Source: Clostridiales bacterium (GTDB lineage: Bacteria > Bacillota > Clostridia > Oscillospirales > Oscillospiraceae). From it: DNA of 59,779 nucleotides. A program made the translations under genes and the position numbers. The stretch's first letter is position 1. Every line of letters starts with the position of its first letter. The DNA lies in NCBI GenBank assembly GCA_021205695.1, contig JAJPXB010000038.1, positions 1 to 59,779 of the forward strand. The letters are read 5' to 3'. A model generated the notes under the pieces. That model ran no database searches, was not told where the DNA came from, and worked only from the letters and a program-made list of their open reading frames with translations. Below are positions 1 to 59,779 of the stretch, piece after piece.

Positions 1-29
1 CTATAAAAAACCCCTTCCCAACCCCCATA

Positions 30-80
30 AAAACGGTGCCCCCCCTCGGCTGTTTCGGGGGGGGCGCTCCCCGGTTTTTT
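30..80 (-). terminator. Probable terminator after the BMP-type ABC importer operon
   Basis: On the minus strand a C6-8 run pairs with a downstream G6 run across a short loop, and the 3' arm is followed by five T. It lies about 120 bases past the stop of the last permease gene. The plus strand is also followed by T6, so it may work both ways. The stem is interrupted by mismatches, hence moderate confidence. Nothing else is recognisable in bases 1-197. Confidence 0.5.
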
Positions 81-197
81 CAAAGAGTAATATGTCTACG
101 CTCATTTCCGGCATCTATGGGAAATGAAAGTAAAGCAGCATGGAACAATGGAATATCGGTCAAAGCCTGTCTTCCAAGGCGACCGTCTGCAAACCGT

Positions 198-1199
198 TTA
201 CCGTTCCTCCCGGAAATAGGGGAGGCCAAGCGCTGCCGGGGGCTGATTCTCGCGCTTTTTCCGCAGGGATGTGACGACCAGGACGGCGATTGTCACCACA
301 TAGGGCAGCATCTTGAACAACTCCATGGAACTGCGGGTCAGGTTGGGGATATACATATACATCCAATACAGCAGGCCGAACAGGTAGGAGCCCCAGATGG
401 CATTCAGCGGCTTCCAGGTGGCAAAGATGACCAGAGCTACCGCAAGCCAGCCCAGGGCCTCGATGGTGCCGTCAGTGCTCCAGGTGCCCTTGGTGTAGTC
501 CATGATGAAGTACAGGCTCCCCAGGCCGCAGATGCCCGCCCCGACACAAGTAGCCAGGTATTTGTTCCGGGTCACATTGATGCCGGCGGCGTCCGCCGTA
601 CCGGGGTTCTCCCCCACCGCCCGGAGGTTCAGGCCCTTCCGGGTCCGCTTCAAAAACCAGTGCATCACAATGGCAATGGCGATGGCCAGATAGACCAGGA
701 AACCGTAGCCAAAGAGCAGAGTGCCGATGGGGAAACCGGCCACAGTCAGGCCGGATAGGGCTGGGATGGTAGTCCGAAAAGCCAGGCTGGTGGTGGAGAC
801 GGAAATCTGTCCCACGCCCCCTGCCAGAGTGCTCAGGTTGCCGCCGAAGAAGTTGGCCACGCCCCCGCCAAAAATGGTCAGGGTCAGACCGGTGACATTC
901 TGGTTGGCCCGGAGCGTGGTGGTCAGGAAGCAGTAGAGCAGGCCCCCCAGGGCCGCCGCCACAAAGGCGGCCAGGAAGGACAGCACCAGGCTCACGGCCC
1001 CGTTGGGCTCCGCCACGCCGTTTTCATAGAAGAAAGCGGTAGCCAGTCCGGCGATCGCCCCCAGGTACATCACGCCGGGGACGCCCAGATTCAGGTTGCC
1101 GGACTTCTCCGTCAAAATCTCGCCCAGCGCCCCGTAGAGGATAACGGTGCCGAACACCACAGCGGACTGGAGCAGCTGAACCAATTGCGCCTGTGTCAT
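198..1199 (-). CDS. BMP/nucleoside-type ABC importer, second permease (BmpC/NupQ-like)
   Basis: The 333-residue, almost entirely hydrophobic protein is an inner-membrane permease of the branched-chain/ribose-like superfamily (BPD_transp_2). The motif around residues 28-48 (GEILTEKSGNLNLGVPG) matches the glycine/asparagine-rich loop of simple-sugar and nucleoside permeases. It ends in a short basic cytoplasmic tail. Its ATG overlaps the stop of the upstream permease by four bases (ATGA at 1196-1199), so it is translationally coupled. Together with the adjacent BMP-family lipoprotein it should form a purine nucleoside importer like B. subtilis YufNOPQ (NupNOPQ), but the substrate is inferred from family only. 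Confidence 0.9.
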   Translation of the reverse strand: MTQAQLVQLLQSAVVFGTVILYGALGEILTEKSGNLNLGVPGVMYLGAIAGLATAFFYENGVAEPNGAVSLVLSFLAAFVAAALGGLLYCFLTTTLRANQNVTGLTLTIFGGGVANFFGGNLSTLAGGVGQISVSTTSLAFRTTIPALSGLTVAGFPIGTLLFGYGFLVYLAIAIAIVMHWFLKRTRKGLNLRAVGENPGTADAAGINVTRNKYLATCVGAGICGLGSLYFIMDYTKGTWSTDGTIEALGWLAVALVIFATWKPLNAIWGSYLFGLLYWMYMYIPNLTRSSMELFKMLPYVVTIAVLVVTSLRKKRENQPPAALGLPYFREER

Positions 1200-3844
1200 T
1201 TCCCTTCACGCTCCTTTCCCCGGAACACCAGCCGGTAGTTGATGAAGAACTCGCTGCCCAGGATAAAGAACAGGATAATCCCTGTGATGACCTCCGAGGC
1301 ATAGTCGTTCAGGTTGAACTGGGAGGCGATCTGGGTGGCTCCCTTCTCCAGAAAGACCAGGAGGAAGGAGATCAGCACCATGACGAAGGAGTTGAACTGG
1401 GCCAACCAGGCCACGATAATGGCGGTGAAGCCCCGACCTCCCGCCGTGGTGGTGGAGATGGTGTGGCTGGAGCCCGCCACGGCGATGAAGCCCGCGAAGG
1501 CGCAGATGGCGCCAGAGATGGCCATGGTGCGGATGGTGACCTTCTTCACGCTGATCCCGGCATACCGGGCGGTGTTCTCCGAGTCGCCCACCACAGTGAT
1601 CTCATACCCCTGCTTGGAGTATTTCAGGTAGAGGTACATCCCTACGGTCAGAATCAGCACCAGAATGACGTTCAGGCTGTAGCTCTGCCCGAAAATCGCC
1701 GGGAACCAGCCTGCCTGGGTGGTCTGGTTGATAATGCCCACCGTGTTGGAGCCCACAGGATTCTCCCACAGGGAGACACAGTAGCTGGTGAGCTGGATGG
1801 CCACATAGTTCATCATCAGGGTGAACAGCGTCTCGTTGGTGTTCCAGTAAGCCTTAAATACGGCGGGGACAATGCCCCAGGCGGCCCCTGCCGCCAGGCT
1901 GACCACCGCCATGAGCACCAGCAGCGCCGGCGTGGGGATAGAATCCCCCACCGCCCGCATAATACCGGCGGTCATAATACCGCCGATGAGGATCTGCCCC
2001 TCGGCGCCCACATTCCAGAATTTCATCTTGAAGGCCGGAGCCAGGCCGATGCCGATGCAGAGGAGCATCATGGCGTCCCGGACGGTGACCCAGCTCCGGC
2101 GGCTGGTGCCGAAGGCGCCCTCCCACATGGCCTCGTAGATATCAATGGGGTTCAGTCCGGTGATGGCGTAGATAAAGACGCCGCTGACCACCAGAGACAG
2201 GAGGACGGCCAGGATGCGGATGCCATAGGCCCTGGGCCGGGCGATGCCGTCCCGCTTGACGATGCGCACCCACGGCTCGTGGGCGTGTTTTTCTCTGTTC
2301 ATCCCTCTGCCCCCCTCCTTCCGGAATTTGGTCATCAGCAGGCCGACTTCCTTTTTCGTGGTGGTGCGGGCGTCCACGATACCGCTGATCTGTCCGCCGC
2401 AGAGCACCAGGATGCGGTCACACAGCTCCAGCAGCACGTCCAGGTCCTCGCCCACATAGATCACCGCCACGCCCTTCATCTTCTGCTCCGTGAGCAGGTG
2501 ATAGATGGTGTAAGAGGTGTTGATGTCCAGTCCCCGGACGGCGTAGGCCGTCATGAGTACCGAGGGGGCCTGGGCGATCTCCCGGCCCACCAGCACCTTC
2601 TGCACATTGCCGCCGGAGAGACGGCGCACCGGGAAGCTGGTGCTGGGTGTGACCACCTCCAGCTCCTGTTTCACATTCTGGGCCAACTGCTCCGGAGCTT
2701 TCCGGTCGGTGAAAAAGCCCCTGCCGCTGCGGTAGCTCCGCAGGAGCATGTTGCCGCTCATGCCCAGAGAACCCACCAGGCCCATGCCCAGCCGATCCTC
2801 GGGGACGAATGCCAGGGACACCCCCGCCTGGCTGATCTGGAGGGGGGTCTTCCCCACCAGCTCCATGGCAGGCCCGTCGCCATCCACCGGGTGATAGAGG
2901 ATAGAGGCTCCCTTGGTGATATCCTGAAGGCCCGCGATGGCCTCCAGCAGCTCCTTCTGCCCGGAGCCGGCAATCCCGGCAATACCCAGGATCTCCCCGC
3001 CCATGGCGGTGAAGCTCAGGCTGTCCAGCCGTTTGACCCCCATGCTGTCGTACACCGTCAGATCCCTGACCTCCAGCCGGGGGGTGGGGTTCACCGGCTC
3101 CGGCCGGTCGATATTCAGGCTGGTGGCATGGCCCACCATCATGTCGGTGAGCTTCTGAGGGTCAGTCTCACCGGTGGCCACATCCCCGATGTACTCCCCC
3201 TTCCGCAGCACCGCAACCCGGTCGGAGATCTCCATGACCTCATGGAGCTTGTGGGTGATGATGACCAGGGCCTTGCCGTCGGCGCGCATATTCCGCATGA
3301 CCTCAAACAGACGGTCGGTCTCCTGAGGCGTCAGCACGGCGGTTGGCTCGTCCAGGATCAGGATATCCGCCCCGCGGTAGAGCACCTTGACGATCTCCAC
3401 CGTCTGTTTTTCCGAGACGGACATATCGTATACTTTTTTCTCCGGGTCGATCTCAAAGCCGTACCGGTCGCTGATCTCCCGTATCCGGGCTGCTGCTGCC
3501 TTCAGGTCCAGCTTGCCCGACTCCTCCAACCCCAGGACAATATTTTCGGCGGCAGTAAAGATGTCCACCAGCTTGAAGTGCTGATGCACCATGCCGATGC
3601 CGTACTGAAAGGCGTCCCGGGGGGAGGCGATGGTCACCGGGGTGCCGTCCACCAGAATCTCCCCCTCGTCGGGGAAGTAAATGCCAGCCAGCATGTTCAT
3701 CAGGGTCGTCTTTCCGCTGCCGTTTTCCCCCAGCAGGGACAGGACCTCTCCCCGGCGAATCTCCATGCTGATGTCATGATTGGCCACCACCTTGCCGAAG
3801 GTCTTGGTGATGTGCCGCAGCGCAATGGCTGTGTTCTGTTCCAT
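1196..3844 (-). CDS. BMP-type ABC importer: ATPase and first permease read as one ORF
   Basis: The 882-residue ORF joins two usually separate proteins. Residues 1 to about 513 are a duplicated sugar/nucleoside ABC ATPase: Walker A GENGSGKTT near residue 39, Walker B ILILDEPT, and a second degenerate cassette with signature LSGGNVQK. Residues 515-882 are a BPD_transp_2 permease starting MNREKHAHEP. The join falls exactly where the permease would start, behind its own SD (AAGGAGG). It lies just after a run of six G (plus-strand C6 at 2310-2315). With five G the ATPase would end in a TGA overlapping the permease ATG as ATGA, the same junction used with the next permease. I therefore suspect a one-base homopolymer insertion (sequencing or genuine) rather than an ancestral fusion. 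Predicted role is purine nucleoside uptake. Confidence 0.88.
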   Translation of the reverse strand: MEQNTAIALRHITKTFGKVVANHDISMEIRRGEVLSLLGENGSGKTTLMNMLAGIYFPDEGEILVDGTPVTIASPRDAFQYGIGMVHQHFKLVDIFTAAENIVLGLEESGKLDLKAAAARIREISDRYGFEIDPEKKVYDMSVSEKQTVEIVKVLYRGADILILDEPTAVLTPQETDRLFEVMRNMRADGKALVIITHKLHEVMEISDRVAVLRKGEYIGDVATGETDPQKLTDMMVGHATSLNIDRPEPVNPTPRLEVRDLTVYDSMGVKRLDSLSFTAMGGEILGIAGIAGSGQKELLEAIAGLQDITKGASILYHPVDGDGPAMELVGKTPLQISQAGVSLAFVPEDRLGMGLVGSLGMSGNMLLRSYRSGRGFFTDRKAPEQLAQNVKQELEVVTPSTSFPVRRLSGGNVQKVLVGREIAQAPSVLMTAYAVRGLDINTSYTIYHLLTEQKMKGVAVIYVGEDLDVLLELCDRILVLCGGQISGIVDARTTTKKEVGLLMTKFRKEGGRGMNREKHAHEPWVRIVKRDGIARPRAYGIRILAVLLSLVVSGVFIYAITGLNPIDIYEAMWEGAFGTSRRSWVTVRDAMMLLCIGIGLAPAFKMKFWNVGAEGQILIGGIMTAGIMRAVGDSIPTPALLVLMAVVSLAAGAAWGIVPAVFKAYWNTNETLFTLMMNYVAIQLTSYCVSLWENPVGSNTVGIINQTTQAGWFPAIFGQSYSLNVILVLILTVGMYLYLKYSKQGYEITVVGDSENTARYAGISVKKVTIRTMAISGAICAFAGFIAVAGSSHTISTTTAGGRGFTAIIVAWLAQFNSFVMVLISFLLVFLEKGATQIASQFNLNDYASEVITGIILFFILGSEFFINYRLVFRGKEREGK

Positions 3845-3879
3845 GGCTCTTCCTCTCTGTCAGGTCGGTGTGGGGAGGG

Positions 3880-3925
3880 AAAAGAAAAGGCCAGAGTGAG
3901 CTGCCCCGGAGGGCAGCCCCTCTGG
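3880..3925 (-). terminator. Internal terminator between lipoprotein gene and ATPase gene
   Basis: On the minus strand CCAGAG..GGCTGCCC pairs with GGGCAGC..CTCTGG around a three-base loop, followed by a T-rich tail (TTTTCTTTT). It sits in the 95-base gap between the BMP lipoprotein gene and the ATPase. This position is common in ABC importer operons, where partial termination gives more binding protein than transporter. Confidence 0.75.
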
Positions 3926-3939
3926 TCGGGGTCACTCGA

Positions 3940-5304
3940 TCAGCCGTTATTCAGCTCGGTGATGCCGTCGATCCGGGCCTCAAAGCCGGGAGCGGAGCGG
4001 AGAACAGACTCCTGGAATACGCCGTCGACCACGCCTTCCGTCTCGCCCACATAGTCCAGATCCATGTCGATGAGGATGGAGGTGGGATTCACGCCGTCGA
4101 TGGTGAAGGTGGACACGTCGAACACCTGGAGGGAGCCGTCAGTCAGAGCGGCCTCCACCTCGGCCACCTTCTCCTCGGTGCCCTCAGCGCAGGCAGGGCC
4201 AAGGGCGGAGATCTGCACAGCGCCGTCTGCATATCCGGCAGCGAAGTCGGTGGGGATGCCCTCGCCGGACAGGTAGGACTCCAGCGTCTCACGATAGATG
4301 ACAGACCAGTTGTTCTGGGCGGAGGTCAGGGCGGTGTCGGGTGCGGAGGTCAGCATATCGATGTTGTAGCCCACGCAGAACACGGTGGAGCCGCTCTCAT
4401 AGGCGGCCTGAACCGCAGAGGGCGCACCGGTGGAGTCGGCGTGCTGGCCGATGATGACACAGCCGTTGGCCATCAGGGTGTTGGCGGCCTCATATTCGCC
4501 GGTCCAGTCATACCAGGAGTTGGTGTACTGCACCTGCATGGAGACGTCGGGGTAGACGCTCTTGATGCCCAGATAGAAGGCGGTGTAACCGGAGACCACC
4601 TCGGCATAGGGGTAAGCGCCCACATAGCCCACCAGGACATTTCCATCCTCGTCATAGTTGTCCTCGGTCAGTTCTCCATTTTCTACCAGCTCTGCAATCT
4701 TCATACCGGCCACTACACCGGAAACGTAGCGGGACTGATAGACATAGGTGAACAGGTTCTTGTAGTTGTCCAGCCCCACCTGGTTGGCCATGTCGCCGGT
4801 GTCAGCGATGAAGATGATATCGCTGTACTCCTGGGCGGCCTGGAGCATATAGGACTGATGCCCGTAGGAGTCAGAGATGATGATGTCACAGCCGGCCTCC
4901 GCCAGGTCCACGGCGGTGTCATAGCACTCCTCGTCCTCGCCGATGTTGTAGACGAATGTGACCTGGGTGTCCACGTCGATGCCAAGCTCCTGGCAGGCCT
5001 CGGTCAGGCCGTTGATGTGGGCGGCGTCGTAACCGGACTGCTCATCCTCGACGCAGATCAGGCCGATCTTCAGCTCGGACACGTCATAGGAAGCAGTCTC
5101 GTCAGTAGAGGTCTCATCGGCGTCGGCCTCCGCCTCCGCCTCGTCGCCGGTCTCCTCGGTGGTGTCGGCGTCGCCGGCCTCCTCGGAGGTGGTGGTGTCG
5201 TCAGTGGCAGTGTCTTCGGTGGTGTCGGTATCGCCGGTTCCGCCGCAGGCGGTCAGGGACAGTACCATTGCCAGGCTCAGGATTAGCGCAAATAATTTTT
5301 TCAT
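3940..5304 (-). CDS. BMP-family substrate-binding lipoprotein (PnrA/Med-like)
   Basis: The 454-residue protein has a type II signal peptide with lipobox LTAC (Cys20), then an Asp/Glu/Thr-rich linker of about 55 residues, then a periplasmic-binding-protein fold of the BMP family (from about residue 75, SELKIGLICVEDEQSGYDAAHINGL). BMP proteins such as PnrA and Med bind purine nucleosides outside the membrane. It is the first gene of the importer operon, with an SD GGAGG before the ATG, its own promoter upstream, and a partial terminator behind it. The ligand is inferred from family; no riboswitch was recognised in the 90-base leader. Confidence 0.92.
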   Translation of the reverse strand: MKKLFALILSLAMVLSLTACGGTGDTDTTEDTATDDTTTSEEAGDADTTEETGDEAEAEADADETSTDETASYDVSELKIGLICVEDEQSGYDAAHINGLTEACQELGIDVDTQVTFVYNIGEDEECYDTAVDLAEAGCDIIISDSYGHQSYMLQAAQEYSDIIFIADTGDMANQVGLDNYKNLFTYVYQSRYVSGVVAGMKIAELVENGELTEDNYDEDGNVLVGYVGAYPYAEVVSGYTAFYLGIKSVYPDVSMQVQYTNSWYDWTGEYEAANTLMANGCVIIGQHADSTGAPSAVQAAYESGSTVFCVGYNIDMLTSAPDTALTSAQNNWSVIYRETLESYLSGEGIPTDFAAGYADGAVQISALGPACAEGTEEKVAEVEAALTDGSLQVFDVSTFTIDGVNPTSILIDMDLDYVGETEGVVDGVFQESVLRSAPGFEARIDGITELNNG

Positions 5305-5396
5305 GATGCTTTCCTCCTTGCATTGGGTCGTTATCCGGTTTCTTCCTCTTGCGGCTTCTTTGCAGATATGTATTCCTTCTGTAAAGAGCTATCTTT

Positions 5397-5425
5397 ATTT
5401 TATCGCATTCCCGGTTCCGGCACAA
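5397..5425 (-). promoter_or_regulatory. SigA-type promoter of the BMP importer operon
   Basis: Read on the minus strand: TTGTGC, 17-base spacer, TAAAAT. It is about 95 bases before the lipoprotein ATG, with no hairpin between that resembles a known riboswitch. Confidence 0.65.
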
Positions 5426-5536
5426 TTACAAAAAGGGGATAAATGAACCGAAATTTTTCCGGTCATTTTGGGTATTTTGGATAAATTCTTCTCTAATAGG
5501 GCCAATTTGCGAATGATTTTTAGAAATAACTTGCCC

Positions 5537-6667
5537 TCATGCAATGGTGACAGGCACCCCGTCCACCTCCACGCCGTCGTCCGCCCGGACGAGGATATAG
5601 GGGATGCCGTCGATGACCTTCGTCTCCACCAGCTCGCTTTTCAGCGGGTCCACCCGGATGGTCACGTCCGGGGTCCTGATCTCCAGCTGTCGGGTGTCCA
5701 CCAGGTTGCGGGGACTCAGCTCCGCCCCGGCACCAAAGGCCTCGTCATACCGGGCGGCGAAGCGCTCCACTCGCTCCTCCTCCACGCCGCTGGAGCGGAG
5801 GACGGCAGTCACCACGCCCTGAGAGACGGTGAGGGGTTCCGTCTCCCTGTTCAGCTTGTGCTCGGCGATCATGTCCCGGAGTCGGTCGTTTACCGTCTCC
5901 ACCACCTGATAGCTGCAATCCTCCTCCAGGGCCTCTCCCATGACGCCCTGGAAGGTTTCCATCTGCATCGCCGCCGCCATGGGCGGGGTCTGACGGAAAA
6001 TGGCGTCTACAAAGGCAGAACGGGTGTCGGCGATATCCTTTGTATAGAGGAGTGCGTCGTACAGGTTGGTGCTCCGGTCGTCAAAGGCGGGAAAGAGGAA
6101 CCCGGTAGCCGGGGCGGAGACCACCCAGTCCACCGCCAGATGGTGGAACAGGTTCTCGTGGGCGGAATAGGTCAGGGCGGGCTTGGTCTGCTTCACAGGG
6201 CAGACACTGCACAGAATGTACCGGTATACCTCCCCGGAGGCATCCTCTTGCCGCTCTCCGTCCTTCGCGCGGTACGGCACGTCGTAGGCGTCGCTGGCCA
6301 GAAGGATCATGTAGTTCCCCTCCAGCTCCAGGGAGTCGATGGCCTTCCGGAAAAAGGCCTGTACCGACTCCTCGTCCCTGAGCTGGGATTCCCGCAGCTT
6401 CATCAGCAGCCCATGTTCCTCCCCCTCCGCCACCTGTCGGGTGTCAAACCGGATGTCAAGCAGCTGCTTGCCCAGCGTACCGGACAGGGTCTTGCGGAGG
6501 ATGCCCAGCAGCCACTCCCCCTCGTCCTGGCTCAGCATGGAGATGGGCTGGTCAAATTCGGATATGATCTCCCGCTTATCATTTACATAACATCCCCGCA
6601 CATGGGTGATGTTGCTCCGATCCGCCTTGAAGCGGCGGCGCAGCTCGGCGACTTCCTTTTCGTTCAT
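5537..6667 (-). CDS. DUF4317 family protein
   Basis: The 376-residue protein starts MNEKEVAELRRRF and carries the family's early signature (THVRGCYV, then KTLSGTLGKQLLDI near residue 60). It matches DUF4317, a soluble family of unknown function that is widespread in gut Clostridia. No signal peptide or membrane segment is seen. It lies 116 bases after aroK on the same strand with a hairpin between them, so co-transcription with the aromatic operon is possible but uncertain. Nothing in the sequence suggests an enzymatic reaction. Confidence 0.88.
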   Translation of the reverse strand: MNEKEVAELRRRFKADRSNITHVRGCYVNDKREIISEFDQPISMLSQDEGEWLLGILRKTLSGTLGKQLLDIRFDTRQVAEGEEHGLLMKLRESQLRDEESVQAFFRKAIDSLELEGNYMILLASDAYDVPYRAKDGERQEDASGEVYRYILCSVCPVKQTKPALTYSAHENLFHHLAVDWVVSAPATGFLFPAFDDRSTNLYDALLYTKDIADTRSAFVDAIFRQTPPMAAAMQMETFQGVMGEALEEDCSYQVVETVNDRLRDMIAEHKLNRETEPLTVSQGVVTAVLRSSGVEEERVERFAARYDEAFGAGAELSPRNLVDTRQLEIRTPDVTIRVDPLKSELVETKVIDGIPYILVRADDGVEVDGVPVTIA

Positions 6668-6688
6668 GGCTCCTCCTTACACATACAG

Positions 6689-6726
6689 GCGGCACAGAGC
6701 CGGGATGAGGGCCGGAACTGTGCCGC
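6689..6726 (-). terminator. Hairpin between aroK and the DUF4317 gene
   Basis: Nine-base arms GCGGCACAG / CTGTGCCGC, with an inner CCGG pair. No clean T-run follows on the minus strand, so it may be an RNA-processing or weak attenuation hairpin rather than a full terminator. Confidence 0.4.
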
Positions 6727-6783
6727 ATCAAAGTCTTTCCTGTGGTCAAAACCGTATTTCATGTCAGAGATAGTGTTTCCCCG

Positions 6784-7305
6784 TCACACCCGTGTCTGTT
6801 CTCTCCAAATCGCCGCGATCCGGCGGGCCGCCGCTGCGGGGGTACTGCACCCGGCGATCTCATAGTGGGCCAGCGACCGATAGACGGGCAGACGCTCCCG
6901 GTAGCGGCGGACAAAGTCCTCCCTCCCCTGTTGCGCCAGGGGCCGGTCAGCCAGATCAGTCCCGTCAAATGTCTCCTCCGGAGATCGGTTCAGAAAGAAA
7001 ATCAGACCGCTCTTCCGGAGCAGCATCCGGTTCTCCTCCCGGAGGGGCAGTCCGCCGCCTGTGGCGATGATCTGCCCGCCCTGGGCGCAGAGGGCCTGGG
7101 CCACCTCGGTCTCCAGAGTGCGGAAATACGCCTCGCCCTTTTGGGTGAATATGTCGCTGACGCTCATTTTCTCCCGCCGGACAATCTCCTGGTCGGTGTC
7201 CACCAGCGGCATTCCCAGCATCCGGCTGAGCCTGCGGCCACAGGTGGTCTTACCGCAGCCCATCATGCCGACGAGGATGAGGTTTTTGCCTTGCCCCTCC
7301 ATCAT
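6784..7305 (-). CDS. aroK: Shikimate kinase
   Basis: The 173-residue cytoplasmic enzyme phosphorylates shikimate with ATP, the fifth step to chorismate. Walker A GMMGCGKT is at residues 13-20, the shikimate/Mg-binding DTD at 36-38, the substrate-binding FRTLE near 62, the ATGGG motif near 77-81, and a lid arginine in DRPLAQ. Length is normal for AroK. Its ATG overlaps the pheA stop by four bases (ATGA), so it is coupled to pheA as the last clear gene of the aromatic operon. Confidence 0.95.
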   Translation of the reverse strand: MMEGQGKNLILVGMMGCGKTTCGRRLSRMLGMPLVDTDQEIVRREKMSVSDIFTQKGEAYFRTLETEVAQALCAQGGQIIATGGGLPLREENRMLLRKSGLIFFLNRSPEETFDGTDLADRPLAQQGREDFVRRYRERLPVYRSLAHYEIAGCSTPAAAARRIAAIWREQTRV

Positions 7306-8465
7306 ACCGCATCCTGCGTGCCCAGATTGGCGACATAATTCCCCAGCACACGGAACTGGTTGGTGGACTGGCTCAGCTCCCGGAGAACAGCGTCCATCCC
7401 CGGGGCGGTGAGGTTTCCGGTAAATTCCACGAAGAACATATACTCCCAGCGCCGGTCCTGCACCGGGCGGGACTCCAGCTTGACCAGGTTCAGGCCGTTG
7501 ACGGCGAAAATGGTCAGTATCTCATGGAGGGAGCCGCTCTGGTGGGGCAGGCGAAAGACCGCCGTGATCTTGTCGCTGCCCGGACGAAGCTCCGGCTTGG
7601 TTCGGACAACGGCAAAGCGGGTGTAATTCTGGTTGTTGTGGTTGACCCCCCGCACCAGGATATCCAGGCCGTAAATCTCTGCCGCCCGTCGGCCGCAGAT
7701 GGCGGCCTTTGTCCGGTCGCCCGTCTCACTGACATACTTGGCGCTCCCCGCCGTGTCCAGCAGGGGGACCCGCACCCACTCCGGGTGCCGGTCGAGGAAC
7801 CGGTCGGACTGGAACAGCCCCTGCTCATGGGAGTAGACGTGGGTGATCTCCTCTATCCTGACCCCCGGCAGGGCCATAAGGCAGTGCTCCACCTTCACCG
7901 TCGTCTCCCCCACCATATAAAACTGATACTGGGTGAGCAGGTCATAGACCTGGCGGATGGCGCCGGTGGTGGAATTTTCAATGGGCAGAACGGCATAGTC
8001 CGCCTCCCCGCAGGCCAGGGCCTCAAAGCAGTCCTCAAAGCGGTTCAGCCCCTGGCTTCGGACTTCTGCGCCGAAGAAGTCCACCGCAGCCTCTTCGCTG
8101 TAGGCCCCAGGCATTCCCTGATAGACCACCATAGGTTCCTCCACCGGGGGAGCGATTTCCACCGCTTGTGGATAGCCGGGAGGCGTGGGCTCCTGGTCCT
8201 GCATGACCCGACGCTGACAGCCCCGGCTCAGCGACATAACGACCTCATAAAGCTTGGCCACGTCCGTCTTGAGCTGGGGGTCGTCCACCATGGCGGCCTT
8301 GTCGTCCAGCACCTCCCGCTCCCGCTCCGGATCGAGCACCGGGATGTCATGGGCGATCTTGTACTCCGCCACCTCCCGGGAAACCTCCATCCGCTGCTGG
8401 AAAAGGCTGACCATCTGGTGGTCGATGGTGTCGATCTGGCCCCGGAGGTATTTGATGTCCTTCAT
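7302..8465 (-). CDS. pheA: Bifunctional chorismate mutase / prephenate dehydratase
   Basis: The 387-residue P-protein converts chorismate to prephenate and then phenylpyruvate. Residues 1-90 are an AroQ-type chorismate mutase (IKYLRGQIDTIDHQMVSL, with arginines and RREV-like helix). Residues about 112-290 are the dehydratase domain with the NYTRF catalytic motif. The C-terminus is an ACT domain with GSLHEIL and the ESRP motif that binds phenylalanine for feedback inhibition. No tyrA is present in the window. It lies between aroC (20 bases upstream) and aroK (overlapping). Confidence 0.95.
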   Translation of the reverse strand: MKDIKYLRGQIDTIDHQMVSLFQQRMEVSREVAEYKIAHDIPVLDPEREREVLDDKAAMVDDPQLKTDVAKLYEVVMSLSRGCQRRVMQDQEPTPPGYPQAVEIAPPVEEPMVVYQGMPGAYSEEAAVDFFGAEVRSQGLNRFEDCFEALACGEADYAVLPIENSTTGAIRQVYDLLTQYQFYMVGETTVKVEHCLMALPGVRIEEITHVYSHEQGLFQSDRFLDRHPEWVRVPLLDTAGSAKYVSETGDRTKAAICGRRAAEIYGLDILVRGVNHNNQNYTRFAVVRTKPELRPGSDKITAVFRLPHQSGSLHEILTIFAVNGLNLVKLESRPVQDRRWEYMFFVEFTGNLTAPGMDAVLRELSQSTNQFRVLGNYVANLGTQDAV

Positions 8466-8485
8466 TATGTCTCTCTCCTTACCTG

Positions 8486-9547
8486 TCAGATGCCCATCAG
8501 CTCACACACTGCCAGCGCCGCCGCCGCCTCGATGACCGGGACAGCCCGGTGGACGATGCAGGGGTCGTGTCGGCCCTGGACAGTGAGCCTGTCGTTGCTC
8601 CAGGTGTCCAGATTGACCGTGTCCTGCTCCTTCCCGATGCTGGCGGTCGGCCGGAGGGCCGCAGTGAACAGGATGGGCAGGCCGTTGGTGATGCCGCCGT
8701 TCACTCCGCCGGAATGGTTGCTGGTGGACGTGACCTCCCCGTTGCGCAAGTACAGGGGGTCGTTGGCCTGGCTGCCCCGAAGGGCGGCAAAGCCGAAGCC
8801 GTCGCCAAAGCCCACCGCCTTCACGCCGGGGACAGCGAACAGGTGCTGAGAGAAGATGCCCTCTACGTTCTCCCCGAAGTCCGGAGCGCCCATGCCACCG
8901 GGCAGGCCCAGAACGGCGCACTCGATGGTGCCGCCGATGCTGTCCCTGTCCGCCTTTGCTGCCAAAATTTCCCGCCGCATGGCCTCGCCCTGCTCGTCCC
9001 GCAGAACCGGAAAGGGCTTGTGGGCAATCTCACGCAGGAGGGACGCCGTCAGGGGCTGCTCTTCATTTTGGAAGGGGGCATCCTCCACCGGCCCCACGGA
9101 TCGGATGTGCGCTCCCACAGAGACTCCCTCCCCTGCCAGGATCTGTTTGGCCACCGCCCCGGCGAACACCAGGGGGGCGGTGAGGCGGCCGGAGAAATGT
9201 CCCCCACCCCGATAGTCATTGTAGCCCTGATACCGGAGAAAGCCGGTGTAGTCCGCATGGCCGGGTCGGGGCAGGTCTTTCGTCTTTTCATAATCCCGGC
9301 TCCGGGTGTCCGTGTTGCGGATGACAGCGGCCAGAGGACTTCCCGTGGTGAACCCCTGGAACACGCCGGAGAGGATCTCCGGGACATCCGCCTCCCGGCG
9401 TTGGGTGGAGCAGGCGTCCTGCCCTGGCGCACGGCGGGACAGCTCAAAGGCGATCTGCTCCAGATCCAGCTCCACACCGGCCGGGACGCCCTCCAGCACC
9501 ACGCCGATGGCGGGGCCGTGGGACTCTCCAAAAATCATGTGCTTCAT
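8486..9547 (-). CDS. aroC: Chorismate synthase
   Basis: The 353-residue FMN-dependent enzyme makes chorismate from EPSP. N-terminal GESHGPAIGVVLEGVPAG, the basic SRRAPGQ stretch, RPGHADYTG and GGGHFSGRLTAP are all present, and length is at the short end of the normal range. Its start lies three bases past the aroA stop, so the genes are read from one message. Confidence 0.95.
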   Translation of the reverse strand: MKHMIFGESHGPAIGVVLEGVPAGVELDLEQIAFELSRRAPGQDACSTQRREADVPEILSGVFQGFTTGSPLAAVIRNTDTRSRDYEKTKDLPRPGHADYTGFLRYQGYNDYRGGGHFSGRLTAPLVFAGAVAKQILAGEGVSVGAHIRSVGPVEDAPFQNEEQPLTASLLREIAHKPFPVLRDEQGEAMRREILAAKADRDSIGGTIECAVLGLPGGMGAPDFGENVEGIFSQHLFAVPGVKAVGFGDGFGFAALRGSQANDPLYLRNGEVTSTSNHSGGVNGGITNGLPILFTAALRPTASIGKEQDTVNLDTWSNDRLTVQGRHDPCIVHRAVPVIEAAAALAVCELMGI

Positions 9548-9550
9548 CTG

Positions 9551-10768
9551 TCATTCCTCCTGTCGGGTGATGCGTCCCCCCAGCCGTTCATAATCTTCCC
9601 AGAATCGGGGATAGGATTTGGCCACGCTCCCGGCGTTGTGAATTGTCACCGGCCCGGTGGCCCGGGTGGCGGCGATGGCCAGCATCATGGCAATGCGGTG
9701 GTCGTTGTGGCTGTCCGTCTCCCCGCCGTGAAGGGCGGAGACGCCGCAGATCGTCATGGCGTCCGGCTTTGCCTCGACGTGCGCCCCCAGACGGTTCAGC
9801 TCGGAGGTCACAGTCTCAATGCGGTCGCTCTCCTTCATTCGCAGGCGGGTAGCATTCACCAGATGGGTGCTCTCCCCCGCCCGCAGAGCCGCGCGAACAG
9901 CCAGAGCCGGGGCCAGGTCCGGGCACTGGCTCACATCCAGGGTCACGGTCCCCCGCCCGTCCAGCCGGGCAGCGTAGTCCCGTATGACCCGGTCTCCCTG
10001 GACAGAGGCGTCGTTCATGCCGCAGATCTCCACCGGGTTGCCCAGCCCCCGGGCGGCGTAGAAAAAGCCCGCCTGGGACCAGTCTCCCTCTACTGTCAGG
10101 CTGCGGCCCACGGGACACTGACCGCCGGGGATGTACCAGCCGTCCTCTGTGCGGTGGACCTTTACTCCGAACCGGCTCAGTGCGTCCACCGTCATGTCCA
10201 CATAGGCGGCGGACTCCAATGGGGTGGTCAGCCGAAGCTCCGAATCCCCCTTCAGCAGCGGGAGGGCAAAGAGCAGTCCGGTGATAAACTGACTGGAGAT
10301 ATCCCCGGGGAGGGCGTATTCTCCCGGCTCCAGCGCTCCCTGTACTGTGATGGAGGTTGGCTCCGCCCGGTAGAAAATCCCCTTCGACCCAAACAGGCGC
10401 TCATACGGCTCCATAGGTCGGGCCAGAAGGCGGCCCCTGCCGGTGAACACCCCGCCGCCGGCCACTGCCAGGGTCACAGGGATCAGGAAGCGCAGGGTGG
10501 AACCGGACTCTCCGCAGTCCAGCAGGGGAAGCTGCTCTCGTCTCTCCCCCACTGTTTTCAGTCCTGTGACCGTCTCTCCGTCCCAGGAGGCTCCCAGGAC
10601 CTCCATACAGCCCAGGGTGGCGGCGATGTCCTGGCTCATGGAGAGGTTGTCCAGGCGGCTGCTCCCCTCCGCCAGAGCGGCGGCGATAATGAGCCGGTGG
10701 CTCTGACTCTTGGAGGCGGGGGGCGTCACCCGCCCCCGGAGCGGCCCCGGCGTGACAGTCACATTCAT
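9551..10768 (-). CDS. aroA: 3-phosphoshikimate 1-carboxyvinyltransferase (EPSP synthase)
   Basis: About 405 residues from the start MNVTVTPG. I chose the ATG at 10768 because it overlaps the aroB stop as ATGA; the longer in-frame ORF (to 10813) would read through aroB coding sequence. Motifs include PASKSQSHR (phosphate/PEP binding), GESGSTLRFLIPV, KESDRIETV and NDHRIAMM. It joins PEP to shikimate 3-phosphate in the sixth step of the pathway. It is slightly shorter than E. coli AroA (427) without loss of any motif seen. Confidence 0.94.
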   Translation of the reverse strand: MNVTVTPGPLRGRVTPPASKSQSHRLIIAAALAEGSSRLDNLSMSQDIAATLGCMEVLGASWDGETVTGLKTVGERREQLPLLDCGESGSTLRFLIPVTLAVAGGGVFTGRGRLLARPMEPYERLFGSKGIFYRAEPTSITVQGALEPGEYALPGDISSQFITGLLFALPLLKGDSELRLTTPLESAAYVDMTVDALSRFGVKVHRTEDGWYIPGGQCPVGRSLTVEGDWSQAGFFYAARGLGNPVEICGMNDASVQGDRVIRDYAARLDGRGTVTLDVSQCPDLAPALAVRAALRAGESTHLVNATRLRMKESDRIETVTSELNRLGAHVEAKPDAMTICGVSALHGGETDSHNDHRIAMMLAIAATRATGPVTIHNAGSVAKSYPRFWEDYERLGGRITRQEE

Positions 10769-11826
10769 AGCAGCGCCAGCAGCTCCTTTTTCTGCATTTT
10801 GGTGGGGGCGCACTCCCCCAGCGTCCGCAGCAGGATAACGGTAATGCTGTCCCCGCTGCCCTTTTTATCCAGGCCCACAGCGCTCTCGTAATCCTCCGCT
10901 GTGCAGGGGATGACGGTGGGCAGGCCAAAGGCGGCGGTCAGGCGCTCGATCTCTGCCTTTGTCCCCGGCCGGGTGATGCCCAGCCGCTCTCCCAGCTCCG
11001 CCGCCAGCACCATTCCGGCAGACACCGCCTGGCCGTGGGTATAGGTCTCGTAGTGGTACGCCTTTTCGTAGGCATGACCCAAAGTGTGTCCAAAGTTCAA
11101 AATCATCCGCAGACCGGTGTCCCGCTCGTCCTCCATGACCACCTTTGCCTTGATGGAGCAACAGGTGCAGAGCACCTCATCGACACGGGCCATCACTCCC
11201 GCCCGGTTTCCGCACCGGGCCAGCAGATCAAAGAAATCTCTGTCCCAGATGCAGCCGTACTTGATGACCTCCGCCATCCCGTCAGAGAAGATGCGGTTGG
11301 AGAGGGTGTCCAGGGTCTTCGGGTCCATCAGCACCAGCTTCGGCTGCCAGAAGGCGCCCACCAGGTTTTTCCCTGTGGGGAGGTCGATGGCTACCTTGCC
11401 GCCCACGGAGGAGTCCACCTGGGCCAGGAGGGTCGTGGGTATCTGGACAAAGGGGACACCCCGAAGGATGGTGGCGGCGGCAAAGCCCGCCAAATCCCCC
11501 ACCACGCCGCCGCCCAGGGCGATGACCGCGTCCGTCCGGGTCAGGCCGAAAGCCATAGCCTCGTCCCAGATGCGCTCCAGCCAGGCGGCGCATTTGGAGG
11601 GCTCCCCGGCGGGGATGGTGACGGTACGCACAGAGAAACCCGCCGTCTCCAGGCTATGGGTCACCTGCGCCCCGTAGAGCGGTCCCACATTGGAGTCGGT
11701 GACCACAAGCGTCCGAACCGTCTTGGGCAGTACTCTCCGGCACTGTGCGCCGGTCTGTTCCAGGAGACCGGCCTCGATCAAAATGTCATATTCCCGCCCC
11801 GGCAGGGCGACGGTCAGCGTTTTCAC
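10765..11826 (-). CDS. aroB: 3-dehydroquinate synthase
   Basis: The 353-residue NAD- and metal-dependent cyclase converts DAHP to 3-dehydroquinate. The signature GGGVVGDLAGFAAATILRG, followed by PTTLLAQVDSSVGGK and metal-ligand histidines (HTLGHAYEK), is intact. It begins 31 bases after aroF and overlaps aroA. aroD/aroQ and aroE for the following two steps are not in the window. Confidence 0.95.
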   Translation of the reverse strand: MKTLTVALPGREYDILIEAGLLEQTGAQCRRVLPKTVRTLVVTDSNVGPLYGAQVTHSLETAGFSVRTVTIPAGEPSKCAAWLERIWDEAMAFGLTRTDAVIALGGGVVGDLAGFAAATILRGVPFVQIPTTLLAQVDSSVGGKVAIDLPTGKNLVGAFWQPKLVLMDPKTLDTLSNRIFSDGMAEVIKYGCIWDRDFFDLLARCGNRAGVMARVDEVLCTCCSIKAKVVMEDERDTGLRMILNFGHTLGHAYEKAYHYETYTHGQAVSAGMVLAAELGERLGITRPGTKAEIERLTAAFGLPTVIPCTAEDYESAVGLDKKGSGDSITVILLRTLGECAPTKMQKKELLALL

Positions 11827-11857
11827 GGTATCACTCTCCCTCTGCTCTACATCTCTC

Positions 11858-12877
11858 TTATTTTACTATGGTCTTCCCCATGAAGTCAACGAGCTTTTCC
11901 ACCTTTCCCATCAGCCCGCTGAACTGCTCCGGCGTCAGGGACTGCTGGCCGTCGCACTTGGCGTGGAGGGGGTCGTTGTGTACCTCCACAATAATGCCGT
12001 CTGCTCCGGCGGCGATGCCCGCCAGGGTCAAAGGCTCCACCAGGTAGCTGTAGCCTCCCGAGTGGCTGGGATCGATGATGACCGGAAGGTGGCTCATGCG
12101 CTTGATGCAGGGGATGGCGGAGACATCTAAGGTGTTCCGGGTATAGGTCTCAGTGGTGCGGATGCCCCGCTCGCAGAGGATAACGTTCTGGTTGCCCTCA
12201 TTCATAATATACTCGGCGGACATGAGCCACTCCTCATAGGTGGCGTTGAGCCCCCGCTTCAGGAGGATGGGCTTACTCATCTTCCCCGCCTCCTTCAGCA
12301 GCTCGAAGTTCTGCATATTCCGGGCGCCGATCTGCACCAGATCCACCTGCTCGTCGAAGATCTCGCAGTACTCCGGGCTGACCAGCTCGGTGACGATGGG
12401 CAGTCCCGTCTCCGCCTTGGCTTCCAGCATGAGCTTCAGGCCGGGCAGCCCCATCCCCTGGAAGGAGTAGGGAGAGGAGCGGGGCTTGAAGGCGCCGCCC
12501 CGAAGGATGGCGGCCCCGGATCGCTGGACGTCCTTTGCAATGGATGTGATCTGCTCCCTGCTCTCAATGGAGCAGGGGCCGGCCATCACCGAAAAGCTGC
12601 CGCCGCCCACGGAGACGCCGCTGACATCCACCACCGTGTCCTCCGGGTGGAACTTCCGGTTGGCCTTTTTGTACGGCTCCGAGATACGGGTGACCCGCTC
12701 CACCACATCGAACTGCTCTATCTTGTGGATATCCAGGGCGGTGGTGTCCCCCACCAGGCCAAGAATGGTGCAATCCACGCCCACTGTGACACCCACCTTG
12801 AAGCTCTTGGCCTCGAAAAAGGCCACCATCTTCCGCACGTCATTTTGGGGGGTTCCCGGTTTCAGAATAACTACCAT
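11858..12877 (-). CDS. aroF: 3-deoxy-7-phosphoheptulonate (DAHP) synthase
   Basis: The 339-residue enzyme condenses PEP and erythrose 4-phosphate, the committed step. Residues 1-65 form the ferredoxin-like N-terminal regulatory domain seen in Thermotoga-type DAHP synthases. The barrel carries AGPCSIES, KPRSSPYSFQG, the ILLKRG segment and DPSHSGG. SD AAAGGAGA precedes the ATG. It is the first full-length gene of the aromatic operon, directly behind a strong terminator and a leader ORF rich in aromatic codons, so expression is likely set by attenuation. Confidence 0.95.
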   Translation of the reverse strand: MVVILKPGTPQNDVRKMVAFFEAKSFKVGVTVGVDCTILGLVGDTTALDIHKIEQFDVVERVTRISEPYKKANRKFHPEDTVVDVSGVSVGGGSFSVMAGPCSIESREQITSIAKDVQRSGAAILRGGAFKPRSSPYSFQGMGLPGLKLMLEAKAETGLPIVTELVSPEYCEIFDEQVDLVQIGARNMQNFELLKEAGKMSKPILLKRGLNATYEEWLMSAEYIMNEGNQNVILCERGIRTTETYTRNTLDVSAIPCIKRMSHLPVIIDPSHSGGYSYLVEPLTLAGIAAGADGIIVEVHNDPLHAKCDGQQSLTPEQFSGLMGKVEKLVDFMGKTIVK

Positions 12878-12896
12878 GTCTCATCTCTCCTTTAAA

Positions 12897-12936
12897 CACA
12901 ACAAAAGGGACTCATTGACCGCAATCAATGAGTCCC
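12897..12936 (-). terminator. Attenuator terminator upstream of aroF
   Basis: On the minus strand a perfect 12-base stem (GGGACTCATTGA / TCAATGAGTCCC, six-base loop) is followed by TTTTGTTGTGTTT and only then the aroF SD. It ends about 20 bases before aroF, so it can only make sense as a conditional terminator of the leader transcript. Confidence 0.85.
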
Positions 12937-12991
12937 TGCGCTGACGCGTTCCGCACGCCATATCGCCCCCGGCATAGGGGAAATCGCCCAT

Positions 12992-13102
12992 CTATTGCAT
13001 CCGATCTCCTGTTTTACCCATGACAAAATAGCCGTAAGCCGTAAATCGGCCCCAGCCAAAGGTAAAGGAGCAGGATGCAGTTTTGAGGACAATGCTGTTC
13101 AT
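12992..13102 (-). CDS. Aromatic-rich leader peptide of the aro operon attenuator
   Basis: A 36-codon ORF (ATG at 13102, TAG at 12994-12992) is preceded by GAGGTG four bases upstream. Residues 13-26 contain seven aromatic residues: F13, F15, W17, F20, Y23, Y25 and F26. It sits between a consensus promoter and the aroF terminator. This is the architecture of ribosome-mediated attenuation (trp or pheA leaders), where stalling at scarce charged tRNA prevents the terminator from forming. Because all three aromatic amino acids are encoded, it would sense general aromatic starvation, fitting the common pathway it controls. The mechanism is inferred; the antiterminator pairing was not resolved by eye. 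Confidence 0.75.
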   Translation of the reverse strand: MNSIVLKTASCSFTFGWGRFTAYGYFVMGKTGDRMQ

Positions 13103-13131
13103 GGCGCACCTCAAATTACTGAGCTGGGTCT

Positions 13132-13159
13132 ATTATAACAGAGATTCCGCAGAATGCAA
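13132..13159 (-). promoter_or_regulatory. Promoter of the aromatic operon leader
   Basis: On the minus strand: TTGCAT, 16-base spacer, perfect TATAAT. It lies about 30 bases before the leader-peptide ATG and drives the attenuated aro transcript. Confidence 0.7.
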
Positions 13160-13216
13160 GCGTTTTCTTGGCGGGTAATGGGAGCGCGCATATTCCCCGC
13201 TCCGGTTTTCCCGCCC

Positions 13217-13245
13217 TTGACACAGTGGGAAAATCGTGCTATATT
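13217..13245 (+). promoter_or_regulatory. Promoter of thrS
   Basis: Perfect TTGACA, 17-base spacer, TATATT. Transcription would start just before the T-box stem I. It is divergent from the aro promoter about 60 bases away. Confidence 0.85.
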
Positions 13246-13257
13246 CATGCTGTAATT

Positions 13258-13494
13258 TGGTGATGAAGGGGACGAATCCGCAGAGGTCGGTCAGAGAGAA
13301 GCGCCCTGTGCTGCAAGCGCTTTCCGCCCGAACCGGTGACACCGCCCCGGAGCCGCAGGTGACTAAGCCTGCCGCGCGCCGCCCGTTACTGCGGCCAATG
13401 AGCGGGTCTGTCTCTCCACAGGCAGGCCAAGCAGGGTGGAACCGTGAGATGAATCTTCATCCCACCCCTGAAGCATTTTCAGGGGTGGGATTTT
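13258..13494 (+). promoter_or_regulatory. T-box riboswitch of thrS (threonine)
   Basis: The leader starts with a GATGAAGGGGACGA stem I, has an AGAGA GA-motif, and carries the T-box AGGGTGGAACCGTG at 13433-13446 next to a 13-base-pair terminator (13460-13490) followed by TTTT. Uncharged tRNA pairing with the specifier and the T-box bulge would favour the antiterminator and read-through into thrS. Two ACC threonine codons (13332-13334 and 13341-13343) lie where the specifier loop should be; I cannot tell by eye which is used. Confidence 0.9.
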
Positions 13495-13533
13495 GTATGC
13501 CCTGCCCCGCACGCTGTAAGGAGGAGTGTTTTC

Positions 13534-15303
13534 ATGGCAAACGAACAGTATTCCTTTGACAACGAGCAGTATCGCCGCACCTACTGGCACACCTGCTCCC
13601 ACATTTTGGCCCAGGCGGTAAAGCGCCTGTATCCCGAGGTGAAGCTGGCCATCGGTCCTTCCATTGAGAACGGGTTTTACTATGACCTGGACGCCCCCTT
13701 TTCCTTCACCGGGGAGATCATGGAGCAGCTCGAGGGGGAGATGCGGAAGATCTGTAAGGAAAAGCTAAAGCTGGAGCGGTTCGAGCTGCCCCGGGACGAG
13801 GCGCTGGAATTCATGAAGGACGAGCCGTATAAGATCGAGCTCATCAACGACCTGCCTGAGGACGAGGTCATCTCCTTTTACCGTCAGGGAGAGTTCACCG
13901 ACCTGTGCGCCGGCCCCCATCTGGACTCCACCGGCCGGGTGAAGGGCAACGCCATCAAGCTCACCGCCTGCAACGCCGCCTACTGGCGGGGCGACTCCAA
14001 CCGGCAGACCCTCCAGCGCATCTACGGCATCGCCTTCCCCAAGAAAGACCAGCTGGACGAGTACCTCCAGAAGCAGGAGGAGGCCAAGCGCCGCGACCAC
14101 CGGAAGCTGGGCCGGGAGCTGGGGCTGTTTATGACCAGCGATCTGGTGGGCAAGGGAATGCCCATGTTCCTGCCCAAGGGCTACACACTCTGGCAGATTT
14201 TGGAGAACTATATCAAGGAGAAGGAGCGGAAGCTGGGATATCAGCACGTCCTGACTCCCTGTGTGGGCACGGTGGACCTGTATAAGACCTCCGGCCACTG
14301 GGAGCACTACAAGGAAAATATGTTCCCTGCCATGGAGGTGGAGGACGAGCAATTTGTACTCCGTCCCATGAACTGCCCCCACCACATGATGATCTACGCC
14401 AACCGTCCCCACTCCTACCGTCAGCTCCCTATCCGTATCGGTGAGGTAGCCCACGACTTTCGGTTCGAGGCCAGCGGTACCCTGAAGGGCATCGAGCGAG
14501 CCAGGCACTTCTGCCAGAACGACGCCCACCTGTTCGTCACCCCGGAGCAGATCAAGGACGAGGTGGCCGCCGTCTGTGATTTGATCTTTGAGGTATACCG
14601 GGACTTCCACATCACCGATTACCGGTGTGTTCTCTCCCTCCGGGATCCGGCGGATAAGAAGAAATACCACGACGACGATGAAATGTGGAACAAGGCGGAG
14701 ACTGCCCTTCGGGAGGTGCTCACCGACCTGGGCATCCAGTTTACTGAGGAGATCGGCGAGGCCGCCTTCTATGGCCCCAAGCTGGACGTGAATGTGAAGC
14801 CCGCCGTGGGTGCGGAGTATACCCTCTCTACCTGCCAGCTGGACTTCTGTCTCCCCGCCAAATTCAACCTGACCTACACTGACTCTGACGGCACAGAAAA
14901 GACCCCCGTGGTGCTCCACCGGGCCATTCTCGGCTCTCTGGATCGGTTCATGGCCTATCTGATCGAGGAGACCATGGGCGCCTTCCCTGCCTGGCTGGCT
15001 CCTGTCCAGGTGAAGGTACTGCCCGTCACCGACCGGGCCTCTGAATACGCCGATCAGGTGGAGCAGAAGCTCTCCGCCGCTGGATATCGGGTAGAGGTGG
15101 ATCACCGCTCTGAGAAGCTGGGTTACAAGATCCGGGAGGCTCAGGGGCAGAAGATTCCCTATATGATCGTGGTGGGCGACAAGGACATGGAGAACCAGAC
15201 CGTCTCCATCCGCCACCGCTCCGGAAAAGACCTGGGCGCCATGAGCCAGGAGGACTTCCTGTCCCTGCTCAAGAACGTTGTGGACAGCAAGGCAACGGAC
15301 TGA
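13534..15303 (+). CDS. thrS: Threonyl-tRNA synthetase (no TGS domain)
   Basis: The 589-residue class II synthetase begins directly at the editing domain: HTCSH is the HxxxH motif at residues 19-23, followed by DLCAGPH. The catalytic core has RPMNCPHH (zinc Cys), a motif-2 region (VAHDFRFEASG..KGIERARHF), and motif 3 with VVLHRAILGS. A C-terminal anticodon-binding domain follows from about residue 485. E. coli-type enzymes have about 640 residues with an extra N-terminal TGS domain, which is missing here. The stretch between the zinc His and the motif-2 Arg is also two residues longer than in the E. coli pattern. An SD (AAGGAGG) precedes the ATG, and a T-box controls the gene. Confidence 0.95.
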   Translation: MANEQYSFDNEQYRRTYWHTCSHILAQAVKRLYPEVKLAIGPSIENGFYYDLDAPFSFTGEIMEQLEGEMRKICKEKLKLERFELPRDEALEFMKDEPYKIELINDLPEDEVISFYRQGEFTDLCAGPHLDSTGRVKGNAIKLTACNAAYWRGDSNRQTLQRIYGIAFPKKDQLDEYLQKQEEAKRRDHRKLGRELGLFMTSDLVGKGMPMFLPKGYTLWQILENYIKEKERKLGYQHVLTPCVGTVDLYKTSGHWEHYKENMFPAMEVEDEQFVLRPMNCPHHMMIYANRPHSYRQLPIRIGEVAHDFRFEASGTLKGIERARHFCQNDAHLFVTPEQIKDEVAAVCDLIFEVYRDFHITDYRCVLSLRDPADKKKYHDDDEMWNKAETALREVLTDLGIQFTEEIGEAAFYGPKLDVNVKPAVGAEYTLSTCQLDFCLPAKFNLTYTDSDGTEKTPVVLHRAILGSLDRFMAYLIEETMGAFPAWLAPVQVKVLPVTDRASEYADQVEQKLSAAGYRVEVDHRSEKLGYKIREAQGQKIPYMIVVGDKDMENQTVSIRHRSGKDLGAMSQEDFLSLLKNVVDSKATD

Positions 15304-15318
15304 ACCACCATACAGACG

Positions 15319-15366
15319 AAAAGCGTGCACCGGAATCGGATGCACGCTTTTCCTTTCCTCTTTTTC
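15319..15366 (+). terminator. Terminator of thrS
   Basis: Arms AAAAGCGTGCA / TGCACGCTTTT with an 11-base loop, followed by pyrimidine-rich T tracts, 16 bases past the thrS stop. Confidence 0.85.
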
Positions 15367-15447
15367 ACGTGTCTCGCCTTTTTCCAGACCTTTTTACCCT
15401 CTTGCTTCGTTTTTCGATATACTTTTTTAAAAACAAAAAGTTTTTCC

Positions 15448-15476
15448 TTGTTTTTCGATTTGGTCTGGTCTATAAT
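15448..15476 (+). promoter_or_regulatory. Promoter of the GH3 gene
   Basis: TTGTTT, 17-base spacer, perfect TATAAT, about 118 bases before the start codon. The upstream side is A/T-rich like an UP element. Confidence 0.7.
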
Positions 15477-15593
15477 GAACACAGTAACAGAAAATGGGGA
15501 GCGCGTACTGCGATGGGAAAAGCCTGACTATGCTCGCTGTACACCTCCCCTGTTCTGTGTATCCTGTCTGTCACTTGCAAAGGAGGAACCCCT

Positions 15594-18584
15594 GTGAACG
15601 AAGAAAAAGCAAAGAAGAAAGCGCTGAAAAAGGCCTATAAAACGGCAAAGCGCAAATCCCTGCGTCCCTTTAAGGGACTGAGTATCCTGTGTATCGTCAT
15701 TGCGGTCATTATGGCCCCCGTCTATCTCGTCCTGTCCATCTTTGACAACACGGTGGCAGCCTATGTGGGCGGCACCTTCTGGGAGCTGGTAGACGAGGAC
15801 GAGAGCGCCCAGTACTACACCAGCGACTTCGACTCCGCCGAGGAGATGACCGAGTATGGCCTGGAGCTGTGCCAGACGGTGGAGGCCGAGGGCGCAGTCC
15901 TTCTCATGAACGAAAATGACGCCCTGCCCCTGGACAGCGGAGCGGCGGTGAGCTGCTTCTCCACCTCGTCGGTGAATCTGGTCTACGGCGGCACCGGCTC
16001 GGGCAATATCGACGCCTCCAGCGCCGATACCCTGAAAACCGCCCTGGAGAAGTCCGGCTTCTCCGTCAACGAGACTCTGTGGAGCTTCTACACAGAGGGC
16101 GCCGGGGCGGACTACGCCCGGGAGTCGGCCAGCATGGTGAGCACCGCCAGCGCCACCGTCTCCGAGGCTCCCTGGAGCGTCTATACCGATGAGGTCATCG
16201 ACTCCGTGGCCGACTACGGCGACGCCGCCATCGTGGTGCTCTCCCGCATCGGCGGCGAGGGCGCCGACCTGGAGTACGAGGACACCAACTATCTGGCCCT
16301 GGACGAGAACGAGAAAGAGATGATGTCCCAGCTCGCCGCCATGAAGGAGGCCGGGACGGTGGACAAGATCATCGTCCTCATCAACTCCGCCAACGCCCTC
16401 CAGGTGGACTTCCTGAAGGACAACGAGTATAACGTGGACGCCTGCCTGTGGATCGGCGACGTGGGCATCACCGGTATCAACGCCGTGGCCGAGATCCTGT
16501 GCGGCGACGTGAACCCCTCCGGCAGTCTGGTGGACACCTACTGCTATGACAACTACTCCTCCCCCGCCATGGCCAACTTCACTCCGGTGACCTACAGCGG
16601 CGACACCAGCGCAATCTCCAGCAACGCAGATACCTACATGATCTATCAGGAGGGCATCTACGTCGGCTACAAATACTACGAGACCCGCTATGAGGACACG
16701 GTCATGGGCACAGGCAACACGGAGGGCTATGTCTACTCCGACGATGTGGCCTTCCCCTTTGGCTATGGTCTGAGCTACACTACCTTTACCTATAGTGACA
16801 TGACCGTGACATATGACGCGGGCGAGGACACCTACACCGTCTCTGTCACCGTCACCAACACCGGCGACACCTACTCCGGCAAGGAGACCGTCCAGGTCTA
16901 TGTCCAGTCCCCCTATACGGACTACGATAAGGAAAACGGCGTGGAGAAGGCCTCCGTCGCCCTGGTGGGCTTCGGCAAGACGGAGATCCTCGCCCCCGGC
17001 GCATCCGAGACACTGGCCATCACCGTCAACAAGAGCGACATCGCCTCTTTTGACACCTACGGCGCAGGCACCTACATCCTGGACGCCGGCGACTACTATC
17101 TGACCGCCGCCACCGACGCCCATGACGCCGTGAACAACATCCTGGCCGCCAAGGGCTACACCGTGGCCGACGGCATGACCGCCGACGGGGACGCCTCCCT
17201 GGTCTACGGCTGGACAGAGGATAGCCTGGACACCACCACCTACGCCGTCTCCGCCAACGGCACGGAGATCACCAACCAGCTCTCCGACGCGGACCCCAAT
17301 CTGTATGAGGGGATCGATACCGAGGTCACCTGGCTCTCCCGGAGCGACTGGACGGGCACCTGGCCCTCTGAGACGATTCAGTTCACCCTGAACGACACGC
17401 TCATCGCCGACCTCCAGGACGTGCAGTATGACGCCTCGGACTACGACAGCGTGGAGATGCCCACCCTGAACGCCGACAACGGCCTGACCCTGTACGACAT
17501 GATCGGTCTGGACTATGACGACCCCCTGTGGGACGATCTGCTGGATCAGATGAGCTTTGACGAGATGGTCAGCCTCATCGGCGATGCGTTCCACTGGACC
17601 ATGCCCGTGGAGTCGGTGCAGGCCCCCGGCACCCGGGACGAAAACGGCCCCCAGGGCCTGACCGCCAGCCTTCTGGGCTCCGACGCCACCCAGCTGGACG
17701 CCACTGCCTTCACCTCTGAGGACGTGATGGCCGCCACCTTTAATGTGGACATCATGACCGAGATCGGCAACGTCATCGGCAACAACTGCCTGGAGGCGGA
17801 CATCGCCTGTCTCTACGGCCCCGGCAACAACATCCACCGCACCCCCTACGGCGGGCGTAACTTCGAGTACTACTCCGAGGACGGCTACCTGTCCGGCAAG
17901 ATGAGCCAGTATGAGGTGGCCGCCATCCAGGCCAAGGGCGTCCAGGTGGTGATGAAGCACTTCGCCCTGAACGACTGCGAGCAGGACCGCCTCGGCCTGG
18001 GCGTCTGGATTAACGAGCAGGCCGCCCGTGAGGTCTATCTGAAGGCCTACCAGGCCCCCATCGAGGAGGGCAACGGCAACGGCGTCATGGTGGCCTATAC
18101 CCGCTGGGGCTGCACCTGGTCCGGCGGCAACTACGGCCTGATCACCGGCATTCTCCGGGAGGAGTGGGGCTGTGACGGCATGATCATCACCGACAACGTC
18201 CTGGTCAACTACGTCAATGGCGTGGACGGCGTTCTGGCCGGCGTCTCCATCTACGACGCCATGCTGCCCTATGTGACCAGCCAGTTGCCGAACTATGAGG
18301 ACGACGCTGTGGTGGTCACCGCCATGCGGGAGGCCTGTCATCATGACCTGTACGCCATCGCCAACTCCGTGGGCATGAACGGCGTGGGAGAGGACACCAC
18401 TATCAAGGTGACCCAGCCCACCGTGGTCTACATGGCGCTGATTATCACCTGCGCCGCCGCCTTCTTCGCCCTGGTGTTCATCGTGCTGTGGGTCCGTGGC
18501 GTGCGGAAGTTCCGCAAGACGGATGAGTACGCGGCCTACAAATCCTATCTGGCCGAGCGCAAGGCGGCAAAGGCGAAGCGTTAA
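15594..18584 (+). CDS. Membrane-tethered, circularly permuted glycoside hydrolase family 3 enzyme
   Basis: The 996-residue protein is predicted to hydrolyse beta-glucosides or related sugars outside the cell. A Lys/Arg-rich head (1-27) precedes a membrane helix (about 29-51). Then come the GH3 second alpha/beta domain (about 65-370, with GGEGADLEYED holding the likely acid/base Glu222), a fibronectin-III-like domain (about 395-480), and finally the TIM-barrel domain (about 600-930, nucleophile Asp867 in GMIITDN). A second helix (944-967) and a basic tail end the protein. The usual GH3 order is barrel, alpha/beta, FnIII, so the enzyme is permuted, as known for some Ruminococcus beta-glucosidases. 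Positive charge at both ends places both tails inside and the enzyme outside. GTG start with SD AAAGGAGG. Substrate unknown. Confidence 0.88.
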   Translation: MNEEKAKKKALKKAYKTAKRKSLRPFKGLSILCIVIAVIMAPVYLVLSIFDNTVAAYVGGTFWELVDEDESAQYYTSDFDSAEEMTEYGLELCQTVEAEGAVLLMNENDALPLDSGAAVSCFSTSSVNLVYGGTGSGNIDASSADTLKTALEKSGFSVNETLWSFYTEGAGADYARESASMVSTASATVSEAPWSVYTDEVIDSVADYGDAAIVVLSRIGGEGADLEYEDTNYLALDENEKEMMSQLAAMKEAGTVDKIIVLINSANALQVDFLKDNEYNVDACLWIGDVGITGINAVAEILCGDVNPSGSLVDTYCYDNYSSPAMANFTPVTYSGDTSAISSNADTYMIYQEGIYVGYKYYETRYEDTVMGTGNTEGYVYSDDVAFPFGYGLSYTTFTYSDMTVTYDAGEDTYTVSVTVTNTGDTYSGKETVQVYVQSPYTDYDKENGVEKASVALVGFGKTEILAPGASETLAITVNKSDIASFDTYGAGTYILDAGDYYLTAATDAHDAVNNILAAKGYTVADGMTADGDASLVYGWTEDSLDTTTYAVSANGTEITNQLSDADPNLYEGIDTEVTWLSRSDWTGTWPSETIQFTLNDTLIADLQDVQYDASDYDSVEMPTLNADNGLTLYDMIGLDYDDPLWDDLLDQMSFDEMVSLIGDAFHWTMPVESVQAPGTRDENGPQGLTASLLGSDATQLDATAFTSEDVMAATFNVDIMTEIGNVIGNNCLEADIACLYGPGNNIHRTPYGGRNFEYYSEDGYLSGKMSQYEVAAIQAKGVQVVMKHFALNDCEQDRLGLGVWINEQAAREVYLKAYQAPIEEGNGNGVMVAYTRWGCTWSGGNYGLITGILREEWGCDGMIITDNVLVNYVNGVDGVLAGVSIYDAMLPYVTSQLPNYEDDAVVVTAMREACHHDLYAIANSVGMNGVGEDTTIKVTQPTVVYMALIITCAAAFFALVFIVLWVRGVRKFRKTDEYAAYKSYLAERKAAKAKR

Positions 18585-18621
18585 GCGCAATCCCATCCCC
18601 TTACGCAAGAATCGAAACATC

Positions 18622-18661
18622 TGCGGCGGAGTCCGGCGTTTGCCAGGCTCCGCCGCATTTT
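18622..18661 (+). terminator. Terminator of the GH3 gene
   Basis: Ten-base arms TGCGGCGGAG / CTCCGCCGCA and TTTT, 37 bases past the stop. Confidence 0.85.
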
Positions 18662-18721
18662 ATCCCTGTCCCCTGTTCCGCATCTATAGTCTGAACAATT
18701 CTTTCATCCGCTTCAAATCCC

Positions 18722-18750
18722 TTGACAATCTGGGATTGGGACGGTAGTAT
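18722..18750 (+). promoter_or_regulatory. Promoter of the 551-residue lipoprotein gene
   Basis: Perfect TTGACA, 17-base spacer, TAGTAT; 50 bases before the ATG. Confidence 0.75.
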
Positions 18751-18800
18751 GGTGTAAAAGCAAGCAAAGTCCTTTCCACAGAACAGAAGAGGTAACACAT

Positions 18801-20456
18801 ATGAAGAAGAAGATCATAGCCCTGTTGCTGGCGGCTGCGTTGCTGGCATCCACCGTCTGCGGGTGCAGCTCTCAGGCAGCGGACAGCTTTTTCCAGATTG
18901 CAGAGGAGATGAGCCAGCTGGAGGATGTGACGGTAGCTTTGGTGATCCCCTATCACGGGGTCAGCCTGGCGGTGGATGGCTTTATCTGCCGCTCCAGCAA
19001 GACAGCGGACCTGACAATCTCTTTTGTGGGTACGGACGGGCAGGACGGCGAGTGGACGGAGCTCCGCATTGACGGAGACCAGCTCTGGCTGAACGTAGGA
19101 CAGATGGCCCGAAAGACGCTGGAGTTTGATCTGCCCAGCTACTACGCGGGAGACATCGAGGAGTTCCTGTCAGAGCAGACCGACGATTGGGTCGCCTATA
19201 CCTGGCAGGGAGACTTCTGGGAAGGCATCCCGGGCTGGGACGAGCTGCTTGGACAGCTCTGGGAGGACAGCAAGGAAACGCTGAAAAAGAGCATCTCCAG
19301 CCAAGGAGACAGCTATCGGCTCTCTCTGTCTGGCAACACCCTGGACAAAGCTCTGACCGAGATCGTCACCGGACTGGTGGACGAGACAGACGCCTATGAG
19401 GAGGGCTTCCTGTCGATGACCGATCTGGAGGGTGAGCTGATGCTGGCCCTTCAAACGGAGGGGGACACCTTATTTGAGAGCTGCTGGTCTGCCCTGACCG
19501 AATATCTGTACGGCGAAGACAGCACGGAGAGCGAGACGACAGACGATACCGACGAGTCCGACGATGCCGACGAGACGGACGATACTGCCGAGGAGGAGAC
19601 GGAAGAGGAGGAAACCCTTACTCTGGAGTCCGTGGTCCTAGACCTCTCCCACAGCGAGACGAGCTATGGGGCGGCCCTGCTGGTCAACGATACGGACGCC
19701 TGGTCCCTGACCCTGACGCCTGTGGACGAGGCGCTGACGGTGGACAAGCCGGAGAGCGCCATGGAGTTTGGCTACTATCGGGATACGGTCTATTATCTGA
19801 TCAGCCTGTCCGACACCTACCTGGGCTATCTGCTGGACGGTGTGGAACTGGATGCGGAGACGGAGCAGAGCTATCTGGAAGCCATTGAGGCGGAGAACAC
19901 GGTGGAGCGGGACGACCTGGAGACCGCCTCCGTGGCGGATTACAGCGATCTGCTGACCATCCAGTTCTATCCCGGAGGGGAGGATGGCGCCTTGACGATT
20001 CCCATTCTGGCGGATTACATCGGGGCCACCGTCACCAGTGACGACGGAGCAGGCGTCCTGGTCACTGACCTGTCCCTGTCCGGGACGGGATGGTATCAGA
20101 CGGTGAGCGCCGAGGACAAGGGGGATGAGGGGCTCCAGATCTTCCTGACCGAGGATTTGTACAGCACCTACAACGCCTACCTCATGTCCGGCTTCCTGCT
20201 GGTGGAGGATCTGTCTGAGCTGACCGTCTCCTCCACAGGTACTGGCGCAGTGGCCCAGGGATTCAGCTATCGGGAGGACGATTACGATGAGCCGATCGTA
20301 AAGATCAGGATCGCCCTTCCCCTGGTGAACAGCGACTATTACACCGTTATCGACCTCCAGCTCACTCCTTCAGAGATGAGCGAAGCGGACATGACTGCTG
20401 TGGAGCATCTGTTTGCCTACCTGGGCCTGGAGATCCCCGTCAATCTGGACGTGTGA
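18801..20456 (+). CDS. Acidic lipoprotein of unknown function
   Basis: The 551-residue protein has a lipoprotein signal (MKKKIIALLL.., lipidated Cys most likely 22 in VCGC). A very acidic Thr/Asp/Glu low-complexity linker lies near residues 240-270, between two halves rich in beta-strand-like sequence. I recognise no catalytic motif. The N-terminal half has short hydrophobic beta stretches typical of lipoproteins that bind or present ligands. It has its own promoter and ends at a strong intergenic hairpin facing the convergent operon. Function cannot be assigned. Confidence 0.85.
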   Translation: MKKKIIALLLAAALLASTVCGCSSQAADSFFQIAEEMSQLEDVTVALVIPYHGVSLAVDGFICRSSKTADLTISFVGTDGQDGEWTELRIDGDQLWLNVGQMARKTLEFDLPSYYAGDIEEFLSEQTDDWVAYTWQGDFWEGIPGWDELLGQLWEDSKETLKKSISSQGDSYRLSLSGNTLDKALTEIVTGLVDETDAYEEGFLSMTDLEGELMLALQTEGDTLFESCWSALTEYLYGEDSTESETTDDTDESDDADETDDTAEEETEEEETLTLESVVLDLSHSETSYGAALLVNDTDAWSLTLTPVDEALTVDKPESAMEFGYYRDTVYYLISLSDTYLGYLLDGVELDAETEQSYLEAIEAENTVERDDLETASVADYSDLLTIQFYPGGEDGALTIPILADYIGATVTSDDGAGVLVTDLSLSGTGWYQTVSAEDKGDEGLQIFLTEDLYSTYNAYLMSGFLLVEDLSELTVSSTGTGAVAQGFSYREDDYDEPIVKIRIALPLVNSDYYTVIDLQLTPSEMSEADMTAVEHLFAYLGLEIPVNLDV

Positions 20457-20474
20457 GCAGTCTCTTCGTATAAC

Positions 20475-20517
20475 GCAGCAGCGGAGGCATGGCTTTAAGC
20501 CGTGCCTCCGCTGCTGC
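20475..20517. terminator. Hairpin between convergent genes
   Basis: Fifteen-base perfect arms GCAGCAGCGGAGGCA / TGCCTCCGCTGCTGC, extended by GGCTT/AAGCC. It sits between the convergent lipoprotein gene and the beta-helix lipoprotein gene. No T-run follows on either strand, so it may terminate weakly or stabilise 3' ends. Confidence 0.55.
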
Positions 20518-20539
20518 ATGTCGTCTCTGCCGAACCGGG

Positions 20540-22393
20540 TCAGTGCATGCCGCCCCGTCCGCTCCGATCGTTTCCCATATTTCCGCCGCCCATGCTGCTG
20601 CCGCCGGAGCTGTAAACCAGGCTGCTCAGGGTGATCTCCGTGCTGTCCGAACCGGCGGTCAGGGTGTAGACCTCCCCCTGTGTCAGTTCGGGACAGCTGA
20701 TGAGCACCGAGTTATAGCTCTTACCCGCCGTACCGGTCACCAGGGCGACGCCGTCGCTGTCTGTGAGCGAGATCCCGGTGCCCGCCTGCTGGGTGCTGAC
20801 TGTGACCAGTATACAGCCCTGGGTGGAGCCGCTACCGAAGTTCAGCGCCATGCCAGAGGCGCCCAGAGCCACGAAGGTGCCTCCGGTGATGGTCGCCTCG
20901 GTGCCGTAATCCAGCGCTCCATTCCCGCTGTCGGAGGGCCCGTCGATCCAGACCGTTCCCCCGGTGACAGTAAGACTGCCGTTGGAATCAATGCCGTCTC
21001 CTCCGGCTTCGACGGTCAGGCTCCCGCCGGAGATGGTGATGATACAGTCTGCATCGGCCTCAAAGGCATCCATTCCGCCTCCAAAGCCGGAATAGCCGCT
21101 CTCGTCGTTGCCTCCCGCCGCATTCAGGCCGTCGTCGCTGGCGGTCACGGCAATGGAGCCGCCGGAGATGTCGATGCTCTGGCCCTCGATGCCCTCGTAG
21201 CTGGTGGATATATTGACCGTCCCGCCGGTGATGGACAGGACTCCGTCGGCGTGGATCCCGTCGTCTCCGGAGGACAGGGTGTAGTCCCCTCCCGTGATCG
21301 TCAGGTCAGCGTTGGAATGGAGGGCATCGTCGGCGGCGTCAACCGTGAATATCCCGCCGTTGAGCACCAGACTGCCGGAGGACTTGACGCCCTTGACGCT
21401 GGCTGTGCTGTCATCACTGCTCCCGGTGTCGCGCTGCATACCGCCAAACCTGGTCCAGCTGTCGTTCCGGTCGCTCTCACCGCTGGCGCTGCCGCCACCG
21501 GTGACGATGGAAAACGTTCCACCGTCGATTTGCAGGACGCTCCCAGCGCTGAGTCCGTCTCCCTCGGCGGCAACAGTAAAGGCGCCTCCGGCGATATAAA
21601 GATATCCCAGGGAGCTGTCGTCGTCGTTTTCCGCATGGACGCCGTCCTTGCCCGAGACGATGATAAACGTCCCCTCTGAGATGCGGACGCTGTCCTTGCC
21701 AGACAGCCCGTGGCTGGAAGCGGTGATATCATAGGTTCCGCTGGTGATGACCAGGTCGTCCTTGGAGACGATCCCGTGGCCTGCCGGGGACTGGATGGTC
21801 AGAGAGCCGGATCCGTTAATGGTCAGGTCATCCTTGGAGAAAATGACGGCGTCAATGCTGCTCTCGTCGATGTCCACAAAGCTGCCGCCGTTGGAGAGAA
21901 AATTCTCACTGCCGGAGGCCAGGGTGATAAACACCTTGTCCGCCTGACGGATATACAGGGCGGCGGAGGTCTCGGAGCAGATGTCTACGCCGTCCAGGAC
22001 CAGCTGGAGCTTGTCCGAATCCCCTGCGTCCACAATGACCATGCCGTCTGTGAGGTTTCCGGTGAGGAGATATGTCCCCTCCCCGGTGATCGTCACTGTG
22101 CTGCCGGAGATGGCAACTCTGTCCGAGTCACAGGAAGCGGTGTCACCGTTCAGGGTAATGCGCGCGCTCTCGCTCTCGTCGTAGCCCACCTCGTAGTCCC
22201 GATCGGTGAACATCTCGTCCACATCCAGCAGCGTCACCGCCTCGGCCTCAGAGGAGTCGGAGGCCGAGGCAGTCACAGTATCGGTATCCGTATTCGTTTC
22301 TGTGTCCGTGTCTGCGGTCAGGCTCTCACAGCCTGTAAGGGGCAGGGCGAGGCACAGGAGCAGCGCCGTCAGGGCAAAAATGCGCTTGTTCAT
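20540..22393 (-). CDS. Beta-helix lipoprotein, Cthe_2159-type carbohydrate-binding domain
   Basis: The 617-residue protein has lipobox LTGC (Cys22) and a Thr/Asp/Ser-rich linker to about residue 55. The rest repeats the pattern D-G-I/L-x(n)-ISGGT about every 20-25 residues (for example GDDGIHADGVLSITGGT, ASDDGLNAAGG). This is the signature of the Cthe_2159 family (PF14262), a right-handed parallel beta-helix that binds polygalacturonate in Clostridium thermocellum. The tail is Gly/Met/Ser-rich. It follows the DUF4956 and VTC-domain genes in one minus-strand operon, a grouping often seen in Firmicutes. The ligand here is unknown. Confidence 0.85.
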   Translation of the reverse strand: MNKRIFALTALLLCLALPLTGCESLTADTDTETNTDTDTVTASASDSSEAEAVTLLDVDEMFTDRDYEVGYDESESARITLNGDTASCDSDRVAISGSTVTITGEGTYLLTGNLTDGMVIVDAGDSDKLQLVLDGVDICSETSAALYIRQADKVFITLASGSENFLSNGGSFVDIDESSIDAVIFSKDDLTINGSGSLTIQSPAGHGIVSKDDLVITSGTYDITASSHGLSGKDSVRISEGTFIIVSGKDGVHAENDDDSSLGYLYIAGGAFTVAAEGDGLSAGSVLQIDGGTFSIVTGGGSASGESDRNDSWTRFGGMQRDTGSSDDSTASVKGVKSSGSLVLNGGIFTVDAADDALHSNADLTITGGDYTLSSGDDGIHADGVLSITGGTVNISTSYEGIEGQSIDISGGSIAVTASDDGLNAAGGNDESGYSGFGGGMDAFEADADCIITISGGSLTVEAGGDGIDSNGSLTVTGGTVWIDGPSDSGNGALDYGTEATITGGTFVALGASGMALNFGSGSTQGCILVTVSTQQAGTGISLTDSDGVALVTGTAGKSYNSVLISCPELTQGEVYTLTAGSDSTEITLSSLVYSSGGSSMGGGNMGNDRSGRGGMH

Positions 22394-22407
22394 CTGATCT
22401 CATCCCC

Positions 22408-23103
22408 TCACAGCTCGGTGACTACCGTCTCCTGCCGGGAGATCGTGATCTCCAGGTTGCCGTTCCGGCAGCGGAGCCGGTCGATCAGCTCCTTTTCCAC
22501 ATCCGGGCTGCGGAGGGTCAGATCATAGGTCAGGCGGAAAAGGCTGCCCATATTGGTTGTCTTGACGCGAACCAGCTCCCAGGAGGTGGCATACTGGGAC
22601 AGCAGCTCCTCGAACACGCCGGTATAGTCCAGATCCTCCGGAATGGTGATGTGGAGCGTCTTATTCAGAGCGGAGCGTTTCCCCACCTCCAGGCTGAGAC
22701 GGCTGTAGAGCATGGTGACGCCGCAGAGGATGAGGGTAAACAGGATGGCAAAGCCCAGATAGCCCATCCCGGTCATCAGTCCAGCGCCCATAGCCAGGAA
22801 CAAGGCCCCGATCTCCCTGGCAGTGCCGGGGACGGAGCGGAACCGAACCAGGCTGAACGCTCCGGCCACCGCCACTCCGGCTCCCACGTTGCCGTTGACC
22901 ATCATAATAACCACGCAGACCACAGCGGGGAGAATTGCCAGTGTGACCACAAAGCTCCTGGTATAGCGGCTGCGGTACAGATAAGCTCCGGCCAGCAGCA
23001 GCCCGATGAGCAGGGAGCAGCCCAGGCAGAGGAGGAAATCCGTCACCGAGATGACAGTTGTGGTGGAGCTGTCAAACAGCCCCTGAAAGAGATCGTCAAG
23101 CAT
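22408..23103 (-). CDS. DUF4956 membrane protein
   Basis: About 231 residues from MLDDLFQG. This ATG (23103) is preceded by AAGGAGGAAAACGAT and overlaps the end of the VTC gene, so I prefer it to the longer in-frame start. Four hydrophobic segments fill residues 20-130, including the family stretch GAFSLVRFRSVPGTAREI, followed by a cytoplasmic alpha/beta domain of about 85 residues. DUF4956 proteins co-occur with VTC-type polymerase domains, as here. The biochemical role is unknown. Confidence 0.88.
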   Translation of the reverse strand: MLDDLFQGLFDSSTTTVISVTDFLLCLGCSLLIGLLLAGAYLYRSRYTRSFVVTLAILPAVVCVVIMMVNGNVGAGVAVAGAFSLVRFRSVPGTAREIGALFLAMGAGLMTGMGYLGFAILFTLILCGVTMLYSRLSLEVGKRSALNKTLHITIPEDLDYTGVFEELLSQYATSWELVRVKTTNMGSLFRLTYDLTLRSPDVEKELIDRLRCRNGNLEITISRQETVVTEL

Positions 23104-23815
23104 ATCGTTTTCCTCCTTCGCAGCACGGGAGAAGGGCGTTTTGATAGGCAGTCCCGTATTTGGAAAAAGACGTCCTGTAGATATGCTGTTGCGTGAGCAC
23201 ATGGGTCATCCACAGGGGAACGCTCCCGGAGGTCTTGATCTCCATCAGGGTCAGGCCGGGCTCCAGCAGAGGGTCGCCCCAGACAGGCGCCTCCAGGGTC
23301 AGGTCAGTGGTACGGGAGAGGATGCTCTCATCGAAGGTGACACGGAAATCGCCGCCGTCCTTGTCATAGTAGGCCTCCCGCTCGTAGGAGAGGCAGACCC
23401 GTGGGGCCAGGGTCTGGTAGTACTGGCGGAAATATTCCACCTCCCGGGCGATCTGGGTCTGAACGGGCGGGGCGTTCAGTCCCGTCAGCCAGTCCACCGC
23501 CTGCTCCTCCGGAAGGGCAAGACGCCGTTTGTAGACCACAGAGTCGTACTTCTTTTTCAGCTCCACATAGACCGGCACCTCCGGAGCGGCCTTCCGATAG
23601 CTCCGGACCCGAAGTTTCTCCTTGTAGGCGGGGTGCTCGATAGAGCGACGGGCCAGCAAATAGCTGTCCGTGTCAAAATAGAGATTGCGGATGGTGGTGC
23701 GCCCATAGCGATCCAGGGACATATACGGCTCCATAGCCTCCTGCACCGCCTGCTTCTGCTGCTGTGTCAGCAGATATTTCAGCTCGTACCGTTTGAAAAT
23801 CATCTGTGTGCCCAC
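23096..23815 (-). CDS. VTC-domain (polyphosphate polymerase-like) protein
   Basis: The 239-residue protein has the tunnel-fold motifs of the VTC domain: FKRYELKYLL at the start, EKLRVRSYRK, VYVELKKKYDSVVYKRR, and LMEIKTSGSVPLWM with the late acidic and lysine residues. In yeast, VTC polymerises ATP phosphate into polyphosphate; bacterial homologues are uncharacterised or belong to the CYTH/triphosphate-tunnel superfamily. I chose the GTG at 23815 because AAAGGGGAG lies seven bases upstream; an ATG four codons later has no better SD. It is first in the operon with DUF4956 and the beta-helix lipoprotein. Confidence 0.87.
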   Translation of the reverse strand: MGTQMIFKRYELKYLLTQQQKQAVQEAMEPYMSLDRYGRTTIRNLYFDTDSYLLARRSIEHPAYKEKLRVRSYRKAAPEVPVYVELKKKYDSVVYKRRLALPEEQAVDWLTGLNAPPVQTQIAREVEYFRQYYQTLAPRVCLSYEREAYYDKDGGDFRVTFDESILSRTTDLTLEAPVWGDPLLEPGLTLMEIKTSGSVPLWMTHVLTQQHIYRTSFSKYGTAYQNALLPCCEGGKRYA

Positions 23816-24124
23816 TCGTCAGCTCCCCTTTCTGTAAAGGAATTGTAAAGGGCAAAACATAAACTGACCTTAAAGCGAGGGAAGTTGACAGAGAGAGGTG
23901 ACAGGCCGCAAAAAATATGGTAACATATTCCTGACGGAAGGGGTCGTTTTCGCCTTTTGGCTGCGGCCCGTCCTGCCTTCTTCCGTCGCACACCGTAAGA
24001 CCTGGCAGGCAGGCCGGATTTACCTGATTTTTACCCGTACCTGGTTTCAAACTTTACATCCGTGTAGGATAATATCATTGGGCCCTGTGTATCCCGGGGC
24101 GCACATCGATGACGAGGTGATGAA
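23816..24124. other. Divergent intergenic region with an inverted repeat
   Basis: The 309-base gap separates the minus-strand VTC operon and the plus-strand phospholipase-like gene. It holds no convincing ORF. A TTGACA hexamer (23885-23890) lacks a well-spaced -10. The inverted repeat AATATG-GTAA-CATATT at 23914-23929 is a possible operator. I could not place either promoter with confidence. Confidence 0.4.
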
Positions 24125-24973
24125 ATGCCGACGACTTACGCACATCTCTATTTTGGTCGAAGGGCCGAGCCGCTCCTGCCGGATGCGGCGGCAAAGGCCG
24201 TCCGGGAAAACCGGCAGCTTTACGACATCGGCCTGCATGGGCCGGACATTCTGTTTTACTACCAGCCGCTTGAGCGCAATCCGGTCGGCCGTCTCGGCGG
24301 CGCGATGCACGACCGTCCGGCAAGGGAGTTCTTCTATCCCGCCCGCGCTGTCTATGCCTCGGCAGAAAACCGTGAGGGAGCGCTGGCCTATCTGGCCGGT
24401 TTTCTCTGCCATTATGCCCTGGACAGCGCCTGTCACGGGTATATCGAAAAGAAGCTCAAGGTATCTGATCTGACCCACGGGGAGATAGAGAGCGAATTTG
24501 ACCGTTATCTGATGCAGCAGGACGGGAAGGATGTATTCCGCACCGACCTGACGGCCCACATCGTCCCTTCACGGAAGAATGCGTCTGTGATCGCCCCCTT
24601 TTTTGCAGACATCACAGCCGGACAGATCAGACGTTCGCTCCGGCTTATGAAGATCTGCTGCAGCCTGCTCAGCGGGCGGGGCTGGCGTCGGCCGGTGGTG
24701 GATGTCGGGCTGCGGCTCAGCGGGCACTACGCGGAGCTGCACAGGATGGTCATGGCGGAGCGCCCTCTGCCGGGGAGCGAGGACAGCAACCTCCGGCTGG
24801 AAAAGCTGCTGAACCGGGCGCTGAAGCAATACGCCGGGCTGATCGGTCCCTACCTCGCCTTTTTGCAGGGCGGCGCATTCCCGGACGGACTGGACCAGAC
24901 CTTCGGCCCGTCTGAAGGCTGGCAGGAGATTCCCGTATTATCTGTAGAGGAGGAGCGGCATTATGAAGTTTAA
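24125..24973 (+). CDS. Zinc-dependent phospholipase C-like protein
   Basis: The 282-residue protein matches the zinc-dependent phospholipase C/S1-P1 nuclease-like family (PF00882). It has the early THAH-type motif TYAHLYFG, GLHGPDILFYY, and the helical histidine segment FLCHYALDSACHGYI that would ligate zinc. No signal peptide is evident, so it is probably cytoplasmic. It overlaps the following transporter gene by 11 bases, so the two proteins are co-made. SD GAGGTGA lies just before the ATG. Substrate unknown. Confidence 0.82.
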   Translation: MPTTYAHLYFGRRAEPLLPDAAAKAVRENRQLYDIGLHGPDILFYYQPLERNPVGRLGGAMHDRPAREFFYPARAVYASAENREGALAYLAGFLCHYALDSACHGYIEKKLKVSDLTHGEIESEFDRYLMQQDGKDVFRTDLTAHIVPSRKNASVIAPFFADITAGQIRRSLRLMKICCSLLSGRGWRRPVVDVGLRLSGHYAELHRMVMAERPLPGSEDSNLRLEKLLNRALKQYAGLIGPYLAFLQGGAFPDGLDQTFGPSEGWQEIPVLSVEEERHYEV

Positions 24974-26210
24974 GACGACCGCGGTCGAGCGAAGGTGGAT
25001 CGGGTACGATGTGGGCAACTCCGCATTTACCATGCTGGCGGCAACCCTCCTGCCCATTTTTTTCCACACCCTGGCCGGAGAGGCCGGCGTTTCCGAAACC
25101 GATTATCTGGCCTACTGGGCCTATGCCACCAGCGTAGTCACCATCCTGGTGGCCATTCTCGGCCCGACCCTTGGTTCCCTGTCCGACCTGAGTGGGGTGA
25201 AGATCAAGCTCTTTGCCGGGTGCGTGCTGGTCGGCGTGGTATCCTGCGTGCTGCTGGGCTTTGCGGTACACTGGCTCTGGTTCCTGCTTGTATTTGCCCT
25301 GTCCAAGACCGCATATCAGCTCAGTCTGGTGATCTATGACTCCATGCTGTGCGACGTCACCACGGCCGAGCGAATGGACGAGGTGTCCGCCAGGGGGTAC
25401 GCCTGGGGCTATATCGGCAGCTGCGTCCCCTTTATCGCCGCCGTCGCCATCTATGTACTGTACGCCATGCTGGACATGCTCCCCATGGTGGTCGCAGCAG
25501 CTCTGGGTTGCGGGATCACAGCCCTGTGGTGGCTGGGCTGGACGATCCCCCTTTGCAGAATCTACGAGCAGAGGCATTACACCTCCCCCGGGGAGCAGCC
25601 CGTCCGCGACGGCCTGCACAACCTGGGAGGGCTCTTCCATGAGCTGGCCGCCAATCCAAAGGCGCTGTGGTTTCTGGTCGCGTTTTTCTTCTTTATCGAC
25701 GGCGTCTATACGATCATTGACATGGCGACCTCCTACGGGACCTCCCTGGGCCTGGACACGGTGGGGCTACTGGTAGCCCTGCTGGTCACACAGGTCGTCG
25801 CATTCCCCTCTGCGCTGATTTTCGGAAGGCTATCCCGGAGGATCCGGTCGGAATGGCTGATTGTCGTTTGTATCGCGGCCTATTTCGCGGTCACGGTGTA
25901 TGCCGCGTTTATGGCCCATCTATATCAGTTCTGGATCCTGGCCGTGGTAGTCGGCATCTTCCAGGGGAGCATCCAGTCCCTCTCCCGCTCCTATTTTGCC
26001 AAAATCATCCCCCAGGACAAGTCGGGAGAGTATTTCGGTATCTACGACATTTTCGGCAAGGGCGCATCCTTTACCGGCACCCTGCTGGTGGGACTGGTGA
26101 CACAGCTATCCGGCTCTCAGAACATCGGCGTCGGCGTTCTCTCCGCCATGTTCCCCATCGGACTGGTCTTTTTCCTGCTGTCTGTCCGTGCAGACGAGCA
26201 AAAAGCATAA
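24963..26210 (+). CDS. MFS transporter, UMF1/Atg22-like family
   Basis: The 415-residue membrane protein has about 12 hydrophobic segments. The start RWIGYDVGNSAFTMLAATLLPIFF and the mid-protein FGRLSRRIRSEW, SRSYFAKIIPQDKSGEYFGIYDIFGK are hallmarks of the UMF1 family related to yeast Atg22, a vacuolar amino-acid effluxer. It is translationally coupled to the phospholipase-like gene and ends at a shared terminator. The transported substrate cannot be inferred. Confidence 0.88.
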   Translation: MKFKTTAVERRWIGYDVGNSAFTMLAATLLPIFFHTLAGEAGVSETDYLAYWAYATSVVTILVAILGPTLGSLSDLSGVKIKLFAGCVLVGVVSCVLLGFAVHWLWFLLVFALSKTAYQLSLVIYDSMLCDVTTAERMDEVSARGYAWGYIGSCVPFIAAVAIYVLYAMLDMLPMVVAAALGCGITALWWLGWTIPLCRIYEQRHYTSPGEQPVRDGLHNLGGLFHELAANPKALWFLVAFFFFIDGVYTIIDMATSYGTSLGLDTVGLLVALLVTQVVAFPSALIFGRLSRRIRSEWLIVVCIAAYFAVTVYAAFMAHLYQFWILAVVVGIFQGSIQSLSRSYFAKIIPQDKSGEYFGIYDIFGKGASFTGTLLVGLVTQLSGSQNIGVGVLSAMFPIGLVFFLLSVRADEQKA

Positions 26211-26260
26211 AAAGCCGTGGAGCCTGCGCCGTCATGTTAAGCGCAGGCTCCACGGTTTCA
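26211..26260. terminator. Bidirectional terminator between the UMF1 gene and pfkA
   Basis: Fifteen-base arms CCGTGGAGCCTGCGC / GCGCAGGCTCCACGG (26215-26229 and 26241-26255). The minus strand is followed by TTTTTA and the plus strand by TTTC. It serves both convergent genes. Confidence 0.88.
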
Positions 26261-26292
26261 CTATTGTCTTTGCGGCGGAGCGCGTTTCCTGA

Positions 26293-27306
26293 TCAGTCCT
26301 CGAAACCGGTCATGGCCTGGAGCACCCGCTCCTCAGAGGCGCTGATGCTGTGGGGGACCTCCAGGGCCTCCTCCATATCCATGTCGCAGATGGTGCCGCC
26401 CTGATGGCAGACCACCCGGTTATTTTTCCCGGCAGCCAGGCACTCAACCGCCCAGTAGCCCATACGGGTGGCGGTGACACGATCCCTGGCGTTGGGGCAG
26501 CCGCCCCGCTGGATGTGGCCCAGGACAGTGACCCGCGGCTCGATACCCAGCTCGTTGTGAATCATCTCCGCAACCTTGGCAGCGCTGCCGGGGTTCTTCA
26601 TGATCTCATCGTTGTTGAAGGCGCCCTCGGCCACGATAATCATAAAATGGCTCTTGCCGTGGAGCCGGGCGTTGCGGATGCGCTCCGCCACATCCTTCTG
26701 GAAGTCCCAGGGATGCTCCGGAATCAGCACGGCGGTGGCGCCGGTGGCAATGCCCACATACAGTGCCAGGTTCCCCGCCCGGTGACCCATGACCTCCACC
26801 ACAGAGCAGCGCTCGTGGGACTGCATGGTATCTCTCAGCCGGTCGATGGCCTCGATGGCGGTATTGGCGGCGGTGTCGTAGCCAATGGAATAGTGGGTGC
26901 AGCCGATGTCGTTGTCGATGGTGCCGGGGATACCTACCACGGAAATCCCATGGCGGGACAGGGCCAGGCAGCCCCGGAAGGTGCCGTCGCCGCCGATGGC
27001 CACCACGCCCTCGATGCCAAGGAGCTTGCAGGTGGCCACCGCCTTCTGCTGTCCCTCCTCGGTTTTGAACTCCTCACAGCGGGCGGTGTAGAGAACCGTA
27101 CCACCCCGGTTGATAATGTGGGCCACAGAGTCCCCGTCCATCCGGAACACGTCTCCGGTGATCAGGCCGCTCCAGCCCCTCCGGATGCCGATGACGTCGA
27201 TGCCCCGGGAGAGGGCAGTCCGTACCACTGCCCGGACGGCCGCATTCATGCCGGGGGAGTCGCCGCCGCTGGTCAGTACGCCGATGCGTCTCACTGCGTT
27301 TTTCAT
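26293..27306 (-). CDS. pfkA: ATP-dependent 6-phosphofructokinase
   Basis: The 337-residue glycolytic enzyme phosphorylates fructose 6-phosphate. It has LTSGGDSPGMNAAVRAVV, IGGDGTFRG and GIPGTIDNDI. The glycines in GGDG and IPGTIDND are those of ATP users; pyrophosphate enzymes have GGDD and PKTIDND. Later MGHRAGNLAL and GHIQRGGCPNARDR complete the active and effector sites. Length is slightly above E. coli PfkA (320). It has its own promoter. A second, frameshifted phosphofructokinase lies at 31.2-32.2 kb. Confidence 0.95.
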   Translation of the reverse strand: MKNAVRRIGVLTSGGDSPGMNAAVRAVVRTALSRGIDVIGIRRGWSGLITGDVFRMDGDSVAHIINRGGTVLYTARCEEFKTEEGQQKAVATCKLLGIEGVVAIGGDGTFRGCLALSRHGISVVGIPGTIDNDIGCTHYSIGYDTAANTAIEAIDRLRDTMQSHERCSVVEVMGHRAGNLALYVGIATGATAVLIPEHPWDFQKDVAERIRNARLHGKSHFMIIVAEGAFNNDEIMKNPGSAAKVAEMIHNELGIEPRVTVLGHIQRGGCPNARDRVTATRMGYWAVECLAAGKNNRVVCHQGGTICDMDMEEALEVPHSISASEERVLQAMTGFED

Positions 27307-27407
27307 GTAAATCCCTCACATTCTGATGAAATGACCCGATGGGTCTGATGGGATATGCTGTCTGATTGTGCTCCGGCCCGGAAACGTATTCCGGCCTGCA
27401 CAGCAAC

Positions 27408-27436
27408 ATCATAGCCCTTTTTTTCATCCTTGACAA
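27408..27436 (-). promoter_or_regulatory. Promoter of pfkA
   Basis: On the minus strand: TTGTCA, 17-base spacer, TATGAT, with a leader of about 95 bases before the ATG. Confidence 0.7.
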
Positions 27437-27517
27437 GGCTCTCCTGGGGGATTTTACAGATCTTTTTCACTTTTTGCAGACTTTTTATCGAACCGGCGAA
27501 TCACGGGCGAGCGAGGT

Positions 27518-27949
27518 TCAGGCGAACGCATCCAGACTTTCGGTGTCGCAGTAGCAGTGATACCAGGGAATGTTCACCACCTCGTCAGAGTAGTCAAACT
27601 GACAGGTCTGCCCCGTCACCAGAGTAACGACCACCCACTTGTCGTATCCGGTCCGATCGTTCCACTCCGGGAAGCCCTCGCAGTCGTCATATCGCAGGGC
27701 GTTCAGGGCGGTGACGATAGACTGAATCTTTTCCGCGTCCGTATACTCTGTCTGCTCACCGGTATTGCCGTCGGTGATCGCCACAGACTTCACCAGGGAG
27801 GCGTTGATGGAGAAGATCTCTCCCTTGTCGTTGGGGACAGTGACCGTGCAGGAGAAAATCCTCCATACGCACAGCCCAACCAGGGCCACGGCCAACACCG
27901 CTCCCAGCAAAATCAGAAGATTGCGTCTTGTATGAGACTTTGAGCCCAT
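27518..27949 (-). CDS. Small membrane-anchored protein of unknown function
   Basis: About 143 residues from MGSKSHTRRN. This start (27949) is preceded by AAAGGGGTG and fits better than the ATG 14 codons upstream. A basic head leads into one membrane helix (about residues 10-31, LLILLGAVLAVALVGLCVWRIF), then a roughly 110-residue extracytoplasmic domain with beta-rich sequence and three cysteines near the end (YHCYC plus one earlier). No family recognised. Its promoter is strong and it stands alone between pfkA and cca. Confidence 0.75.
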   Translation of the reverse strand: MGSKSHTRRNLLILLGAVLAVALVGLCVWRIFSCTVTVPNDKGEIFSINASLVKSVAITDGNTGEQTEYTDAEKIQSIVTALNALRYDDCEGFPEWNDRTGYDKWVVVTLVTGQTCQFDYSDEVVNIPWYHCYCDTESLDAFA

Positions 27950-28002
27950 TTGGAACACCCCTTTCAGCCTTTCGGCACCGTGCCATTTCATTCCCGTAAA
28001 GT

Positions 28003-28031
28003 ATTATAACATGTCGCTTCTGTCGCGTCAA
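28003..28031 (-). promoter_or_regulatory. Promoter of the 143-residue anchored protein
   Basis: On the minus strand: TTGACG, 17-base spacer, perfect TATAAT, about 55 bases before the chosen ATG. Confidence 0.8.
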
Positions 28032-28073
28032 TCTTCTGTTCAGATATTTAAGAAATCTTTTTTGTAAAACCGT

Positions 28074-29414
28074 CTATTTTTCTTTCAGATCTCCCTCCGC
28101 CTGTTCCAGCAGCGTCTCTCTCTCGTTGGCAAGGGTTCCGTCCAGCACCAGCTCCAGCAGGCGATTCAGCTCTCCGCCCAGGGCCGGGCCGGACCGGTAG
28201 CCCAGGGCGATCAGGTCGTTGCCGTTGACCGCCAGATCTCTGATGCCAAAACAGGCCCGCTTCTCCAGCAGCCCCCGGAGGATGTGCTCAGCGTTGTCCA
28301 GCATACTCTGCTTCTCCGGCCAGGTCTCCGGGGCCTGGGCCAGCATATCCGCCCGGTGGACTGCCAGGGATTGGAGCGCACCCTCCTCCCCCATCCGGTT
28401 CAGGAACCGCCGCCCTGCGGCCTCGGTCTGGGGCAGAGGCTGGTCATGGGTGCGCACCTGGAGCAGCACCTGCTTTCGCAGTCGATTGTCGCAGCGCAGA
28501 CGGGTCAGCATTTGGTCAGCCAGCTCCTCGCTCCGCCTGCCATGGTGATAGAAGTGCCCCACGCCGTTCTCGTCTCGGGTGAAACAGTCCGGCTTGCCGC
28601 AGTCGTGAAACAGCATGGTCAGCCGCAGGACAGTCGACTGCTCCACCGCCTCTACGGCCCGGACAGTGTGCTCCCACACATCCCAGCAGTGGTGGGGATT
28701 GTGCTGCTGAAAGTCAAACATGGGCTCCAGCTCCGGCAACACCTGGGCAACCAGATCCCGGTACTCCCGCAGGAGAGGGCCGACCCCCTGCCCCACCAAA
28801 AAGCCCTTCAGCTCGGTGAAAATGCGCTCCACGGCGATGTGGTCCAGCAGGCTGCGGTTTCGGTGTATGGCGGCCCCGGTCGAACGCTCCACCCGGAAGC
28901 CGAACCGGGCGGCAAACCGAAGCGCCCGGAGGAGACGCAGCCCGTCCTCCTGGAACCGCCGGTCCGGGTCGCCCACGCAGCGGACAAGCCCCGCCGCCAG
29001 GTCCTCTCTGCCGCCGAAGCAGTCCACCAGGCCCTTCTCCGGGTGGTAGGCCATGGCGTTGATGGTGAAGTCCCTCCGGGCCAGATCCTCCCGTAGACTG
29101 GAGACAAACGCCACCTGATCCGGGTGCCGGTGGTCGGAATAGGCCCCGTCGGTGCGGAAGGTGGTGATCTCATATCCCACTCCGTCCTCAATGACCATGA
29201 CTGTGCCGTGCTGTAGCCCCGTCTTGGCCACCGGATGGTCGGAGAACAGGTCGATGACCTGCTGGGGCAGGGCATTCGTGCAGATGTCCCAGTCGCTGGG
29301 CGCTCGGCCCATGATGGCGTCCCGGACACAGCCGCCCACCACATAGGCCTCATATCCCGCTCCGTTCAGGCGGCGGAGCAGTCCCAGCGGCGCTGTCGGT
29401 ATGGTAATATTCAT
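28074..29414 (-). CDS. cca: CCA-adding tRNA nucleotidyltransferase with HD domain
   Basis: About 446 residues from MNITIPTAP. I chose the ATG at 29414 for its SD AAGGGGGAG; the longer ORF start would run into the upstream terminator. Class II nucleotidyltransferase motifs are present: VVGGCVRDAIMG (residues 26-36), SDWDICTNALP with the catalytic Asp41/Asp43, RRDFTINAMAY, and RRFQEDGLRLLRALRFAARFGF. An HD domain follows (MLFHDCGKPDCF). It adds or repairs the 3' CCA of tRNAs. A poly(A) polymerase role cannot be excluded from sequence alone. Confidence 0.92.
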   Translation of the reverse strand: MNITIPTAPLGLLRRLNGAGYEAYVVGGCVRDAIMGRAPSDWDICTNALPQQVIDLFSDHPVAKTGLQHGTVMVIEDGVGYEITTFRTDGAYSDHRHPDQVAFVSSLREDLARRDFTINAMAYHPEKGLVDCFGGREDLAAGLVRCVGDPDRRFQEDGLRLLRALRFAARFGFRVERSTGAAIHRNRSLLDHIAVERIFTELKGFLVGQGVGPLLREYRDLVAQVLPELEPMFDFQQHNPHHCWDVWEHTVRAVEAVEQSTVLRLTMLFHDCGKPDCFTRDENGVGHFYHHGRRSEELADQMLTRLRCDNRLRKQVLLQVRTHDQPLPQTEAAGRRFLNRMGEEGALQSLAVHRADMLAQAPETWPEKQSMLDNAEHILRGLLEKRACFGIRDLAVNGNDLIALGYRSGPALGGELNRLLELVLDGTLANERETLLEQAEGDLKEK

Positions 29415-29434
29415 GGGCACTCTCCCCCTTCGGT

Positions 29435-29473
29435 TACAAAAGCTCCGGGACAGGAGGTCTCCCGTCCCGGAGC
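29435..29473 (-). terminator. Terminator between the Ig-like gene and cca
   Basis: On the minus strand GCTCCGGGAC / GTCCCGGAGC arms (12-base loop) with TTTTGT. It ends the Ig-like protein transcript just before cca. Confidence 0.85.
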
Positions 29474-29494
29474 CGAACAAAATGCTCTTCTGCT

Positions 29495-30892
29495 CTATCC
29501 GGCGCTGTTGTCATCGGTGCTTCCACTGTTATCGCCGCTGTCGCTGTTCTCATCGCCGCCGCCGGTGCCAAAAATCTCGTCCCAGATGGAGGTCTCCGCC
29601 TCGCAGGTGACCTCTACGCTGTCAGTGCACTCCCCTGCTGCGACGGTAATCGTGCAGGTCCCCTCGCCAACCCAAGTGACTACGCCGCCCGATACGGTGG
29701 CGACCGAGGTGTCACTGCTGCTCCAGACCACATCTCCGGTCCAGTCGGAGGGAATGATGGTCGGCGTCAACGTATAGGTCTTGTTCGCCGCCAGGGTAAG
29801 GCTTTCCTCCTCAAGCGCGATGGACTCGATCTCCGGCTGATTGCAGGTCACTGTACAGCTGGCCGTTCTTCCGTCAGCAGAGGCGGTGATGACACAGGTC
29901 CCCTCCCCTGTCCAGGTGACTGCACCGTCAGCCACAGTGGCCACGGTGGCGTCGCTGGTCGTCCAGATCACGCTGCCGCTCCAGTTAGAGGGAATAACGG
30001 TAGTGGTCAGCTGCTTGCTCTCCTGGTAGTCCAGCTCCAGCTCGCCGGCGCTGAGCTTGAGCGACGTCACGCTGACATAGCCGCAGGTCACCTGGCACTG
30101 GGCGGACACGTTCCCCGCCGTAGCGGTGATGGTGCAGCTGCCCACGCCTACCCAGGTGACCAGGCCATCCGAGACAACGGCCACATCCGTATTGCTGGAG
30201 GTCCAGACGATGCTCCCCGTCCAGTTGCTGGGGGAGACGGTGGCTGTGAGCTGATAATGGCCGTTGCCGTCCAGGGAGAGGCTCTGCTGGCTCAGCGTCA
30301 CCGACTTGGCCTCCGGGTTCTGGATCGTCAGGGCAATACGCAATACCGCCTCATTGCCCGAGCTGTCCGTGACCGTGTAAATCACAGGGTAGACCCCCGC
30401 CTTCGTCTCATCCACCTGGCTGGTATCCACCTGAAGCTGACCGGTCAGGTTGCCGTCCATCTCATCTGTGGCGGTGACCCCCGTGTGGTAATCCACACTG
30501 TCTCCCAGGGAGATGGTGATGTCCGAGGCGGTTATGGTAGGGGGCTTGGAGTCCAGAATGGTGACGGCGGCCGTCTTAACGGTGGTATTTTCGTACTCGT
30601 CCACTGCGGTGATCTCCACCGTATAGTTCCCCGACTCCTCAAAGACGGTGGAGAGTCCGTCAGAGGACACGTCCCCTCCGCTGGTGATGGCAATCTCGTA
30701 GGCGCTCTCATCTGAGACTGACCGCACCAGGTCGTACAGGCCGATCGTCTCTCCATAATCTGTCTCGAAATCGCTGACCAGTGTCACATTTGGGCCGCTG
30801 TGGTCTCCCTGGGAATAGATGTAAACGCCTGCTCCCAGACCGATCAGTATCACCAGTACAGCGATCAATATCCCGATTTTCTTCTTGTCCAT
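29495..30892 (-). CDS. Membrane-anchored surface protein with Ig-like (Big_2) repeats
   Basis: The 465-residue protein starts with a short basic head and one membrane helix (residues 6-27). Residues about 30-195 hold two bacterial Ig/HYR-like domains. Three Big_2 repeats follow at about 197-275, 280-355 and 358-435; each repeats PSNWTGSIVWTSSN-type and GLVTWVGxGxCTITA-type segments almost word for word. A Gly/Asp/Ser/Asn-rich tail ends the protein with no LPXTG. Such proteins are extracellular adhesins or wall-binding scaffolds. The ligand is unknown. Confidence 0.85.
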   Translation of the reverse strand: MDKKKIGILIAVLVILIGLGAGVYIYSQGDHSGPNVTLVSDFETDYGETIGLYDLVRSVSDESAYEIAITSGGDVSSDGLSTVFEESGNYTVEITAVDEYENTTVKTAAVTILDSKPPTITASDITISLGDSVDYHTGVTATDEMDGNLTGQLQVDTSQVDETKAGVYPVIYTVTDSSGNEAVLRIALTIQNPEAKSVTLSQQSLSLDGNGHYQLTATVSPSNWTGSIVWTSSNTDVAVVSDGLVTWVGVGSCTITATAGNVSAQCQVTCGYVSVTSLKLSAGELELDYQESKQLTTTVIPSNWSGSVIWTTSDATVATVADGAVTWTGEGTCVITASADGRTASCTVTCNQPEIESIALEEESLTLAANKTYTLTPTIIPSDWTGDVVWSSSDTSVATVSGGVVTWVGEGTCTITVAAGECTDSVEVTCEAETSIWDEIFGTGGGDENSDSGDNSGSTDDNSAG

Positions 30893-31107
30893 AGGCTCGC
30901 TCCTGTATCGTAAAGGGCGTCCGAGAGGTGCGCCTGCATTCCACTTCTTCCCAGACGGCGCATACAGTTCGTCCGGTGTCTGTTACTATATCATAACTTC
31001 TGCCAAATATCCACACTTTCTTCTAATTTCTCCAAAATTTTAAAAGTCCGGTCGTCTTTCATGGCCTGTTTCGTCTATTCTCCCCCGGTTTCCGCCGGGG
31101 CAAACAC

Positions 31108-31141
31108 AAAAATATGGGCGGCCGTCGTTCCGACAGCCGCC
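31108..31141 (-). terminator. Terminator after the second phosphofructokinase gene
   Basis: On the minus strand GGCGGC-T-GTCG / CGAC-G-GCCGCC, followed by CATATTTTTG, 16 bases past the gene's stop. Confidence 0.8.
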
Positions 31142-31157
31142 TGCATGAAAGGGGAGT

Positions 31158-32224
31158 TCAATCTCCGAAGCTGATGCCGATCCGTTTGGCCTCCCGGATG
31201 ATGGAGCTGTCCGGGGGGACGGTCTTCAGCCGACCGGCCACCTCCCCCAGGGGGACGGGGACGATCTCCCCGTTCACGATACCCACCATACAGCCGTACC
31301 GGCCCTCCAAAATCAGCCCGGCCGCCGCCGCGCCCAGGCGGGAGGCCAGCACCCGATCATAGGGGCAGGGGGAGCCGCCCCGCTGGGTGTGACCGGGGAC
31401 CGTGATGCGCACCTCCTTGCCCGTCCTTTCCAGGATCTGGTCCGCCAGCTTATAGGAGACAGAGGGATAGCGCCTTTGCTCCGCCTTCCGCTCGCTCTTG
31501 CTCAGGGCGGCGTCCTCCCGGCTGACCGCCCCCTCCGCCACCGCCAGGATGGTGAACCGCTTGCCTGCCCGGTCACGCTTCTCAATGGCGGCAGCCACAC
31601 TGTCCACATTGTAGGGGATCTCCGGCAGAAGAATGATGTCCGCCCCGCCGGCCAAACCTGCGTGGAGGGTCAGCCACCCCACCTTGTGGCCCATGACCTC
31701 CACAATAAACACCCGCCCGTGGGAGGCGGCGGTGGTGTGGATGCAGTCGATGGCGTCGGTCGCGATGTTGACGGCGCTCTGAAAGCCGAAGGTCATGTCA
31801 GTGCCCCAGATGTCGTTGTCGATGGTCTTGGGGAGGGTGACCACGTTCAGCCCCTCCTCCCGAAGGAGGTTGGCAGTCTTATGGGTACCGTTTCCCCCGA
31901 GGATGACCAGGCAGTCCAGGCCCAGCTGCCGGTAGGTTCCCTTCATGGCCTCCACCTTGTCCAGGCCGTTCTCGTCCGGGGCCCGCATCAGCTTGAAGGG
32001 CTGACGGGAGGAGCCCAGGATGGTCCCCCCCCCCGGGTCAGGATACCGGAGAAATCCCCTTCGGTCATCTTCCGGTAACGGCCATAGATCAGGCCTTTAT
32101 AGCCGTCCTCAAAGCCGTAGATGACTGTCTCCCCCGCCTCAAACAGGGATTTGGCCACGCCCCGCATGGCGGCGTTGAGCGCCTGGCAGTCTCCGCCGCT
32201 GGTCAGCATTCCGATGGTCAACAC
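31158..32224 (-). pseudogene. Second phosphofructokinase, frameshifted at a G10 tract
   Basis: Two ORFs in different frames (32224-31988 and 31988-31158) together make one phosphofructokinase of about 354 residues. The first gives MLTIGMLTSGGDCQALNAAMRG and reaches ILTRGG; the second gives LGGNGTHKT, LPKTIDNDIW and GHTQRGGSPCPYDR. Between them the plus strand has ten C (32025-32034). With eight G on the minus strand the family sequence TRGGTILGSSRQPFK is restored. It has Asn in GGNG and Lys in PKTIDND, unlike the ATP-type pfkA nearby, so phosphoryl-donor use could differ. It begins 21 bases after ppk1 and is probably co-transcribed. Whether the frameshift is real, phase-variable or a sequencing error cannot be decided here. 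Confidence 0.85.
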
Positions 32225-32245
32225 TGTGCATCTGTCCTTCCTGTG

Positions 32246-34309
32246 TCATTTTACCCGTCCGGCCTCTGCCGCCCGGTAGGCCTCTTCATAAAAGGCCTCC
32301 TGGGAGTTCAGCGGCGGGTCGTTGAGCCGACGGTACGCATAGCTGCCGTCGCTGAGCAGCTGGCGTCCCTTTTCGTCGTCCCGCATAATGGTATCAAAGA
32401 TGTGCCGCAGGCGGGCCTTCAGATCTCTGTCGTAAATGGGAGCCGCCACCTCCACCCGCCGGAGGGTGTTCCTGGTCATGAAGTCAGCGGAGGCGATATA
32501 AATCTGCTCCCGTTCCCCTACGCCGAAGCGATAGATGCGGGAATGCTCCAGGAACCGGCCCACCACGCTGATGACCGTGATGTGGTCGGTAAAGCCCTCG
32601 ATCCCCGGCCGCAGGCAGCAGATGCCCCGGACGATCAGCTCGATGCGCACCCCCGCCTGGGAGGCCTCTATGAGCTTGTCAATGATGGCCTTGTCAGTGA
32701 GAGAATTGATTTTGGCCCCGATATAGGCTCTCCGCCCGGATCGGGCGAAGGCGATCTCTCTGTCCATCAGCTCCAACACCCGGTTTTGCAGGCAGTGGGG
32801 CGCCACCAGCAGATGCTCTGTGGCCTCCAGCGTCTCATCACAGGAGACAGCGTTGAAGATGCGGGCGGTCTCCGCGCCGATATCCTGGTTTGCAGTCATC
32901 AGACTCAGATCTGTGTACTGCTTCGCTGTCTTTTCGTTGTAGTTTCCGGTGCCGATCTGGGTCAGATAGCGCATACCCTGAGCGGTGTATCGGGTGATGA
33001 GGCAGAGCTTGGAGTGCACCTTATAGTCCGGCAGGCCATAGCTCACCCGGCAGCCTGCGTCCTCCAGCCGATGGGACATCTCGATGTTGTTCTCCTCGTC
33101 GAACCGCGCCCGCAGCTCCAGGAGGACGACCACCTCCTTGCCGTTCTCCGCCGCCTCGATCAGCTCCTCGATGACCTTGCTCCGGTCTGCCACCCGGTAG
33201 AGGGACATCTTGATAGAGACCACCGTCTCGTCCTCCGCCGCCTCGTGGAGCAGGCGCAGGAAGGGGCGCATACTCTCAAAAGGATAGCTGAGAAGCACGT
33301 CCTTTTCCTCGATCTGGTCGATGATGCTCCGTTTCATATCCAGGGCGGGAGACATCCGGGGGGTCCGCCGCTGATAGAACAGCTTTGGCTCTCCCCGGAG
33401 CTGTTCCTGAAGCTGAAAGACAAAGGACAAATCCAGCGGGGTAGTCACATGTATGATATGCTCCTCCCGGAAACCGATAAAATCCGCCAGCGCTGTCCGG
33501 AGCTTGTCGGGCAGAAGGCGGGACACCTCCAGCCGCACCGGACTGAGGCGGCGGCGCTGGCGGATCAGCTGCTCCATATTGTCCCGGTAGTCCAGATCCT
33601 CGTCGATAGCGGTGATGGAGTCCAAGTCAGCGTTCCGGGTGACCCGCATGATCGCCTTTACCCCCACCGTGTACCGGTGAAACAGCTTGCCGACAAAGTG
33701 AAGGATCAGCTCCTCCCGGAGCATGAATGTCCCTGGTCGGCTGGGCACGGGAATCAGCCGGGGCACCACCCCGTCGGTACAGGGGACGATGCCCACCCGG
33801 GTCTTGCCGTTCTTGGAGGACAGCCAGGCCACGGCACAGAGCTGCTTGTTGTGCAGGAAGGGAAATGGCTGCTGCCGCGTGATGACCATAGGGGATAGGA
33901 AAGGCGCGATCTGCCGGTCAAACAGATCCTCCAGCAGATCTCCGTCCTCCGGGGAGAGACGGTCGAAGTCCACCAGCCGGACGCCGTGAGGCTCCAGCTC
34001 CCCCATAAGTTGGGCATACACCCGCCCTTTTTTCTCCTCCAGCTCCTTGACCAGCTTCAGTATGGCCTCTACCTGCTGTGCGCTGGTCATGCCAGTCTTG
34101 TTGTCCCGCATGGGCTCGCTGGCGTGCATATGGGTCATGAGAGTACCCACCCGAACCATAAAAAACTCATCCAGATTGTTCTGAAAAATGGCGGCAAAGC
34201 TGAGCCGCTCCGCCAGCGGCACCCGGGGATTTCCCGCCTCGTCCAGCACACGCTCGTTGAATCGCAGCCAGGACAGCTCCCGGTTGGTATAGCATTCTCT
34301 CTGCTCCAT
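32246..34309 (-). CDS. ppk1: Polyphosphate kinase 1
   Basis: The 687-residue enzyme reversibly builds polyphosphate from ATP. The N-terminus RELSWLRFNERVLDEA is the PPK1 family start. The C-terminal half has KVHSKLCLI (catalytic-His region), TQIGTGNYNEKTAKQYTDLSLMT, and the RSGRRAYIGAKINSLTD segment. Length is normal. SD (CGAGGAATTTT) is weak but the ATG fits the family. It has its own promoter and a leader of about 165 bases without an evident riboswitch. The VTC-domain gene at 23 kb is a second possible polyphosphate-related enzyme in the window. Confidence 0.95.
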   Translation of the reverse strand: MEQRECYTNRELSWLRFNERVLDEAGNPRVPLAERLSFAAIFQNNLDEFFMVRVGTLMTHMHASEPMRDNKTGMTSAQQVEAILKLVKELEEKKGRVYAQLMGELEPHGVRLVDFDRLSPEDGDLLEDLFDRQIAPFLSPMVITRQQPFPFLHNKQLCAVAWLSSKNGKTRVGIVPCTDGVVPRLIPVPSRPGTFMLREELILHFVGKLFHRYTVGVKAIMRVTRNADLDSITAIDEDLDYRDNMEQLIRQRRRLSPVRLEVSRLLPDKLRTALADFIGFREEHIIHVTTPLDLSFVFQLQEQLRGEPKLFYQRRTPRMSPALDMKRSIIDQIEEKDVLLSYPFESMRPFLRLLHEAAEDETVVSIKMSLYRVADRSKVIEELIEAAENGKEVVVLLELRARFDEENNIEMSHRLEDAGCRVSYGLPDYKVHSKLCLITRYTAQGMRYLTQIGTGNYNEKTAKQYTDLSLMTANQDIGAETARIFNAVSCDETLEATEHLLVAPHCLQNRVLELMDREIAFARSGRRAYIGAKINSLTDKAIIDKLIEASQAGVRIELIVRGICCLRPGIEGFTDHITVISVVGRFLEHSRIYRFGVGEREQIYIASADFMTRNTLRRVEVAAPIYDRDLKARLRHIFDTIMRDDEKGRQLLSDGSYAYRRLNDPPLNSQEAFYEEAYRAAEAGRVK

Positions 34310-34473
34310 AAAATTCCTCGCTCCTTGTTTTTACTCTGGTCGTCCATCAAATGCTGTACTTTTGTGGAGATACGTTCGCCGGGGCGACGCAAGGGCCGAA
34401 ATGCTCCGCATATGCAGTTTACGACGTTCTGCGGATTTTGATACCGGCGAACCGCTCTCCGGTTTCCGGATAT

Positions 34474-34502
34474 ATTTTATAATGGATCGACGGGAAAGGC
34501 AA
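34474..34502 (-). promoter_or_regulatory. Promoter of ppk1
   Basis: On the minus strand: TTGCCT, 17-base spacer, TAAAAT, giving a long untranslated leader of about 160 bases. Confidence 0.65.
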
Positions 34503-34544
34503 TCATATAGGCAAAAATTCTGTGTAAAATTGTCGAAAAGGGTT

Positions 34545-34585
34545 TGTAAAGTAAAACTGCGCCGCCAACGCAGGCGGCGCAGTTT
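34545..34585 (-). terminator. Terminator of the EIIC-like gene
   Basis: Thirteen-base arms AAACTGCGCCGCC / GGCGGCGCAGTTT with a six-base loop, followed on the minus strand by TTTACTTTAC. Confidence 0.8.
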
Positions 34586-34596
34586 ACATAAATTTC

Positions 34597-35679
34597 TCAG
34601 TCCAGCTTCAGATCTCCCTCTTTAATCCAGCCCATCTTCCGAAACAGCAGGCCCAGTGCCCAGCAGATCACGGCGGGGAGGACAAAGCAGACCAGGATCA
34701 GCCCCACCCAGTCCATGGCGGTAATCGCCGTCTTTGTCCCGGCAGCGACATCACTGACCCAGCCGGAGTAGACGCCGATCTGCCCTACCAGGCCGCAGGT
34801 TCCCATACCGGAGGAAACGGCGGGGCCGTTCATCTCCAGCTGGAAAATGCAGGTGGCGATGGGGCCGGTGATGGCGGCGGCCAGGGTAGGTGGAATCCAG
34901 ATACGGGGATTTTTCAGGATATTGCTCATCTGGAGCATGGAGGTGCCCAGCCCCTGGCTCACCAGTCCGCCCCAACGGTTTTCCTGGAAGCTCATAACCG
35001 CAAAGCCCACCATCTGGGCGCAGCAGCCTGCGACTGCCGCTCCTCCGGCCAACCCGGTCAGACCGATGGCGGAGCAGATGGCGGCGGAGGAGATGGGCAG
35101 CGTCAGCGCCACACCCACCAGCACCGAGACCAGGATGCCCATGAGGAAGGGCTGCTGCTCCGTGGCCCACATGATAACGGTCCCCACTGCGCTGGCAGCG
35201 CTGCCGATGGCGGGCGCCCACCAGGAGGAGAGACACACGCCCACGGCGATGGTCACGGCAGGGGTCACAAGGATGTCCACCTTTGTCTCCTTGGAGACGG
35301 CCTTGCCAAATTCAGAGGCGATAATGGCGATGACGAACACTGCCAGGGGGCCGCCCGCGCCCCCCAGGGTGTTGGCCGCATTGCCCACAGCGATGAGGGA
35401 GAACAGCACCAGGGGCGGCGCTCCCAGGGCAAAGCCGATGGCCACGGCCATAGCCGGGCCGGACATGGCGGTGGCGTAGCCCCCCATCTCCTCCAGGTAG
35501 GCGATCCCCAGCTGCTGTCCCAAGGTATTGATGATGGTGCCGATCAGCAGGGACGCAAAGAGGCCCTGAGCCATGGCGGACATGGCGTCGATGCCGTAGC
35601 GCTTGGCGGATATTTCGATGTTCTTCCGGTGCAGGAACGCCTTGACGGCCTCCCACACCCGTTTCAGAGCTGCTTTCAT
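34597..35679 (-). CDS. PTS EIIC-like membrane protein (EIIC_2 family)
   Basis: The 360-residue, strongly hydrophobic protein matches the PTS_EIIC_2 family (PF13303). The cytoplasmic head (1-27) and about ten membrane segments are Gly/Ala-rich; ALGAPPLVLFSLIAVG and MNGPAVSSGMGTCGLVGQIGVY are typical of the family. No EIIA or EIIB gene is nearby and these proteins usually stand alone, so sugar phosphorylation coupling is unproven. It is divergent from xdhC and has a strong promoter. Confidence 0.82.
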   Translation of the reverse strand: MKAALKRVWEAVKAFLHRKNIEISAKRYGIDAMSAMAQGLFASLLIGTIINTLGQQLGIAYLEEMGGYATAMSGPAMAVAIGFALGAPPLVLFSLIAVGNAANTLGGAGGPLAVFVIAIIASEFGKAVSKETKVDILVTPAVTIAVGVCLSSWWAPAIGSAASAVGTVIMWATEQQPFLMGILVSVLVGVALTLPISSAAICSAIGLTGLAGGAAVAGCCAQMVGFAVMSFQENRWGGLVSQGLGTSMLQMSNILKNPRIWIPPTLAAAITGPIATCIFQLEMNGPAVSSGMGTCGLVGQIGVYSGWVSDVAAGTKTAITAMDWVGLILVCFVLPAVICWALGLLFRKMGWIKEGDLKLD

Positions 35680-35732
35680 ACGTTTCCCTCTCTCTGCGTG
35701 AATATTCAGGTGTCTTGACAGGTGTCGGTATC

Positions 35733-35760
35733 ATTATATAACCTTCCGTCAGATTGTCAA
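35733..35760 (-). promoter_or_regulatory. Promoter of the EIIC-like gene
   Basis: On the minus strand: perfect TTGACA, 16-base spacer, perfect TATAAT, about 55 bases before the ATG. Confidence 0.85.
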
Positions 35761-35838
35761 TCCCCAAAAAAGGGGGATAAACACCTCGGATTCTTGTGCA
35801 AAAGGGTGAAAGGATGTCTTTTCTCCGCCACCAGCCGA

Positions 35839-35867
35839 TTGCTATTTTCACCCCTCTGTGATATATT
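35839..35867 (+). promoter_or_regulatory. Promoter of xdhC
   Basis: TTGCTA, 17-base spacer, TATATT, 35 bases before the xdhC ATG, which also has a good SD (AAGGAGATG). Confidence 0.65.
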
Positions 35868-35902
35868 TAGGCTACAAGTAAAAGCTTCAAGGAGATGATC
35901 TC

Positions 35903-36817
35903 ATGTCTGTCGATTGGAACGCCCTGCTGACAGCCTTCCGCTCCGGCGAGGCCGCCACTCTCACCTTCGAGACGGACGACGGCCCCGTCGTCCGCAGCTT
36001 CCGGCCCCGGGAGCGGCTGATCGTTCTGGGGGGCGGGCACATCGCCCTGCCCCTGTGCCAATACGCCGCCGACCTGGGCTTTTCCGTCACCGTGGTGGAT
36101 GACCGGCCCGACTTCGCCAGCGCGAGCCGGTTCCCCCAGGCGGACGCCGTCCTCTGTGACCAGTTTTCCGTCGCTCTCCGCCGTCTGGCAGTCACCGGGG
36201 AGGACTATGTGGCGATCATCACCCGGGGGCACGTCCACGACGCGGAGTGTCTGCGGACGGTGCTGGAGGGGACGTTTCCCCGCTACCTGGGGATGATCGG
36301 CTCCCGAAAGCGGGTGGCCGCCCAGTTCGATCTGCTGGAGGCGGAGGGCTATGACCGGGCCAGCCTGGACCGGGTCCACACCCCCATCGGCCTGGACATC
36401 CACGCCCTGACGGTGAAGGAGATCGCTATCTCCATCGTGGCGGAGCTGATCCAGTGCCGCCGGGAGGGGACAAGTTTCCGCTCCAAATCGGCGGTGCTGG
36501 CCTCGGAGGATATAGACCTGCCCCTGCTGGAGTTTCTGGCCATGGACGACGCCCCCAAGGCCCTGATGCTGGTCTATGAGACTTACGGCTCCTCCCCGGT
36601 AAAGTCCGGGGCGATGATGGCGGTGGACCGCTCCCTGCGCTCCGCCGGGACGGTCGGCGGCGGCTCCGGGGAATATGCCGTCATGCAGGAGGCCCGGCGC
36701 ATCATTGGCACGGGAGCCTCCCGGTGCGTCACCGTGGATATGACCAACGACGTCGCCGCAGACGAGGGCATGGTCTGCGGCGGGCGGATGAAGGTTTTGA
36801 TTCAGGATGTGGGCTGA
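35903..36817 (+). CDS. xdhC: XdhC/CoxI-family molybdenum hydroxylase maturation factor (domains swapped)
   Basis: The 304-residue protein helps load sulfurated molybdenum cofactor into xanthine-dehydrogenase-type enzymes. Residues about 35-180 are the Rossmann-like XdhC_C domain (IVLGGGHIALPL, VDDRPDFAS, LGMIGSRKR, TPIGLDIHA). The CoxI-like part follows at about 215-300 (VKSGAMMAVD, GTVGGGSGEYAVMQEARR, GMVCGGRMKVLI, with the conserved Cys). In classical XdhC the CoxI-like part comes first, so the order looks reversed. It faces the dehydrogenase operons 2 kb away across an AT-rich insert. Confidence 0.88.
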   Translation: MSVDWNALLTAFRSGEAATLTFETDDGPVVRSFRPRERLIVLGGGHIALPLCQYAADLGFSVTVVDDRPDFASASRFPQADAVLCDQFSVALRRLAVTGEDYVAIITRGHVHDAECLRTVLEGTFPRYLGMIGSRKRVAAQFDLLEAEGYDRASLDRVHTPIGLDIHALTVKEIAISIVAELIQCRREGTSFRSKSAVLASEDIDLPLLEFLAMDDAPKALMLVYETYGSSPVKSGAMMAVDRSLRSAGTVGGGSGEYAVMQEARRIIGTGASRCVTVDMTNDVAADEGMVCGGRMKVLIQDVG

Positions 36818-37023
36818 TTCATATGTGTCATAGCGTGATACATGTAAATTTGGAAAAGGATTGCTCCATTGTCCCCAAGGCAAGGGCGGGAACGGGCAGG
36901 AGGGTCATAAAGCATAAATCGAAATCTGTGGAATCAACCAACGGTAGAATCAAACTTCAACTGGCAGTTCCTGTATTTTTAGAGGAGGCGAAGTCATAAT
37001 ATACCTGAAAGGAGGGCTGGATA

Positions 37024-37515
37024 ATGGACCAAAACAAAATTGGCAAATTTATAGCTTCCTGTCGAAAGGAAAAAGGGTTGACACAGATGCAGCTTGCGGA
37101 GAGACTGAATATCTCTAACAGGGCTGTATCAAAATGGGAGACAGGAAAAAGTATGCCAGATGTATCTGTTATGCAGAAATTATGTTCAGAACTAGATATC
37201 AGCGTAAATGATTTATTATCCGGCGAACGAATACCTATGGAAGATTACAGAGATAAGGCGGAAGAAAACCTGCTGGAATTGCAGCAGGAGAATCTCTTGG
37301 AGCGAGCCATCAAAAGGCTAATCAATTCCGGCATACCCCCAGTTTTGCAGTATTTAATCGTAATTATGATTTCAGCATTGCTGTTATTCGGAAGTTTGTA
37401 TCTATTGTTTTTTGACCCGGAAGAAGGGGCGGGAGCAAGGATATTCGAAATTATCTTTTCCCTTGGTATTGTTGTCTTGTGTGTGCAAACCTGTAGAAAT
37501 ATTCACAGAAAATAA
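37024..37515 (+). CDS. Membrane-anchored Xre-type HTH regulator
   Basis: The 163-residue protein opens with an HTH_3 domain (residues 1-66: IGKFIASCRKEKGLTQMQLAERL, ISNRAVSKWETGKSMPDVSVMQKLC). An acidic/glutamine linker follows, then two membrane helices (about 113-136 and 141-158). Xre proteins with C-terminal membrane segments are common in Firmicutes accessory DNA and control local genes. SD AAAGGAGGG lies seven bases before the ATG. Its targets are probably the two genes downstream, an inference from position. Confidence 0.85.
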   Translation: MDQNKIGKFIASCRKEKGLTQMQLAERLNISNRAVSKWETGKSMPDVSVMQKLCSELDISVNDLLSGERIPMEDYRDKAEENLLELQQENLLERAIKRLINSGIPPVLQYLIVIMISALLLFGSLYLLFFDPEEGAGARIFEIIFSLGIVVLCVQTCRNIHRK

Positions 37516-37574
37516 AGAACTGGCAGTTTCTGTTTACAGAGACACTGCTTTATAATACGAGGTGGATTATAGCT

Positions 37575-37853
37575 ATGAAAATACAGAATCTATTGCCAAT
37601 CGGCTCCGTGGTTGTTCTGAAAAATGGCGAGAAGAAGCTGATGATTATCGGTATTATGCAAAACGACGGCAAGGGTCGTAAAAAAAAGAATTACGATTAT
37701 TTAGGTGAGCTTTACCCGGAGGGGCATCTTGGGGAAGGAATTCATCAATACCTGTTCAATCACGAGGATATAAAAGAAATCATTTTCCGCGGTTATGAGG
37801 ATGCTGAGAGAACGGAGTTCTTAAAAAAACTCTCAGCCACATATGAGAAGTAA
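37575..37853 (+). CDS. DUF4176 protein
   Basis: The 92-residue protein has the DUF4176 pattern: LLPIGSVVVLKNGEKKLMIIGIMQ, then YDYLGELYPEGHLGE and FNHEDIKEIIFRGYED. Members are small cytoplasmic proteins often found near type VII (WXG100) secretion or polymorphic-toxin genes in Firmicutes. No such genes are seen in this window. SD GAGGTGG and a TATAAT at 37551 lie just upstream. Confidence 0.83.
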   Translation: MKIQNLLPIGSVVVLKNGEKKLMIIGIMQNDGKGRKKKNYDYLGELYPEGHLGEGIHQYLFNHEDIKEIIFRGYEDAERTEFLKKLSATYEK

Positions 37854-38089
37854 ATCCTCTAAAAAAGGAATATAGCAATGAACACAGAGCGGCAATCCGC
37901 TGTTGGGCTTTCGATTCCGGCAGATGGGTTGTCGCTCTATTTTTGTCTCCAGTAACGGAGGCAAAAGTCCCAAGCATATCGGAAGAAATTTGCTCTGAAA
38001 AACCTCGGCCGCCATCTATCCAACAGAAGCTGGATGATGTATAATGGCCGTGTCAGATTGGCAAATTGGAATTGGGAGGGGCTACAAAA

Positions 38090-38671
38090 ATGTACTATCA
38101 TGCGTCGCCGGTGGATCATATTGTTGAACTGGAACCTCGAATTTCGAACCATGGAATCCCATTGATTTATTTTTCCAGGAAAAGAGAAAATGTCCTCGTT
38201 TATTTGAGTAATGCAGTAGAGAAGTACTGTAAAGACATGGGTTTCTCGTATGATGGTAAATGGCATAAATGGGCGTCTTACGGCTTCGATCAGGATGGAC
38301 GTCAGCGGATTACAGAATATTATCCTGATGCGCTCGAAAGCACATACAAAGGTGTATCGGGATACATTTATTCTGCTGAGAAAGTGATTGATTCAAGATT
38401 TCAGCATCGGATTCCGGATGCAGTCACCAGCAGTCAACCGGTGAAAGTTACCGGAATAGAGTTTGTGCCTGACGCCTATGAAGCAATCCTGCACGCAGAA
38501 CGGGAACATTTGATCACGATAACCAGATATTATGAATTGTCTGATAAAATGAAGAATTGGATCAAAAACACAATCATGCAGGAGTATGAAGATGCATCAG
38601 AATGCCCCGATTATCGGTATTTCCTGCATGGCGTTTTCCCGGATATTTTATCAGATTATCACTGTTCATAG
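38090..38671 (+). CDS. Unknown protein in the AT-rich insert
   Basis: About 193 residues from MYYHASPVDHIVELEPRIS. This ATG is preceded by GGGAGGGG eight bases away; an in-frame ATG eight codons upstream has no SD. The start YYHASPV..LEPR, the KRENVLVYLSNAVEKYC segment and KGVSGYIYSAEKV look like conserved blocks of a Firmicutes family often annotated only as hypothetical. The YHAS start and GYIY block loosely recall ADP-ribosyltransferase-like folds, but I see no certain catalytic triad. No membrane segment or signal. Confidence 0.72.
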   Translation: MYYHASPVDHIVELEPRISNHGIPLIYFSRKRENVLVYLSNAVEKYCKDMGFSYDGKWHKWASYGFDQDGRQRITEYYPDALESTYKGVSGYIYSAEKVIDSRFQHRIPDAVTSSQPVKVTGIEFVPDAYEAILHAEREHLITITRYYELSDKMKNWIKNTIMQEYEDASECPDYRYFLHGVFPDILSDYHCS

Positions 38672-38786
38672 GATTCAAGTAATACGGTAAAAATCCCTGT
38701 TTATTAAGCAAGCATCAAAGACATCTGTGTCAGTCAACGTCAAGATAACCGGATTCTGTCCGCCTTGATTCCCGCCACCCACACAC

Positions 38787-38830
38787 AGGAGCCTCACCCC
38801 CGCTCAGGGGATGAGGCTCCTGTTCTGTAT
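38787..38830. terminator. Hairpin between the accessory insert and the fused dehydrogenase gene
   Basis: Arms AGGAGCCTCACCCC / GGGGATGAGGCTCCT with a six-base loop. The plus strand is followed by a T-rich stretch; the minus strand is not. It sits between convergent genes and may terminate both. Confidence 0.65.
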
Positions 38831-38835
38831 CTGTT

Positions 38836-41409
38836 CTATTTCTTTTTCACCTTCCGGTAGGGAGTATCCTCCAGAGGGAGGGACTGCCGGAATTTGCCGT
38901 CGTAGCGGTAGTAGGCATGGGCGCAGGCGGGGGCGGTGGGGATCATGCAAAGCTCCCCGCAGCCCTTGGCCCCCAGGGAGTAGGGCAGCTTATCCTCCTC
39001 CTTGGGCTGACAGAGGATGACCTCCAGCTCCGGAGCCTCGGTGGCCCGCATCAGTCCGATGGTACCCAGCTTGCTCTTGGGATAGCCGTCGATACACTCA
39101 AATTTCTCGGTGACGCCATAGCCGATGCCCATGACCATGCCGCCCTCGATCTGGCCCTCCACAGACTGGATGTTCACCGGAGTTCCCACGTCGAAGGCAG
39201 AAACCGCCTTGGTGATCCTCCCCTGTTCGTTGAGAATGATGACCTGGGCGCCATAGGAGTAGGAGACGTGGCTCACCGGGTTGTCCTTGATGGCGCCCAG
39301 GGGGTCGGTCTTGGCGGAGTACTCCCCGAAGAATTCCTTCCCCTCCAGGGCCTCCAGGGAGCCGTACCGCTCCAGGGCCGCTCTGAGCTGCTCCCCTGCC
39401 CGCCGGGCGGCCTCGCCGGTGACTACTGTCTGCCGGGAGGCGGTGGAGGTGCCGGAGTCTGGGGTGCGGACGGTGTCCGCCGTCTCAAAGACGAACAGAG
39501 CAGGGTCCAGATTCGTGACGTGGCAAATCTCCGTCAGAGTCATCTGCCCGATGCCCTGGCCCATGCAGGAGGCGGAGGTGCGGATGTGTATCTTTCCCTC
39601 CTCCACCGACAGGAGTACCCGACCGATATCCTTCTTCCCCATGCCGGTGCCGGAGTTCTTGAATCCGATGGCGATGCCCGCATAGGGGTTGGCGTAGTAG
39701 ATATCCTTCACCGCCTCCAGGCAGGCCACCATATTGGTGTCCGGCTCGGCCACCTGGCCGTTGGGGAGCCGGTCCCCCGGCTGGATGGCGTTCCGGCGTC
39801 GGAACTCCCAGGGGTCGATGCCGGACATCTCCGCCAGCAGATTGATGTTCATCTCGGTGGCAAAGCAGCTCTGGCTGACGCCAAAGCCACGAAAAGCGCC
39901 GGAGACCACATTGTTGGTATAGACCGACATCCCCAGGATGTCCAGATTCTGATAGTTATATGGCCCCGCCGCGTGGGTGCAGGCCCGCTGTAGCACCGGC
40001 CCACCCAGGGAGGCGTAAGCGCCGGTGTCGGCGATGATGACGCCCTTCATGGCGGTGAGCCGGCCGTTTTCGTCGCAGGCGGTGGTGAACTCCATCTCCA
40101 TGGGGTGACGCTTGACGTGGTAGTCCAGGGACTCCTGGCGGCTGTATTTCACCTTGACAGGCCGTTTTGTCACCCAGGCCACCAGGGCGGCGTAGGGCTG
40201 GACGGTCATGTCCTCCTTGCCGCCGAATCCGCCGCCCACCAGGGCCGCCCGGACATGCACCTTCTCCGGGGGCAGTCGGAGCATGGTGGAGCACTCCCGC
40301 TGCACGTCATAGATGGACTGGCTTGTGGTATAGAGGAGCAGTCCGTCCTCCCCCTCCGGCATGGCCACGCAGCACTCCGGCTCCATAAAGCCGTGCTCCT
40401 GCCAGGAGGTCTTGTACTTCCGGGTGACCACATATTTGGACTTCTGAATGGCGGCGTCCGCATCTCCCCGGGACAGCTGGGCCTTGCCCATCACGTTGCC
40501 GTCCGGGTGGATGAGGGGCGCATCGCCCCGGAGGGCGTCAAAGGGGTTGGTCACCGGCTCCAGCTCGGTATAGTCCACCTCCACCAGAGCGGCGATTTCC
40601 TCCAGCTTTTCCTTCTTGTCGGTGGCCACCACGGCGATGACGTTTCCCACATATTTGGTGACGTCCCCCACTCCCATCATCACGTCCCAGTCCTGTTTGA
40701 TGTGGCCGATGATGTTATAGGGTACGTCCTCCTTTGTCAGTACCTTCACACAGTCCGGATGGGCCTGGGCCTTGCTGATATCCACCCGGTCGATCCTGGC
40801 CCGGGGATATTTGGAATAAACGCCCTTGGCATAGAGCATTCCCTCCAGCTCGATGTCGTCGGTGTAGATGCCGGTGCCGTTCACCTTCTCTTTGGCGTCG
40901 ATGCGTCTGGCTCGCTCGTTCATATGGAGCGTCTTGGGGTCAGGCGGGATGGGCCTGTTCTCCCGAAAAAATGCAGCCGCCATGAGGATAGCGTCCTCGA
41001 TCTTCTGATAGCCGGTGCAGCGGCACAGGTTCCCCCGGATGGCCTTTTTCACATCCTCCCGGGTGGGGTTTTTGTTCCCGTCCAACAGGCTCTTGGCAGA
41101 GATGACCATGCCCGGGATGCAGAAGCCGCACTGCACCGCCCCGGCCTCGGCGAAGCAGTATTCGTAGACCTTCATCTCCTCCGGGTCGATGCCCTCCACC
41201 GTCAGCACCTTTTTCCCCGCCAGACGGCTCAGCAGCGGGACGCACGCCTTGGTCTTGACCCCGTCCACCAGCACGGTGCAGGTGCCGCAGGCGCCCTCGC
41301 TGCACCCGTCCTTGGCGGCGGTGAGGTGAAGGTCGTCCCGGAGAAAGCGCAATAGCTTTTTATCCACAGGAGACTGATAGTCCCTGCCGTTGACGTTCAC
41401 TGTAAACAT
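38836..41409 (-). CDS. Fused [2Fe-2S]-molybdopterin dehydrogenase (selenium-dependent xanthine dehydrogenase-like)
   Basis: The 857-residue protein joins two ferredoxin-like [2Fe-2S] domains (residues 1-150: GCSEGACGTC, then QCGFCIPGM and RGNLCRCTGYQ) to a molybdopterin hydroxylase (about 165-850). The latter has GGGFGGKED, GAFRGFGVSQ, and LGAKGCGELCMIP with the catalytic Glu. Length and layout match the single-chain selenium-dependent xanthine dehydrogenases (TIGR03311) of purinolytic Clostridia. It has no FAD domain of its own. Selenium dependence cannot be read from sequence. It is last in the minus-strand operon, 46 bases after the FAD subunit. Confidence 0.88.
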   Translation of the reverse strand: MFTVNVNGRDYQSPVDKKLLRFLRDDLHLTAAKDGCSEGACGTCTVLVDGVKTKACVPLLSRLAGKKVLTVEGIDPEEMKVYEYCFAEAGAVQCGFCIPGMVISAKSLLDGNKNPTREDVKKAIRGNLCRCTGYQKIEDAILMAAAFFRENRPIPPDPKTLHMNERARRIDAKEKVNGTGIYTDDIELEGMLYAKGVYSKYPRARIDRVDISKAQAHPDCVKVLTKEDVPYNIIGHIKQDWDVMMGVGDVTKYVGNVIAVVATDKKEKLEEIAALVEVDYTELEPVTNPFDALRGDAPLIHPDGNVMGKAQLSRGDADAAIQKSKYVVTRKYKTSWQEHGFMEPECCVAMPEGEDGLLLYTTSQSIYDVQRECSTMLRLPPEKVHVRAALVGGGFGGKEDMTVQPYAALVAWVTKRPVKVKYSRQESLDYHVKRHPMEMEFTTACDENGRLTAMKGVIIADTGAYASLGGPVLQRACTHAAGPYNYQNLDILGMSVYTNNVVSGAFRGFGVSQSCFATEMNINLLAEMSGIDPWEFRRRNAIQPGDRLPNGQVAEPDTNMVACLEAVKDIYYANPYAGIAIGFKNSGTGMGKKDIGRVLLSVEEGKIHIRTSASCMGQGIGQMTLTEICHVTNLDPALFVFETADTVRTPDSGTSTASRQTVVTGEAARRAGEQLRAALERYGSLEALEGKEFFGEYSAKTDPLGAIKDNPVSHVSYSYGAQVIILNEQGRITKAVSAFDVGTPVNIQSVEGQIEGGMVMGIGYGVTEKFECIDGYPKSKLGTIGLMRATEAPELEVILCQPKEEDKLPYSLGAKGCGELCMIPTAPACAHAYYRYDGKFRQSLPLEDTPYRKVKKK

Positions 41410-41455
41410 GGCGCACCCGCCCTTCCGTTTCTGTATTCATAGGAGGCGGTGGGCA

Positions 41456-42277
41456 TCAGAGCCCTATCTCCTCCAAAAAGGCCCCCAGCAGCCGGAGACA
41501 GACCGCCTTGCGATACTCGGCAGAGACCCGGCCCCGGGTGAGCTGCATCCGCTGCTCATAGGCCGCCAGGAAGTCCGCCTTCAGGCTCCTCGCCTCCTCC
41601 ACCGTCCTGCTCACCAGCATGGCCTCCAGGTCGGGGTATCGTAAAACGGTGGCAGCCACGGCCCCGAATCCGGCCGCCAGGCGGAGAATGCGGCCGTCCT
41701 GCTCTTCATATACCCCGGCGAAGGACACCCGGGAGATGGCCAGGGCATTCCGGCCCCCCACTTTCTCATAGTGCCAACGCTCGCCGGGAGCGGGCCTGGG
41801 GAGCAAAATCTCCACAATCAACTCATCCTGGGCCAGATCCAGCTGTTTCCGGCCCTGATAGAAGTCAGCCACGCTGACCGTCCGCTCTCCACGGACAGAG
41901 GCCAGCCGGAGCTTTGCATCGGTGACATATTCGATGAGCACGGAGTCCGCCTTGGCGGAACCGTTGCCCAGATTGCCCCCGAAGGTGCCCGCATTGCGGA
42001 TGGCAGGGGCGGCGATCTGGGCCACCGCCGCCTTCATCAGGGGCGGCACCAGGGGGGATTCCAGCGCCTGGGTATAGGTCACTGCTGCGCCGATGCGGAT
42101 GTAATTCGCATCCTCACAGATACCGCACAGCTCCGGCACCCGGGACAGGAACAGGTAGGTGGGGTCCGGGCGACTTTCCACCATCAGGTCGGTGCCCCCG
42201 GCATAGGGGATGACCGAATGCGCTGCCCTGATCTCCAAAGCCTCTGCCAGAGAGTGGGCTGTATAACCGTTTACCAT
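41456..42277 (-). CDS. FAD-binding subunit of a molybdenum hydroxylase
   Basis: The 273-residue subunit passes electrons from the [2Fe-2S] clusters to an acceptor through FAD. It has IPYAGGTDLMV (residues 23-33) and IRNAGTFGGNLGNGSAKAD (about 94-112) for FAD binding, and a C-terminal CO-dehydrogenase-flavoprotein domain. Its start overlaps the [2Fe-2S] gene by seven bases. It resembles the FAD subunits of selenium-related clusters, and may serve both dehydrogenases here. Confidence 0.9.
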   Translation of the reverse strand: MVNGYTAHSLAEALEIRAAHSVIPYAGGTDLMVESRPDPTYLFLSRVPELCGICEDANYIRIGAAVTYTQALESPLVPPLMKAAVAQIAAPAIRNAGTFGGNLGNGSAKADSVLIEYVTDAKLRLASVRGERTVSVADFYQGRKQLDLAQDELIVEILLPRPAPGERWHYEKVGGRNALAISRVSFAGVYEEQDGRILRLAAGFGAVAATVLRYPDLEAMLVSRTVEEARSLKADFLAAYEQRMQLTRGRVSAEYRKAVCLRLLGAFLEEIGL

Positions 42278-42744
42278 AGTCCATTCCCCTCCTCTGCGGC
42301 CAGTGAGACGGCCTTCACGATGGCGTTATACCCGGTGCAGCGGCACAGGTTGCCGGAGAGCCCTTCCCGTATCTCCTCCTCGCTGGGGTGGGGGTTCCGG
42401 GACAGCAGGGCCTCGCTGGCCAGTATCATGCCGGGGATGCAGAAACCGCATTGGACGGCGGACATCTCACCGAAGGCCCGGCTGAGCACGGCGAACCGCT
42501 CTGTCTCCCGATAACCCTCCAGCGTGACCACATTCCTGTCCTCCACAGCTCCCATCGCCACACAGCAGGAGTTCACCAGCACCCCGTCCAGGAGCACGGA
42601 GCAGGCCCCGCACTCCCCTTCCTTGCAGCCGCATTTGACGCTGGTGGTACGGTAGGTATCCCGCAGGACCTCCAGCAGCCGGTCCGCCCCGCTGCCCTCA
42701 TAGGTCACAGGAGCGCCGTTCAGCATAAAGCAGATACCACTCAT
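42271..42744 (-). CDS. [2Fe-2S] subunit of a molybdenum hydroxylase
   Basis: The 157-residue subunit has a plant-type ferredoxin domain (CGCKEGECGACSVLLDG at about 38-54, Cys-x11-Cys further on) and a helical second cluster domain (QCGFCIPGM, GNLCRCTGYNAI). All eight cluster cysteines are visible. It lies one base after the Mo subunit stop and overlaps the FAD gene, forming one three-subunit enzyme. Confidence 0.93.
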   Translation of the reverse strand: MSGICFMLNGAPVTYEGSGADRLLEVLRDTYRTTSVKCGCKEGECGACSVLLDGVLVNSCCVAMGAVEDRNVVTLEGYRETERFAVLSRAFGEMSAVQCGFCIPGMILASEALLSRNPHPSEEEIREGLSGNLCRCTGYNAIVKAVSLAAEEGNGLW

Positions 42745-42745
42745 C

Positions 42746-44869
42746 TCACAGGCCCTCCTTCAGAATAACGTTCATGGTGTCCTCGGCAGTGAAGGGGGCG
42801 TGGTGCAGCTTCACGCCGCCCAGCGCCTGCTCCAGTGCCTCCACATAGGCCCCTGGGCCGCCCACCAGGGGCAGCTCCCCCGCGCCCTTGGCCCCATAGG
42901 GGCCGTCCGGGTACTCCTCCACATGGAGGATGCATTTCAGATTGGGCACGTCCCTGGTGGTGGGGATGAGGTAGTCGGAGAAGGAATTGTTCCGGATGCG
43001 GCCCCTGTCGTCATAGTTCATATGCTCCATGGAGGAATAGCCGATGCCCTGGAGGAAGCCGCCCTCCATCTGCCCCATAACCACATTGTAGTCGATGGGG
43101 GTACCCACGTCGAAGGAGCCGTAGGCCCCCAGCACCTGGCTCCTTCCGGTGCAGGTGTCCACCTCCACCTCGATGGCGTGAACGCCCCAGGCATAGGTGG
43201 GATAGGCATCCCCGTGGAAATCCTCCAGGGAGAAGGGGATCATGAAGTCAGGCTCCTTATAATGCTCCTCCACCATCTGATCCTCTCCGTCCACCCATTT
43301 GTCCCGCAGCTGGATGGCTGCCCGGCGGAGTAGCTCGCCCACAATCATCAGGGAACGGGAGGCCACCGTCGGCCCGGAGTCCGGCACACGGGCGGTGTCC
43401 GGCTGGTCGTAATAAACCTTTTCCAGCGGCAGATTCAGCTCCCTGGCCACGATCTTGGGGAAGGTGGTTCGGACGCCCTGGCCGATCTCGCCGTTGGAGG
43501 CCAGGATCTCCACCGTGCCGTCCGGGTACTTGTGGAGCTTGCAGACCGCCTTGATGGTGTCCCGCTCCCCGGCTCCCGTGAAGCCCGCGCCGTGAAAGTA
43601 CACCGACATGCCAATGCCCCGGCGATACCGGCCGGTCTGGGGCTTTTCATATTCTCTGTGTTTCCGGCGGAAGTCGGAGGCAGCGTCCACCTCGTCGATC
43701 ATGGCGGGGAGGGGCACCGGGAAATGGTACATCCCGGAGGTGGAGGTGGCGTCCCCCTGCCTGACCATATGGGCCTCCTTAAACGCCAGAGAGTCCACTC
43801 CCAGGTCGCGGGCGATGTGATCCATCATCAGCTCCACGGCGAAGAAGGTCTGCGGTGCGCCAAAGCCCCGATAAGCCCCGGTGGGGGTGGTGTTGGTCTT
43901 GAGCGCCTCGCCGATAACGTGGAGATTTTTGATGTTGTATACCCCGTCGGCGCAGATCAGCCCCCGCTGAAGCACCACGGCAGACAGGGTGGTATAGGCC
44001 CCGCCGTTGAATTTCACGTCGATGTCCATGGCGGTGACTTTGCCGTCTTTGACGGCAACCTTGTAGGTACACAGAGAGGGGTGCCGCTTGGAGGTGTACT
44101 CCAGATCCTCCCGCCGGTCAAAGACGCAGCGGACAGGGGCCTGCGCCTTGTGCGCGGCCACCGCCACCTGACAGGCCAGGATGGAGGGGAAGGCCTCCTT
44201 GCCGCCGAACCCGCCGCCGGTGGGGTCCTGTAAAATATGCACCCCGTCCGGGCCGCAGCCCAATGCCCGCATGACGGCGCCCTTGACGTAGTAGATGCAC
44301 TGCATGGAGCCGTGGACGAACATTCGCCCGTCCGCCTCCGGCACGGCCATCATGCCCTGGGTCTCCAGATAGGCCTGCTCCTGATAGCCGGTTTCGAACT
44401 CCTCCTCGTAGACCTTATCCGCCTGCGCAAAGGCAGCTTCCACATCTCCCTTACCGTATTCGTAGTGGAAAAAGACCTCGCTGGCCTTCCGCAGGTCAAG
44501 CACCGGCTCCAGCTCCTCATAGGTCACCTGGATCTCCGAGAGCAGCCGCTCCACCTCTCTGGGGTCAGGGCCGACCACCATACCGATGGGCTCGCCGATG
44601 TACTCCACCGTCTCCCGGGCATAGACCGGGGTATCGTCCTTGACGATGTTGACGTTGTTATCTCCCGGCACGTCGTTCCGATCCACATACAGATAGCCCT
44701 GGGGCAGCTCCGGCAGCGTGACTTCCACGATTTTGGCGTGGGCCACCTTTGCATGGAGCAGCTTCCCGGTAAGGACGCCTTCACCATCGTAGTCCCCCAC
44801 ATACCGGGAGCGGCCGGATACCTTATCCCAGTGATCCTTTTTGACCACCGGGCAGCTGATTTCCTTCAT
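42746..44869 (-). CDS. Molybdopterin-binding subunit of a xanthine dehydrogenase-family enzyme
   Basis: The 707-residue subunit is a free-standing Mo domain without iron-sulfur clusters. It has GGGFGGKEAFPS for cofactor binding, GAYRGFGAPQ, and GAKGAGELPLVGG with the active-site Glu. It pairs with the next two genes as an alpha-beta-gamma hydroxylase. Substrate choice (xanthine or another heterocycle) cannot be fixed by sequence. It starts 20 bases after the cytidylyltransferase gene. Confidence 0.92.
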   Translation of the reverse strand: MKEISCPVVKKDHWDKVSGRSRYVGDYDGEGVLTGKLLHAKVAHAKIVEVTLPELPQGYLYVDRNDVPGDNNVNIVKDDTPVYARETVEYIGEPIGMVVGPDPREVERLLSEIQVTYEELEPVLDLRKASEVFFHYEYGKGDVEAAFAQADKVYEEEFETGYQEQAYLETQGMMAVPEADGRMFVHGSMQCIYYVKGAVMRALGCGPDGVHILQDPTGGGFGGKEAFPSILACQVAVAAHKAQAPVRCVFDRREDLEYTSKRHPSLCTYKVAVKDGKVTAMDIDVKFNGGAYTTLSAVVLQRGLICADGVYNIKNLHVIGEALKTNTTPTGAYRGFGAPQTFFAVELMMDHIARDLGVDSLAFKEAHMVRQGDATSTSGMYHFPVPLPAMIDEVDAASDFRRKHREYEKPQTGRYRRGIGMSVYFHGAGFTGAGERDTIKAVCKLHKYPDGTVEILASNGEIGQGVRTTFPKIVARELNLPLEKVYYDQPDTARVPDSGPTVASRSLMIVGELLRRAAIQLRDKWVDGEDQMVEEHYKEPDFMIPFSLEDFHGDAYPTYAWGVHAIEVEVDTCTGRSQVLGAYGSFDVGTPIDYNVVMGQMEGGFLQGIGYSSMEHMNYDDRGRIRNNSFSDYLIPTTRDVPNLKCILHVEEYPDGPYGAKGAGELPLVGGPGAYVEALEQALGGVKLHHAPFTAEDTMNVILKEGL

Positions 44870-44889
44870 CGGGTTTCCCTCCAGTCTTG

Positions 44890-45531
44890 TTATTCTAAAT
44901 CGGCGTCAAATGCTGACGCCTGACGTCGGCCTTCCAGCAGCGCCAGGCAGGTCTGATAGTCCTTTGGGGTGTCCAGGTCGAGGCCGGTCCCCGCATCCTC
45001 CGCCGGGACGGTGCGCATTCGTCCGTCCTGCCTTCCCCAAAATGCCCGGAGCCCGCCGTCCCCGTGAAACGACCGTATTTCAGGAATCAGCATCGCCGGG
45101 ATGAGAGGCGGATGCTTTCGCCGCCCGTTCAAGGTGGGAAAGACCACTCTGTCCGGCATCTCCTCCCAGGCCCGCGTCAGCAGCCGAAACGTCTCTTGCC
45201 CCACAGCAGGCATATCCCCCGGCAGAAGGAAAAAGGCATCGCAGGGGGGCAACGCCCCGCAGCCCAATTGGACAGATCGAAGCATATCGGTGCAGGCATA
45301 GTCCTCGTTGCGGACAAAGCTCACCTGCGCTCCGAATCGATGGGCCAGAACCGCTTCCACCTCGTCTCCTCGACAGCCGGTGACGACGGTTACAGATTGC
45401 GCCCCGCCGGTGAGCAGACTGTTCACAGTCGCCTCGATGACGACCGTCTCTCCCAGGGGAAGCAACGGCTTGAACGCCCCCATCCGGGAGGACAGCCCCG
45501 CCGCTGCCACCAGACCCGCCAGCCTGGACAT
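44890..45531 (-). CDS. mocA: MocA-type molybdenum cofactor cytidylyltransferase
   Basis: The 213-residue nucleotidyltransferase has the G-x-x-S-R-M-G-x-x-K motif (AAGLSSRMGAFKPLLPLG, residues 10-27), LLPGDMPAV and the late GTGLDLDTPKDY. MocA/YgfJ proteins attach CMP to molybdopterin for xanthine-dehydrogenase-type enzymes. It is the first gene of the dehydrogenase operon, under a strong promoter. Confidence 0.9.
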   Translation of the reverse strand: MSRLAGLVAAAGLSSRMGAFKPLLPLGETVVIEATVNSLLTGGAQSVTVVTGCRGDEVEAVLAHRFGAQVSFVRNEDYACTDMLRSVQLGCGALPPCDAFFLLPGDMPAVGQETFRLLTRAWEEMPDRVVFPTLNGRRKHPPLIPAMLIPEIRSFHGDGGLRAFWGRQDGRMRTVPAEDAGTGLDLDTPKDYQTCLALLEGRRQASAFDADLE

Positions 45532-45572
45532 GAAACCGCCCTCCTTCCGGTAGACGCTGTTGTAATACTTCT

Positions 45573-45600
45573 ATTATACCCAATCTGGCCGCATTGGCAA
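45573..45600 (-). promoter_or_regulatory. Promoter of the mocA-dehydrogenase operon, with a downstream dyad
   Basis: On the minus strand: TTGCCA, 16-base spacer, perfect TATAAT. The -10 region is part of an imperfect dyad (GTAATA-CTTC-TATTATAC on the plus strand) that could be an operator for the nearby ModE-like protein. Confidence 0.7.
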
Positions 45601-45642
45601 ATGCTTTCCGAAAGTCACTCGGCCTGTGAGCTGCAAAATTGC

Positions 45643-46560
45643 TCAGATCATCCCCCGCTCCAGAAAATCCGAGCGGAACCGCTGCTGGGCAAATTGGATC
45701 ACCGCCTCCTCGTAGCGCTGGGTTGCCAGGAGGAAGTCTCTCCCCGCGACCGTGAGCACCGTCCTTCCGCCGTTCTTGCCGCCGCGACGGCGTTCCACCA
45801 CCGGATATCCCAGCTCCTCCTCCAGATGGTTGATCATATTCCACGCCTTGCTCACAGAAAGGGCCATCTGCTCACAGGCGTGGCGGAGATTTTCCGTGTC
45901 GGACAGGAGGAACAACAGCAGCTTGAGCCGATCGTTGAAAAAGGGATCCTCCCGCTCGAATCGGATTTGAATATAGGGATGGAGGATGGCGCGGTTGTGC
46001 CGGGAGAGCTGGGCGTCCAGCTGGTTCTGGTCATGGGCGCTGGCCAGGATGCCCTCATCATCCACGTCCACCCTGGTGCGCCGTCCCTCCATCGTCCGAA
46101 GCGCGCCCCGAAGGCCGTCTTTGCCCCGCCAAGCGCAGATTTCCGGGATGACTGCGGTGGAAAGCAGCACCGGATGGCCTCCCCTTCCCCGGTAGACCGG
46201 GGTGACGATGTCTCCGGGCGTCTCCCTGAGGCGGAGCAGCGTCTCCGGGACGAACATGGGAGCGGTCACCGGAGTGTAGGCCACCCGGCCGCACTTGTCT
46301 GCCAGGTAGGTCAGCCCGGTGCGGACGGCGTCCATGGGCTCCTTCGCCTCACTGTGGAGAAAGATGACGCCGTAATCCGACAGCTGATACCGGACAAGCT
46401 CCTCCTCCGCCCCGGTGAGGATGACGATAGGAAAGATGCCCGCCTGCTGAAAGGTCAGCACAATCCGCTTGAGTATGGTGATGGAGCCCGCCTGCCGCTG
46501 GGAGAGGATTCCGCTGGGGCTGGCCGCCTCGATGAGCCCCGCTGCCTGGCTGATTTGCAT
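45643..46560 (-). CDS. MocA-like nucleotidyltransferase fused to a ModE-like DNA-binding domain
   Basis: About 305 residues from MQISQAAGL. I chose the ATG at 46560 because AAGGAGG lies eight bases before it; the GTG two codons upstream is too close. Residues 1-200 keep the MocA fold (GGHPVLLSTAVIPEI, VDVDDEG) but the nucleotide-binding G-x-x-S-R-M-G-x-x-K motif is degenerate. Residues about 220-290 are a ModE-type winged helix (LRHACEQMALSVSKAWNMINHLEEEL, VVERRRGGKNGG, LTVAGRDFL). ModE normally binds DNA in response to molybdate. A regulator that senses the Mo nucleotide cofactor rather than molybdate is a reasonable inference. Confidence 0.82.
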   Translation of the reverse strand: MQISQAAGLIEAASPSGILSQRQAGSITILKRIVLTFQQAGIFPIVILTGAEEELVRYQLSDYGVIFLHSEAKEPMDAVRTGLTYLADKCGRVAYTPVTAPMFVPETLLRLRETPGDIVTPVYRGRGGHPVLLSTAVIPEICAWRGKDGLRGALRTMEGRRTRVDVDDEGILASAHDQNQLDAQLSRHNRAILHPYIQIRFEREDPFFNDRLKLLLFLLSDTENLRHACEQMALSVSKAWNMINHLEEELGYPVVERRRGGKNGGRTVLTVAGRDFLLATQRYEEAVIQFAQQRFRSDFLERGMI

Positions 46561-46588
46561 AATCACGGCCTCCTTCCTTCATTTTTCC

Positions 46589-46617
46589 ATTGTATCACAG
46601 TTCGGAGCGCCGGGCAA
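46589..46617 (-). promoter_or_regulatory. Promoter of the MocA-ModE fusion gene
   Basis: On the minus strand: TTGCCC, 17-base spacer, TACAAT, 28 bases before the ATG. Confidence 0.65.
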
Positions 46618-46641
46618 CAGACAGGCCCTGTCCTTCTCTTC

Positions 46642-46681
46642 AAAAAAATCGGGGCCTCTCGGCAAGATGCCGAAAAGCCCC
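46642..46681 (-). terminator. Terminator of the class A PBP gene
   Basis: On the minus strand GGGGC..TCGGC / GCCGA..GCCCC arms with a short loop, then GATTTTTTT. Confidence 0.85.
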
Positions 46682-46694
46682 GGTGGGAAGATTC

Positions 46695-48749
46695 TCAGTT
46701 GATCAGCTCCATAACCTCGCGCCACATATCGACGGACGGATTGCGATGTTCTTCGTAGTTGATCGTCTCTGCATATTCATAGCCGCTCCAGACGGCGGCG
46801 GTGTACTTGTCCGTATAGCCTACGAACCAGCGGTCAAAGTCATCGTTGGTGGTGCCGGTCTTACCTGCCACAGTGACGCCCTCGATCTGAGCGTCCTCAC
46901 CGGTGCCGTTTTCCACTACATTCTGGAGCATATCGTCCATGTCCTGGACGGTGGACTCCTTCAGCACCGCCTCTCCCCCAGTATATCCGGTGATAATGGC
47001 ACTGCCGTTGGCGTCATAGGTGATGCTGTATCCGTCCTGGCTCAGAATGACCTCGCCCTCGCTGTTGGTGACGATGGTGTAAACATAGGGCTCCACATAG
47101 ATACCGTCCCGGGCAAAGACAGCGTACGCCGCCGCCATCTCATAGACGGAGACGCCGTCCGTCAGGCCGCCCAGCGCCAGAGGGCCGAAGTCCAGGTCGG
47201 ACTTATACTTGCCGGAGGAGGTGATCCGCTCCTCCACCAGACTGGTGATGCCGAACCGCTCCTGGAGGAAGTTGAAGGAGTACTGGATGCTGACCCGCTG
47301 GAGCAGCTGCACGGCGATGGTGTTCAGCGACTCCTGCAGGCCATATTCCACCGTCACCAGATTTCCCGTGGGTGCCTTCCCTGAGTTGCTGGTGGGGTAC
47401 AGGGTGCCGTCGCTGAGCCGTATCTGGCTGTCCTCCAGCAGGGAGTCCGGCGTGACCAGTCCCATCTCCAGCGCAGGCGCGTAGACAGAGAGGGGCTTGA
47501 TAGCAGACCCTGGGGGCCGGAGCGTTTGGGTGGCCACATTCCACACCCGGTTTCCCGTTTTCTCACCCGAGGCGTTGGAAACCGCCACCACAGCTCCGGT
47601 GTCGTTGTCAATGACGACGATGGAGGACCAGAGGTCCTGCCCGCCGTCCGACCTGTGTCCGCTCAGGGTGTCGCTGTCCGTATAGACCTCGTCCACCGCC
47701 GCCTGAACCTCCGGGTCAAGGCAGCTGTAGATTTTCAGTCCGCCGGAGTAGATGAGCTGGCTGGCCGTCTCGCTGTCCAGGTCATACTCCTCCATGAGGT
47801 CAGAGATGACCGCAGAAATCACCGTCTCGGTGTACCAGGAGTAGTAGTCGCCGGAGGTCGTGGTCGTCTCCTCCTCTTCCTCGGTATCGTCCCGGGAGGC
47901 GAGCACCAGCTCCTCCGCCTTGGCGGCGTCCCGCTCCTCCTCGGTGATATAGCCCTGCTCACACATCTGATCCAGAACCAGACAACGGCGTCTCAGGTTG
48001 TTCTCCGGGTGCGTAGAGGGGTTATATGCGGAGGGATTATTGGTGATGGAGATCAGCGCGGCACACTCCGCAAGGCTCAGATCCTCCAGATCCTTGCCAA
48101 AGTAGGTCTGAGCCGCCGTGTAAATGCCATAGCAGTTGGTTCCGTTATAAGACCCCAGATAGATTTTGTTGAGATACCATTCCAGCGTCTCTTCCTTCGT
48201 GTGGGTACTGTCAAATTCCAAGGCCTCAAAAATTTCAAGCACCTTCCGTTTCACCGTCGTCTCGGTGTTATTGGTCAGGTTCTTGATCAGCTGCTGAGTG
48301 ATGGTAGAGCCGCCCTCCTGCCGTTGGCCGGTGAGCATATAAAATGCCGCCGCCGCAGTGCGGGTCCAGTCTACGCCGTTGTGCTCCCAGAAGCGCTTAT
48401 CCTCAATGGCCACCGTGGCGTTGATCAGATTCTGGGGGATGTCTTCGTAAGACACCCATACACGATTCTCCGACTGGTATAGGGTCTCCTCCGTCTGGTA
48501 GGTGCCGGTGCTCTCATCGTAGTAGTAGATGGCGGAGGTCAGGTCAGTGTCTGAGCGCACCAGAGACAGGGCGGCGTTGGCCTCCTCTGCCTCCGGAACC
48601 ACCACCGACTGGACGTAACTGGCCGCGTACACCGCCAGAATGGCAGCCGTCGCCGCCCCGATGAGCAGGAGCGTCCCCAGCACCATCAGGATCCATTTCA
48701 ATATTCCGCTGAACACGCTCCCGGCTACGCCGGATCGTTCTCTTGCCAT
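46695..48749 (-). CDS. Class A penicillin-binding protein (transglycosylase/transpeptidase)
   Basis: The 684-residue bifunctional peptidoglycan synthase has one N-terminal membrane helix (about 18-46). The GT51 domain shows VAIEDKRFWEHNGVDW (catalytic Glu), RQEGGSTITQQL and KRKVLEIFEALEF. The transpeptidase domain has SAIK in RPPGSAIKPLS, SLN in QESLNT, and KTGTT near the end. Between them is an acidic/Thr-rich linker (EEEEETTTTSG). The C-terminus lacks the PASTA or FnIII tail of some homologues. It is monocistronic with a good promoter. Confidence 0.95.
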   Translation of the reverse strand: MARERSGVAGSVFSGILKWILMVLGTLLLIGAATAAILAVYAASYVQSVVVPEAEEANAALSLVRSDTDLTSAIYYYDESTGTYQTEETLYQSENRVWVSYEDIPQNLINATVAIEDKRFWEHNGVDWTRTAAAAFYMLTGQRQEGGSTITQQLIKNLTNNTETTVKRKVLEIFEALEFDSTHTKEETLEWYLNKIYLGSYNGTNCYGIYTAAQTYFGKDLEDLSLAECAALISITNNPSAYNPSTHPENNLRRRCLVLDQMCEQGYITEEERDAAKAEELVLASRDDTEEEEETTTTSGDYYSWYTETVISAVISDLMEEYDLDSETASQLIYSGGLKIYSCLDPEVQAAVDEVYTDSDTLSGHRSDGGQDLWSSIVVIDNDTGAVVAVSNASGEKTGNRVWNVATQTLRPPGSAIKPLSVYAPALEMGLVTPDSLLEDSQIRLSDGTLYPTSNSGKAPTGNLVTVEYGLQESLNTIAVQLLQRVSIQYSFNFLQERFGITSLVEERITSSGKYKSDLDFGPLALGGLTDGVSVYEMAAAYAVFARDGIYVEPYVYTIVTNSEGEVILSQDGYSITYDANGSAIITGYTGGEAVLKESTVQDMDDMLQNVVENGTGEDAQIEGVTVAGKTGTTNDDFDRWFVGYTDKYTAAVWSGYEYAETINYEEHRNPSVDMWREVMELIN

Positions 48750-48805
48750 ATCTCGTTCCTCCGGGAATGCCCCGGCCTCTCTGCCGGAACAGGCTCATCC
48801 CTGAC

Positions 48806-48834
48806 AGTATACCACAGACACCAAATAAATGCAA
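48806..48834 (-). promoter_or_regulatory. Promoter of the class A PBP gene
   Basis: On the minus strand: TTGCAT, 17-base spacer, TATACT, 57 bases before the ATG. Confidence 0.75.
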
Positions 48835-48986
48835 ATTCGGAGCCGCTGTGAACCGCCTTTTCCCTATTATGCCAAATTTTTCCGTTCAATGCAACAGAAA
48901 CCTGCTCATTCACGAAAAATTCAGAATGTTTTCAGAATATTTTCAGCCTTTTCCGGGGATGCTGTGAGACGGGAGGTGTTTTACAC

Positions 48987-49334
48987 ATGAAAAACCGAAG
49001 CCGCATTCTGTCTCTTGCCCTGGCGCTGGCGGGACTGGCCCTGTACTCTGCTCTGCTGCTGACCCTGCAACGCCAGTCCCTCTCGGCCGCTCAGATCCCG
49101 GTCTGGCAGGAAGCGTCCGTCTCTCTGCCCCAGACCGAGGATGCGTCCTCCTTCTCCTGGGTCCTCCAGTCAGTCGATGGAGAGGTCTGCATCCTCCGGG
49201 ATGGGGAGATCGTGGTCCATACCGGCGTCTCAACTTCCCTGCTCCCTCAGCAGGATCGGGAGGCGCTGGAAGCAGGCATTCCGGTGGAAGATCAGCAGGC
49301 GCTGACATCCCTGCTGGAGGATCTGGGGTCCTGA
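48987..49334 (+). CDS. Small BofC-like protein
   Basis: The 115-residue protein has one N-terminal membrane helix or signal (residues 9-27), a short spacer, and a C-terminal segment with the BofC C-terminal pattern: SFSWVLQSVDGEVCILRDGE, then LLPQQDREALEAGIPVEDQQALTSLLEDL. In B. subtilis BofC is a forespore-secreted inhibitor of the SpoIVB protease in the SigK checkpoint. Here only the C-terminal domain is present. SD GGGAGGTG. The assignment rests on the short motif pattern, so it is tentative. Confidence 0.65.
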   Translation: MKNRSRILSLALALAGLALYSALLLTLQRQSLSAAQIPVWQEASVSLPQTEDASSFSWVLQSVDGEVCILRDGEIVVHTGVSTSLLPQQDREALEAGIPVEDQQALTSLLEDLGS

Positions 49335-49461
49335 CGCGCATTCTGCGGGAAAACCGGCATAAATCGCACAGCTTCGTTCCCGTTCTCCCGAAACGTTTTG
49401 TTCAGGATGCCGCTGCGGGGCATTTTTTGGACAGATCCCAAAAATTGAGCGGCTCCGCCTC

Positions 49462-49490
49462 TTGCTTTTTTCCCGGTTACAGGGTACAAT
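49462..49490 (+). promoter_or_regulatory. Promoter of the DUF1292 gene (and perhaps the 6S RNA)
   Basis: TTGCTT, 17-base spacer, TACAAT, about 34 bases before the DUF1292 start. Confidence 0.65.
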
Positions 49491-49523
49491 AGGAGCATGA
49501 AACAGAAAGGCCGGTGAGTGCGC

Positions 49524-49841
49524 ATGAGCGAGGATTTCGAGAGCACCTTTATTACCCTGACCGATGAGGACGGGAATGAGATCGAGCTGGAATACCTGGA
49601 CACTGTGGAATACAACGGCTCTGTCTATATGTCCTTCTTTCCCACCATCCCTGAAGACGAGGCGGAAACCGCCGAGGACAACGACGATTACGGCATGATT
49701 ATCCTCCGGGTCGTTTCTGACAACGGCGAGGAGGAGGAACTGGTCACCATCGAGAACGAGGATGAGCTGAACGCCGTCTATCAGCTGTTTATGGAATCCA
49801 TGTTCGAGGACGAGGAAGAATCCTCCGAGGACGAGGACTGA
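49524..49841 (+). CDS. DUF1292 protein
   Basis: About 105 residues from MSEDFES. The ATG at 49524 matches family starts; a GTG two codons earlier has the better-spaced SD (AGAAAGG), so either may be used. The core ITLTDEDGNEIELEYLDTVEYNGSVYMSFFP and the late EEELVTIENEDELNAVYQLF are diagnostic of DUF1292 (YrzB family), a small acidic cytoplasmic protein of unknown function. The tail is Asp/Glu/Ser-rich. It ends 20 bases before a probable 6S RNA. Confidence 0.87.
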   Translation: MSEDFESTFITLTDEDGNEIELEYLDTVEYNGSVYMSFFPTIPEDEAETAEDNDDYGMIILRVVSDNGEEEELVTIENEDELNAVYQLFMESMFEDEEESSEDED

Positions 49842-49859
49842 GAATCCCAGGCGTCACCA

Positions 49860-50052
49860 TTGCCCTGCCCGGTGCGTGATGGCTCATATTTAAACCCACA
49901 ATTCAAATACGGGATGCACCTCTCGACTGGTGGTTTGCAGGCCTCCCTGCGCTGTCTGCGCCGGAAGTTGGAAGCAGCAAAGCCAGACGGAAGCGTCCCA
50001 CCTGCCATTCTGTGCAGGTTTGAACTGGGTCACACGGCCACGGCGGGGCTTG
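49860..50052 (+). ncRNA. ssrS: Probable 6S RNA
   Basis: About 190 bases, the usual 6S length. The ends pair (GCCCTGCC at 49862-49869 with GGCGGGGC at 50042-50049), followed inward by GTG:CAC and CGTG:CACG. The 5' side then carries GGCTCATATTTAAACCCACA, and the 3' side GTGCAGGTTTGAACTGGGTCA, as expected for the open bubble that mimics a promoter and traps RNA polymerase. A terminator with TTTT follows directly. I recognised it by pattern only; no covariance score was run. Confidence 0.72.
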
Positions 50053-50064
50053 TTTGCGGATGCA

Positions 50065-50104
50065 GCGCCCGACAATGTACAATTGTGCATTGTCGGGCGC
50101 TTTT
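50065..50104 (+). terminator. Terminator of the probable 6S RNA
   Basis: Thirteen-base perfect arms GCGCCCGACAATG / CATTGTCGGGCGC, ten-base loop, then TTTT. Confidence 0.88.
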
Positions 50105-50384
50105 CCGGCTCTCTGTCAGGCACGGGGCAGGCTTTATTCTGATTCTGCTCCCGTATCGTCCGGCAGCGATGAGGGCGATGCGGCAGCTCCGAGGACGCAG
50201 GAGCCTTCTGCGCCGGACAGGCCGGATCTTCAGCCGGATTTGTAAACAAAGCTGTCGGCAGCGTCCGCCATCGGTCGCAGCCGCACAGCAAAACAGGCGC
50301 CGCCTGCGCAGCGCCTGTCCGCATAACTTTATATTTTCCTGCCAAGTCATTTTTTACTGTCCGTACAGGATGATCCGCTTCCGC
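50105..50384. other. Gap between the 6S RNA terminator and deoC
   Basis: The 280 bases hold no convincing ORF on either strand. The only clear element is a deoC terminator on the minus strand: ACAGGCGC / GCGCCTGT (50293-50318) followed by TTTGC. The rest is featureless to me. Confidence 0.55.
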
Positions 50385-51038
50385 TCACTGCCGACTCTTG
50401 ACAAGCTTAACGATACGGGAGGTGCCCAGGCGGTCGGCTCCCAGGTTCAGAAAGTCTTCGGCGTCCTGGAGGGAGGAGATGCCGCCCGCCGCCTTAACCT
50501 TCACATGGGGCTCCACATTGGCAGCCATCAGGGCCACGTCCGGCTTGGTGGCTCCGGCGGTGGAGAAGCCGGTGGACGTCTTGATGTAGTCCGTCCCGGA
50601 TTGGGAGACAATCTGACACATTCTGACCTTCTCCTCGTCGGTAAGCAGGCAGGTCTCGATGATGACCTTCAGGATATGGTCCCCGCAGGCGGCCTTGACC
50701 TGGCGAATTTCATCCAGCAGGTCGTCCCATTTCTGATCCTTCACCCAGCCGATGTTGATGACCATGTCCACCTCGTCGGCACCGTTGTTCACAGCGTCGG
50801 CCGCTTCAAAGACCTTGGTGGCAGTGGTGGAATAGCCGTTGGGGAATCCGATCACCGTGCACACAGCGCAGCGGCCCTGGAGGTACTCCGCCGCAGACTT
50901 GACGAAGCTCGCGGGGATACAGACACTGGCGCAGCCATAGGCCGCCCCGTCGTCACAGATGGCGCGAATCTCCTCCCAGGTGGAAGAGGGCGCCAGCAGC
51001 GTATGATCTACATGGGACAGAATTTCCTTGATCTCCAT
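50385..51038 (-). CDS. deoC: Deoxyribose-phosphate aldolase
   Basis: The 217-residue cytoplasmic enzyme splits deoxyribose 5-phosphate into glyceraldehyde 3-phosphate and acetaldehyde. It starts HVDHTLLAP and has [25 protein letters not shown] and the Schiff-base lysine in YIKTSTGF, followed by KAAGGI. Length is typical of short bacterial DeoC. It lies eight bases after the CYTH gene and should share its promoter. It could serve salvage of deoxynucleosides. Confidence 0.95.
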
Positions 51039-51045
51039 TACGATA

Positions 51046-51546
51046 TCATCCTTTCCCGGTCCGGATATTGCCGGAGAGCGTCCGGTCTTGCCAGTACCGT
51101 TTCATTTTAAAGCCACGCTCATAGGTAGTCTCCCTGCCCAGAAAGGGGAGGGGCTGCCATGCGTCGGCCGCCTCCTCTGACGGGAACTCCACCTCGGCAT
51201 AGGCAAATGCGCCGTCGTCTACCACAGAGCACTCCAGAAGCAGGCCGTCTCCGATGTCGTAGGCCCGGTAATCCTTGTGAATCAGGGCTTTGTCCGGCTC
51301 CAGCAGGAGACACAGCTCCTCAAACTGCTCCCGGGTCAGCTCCGTCTCGATCTCGTGGCGGACGAGCTCGCCGCTGCTCTTGATGCAAAGCCGGTACTGC
51401 TCTCGCCCGGTATCCTCCTCCCTGCTTCGGCGAATACGCACCTCGCAGGGATCGGTATAGAGATATCCCTGCCAGACCTGCTGCCTGCGCACCAGAGGCA
51501 GCTGCTCCGGGAACTGCTTCAGCCAGAATTTCCGTTCAATCTCCAT
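51046..51546 (-). CDS. CYTH-domain triphosphatase-like protein
   Basis: The 166-residue protein has the CYTH/triphosphate-tunnel signature EIERKFW at residues 2-8, then paired basic strand motifs ([17 protein letters not shown]) and acidic ones ([19 protein letters not shown]). Such proteins hydrolyse inorganic triphosphate or thiamine triphosphate with metal; adenylate cyclase activity is rare. It is first in the operon with deoC. Confidence 0.88.
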
Positions 51547-51608
51547 GGAAGCATCCTCCTTTTTCAGGGCTGTCCCGCCAATTTCAAAAGTACGTCCTGC
51601 TAATGTTT

Positions 51609-51638
51609 ATTGTAACACGTTTTGGCCCTCCAGGACAA
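51609..51638 (-). promoter_or_regulatory. Promoter of the CYTH-deoC operon
   Basis: On the minus strand: TTGTCC, 18-base spacer, TACAAT, just downstream of the ABC exporter stop. Confidence 0.6.
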
Positions 51639-51647
51639 TCCCCCGGC

Positions 51648-53468
51648 TCAAAAATCCATGACCATTTTTGCTGACTCCTCCTCCGTGAGCTGGGTCACAT
51701 GGGTATCCACCACCCGGTAGACCCGCTGGCACAGGCTGAGCACGCTGGGCCGATGCGTAGTGACGATACAGGTCTTGTTGGGCCGCTGGCGGATAATGTT
51801 GCGCAGCACCTGACGTTCCGTCTCGATGTCCAGGTCGCTGGTTGCCTCGTCCAGGAGCAGCACCGGCGCATCCCGTAGCACTGCCCGGGCAATGGCGATG
51901 CGCTGTGCCTGTCCGCCGGAGAAGCCCTTCCCCCGTTCGCCCAGCTTGCCATTGATCCCGCCCTCCTTTTTGGATACGAAATCCCATGCGCAGGCGATCT
52001 TCAGCGCCTCAACAATCTCCTCGTCGGTGGCGTCCTCCTTGACCATGCGAAGATTCTCCGCCACGGTGCCGGAGATCATGGTGTTTCCCTGGGGGACATA
52101 GGAGAAGTACCGGCGGGTGTCGGCATTGATCTCCACCTGGTTGCCCTGGCTGTCCACCAGCGTCACCTCGCCGCTGCCCGGATGGATCAGGCCCAGGATG
52201 AGCCGGATCAGGGTGGTCTTTCCCTCTCCGGTGGGGCCCACCAGCGCCACGATCTCGTTGGGGCGGGCCACGAAGTCTGAGCCGGAGATGACCTTTTCCC
52301 CCTCCACATAGGAGAAGTCCACCCCGGTCATGCGCACCTCAAAGCCCTGCTCCGCAGCCTTCGCCATGGCCTCCGACTCCTCGGCAAGATGCACCTCCCG
52401 AGGCAGCTCTACCAGCTCCCGGACGCGGTGGGCGGAGACGGCGCTGTTAAGCATACCGGGAACGATGCTCACCAGGGAGGAGAAACTGCTGGAGAGCTGA
52501 GAGCGCTGGGTGAGGAACAGCGTCATGGTGCCATAAGTGATGCGCTCCGCCCAGAGCGCAAAGAGGCAGTAACAGAAGGCCACCACATAGGCCAAAGTGC
52601 CCAGGAGGTTGTTGAAAATGCCGGTCTTGATGGAGAACATATTGTAGTCCAGATTGACTTTTTTATACTTCTCCTGCCAGTCCCGCATTCCCTTGCTGTA
52701 GTGATCGGCCACGCCGAAGCTTTTGATGGTATCGAAATTATAGAAGGCCTCCGCCTCGAAGGTCATGAGGGAGCTGTTCATTTGCAGCACCTTCATACGG
52801 TATTCCCTGTTCTTCCGCATGATAAACCGGCTGGCCAGCAGGAGGAATGGGGCGGAAAGCAGGGCGATAAACGCCATGGCGTGATCGTAGTAGAACAGGA
52901 CGCAGAAGGTGGCGACAAAGTAATACACAGCAATGATGACGTTGGGCAGCCAGCTCACGGCGTTGCTGGCGATGGTGCTCACATCGGAGTTGAATCGGTT
53001 GAGCAGGTCGCCGTTGGCGTACTTGCTCAGCTCATACCAGTCCGCGTCAATGATTTTATCAAAGATGTATGCCTGGATGTCGTTGTTGACATAGATACTC
53101 AGCTTGGTGGAATAGCGGCTCACCAGGCTGGAAAACACCAGGCTAAACACCGTGCTACATATCATGGAGATGATCAGCGCCCACAGCATACCCGTATCTC
53201 TATCGACAATGATGTCCACCAGATACTTGCTGATAACTGAGGACAACAGGCTGAGAGAGGTGCTGATGATACCCAGAATGGTGTAAAAGACGATGACCCA
53301 CCTGTACTTTTTGCTAAAGGAAAAAATCCACTTCCAATCTGCAAAGAAGTCCCGAAAGGTGCCGTCGTCAACGATATTGATGATATACTGTACTGCCTTT
53401 GATTTGAACAGCCGGTTAATCCCGGAAAACTTCTCCACATCTCCAGGGCGTTTGACGTTGTCTGGCAT
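51648..53468 (-). CDS. ABC exporter, fused permease-ATPase
   Basis: The 606-residue half-transporter has six membrane segments (about 60-345) and a C-terminal ATPase: Walker A GPTGEGKTT near 400, signature FSGGQAQR, Walker B PVLLLDEATSDLD, H-loop TTHRPS. An N-terminal cytoplasmic stretch of about 55 residues precedes the first helix. The signature has Phe in place of the common Leu. It should act as a homodimer exporting lipids, peptides or drugs; the substrate is unknown. A terminator separates it from the LCP gene upstream. Confidence 0.92.
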   Translation of the reverse strand: MPDNVKRPGDVEKFSGINRLFKSKAVQYIINIVDDGTFRDFFADWKWIFSFSKKYRWVIVFYTILGIISTSLSLLSSVISKYLVDIIVDRDTGMLWALIISMICSTVFSLVFSSLVSRYSTKLSIYVNNDIQAYIFDKIIDADWYELSKYANGDLLNRFNSDVSTIASNAVSWLPNVIIAVYYFVATFCVLFYYDHAMAFIALLSAPFLLLASRFIMRKNREYRMKVLQMNSSLMTFEAEAFYNFDTIKSFGVADHYSKGMRDWQEKYKKVNLDYNMFSIKTGIFNNLLGTLAYVVAFCYCLFALWAERITYGTMTLFLTQRSQLSSSFSSLVSIVPGMLNSAVSAHRVRELVELPREVHLAEESEAMAKAAEQGFEVRMTGVDFSYVEGEKVISGSDFVARPNEIVALVGPTGEGKTTLIRLILGLIHPGSGEVTLVDSQGNQVEINADTRRYFSYVPQGNTMISGTVAENLRMVKEDATDEEIVEALKIACAWDFVSKKEGGINGKLGERGKGFSGGQAQRIAIARAVLRDAPVLLLDEATSDLDIETERQVLRNIIRQRPNKTCIVTTHRPSVLSLCQRVYRVVDTHVTQLTEEESAKMVMDF

Positions 53469-53515
53469 AATATCTCCTCTTTTTCCCCGCTTTTCAGCCC
53501 GAAAAAGTCTCTGTG

Positions 53516-53553
53516 TTGAAAACGCCGCACACCCTGTCAGAAGTGTGCGGCGT
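53516..53553 (-). terminator. Terminator of the LCP gene
   Basis: Eleven-base arms ACGCCGCACAC / GTGTGCGGCGT with a ten-base loop, then TTTTC on the minus strand. Confidence 0.85.
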
Positions 53554-53568
53554 GTTCTCGTGGCCTAT

Positions 53569-54609
53569 TCAGTCCGCCGTGGCAGCGGAACCCGTTCCGT
53601 AAATAAATTCCTTCAAATTGGCCCGGAGCAGATCCCAGTTGGTGGGCACCAGCACAGCCATCTTCCGAATCGTCTGACTGGAATAGCTGCCGTCCTCCGG
53701 GACACGATACTCCTCGATGGAGTCCACCCCCAGATTATAGGCCGTCAGGGCCAGGGAAAGGATCTCATCGTTGTTCATGTCGGTGGTGATGTCGTCAGCC
53801 ACCGTCTCATAGAGGGACCACAGGTCGGTAAACTCCTCCTCCTTAATCTGGTTAAAGATGGCCTGGATGACGGTACGCTGGCGCTGGGTGCGGCCGAAGT
53901 CGGAGTAGGAACCGTCCTCTGTGTTGACATAACGCATACGAGCATAGGCCAACGCCTCCTCCCCGTTGAGCAGGTTGTAGCCCGCTGTCAGACCGGAGTA
54001 GTAGTTTCCGTCGCCCTTGCTGCTGTACTTGCTGTTTCCGCTGAGGTAATTCACCTCCGCTTCAGTGAGCTTGATCGTCACGCCGCCGATGGCGTCGATG
54101 ATCTCCTGGAAGCCGGTGAAATCCACCTCTATGTTATAGTCGATGGTAATGCCGAAGTTCGTCTCGATGGTAGCGTCCAGCAGGTCAAATCCGCCGAAGG
54201 CATAGGCAGCGTTGAGCTTGTTGTCGCTGTAGCCGGGAATCTGGACATACAGGTCACGCATAAGGGACGTCATTTTCAGCGCGCCGTTGGTGGTGTCGAT
54301 GGTCAGGATGATCATCGTGTCCGACCGTGCCCGCTGACCGGATACACGGGTGTCCTGGCCCACCAGCAGAATATTGGTCACGCCCTCAACCGTCTCTATG
54401 TCTTCCACCGTACCGTAGTCGATGGAGCTGCTGTCGATGGTATCCTCCTCGTCCGTATCCTCTTCAAAGTCCTCGGTGGTGTACTCCGTCTCGCTGGCAG
54501 TGACACGGTTGATCTTATTGAGCTGAACCTGCAAAAAAGCGTATGCGCCGATCACCATCAGTGACAGAACGGCCAAAATGACCAGTACGACCTTCCTTAA
54601 TTTTGACAT
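53569..54609 (-). CDS. LytR-CpsA-Psr (LCP) family cell-wall ligase
   Basis: The 346-residue membrane protein has one N-terminal helix (7-29), an acidic linker (about 45-70), and an LCP domain (about 77-260: ILLVGQDTR, RSDTMIILTIDT, SLMRDLYVQIPGY, KLNAAYAFGG, AYARMRY, DFGRTQRQ). The Arg and Asp residues that hold the polyprenyl pyrophosphate are present. LCP enzymes attach teichoic acids or capsule to peptidoglycan on the outer face. A C-terminal segment of about 85 residues is less conserved. It has its own promoter and a structured leader. Confidence 0.92.
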   Translation of the reverse strand: MSKLRKVVLVILAVLSLMVIGAYAFLQVQLNKINRVTASETEYTTEDFEEDTDEEDTIDSSSIDYGTVEDIETVEGVTNILLVGQDTRVSGQRARSDTMIILTIDTTNGALKMTSLMRDLYVQIPGYSDNKLNAAYAFGGFDLLDATIETNFGITIDYNIEVDFTGFQEIIDAIGGVTIKLTEAEVNYLSGNSKYSSKGDGNYYSGLTAGYNLLNGEEALAYARMRYVNTEDGSYSDFGRTQRQRTVIQAIFNQIKEEEFTDLWSLYETVADDITTDMNNDEILSLALTAYNLGVDSIEEYRVPEDGSYSSQTIRKMAVLVPTNWDLLRANLKEFIYGTGSAATAD

Positions 54610-54989
54610 CTGCTGTCATGACCTCCAGTCAAAAAGGGCACCGCCCGCAGGCGGCTACAAAACAGGGCGCAGGGGCAGAGCCGCCTGCGCTCCGAAACAA
54701 ACTGCTGTCATTTTAATCTTTTTTCTCTCCACCGTCAAGGGATTTTCCCCTCTTTTTCCACCCAAGGAGAGAAAAACAGCATTTTGTCCCCTAATACCTG
54801 TTTTTTGACTTCCGGAGCGTTCAAATTCGCCAACTGATGCCGTCTGTTCCTTCCGTTCTGTATGATCTTTTCGTTCTATTCTCCAAAAATTCATAAAAAT
54901 TTCATTACCATATGGTACAGTAACGCCATATCAGGAGAGTCGCCGGGCCAGGTGGATGGTCGGCTCTCCGCATGCGAGGAGCTGTCGTC
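54610..54989. other. Divergent region between the LCP gene and dnaK
   Basis: No ORF is convincing. On the minus strand the LCP leader can fold GCAGGCGGCT with AGCCGCCTGC, or alternatively CCGCC with GGGCGG followed by CCCTTTTT, a possible attenuator (54631-54690). On the plus strand a perfect 12-base palindrome TACCATATGGTA (54906-54917) overlaps a weak TTCATA-16-TATGGT promoter before dnaK. No CIRCE element was seen. Confidence 0.45.
54710..54738 (-). promoter_or_regulatory. Promoter of the LCP gene
   Basis: On the minus strand: TTGACG, 17-base spacer, TAAAAT, about 100 bases before the ATG, leaving room for the folded leader. Confidence 0.7.
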
Positions 54990-56807
54990 ATGAGTCGTAT
55001 TATCGGGATCGATCTGGGCACCACCAACAGCTGTGTGGCGGTGCTGGAAAATGGGAAGCCTGTCATCATTCCCAACGCAGAGGGGAACCGCACCACCCCC
55101 TCCATCGTCGCCTTTACCAAGAGCGGCGAGCGGCTGGTGGGCGATCTGGCCAAGCGTCAGGCAGTGACCAACGCTGCCGGAACCGTCTCCTCCATCAAGC
55201 GGGAGATGGGGACGGACGCCCGCCTGGAGCTGGGAGGCAAGCGGCGCACTCCCCAGGAGATCAGCGCCATGATCCTCCACAAGCTGAAAACGGACGCGGA
55301 GGCCTATTTGGGAGAGCCGGTAAATGACGCCGTCATCACCGTCCCCGCCTATTTTAACGACGTACAACGTCAGGCCACCAAGGACGCCGGGCGTATCGCT
55401 GGACTAAACGTCCGGCGCATCATCAACGAGCCCACGGCGGCAGCTCTGGCCTACGGTCTGGATCACGGAGAGAGCCAAAAGATCATGGTCTACGACCTGG
55501 GCGGCGGCACTTTCGACGTGTCCATCATTGAAATCGGGGATGGGGTCATCGAGGTGCTCTCCACCTGCGGAGACAACCACCTGGGTGGAGACGACTTTGA
55601 CCAGCGGCTGACCAATTACCTGGTCAGCGAGTTCAAGCAACAGACGAAGTACAACATCGCCAAGGATCCTGTGGCCCTCCAGCGGGTGCGGGAGGCGGCG
55701 GAGAAGGCCAAGAAGGAGCTTTCCGCCTCTACAACCGCCAATGTCAACCTGCCCTTCCTGGCTCAGGGCCGCTCCGGTCCCCTGCACATGGACATCACCG
55801 TCACCCGGGCCGTCTTCGAGCAGCTGACCCGCGACCTGGTGGAGCGCACCACCATGCCGGTGCAGACCGCACTCAACGATGCAGGGCTGTCCGTCTCCCA
55901 GCTGGGGCGGGTGCTGCTGGTGGGCGGCTCCACCCGGATCCCCGCCGTCCAGGACCATGTCCGCTCCCTGGTGGGCATGATGCCCAGCAAGGGGCTGAAT
56001 CCGGACGAGTGCGTGGCCATGGGCGCCGCCATCCAGGGCGGTACCCTGGAGGGGTCTCTCATCGCCGGAAACGCCGGAAACGGGATGTCCGCCACCGGCA
56101 GTGGGCAGGAGATTCTGCTGCTGGACGTGACGCCCCTCTCCCTGTCCATCGAGACAGTGGGCGGCGTGGCCACACGGCTCATTGAGCGCAATTCCACGCT
56201 CCCCGTTCACTACTCCCAGATCTTCACCACCGCCGCCAACTTCCAGACCAACGTGGAAATTCACGTTCTCCAGGGAGAGCGGCCCATGGCCAAGGACAAC
56301 AAGACCATCGGCAAGTTCCGCCTCACGGGTATCAAGCGCGCTCCACGGGGCGTGCCGCAGATCGAGGTCACCTTTGATCTGGATGCCAACGGCATTTTAA
56401 AGGTCAGCGCAAAGGATCTGGGCACCGGACGCGCCCAGGAGATCGTCATCTCCTCCAGCTCCAATCTGTCTGAGGCGGAGATCCAGCAGGCCATCCGGGA
56501 TGCCCAGGAATACGCCGCCGCTGACAGCCAGCGGAAGGAGGCCATGGAGATCCGGAACCAGGCGGAAGCCCTGGTCATCGAGACAAAGGAGGCTTTCCGG
56601 GTCTGCGGCAAGGAGCTGAACAAGGCGGATCAGAAGCAGGTAAAAAACGACCTGGCCAATCTGGAGCAGCTGGTAAACCGGAACAGCCCGGAGAAAATCA
56701 CGGCGGATGTTCTGCCGGAGATGAAGGCTGCCATGGAACAGCTGCACCGCTCCTCCGCGACCCTGTCCCAGCTGTACGCCAACCATCAGTCATCAGGGCA
56801 GAGCTGA
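54990..56807 (+). CDS. dnaK: DnaK-type Hsp70 chaperone
   Basis: About 605 residues from [16 protein letters not shown] chose the ATG at 54990 for SD GAGGAG; an ATG six codons earlier adds MRGAVV, which homologues lack. The ATPase domain has [35 protein letters not shown] and [13 protein letters not shown]. The substrate domain starts near 385 ([14 protein letters not shown]) and the lid is complete but ends without a DnaK-typical Gly/Asp tail. No grpE, dnaJ or hrcA lies next to it and no CIRCE precedes it. It may be a specialised second DnaK tied to the following membrane-stress genes. Confidence 0.92.
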
Positions 56808-56834
56808 TATTCCCTTCGTTCCCCGTTCTTTTCC

Positions 56835-56863
56835 TTGACGCACATCATGGAAGCAGATATAAT
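56835..56863 (+). promoter_or_regulatory. Promoter of the XpaC-TelA-TPM operon
   Basis: TTGACG, 17-base spacer, perfect TATAAT, 55 bases before the XpaC-like start. It separates this operon from dnaK. Confidence 0.82.
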
Positions 56864-56917
56864 ATGAACAGTACAGTGCAAATTTGGGGAACAATCATCT
56901 GAGAGGAGGCTGCGACT

Positions 56918-57556
56918 TTGAAGGTCATAAAGCGGGAGCGCTCTCCCTGGCCGGTCTATCTGATCGCCTTGGTCTGGATTTTTGCCGCCTTTGCCGTGGG
57001 CATCCACACCGTCTGGGGTTATCTGGCTGCCGCGGCAGTCTCTGCCGCCGCCTATTTCATCGGTCGCGCCATTTTCCCCGACCGGCAGGTGGAGACGGAG
57101 GTTCCCGACCCGGAGCCTGCCGACCCGGAGCTGGCCGCTCTGAAAAAGGATCGGGATCGGGATGTGGGCGAGATACGCCGCCTGAACGACAATATCGAGG
57201 ACGCGGAGATTTCCGCCCATCTGGACCATATTGAAATGGTCACCGGAAAAATTTACGACTATGTGCTGGAGCACCCGGACAAGCGGACGCTGGTCCGCCG
57301 TTTTCTGGATTACTACCTCCCCACCACCATCAAGCTGCTCAACCAGTACGACCGGATGGACGGGCTGGGGCTGTCCGGAGAAAACGTCAGCGCCGCCAAG
57401 GAAAAGATAAGGGCGATGCTGTCCACCGTCTCCGCAGCCTTTGACAAGCAGCTGGACAGCCTGTTCCAGGACGACTATATGGATGTATCCGCCGAAATCA
57501 CCGTGCTGGAGCAGATGATGGCTCAGGAAGGCCTGACCGGCGGCGGGATGCAGTAA
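56918..57556 (+). CDS. XpaC-like protein (5-bromo-4-chloroindolyl phosphate hydrolysis family)
   Basis: The 212-residue protein starts at TTG, with SD GAGAGGAGG eight bases upstream. Two membrane helices (about 13-30 and 32-50) lead into a coiled, charged cytoplasmic domain (about 70-205: ALKKDRDRDVGEIRRLNDNI, ISAHLDHIEMVTGKIYDYV, RRFLDYYLPTTIKLLNQY). This is the XpaC pattern. Despite the name, no phosphatase residues are visible. XpaC and TelA proteins are adjacent in many Firmicutes and may form a membrane-linked complex. Confidence 0.85.
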   Translation: MKVIKRERSPWPVYLIALVWIFAAFAVGIHTVWGYLAAAAVSAAAYFIGRAIFPDRQVETEVPDPEPADPELAALKKDRDRDVGEIRRLNDNIEDAEISAHLDHIEMVTGKIYDYVLEHPDKRTLVRRFLDYYLPTTIKLLNQYDRMDGLGLSGENVSAAKEKIRAMLSTVSAAFDKQLDSLFQDDYMDVSAEITVLEQMMAQEGLTGGGMQ

Positions 57557-57609
57557 TCTGACCACCCTATCCTGACACCGATTTTAAATTGAAAATGGAG
57601 GAGAGAAAA

Positions 57610-58761
57610 ATGAGTGAAATCAACCTGACCCTGGACCCCACCGGCGACGCTGCTGCCCAGGCCCCTGCCGCCCCTACCCTGACCCTGAACCCGGAGGGCG
57701 AAGCCGAAAAAAAACAGGAGGCTCCTGCCGTCGATCTGGACGAGCAGCTTCTGAGCGATGCGGAGAAAAAGGTCGTCGCTGACTTTGCCAAGAAGATAGA
57801 CCTCCGGGACTCCACCCAGGTGCTCCAGTACGGAGCCGCCGCGCAGAAGAACGTGGCCGCCTTCTCCTCCAGCGCCCTGAACAAGGTAAGCACCAAGGAT
57901 CTGGGCGAGGTGGGCGACACCCTCACCTCTCTGGTGGTGCAGCTGAAAAACAACGCCCCCGGTGAGCAGAAGAAGCGCGGCTTCTTCTCCAGGGGCAAGA
58001 TTAAGATGGACGAGATGAAGGCCCAGTATTCCAAGGCCGAGGCCAACGTGGACGAGGTGACCAAGATTCTGGAGCAGCATCAGGTCGCTCTGATGAAGGA
58101 CGTGGCCATGCTGGACCAGATGTACGATCTAAACCAGCAATACTACAAAGAGCTGACCATGTATATCCTGGCCGGAAAGCAGAAGCTGAAAGAGGTTCGG
58201 GAGGGCGAGCTGGAGGATCTGCGCAAGAAGGCGGAAACCTCCGGCCGCCAGGAGGACGCTGAAGCCTACAACGACTATGCCAACATGGTCAACCGTTTCG
58301 AAAAGAAGCTCCATGACCTGGAGCTGACCCGGATGGTTTCCATTCAGATGGGCCCTCAGACCCGGCTGCTCCAGAACAACGACACCCTGATGATTGAGAA
58401 GATTCAGACCTCTCTGGTAAACACCATCCCCCTGTGGAAGAGCCAGATGGTGCTTGCCCTGGGTCTGGAGCGCTCCCGTCAGGCGACCGCCGCTCAGACA
58501 GCAGTCACCGATATGACCAACGATCTGCTGAAAAAGAACGCCGAGATGCTCCATATGGGCACTGTCGCCACCGCCAAAGAGGCGGAGCGCTCCATCGTGG
58601 ATATCGAGACCCTCCAGCACACCAACGAAGAGCTGATCTCCACTCTGGACGAAGTTATCTCCATCCAGCAGGAGGGCTCTCAGAAGCGCAAGGAGGCCGA
58701 GGTGGAGCTGAGCCGCATCGAGGGCGAGCTCAAGCAAAAGCTCCTCTCTCTGCGGGGGTAA
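57610..58761 (+). CDS. TelA-like toxic anion resistance protein
   Basis: About 383 residues from MSEINLTLDP. This ATG follows GGAGGAGAG; an earlier in-frame ATG lacks an SD. A low-complexity Ala/Pro/Glu head (1-45) precedes a long alpha-helical protein with QLLSDAEKKVVADFAKKI, KRGFFSRGK and LLQNNDTLMIEKIQTSLVNTIPLWKSQM, the TelA/YceH signature. It is soluble and likely coiled-coil. TelA is linked to tellurite, membrane-stress and antimicrobial resistance, but its mechanism is not known. Confidence 0.9.
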   Translation: MSEINLTLDPTGDAAAQAPAAPTLTLNPEGEAEKKQEAPAVDLDEQLLSDAEKKVVADFAKKIDLRDSTQVLQYGAAAQKNVAAFSSSALNKVSTKDLGEVGDTLTSLVVQLKNNAPGEQKKRGFFSRGKIKMDEMKAQYSKAEANVDEVTKILEQHQVALMKDVAMLDQMYDLNQQYYKELTMYILAGKQKLKEVREGELEDLRKKAETSGRQEDAEAYNDYANMVNRFEKKLHDLELTRMVSIQMGPQTRLLQNNDTLMIEKIQTSLVNTIPLWKSQMVLALGLERSRQATAAQTAVTDMTNDLLKKNAEMLHMGTVATAKEAERSIVDIETLQHTNEELISTLDEVISIQQEGSQKRKEAEVELSRIEGELKQKLLSLRG

Positions 58762-58807
58762 TCTACGGCCTCCCCCTCTCACGGAATCAGAAAGCAGGTG
58801 ACTTCCC

Positions 58808-59779
58808 GTGAAAGCGCTGAACGCATTAAAAAAATTTCCGGTAGCTGTTGCCGTCACTGCCCTGATCGTAGCGGGCTGCATCGCATACAGCCTGTTTATG
58901 GCGCCGGTGGCCGTGATCGACGTCCAGGTGGGGAACTGGGTGCAGGATGACGCAGACGTTCTTTCAGACGCCACCGAGGAGACCTTGCGGGCCTATGACG
59001 AGGAATTTGACAGCAAGTACAGCAGCGTCATCGCCGTGGCCACCATCTCCTCCTCCCGTGGCTGGGATCTGGAGGACTATGCCCTGGAGCTGGCCACCGA
59101 CTGGGATCTCACGCAGTATGACGTCATCCTTGTCCTGGACATCGGCGGGCAGCAGGTCTATATGGTAGACGGCGGCAGCCTGACGGAGCTGGACTCCACT
59201 GCGGCGACCACCGAAACCATGGCTTCGGACTTCTACGCCGGAGACTATGACAGCGCCGTGCTCAGTCTGTTCTCCTATATGAACGACTGGTACGGCGGCC
59301 ATTTTGCGGACGGTTCCGATTATGGAGACGCTTACGGTTACTATGACGACTACTATTACGACGATTACTATTACAACGATTACTATTATGGCGGCGGCTC
59401 TGGGTTCAGCCTGTTCGGTCTGATCATACTGCTGGTGGTGATTTATCTCGTTCTCACCCTGATCGAACGCAGCCGCTATAACACCTGGTACAGCCAGTAC
59501 GGACATATGGCCGCGCCTCCGGTGCTGTTCGTCCCCATCTTCCCCTGGCATCGTCCGGGGAGCGCCTGGTTCCGCAGGATGGGTCGGCAACCGCCCCGTG
59601 GCCCGGGCGGGCCCGGTCCCCGTGGGCCCGGCGGACCTGGCGGCGGTCGCGGCGGTCCGGGAGGTCGTCCCGGCGGACAGAGCCGGGGCGGCGGTTTCGG
59701 CGGCAGCAGCAGTCGGGGCGGCGGCTTTGGCGGCAGTAGCAGTCGGGGCGGCAGCTTTGGCGGCAGCAGCAGTCGGGGC
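58808..59779 (+). CDS. TPM-domain membrane protein with Gly-rich repeat tail (partial)
   Basis: The gene starts at GTG (58808; SD AGCAGGTGA) and runs off the window after 324 codons. A membrane helix or signal (about 10-30) is followed by a TPM domain (about 38-160: VQDDADVLSDATEETLRAYDEEFDSKYSS, VILVLDIGGQQVYMVDGG). Next come a Tyr/Asp run (YYDDYYYDDYYYND, about 179-194), a second helix (about 200-219), and a Pro/Arg/Gly tail. The tail ends in 30-base tandem repeats. TPM (TLP18.3/Psb32/MOLO-1) proteins are membrane-linked and tied to stress or assembly. The stop lies beyond the window, so the tail length is unknown. Confidence 0.83.
   Translation, partial: MKALNALKKFPVAVAVTALIVAGCIAYSLFMAPVAVIDVQVGNWVQDDADVLSDATEETLRAYDEEFDSKYSSVIAVATISSSRGWDLEDYALELATDWDLTQYDVILVLDIGGQQVYMVDGGSLTELDSTAATTETMASDFYAGDYDSAVLSLFSYMNDWYGGHFADGSDYGDAYGYYDDYYYDDYYYNDYYYGGGSGFSLFGLIILLVVIYLVLTLIERSRYNTWYSQYGHMAAPPVLFVPIFPWHRPGSAWFRRMGRQPPRGPGGPGPRGPGGPGGGRGGPGGRPGGQSRGGGFGGSSSRGGGFGGSSSRGGSFGGSSSRG
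59681..59779 (+). repeat. 30-base tandem repeat in the TPM protein gene
   Basis: Three full copies (59681-59710, 59711-59740, 59741-59770) and the start of a fourth encode a ten-residue unit SRGGGFGGSS. Copies differ by only a few bases. The window edge cuts the array, so the copy number is unknown. Confidence 0.9.

Follow-up and report, generated by a model that had tools for sequence, protein, structure and literature searches.

In Escherichia coli, the trpL and pheL leaders follow a 1-2-3-4 anatomy with a terminator before the first gene and one amino acid read by each, and in thrL and ilvL, which serve other pathways, one leader reads several amino acids. The initial annotation of the locus described here held that known attenuators usually sense one amino acid; with thrL and ilvL in mind, leaders that read several are not unusual. 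Our locus shares its anatomy with trpL and pheL but differs from them in that they answer to a single amino acid and do not stand before the common pathway; it resembles thrL and ilvL in the proposed reading of several amino acids by one leader, although the pathways differ. Both trpL and pheL are mentioned in the available part of PMC11802643. The aroF gene of Corynebacterium glutamicum has a Phe-Tyr-Phe leader peptide (PMC4046766, in part), and a response of this leader to Phe but not to Tyr is reported (PMC11802643, in part, citing Neshat 2014). Compared by the partial descriptions available, this system, aroR, is likewise ribosome-mediated attenuation of a DAHP synthase gene through aromatic codons, but it belongs to Actinobacteria, has three control codons in a row and, by that report, responds to Phe but not to Tyr.

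Short upstream ORFs have also been noted before aroF elsewhere. The uORFC-13-1 motif, for which the available part of PMC8632094 gives 24 representatives with one Phe codon or more, all before aroF in Acholeplasma or in environmental DNA, shares by that description an upstream ORF, a terminator, the position before aroF and Phe codons with our element. In our set, the aroF of an Acholeplasmatales member (L082) is preceded by a T-box whose specifier we read as Phe, in place of a leader. Two upstream ORFs with Phe and Tyr codons before shikimate genes appear in the legend of figure 6 of PMC6429828, the part of that source available, for a five-genome set that includes Clostridium novyi; they are short ORFs with F and Y before shikimate genes, as here, and could overlap with the present family. 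Firmicutes leader attenuators are described for hisZ/hisS (PMC2965389) and for his operons (PMC9413887), both sources seen in part, and the available parts of PMC11109978 and PMC1262725 contain nothing on an aromatic leader of Clostridia. Among the matches listed in the open-access literature, no aroF leader is described for Clostridia, nor is the present family, which agrees with the initial annotation, to whose author no named family in Clostridia was known. The leader family is, as far as searched, new in Clostridia and Negativicutes and known in kind, and we found little in print on the control of the shikimate pathway in gut Clostridia.

The window analysed here is the whole 59,779-nucleotide stretch of an Oscillospiraceae contig, and on its minus strand it very probably carries a ribosome-mediated transcription attenuator of an aroF-led shikimate operon. 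A promoter can be read from the sequence at 13132..13159, with a -35-like TTGCAT (13159-13154), a 16-base spacer and an extended -10 (TG-T-TATAAT, 13140-13132; TGTTATAAT). The consensus promoter of the initial annotation stands as to the extended -10, which is perfect, but not as to the -35, which matches at three of six positions; a promoter scan of the window does not list the leader promoter. Downstream, as had been annotated between promoter and aroF, lies an ORF of 36 codons plus TAG (12992..13102, ATG at 13102, the TAG ending at 12992), preceded at a distance of four bases by the Shine-Dalgarno (SD) sequence GAGGTG (13107..13112); an SD precedes the leader ORF in relatives too. The encoded peptide, MNSIVLKTASCSFTFGWGRFTAYGYFVMGKTGDRMQ, has the annotated series F, F, W, F, Y, Y, F at codons 13, 15, 17, 20, 23, 25 and 26 (13025..13066), positions that exchange among F, Y and W in aligned leaders and that we regard as the putative control codons.

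The segments proposed to form alternative helices follow within the same 5' region. Segment 1, with the core GCATCCTGCTCCTTTACC at codons 9-14 (13061..13078), pairs with segment 2 both in the minimum free energy (MFE) structure and as an isolated duplex (-31.0 kcal/mol in the window); in the MFE structure codons 9-14 are paired with codons 29-36 and enclose most of the aromatic run. Inside the coding region, a consensus fold places a small hairpin around CGATTT (codons 16-25, 13030..13057, ends approximate), a possible pause hairpin. Segment 2, delimited by eye and by duplex tests on the group, comprises codons 29-36, the stop codon and six bases more (12986..13018); its core GCAATAGATGGG (12998-12987) spans the stop and, by eye, pairs at 11 of 12 positions with segment 3, CTCATTGATTGC (12921..12932), which forms part of the terminator 5' arm and loop and is the putative antiterminator partner, supported by a permutation test on the group. 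The intrinsic terminator 3:4 (12894..12937) has a stem that covaries; its stem-loop at 12937-12906 is followed by a T tract at 12906-12894. The terminator is thus where it had been annotated, with 12 bases between the end of the stem and the aroF SD, but it is not a perfect 12-base-pair hairpin with a T-run: the stem has 14 pairs, 13 Watson-Crick and one G-U, around a loop of four, and the T tract, TTTTGTTGTGTTT, is interrupted. Over the leader, an Rfam search (E up to 10) gave no convincing match, and the T-box covariance model (RF00230) gave none. The sole strong Rfam match near the leader, a T-box that precedes thrS on the opposite strand (13254-13467, plus strand) and diverges from the leader promoter, scores 52.6 bits and falls short of the Rfam gathering score, which is 93.

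The genes that follow, all on the minus strand, run aroF-aroB-aroA-aroC-pheA-aroK. The first, aroF (11858..12877, with the SD AAAGGAGA at 12893-12886), encodes a DAHP synthase recognized over cut-off by NCBIfam models NF006421 (479 bits) and TIGR01361 (386 bits). Matches over cut-off also identify aroB (10765..11826; TIGR01357, 367.6 bits), aroA (9551..10813; TIGR01356, 288.8 bits, just over the cut-off of 287.25) and aroC (8486..9547; TIGR00033 and NF003793). In pheA (7302..8465), both the chorismate mutase and the prephenate dehydratase domain are matched, every model below cut-off, and the last gene (6784..7305) is an aroK-like shikimate kinase (NF010552, 117.6 bits, below the cut-off of 186). 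The tyrA ORF of the same genome, examined as a further possible site of a leader, lies on another contig, where 68 bases separate it from the preceding ORF.

The initial annotation had proposed looking for the leader ORF upstream of aroF in relatives, and it is widespread there. Searching 59 genomes, the window's own included, found aroF in 45, from which the 30 best loci were used together with the best 80 of at least 584 confirmed relatives from a named collection. These 110 loci comprised 109 with the aroF 5' end (L062 was dropped) and 102 distinct upstream regions, the short ones being L088 (162 bases), L038 (238) and L009 (284). Of the 102 regions, which are not phylogenetically independent, 68 have an ORF of 12-60 codons that follows an SD and has five or more aromatic residues within 14 codons. 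The opposite strand yields two of 102 and dinucleotide shuffling 58 of 2040; when six or more aromatics are required, the corresponding figures are 57 of 102, 0 of 102 and 16 of 2040. For the window's own region, none of 3000 dinucleotide shuffles gave an SD-preceded ORF with at least seven aromatics in 14 codons, four gave at least six and 45 at least five. The 34 other regions include near misses: L089 is recovered when the SD window is widened slightly, L039 has a leader with four aromatics, L063 has a leader that lacks a clear SD, and the upstream region of L038 ends within an apparent leader. Named organisms with the leader include Flavonifractor plautii, Pseudoflavonifractor capillosus, Alkalibacter mobilis, Miniphocaeibacter massiliensis, a Christensenella and three Veillonella species.

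A second sample covered the family. Of 150 genomes drawn evenly from it, 118 had aroF, and the best aroF copy of 80 genomes was taken; the sample is skewed to closer relatives because genomes were taken best match first. It left out the window's genus, G032, G168 (a cut match), G190 and all genomes ranked below G064. The leader is present in 68 of the 78 family genomes with at least 240 bases upstream of aroF; the ten that fail include two near misses (L123 and L132) and one, L155, that resembles L063. In many genomes of the family sample aroF has two paralogous copies, with identities to the one in the window of about 70% and 57%. The 102-region and 78-genome sets overlap and together give 136 leaders with 128 distinct ORFs. 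A hairpin with a T run was found for 67 of the 68 leaders of the 102-region set, in 65 of them downstream of the leader; the terminator script picked an inner hairpin for L021 and L053 and none for L055. From these comparisons, an aromatic leader ORF before aroF is evidently not due to chance.

The aromatic codons are conserved as a class. Among the 128 distinct leader ORFs, 66 have Phe and Tyr codons only, 53 have all three, eight have Phe and Trp, and one has Tyr only; that is, Phe occurs together with Tyr in 119, and Trp is present in 61 and absent from 67. In an alignment of 60 leaders of the window's type, chosen by pattern and including a few that align loosely (L028, L077), seven columns are aromatic in 68-100% of sequences and exchange within F/Y/W: one column has 25 Y and 24 F, another 42 F and 11 Y, and another 47 W, four F, three Y and four C. 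At the amino-acid level, then, these leaders conserve a series of codons for products of the pathway itself. Some of the intervening columns vary and others are conserved (Gly in column 26, 57/60; Arg in column 21, 58/60). Over the whole leader set the codons are mixed (TTT 480, TTC 130, TAT 204, TAC 158), but in the window's type clear synonymous variation is confined to the first aromatic columns, and columns 22, 27 and 28 are nearly always TTT or TAT. The combination of aromatic-codon conservation and synonymous variation that the initial annotation had suggested looking for is therefore found in its first part, together with F/Y/W exchange, and in its second part at some columns but not at others. 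The extreme case is the Arg-Phe pair of columns 21-22 (codons 19-20 of the window, 13043-13048, minus strand), whose nucleotides are nearly invariant in the window's type: CGA makes up 56 of 58 Arg codons, and TTT is found in 59 of 60 leaders. At this pair, within the small hairpin inside the ORF, the nucleotides themselves appear to be constrained, possibly by a pause hairpin or by rare-codon pacing.

Pairing was tested by duplex energy, each segment being combined with the partner from the same locus and with partners exchanged between loci, in representatives below 78% (2:3) or 80% (1:2) identity. For 2:3, with 37 of 65 loci, the energy was -21.27 with own partners and -17.22 (sd 0.52) with swapped ones, and none of 20000 permutations was as good; the region before the leader (12704/20000) and the first part of the ORF (11931/20000) behaved as null controls. 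In this test segment 2 was sought in the 60 bases before the stop and the terminator loop was included in the arm, a wider arm chosen post hoc after segment 2 of L024 and L083 was seen to reach into the loop and shared by the controls; a narrower arm, the 5' arm without most of the loop, gave 15/5000 for the group. An earlier per-locus test against base shuffles placed 15 of 65 loci at or below 10/200. Taken by itself, the window has an unremarkable 2:3 pairing, with base shuffles equalling it in 155 of 200 cases and a permutation residual of about zero. The best partner of the terminator arm starts no later than the last aromatic codon in nine of the 37 loci, and in five of these (L004, L040, L064, L079 and L085) at least 18 bases before it. 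Leaders of another group (L028, L030, L068, L076, L092, L101, L104, L108) have Cys-Cys or Leu-Cys-Cys near the end, and because these Cys codons belong to the terminator arm's best partner in L028, L076, L101 and L104, segment 2 would lie inside the ORF there.

For 1:2, with 57 of the 136 leaders, own partners gave -17.71 and swapped ones -13.19 (sd 0.42), with 0/10000 permutations as good overall; the count was also 0/10000 when the 19 of the window's type and the remaining 38 were each tested separately. Two controls were null (segment 1 against bases beyond segment 2, 1788/10000; the 5' untranslated region against segment 2, 2913/10000). A third, the aromatic run against segment 2, was not (0/10000), which we take as a sign that segment 1 overlaps the control codons, as it does in trp. 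The terminator helix covaries in 34 aligned sequences (one pair, for example, is GC in 16, CG in ten and AU in seven), and in the consensus fold of these sequences 10 of 19 predicted pairs change on both sides, eight in the terminator and two in the small hairpin. Consensus folding of the alignment recovered only the terminator and the small hairpin, and not 1:2 or 2:3, we think because the register slips between groups. Mutually exclusive 1:2 and 2:3 helices are thus indicated for the group, and are plausible for the window alone. Comparative sequence supports the ORF, the aromatic codons and the 1:2, 2:3 and 3:4 helices, and an SD-bearing translatable ORF, a run of product codons, a terminator and competing helices together argue for membership among ribosome-mediated attenuators. 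The leader-peptide attenuation of the shikimate operon put forward in the initial annotation is in this respect strongly supported, by the ORF, the F/Y/W columns, the group 1:2 and 2:3 helices and the covarying terminator.

Which amino acids count in the response can be approached, as an inference, from codon content and from folding with a ribosome on the leader. The transcript was folded before segment 4 with the ribosome footprint masked, which gives an equilibrium estimate of the probability of 2:3, P(2:3). If only pairs 3' of the ribosome are counted, the window's P(2:3) is 0.66 with Y25 or F26 in the A site, 0.39 at Y23 and 0.29-0.45 at F13, F15, W17 and F20 (W17, 0.45), and it is 0.06 with the ribosome at the stop and 0.04 with no ribosome; the non-aromatic codons 5-8 and 27-31 give 0.55-0.67, and for codons 20-26 the value stays close to 0.04 when pairs may span the stalled ribosome. 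Eight other loci were folded as well; P(2:3) falls towards the stop in L043 and, with downstream pairs only, in L083, and L040, L066 and L100 did not follow the model. The folding lends attenuation weak support, and of the aromatic codons this rough estimate would favour Tyr 25 and Phe 26. It is quite possible, if somewhat short of probable, that the same attenuator is in effect a sensor of Phe and Tyr, a narrower reading compatible with the main one, in which the lone Trp codon has its role in RNA structure, as part of the small hairpin's stem, starvation for Trp hardly matters, and Trp supply is watched separately by a T-box before trpE. The predominance of leaders with Phe and Tyr codons, the highest downstream P(2:3) at Y25 and F26, the genome's own trpE T-box with a specifier read as UGG, and the reported response of the Corynebacterium Phe-Tyr-Phe leader to Phe and not to Tyr (PMC11802643, in part) all point that way. 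On the other hand, seven of the 13 departures in the W column are to F or Y, though TGG to TTT or TAT needs two base changes, and W also lies inside the aromatic run of Veillonella leaders. The general sensor of all three amino acids proposed initially is accordingly supported only in part, by codon content for Phe with Tyr and less so for Trp, which has a single codon here and is missing from more than half of the distinct leaders (67/128).

The near-fixed residues of the window's type, Arg-Phe in columns 21-22 and Gly in column 26, could also suggest that a nascent peptide arrests the ribosome on a free aromatic amino acid or another ligand, as in TnaC, rather than through slow decoding. Yet the Arg-Phe codons are themselves fixed as CGA and TTT, and therefore indicate a constraint on RNA; other groups are rich in aromatics but, by eye, share no common peptide motif, and the exchange of F and Y argues for decoding, so we consider such arrest improbable. 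The same conservation of CGATTT and its hairpin at the nucleotide level is what an aptamer formed by the small hairpin and its flanks, with an incidental ORF, would predict. This riboswitch is more improbable still, given that ORF, SD, aromatic run and terminator are all present in most of 24 leaders of other types, which lack that hairpin sequence, and that Rfam has no match over the leader. Short ORFs are common, and one might arise by chance in a constitutive leader next to an unrelated terminator; set against the 68 of 102 regions compared with 58 of 2040 shuffles, and the conservation of both the ORF and the 1:2 and 2:3 pairing, this is scarcely credible.

We therefore return to ribosome-mediated attenuation, in which RNA polymerase would start at about 13125 and transcribe the leader. 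When aromatic aminoacyl-tRNAs are plentiful, the ribosome would reach the stop codon and cover segment 2, so that 3:4 forms and transcription would end before aroF. If charged tRNA-Phe or tRNA-Tyr, or possibly tRNA-Trp, runs short, the ribosome would stall in the aromatic run, segment 1 could not hold segment 2, and the 2:3 antiterminator would form and allow transcription of the operon. With no translation, 1:2 would form and then the terminator.

Within the genus, the core pattern gives 23 matches in 22 of 32 genomes, and 22 of these matches lie no more than about 210 bases before aroF. The pattern is missing from ten genomes, namely five with no aroF match, three with a partial aroF only, one (G013, L007) with aroF and no leader, and one (G014, L019) with a divergent leader. 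The remaining match is a second attenuator copy in G009 (L205, G009:C61:22500-25500), before aroB-aroA, with aroA truncated at the edge of the stretch. In this copy, a leader at 307-387, MLYSSAFYFTGSWNRFYGSGYFAWVK, is followed by a terminator, a short AroF remnant (519-599) and aroB. The remnant matches the last 25 residues of AroF with a score of 68, reached by none of 1000 AroF shuffles (maximum 38), and G009 has aroF elsewhere with its own leader (L022). At this copy, aroF appears to have been lost and the attenuator kept with the operon. Conversely, in L042 and L061 aroF has no leader and another ORF ends 106 and 38 bases upstream, respectively; here the attenuator appears to have been lost or replaced.

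Other genomes seem to control the same gene with a different device. A T-box before aroF likewise controls it by tRNA charging through a terminator, but reads one tRNA directly and without translation, in which the aromatic leader differs. Of the 34 leaderless aroF genes, 20 were searched (L063 included), and four have a T-box above the gathering score just upstream, with the specifier read as UUC in L071, L082 and L086 and as UAC in L091; some lineages therefore have a one-tRNA device at aroF and others the aromatic leader. For hisS, the literature describes a switch between T-box and leader peptide (PMC2965389, in part). The window's own genome has 12 T-box matches, six over cut-off, among them T-boxes whose specifiers, by eye from the alignment, are UAC before tyrS and UGG before trpE; the latter scores 81.3 bits, below the gathering score, and TrpE itself is just below the curated cut-off of TIGR00564.

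The summing of all three amino acids by one leader is an attractive idea, most of all beside single-specifier T-boxes, but it is unproven and weakest for Trp. More tentatively than for the Phe and Tyr reading, we suggest that the leader family may be old in Clostridia and Negativicutes and act as an OR gate, in which a shortage of any of tRNA-Phe, tRNA-Tyr or tRNA-Trp would open aroF while trpE and tyrS keep single-tRNA T-boxes, and that lineages may have swapped devices at aroF. If true, this would be something a single-specifier T-box cannot do. With a sensor family before aroF in 68 of 78 family genomes, leader peptide and T-box can be compared at one gene, which raises the question of whether a lineage may choose translation-coupled sensing in order to add up several tRNAs.
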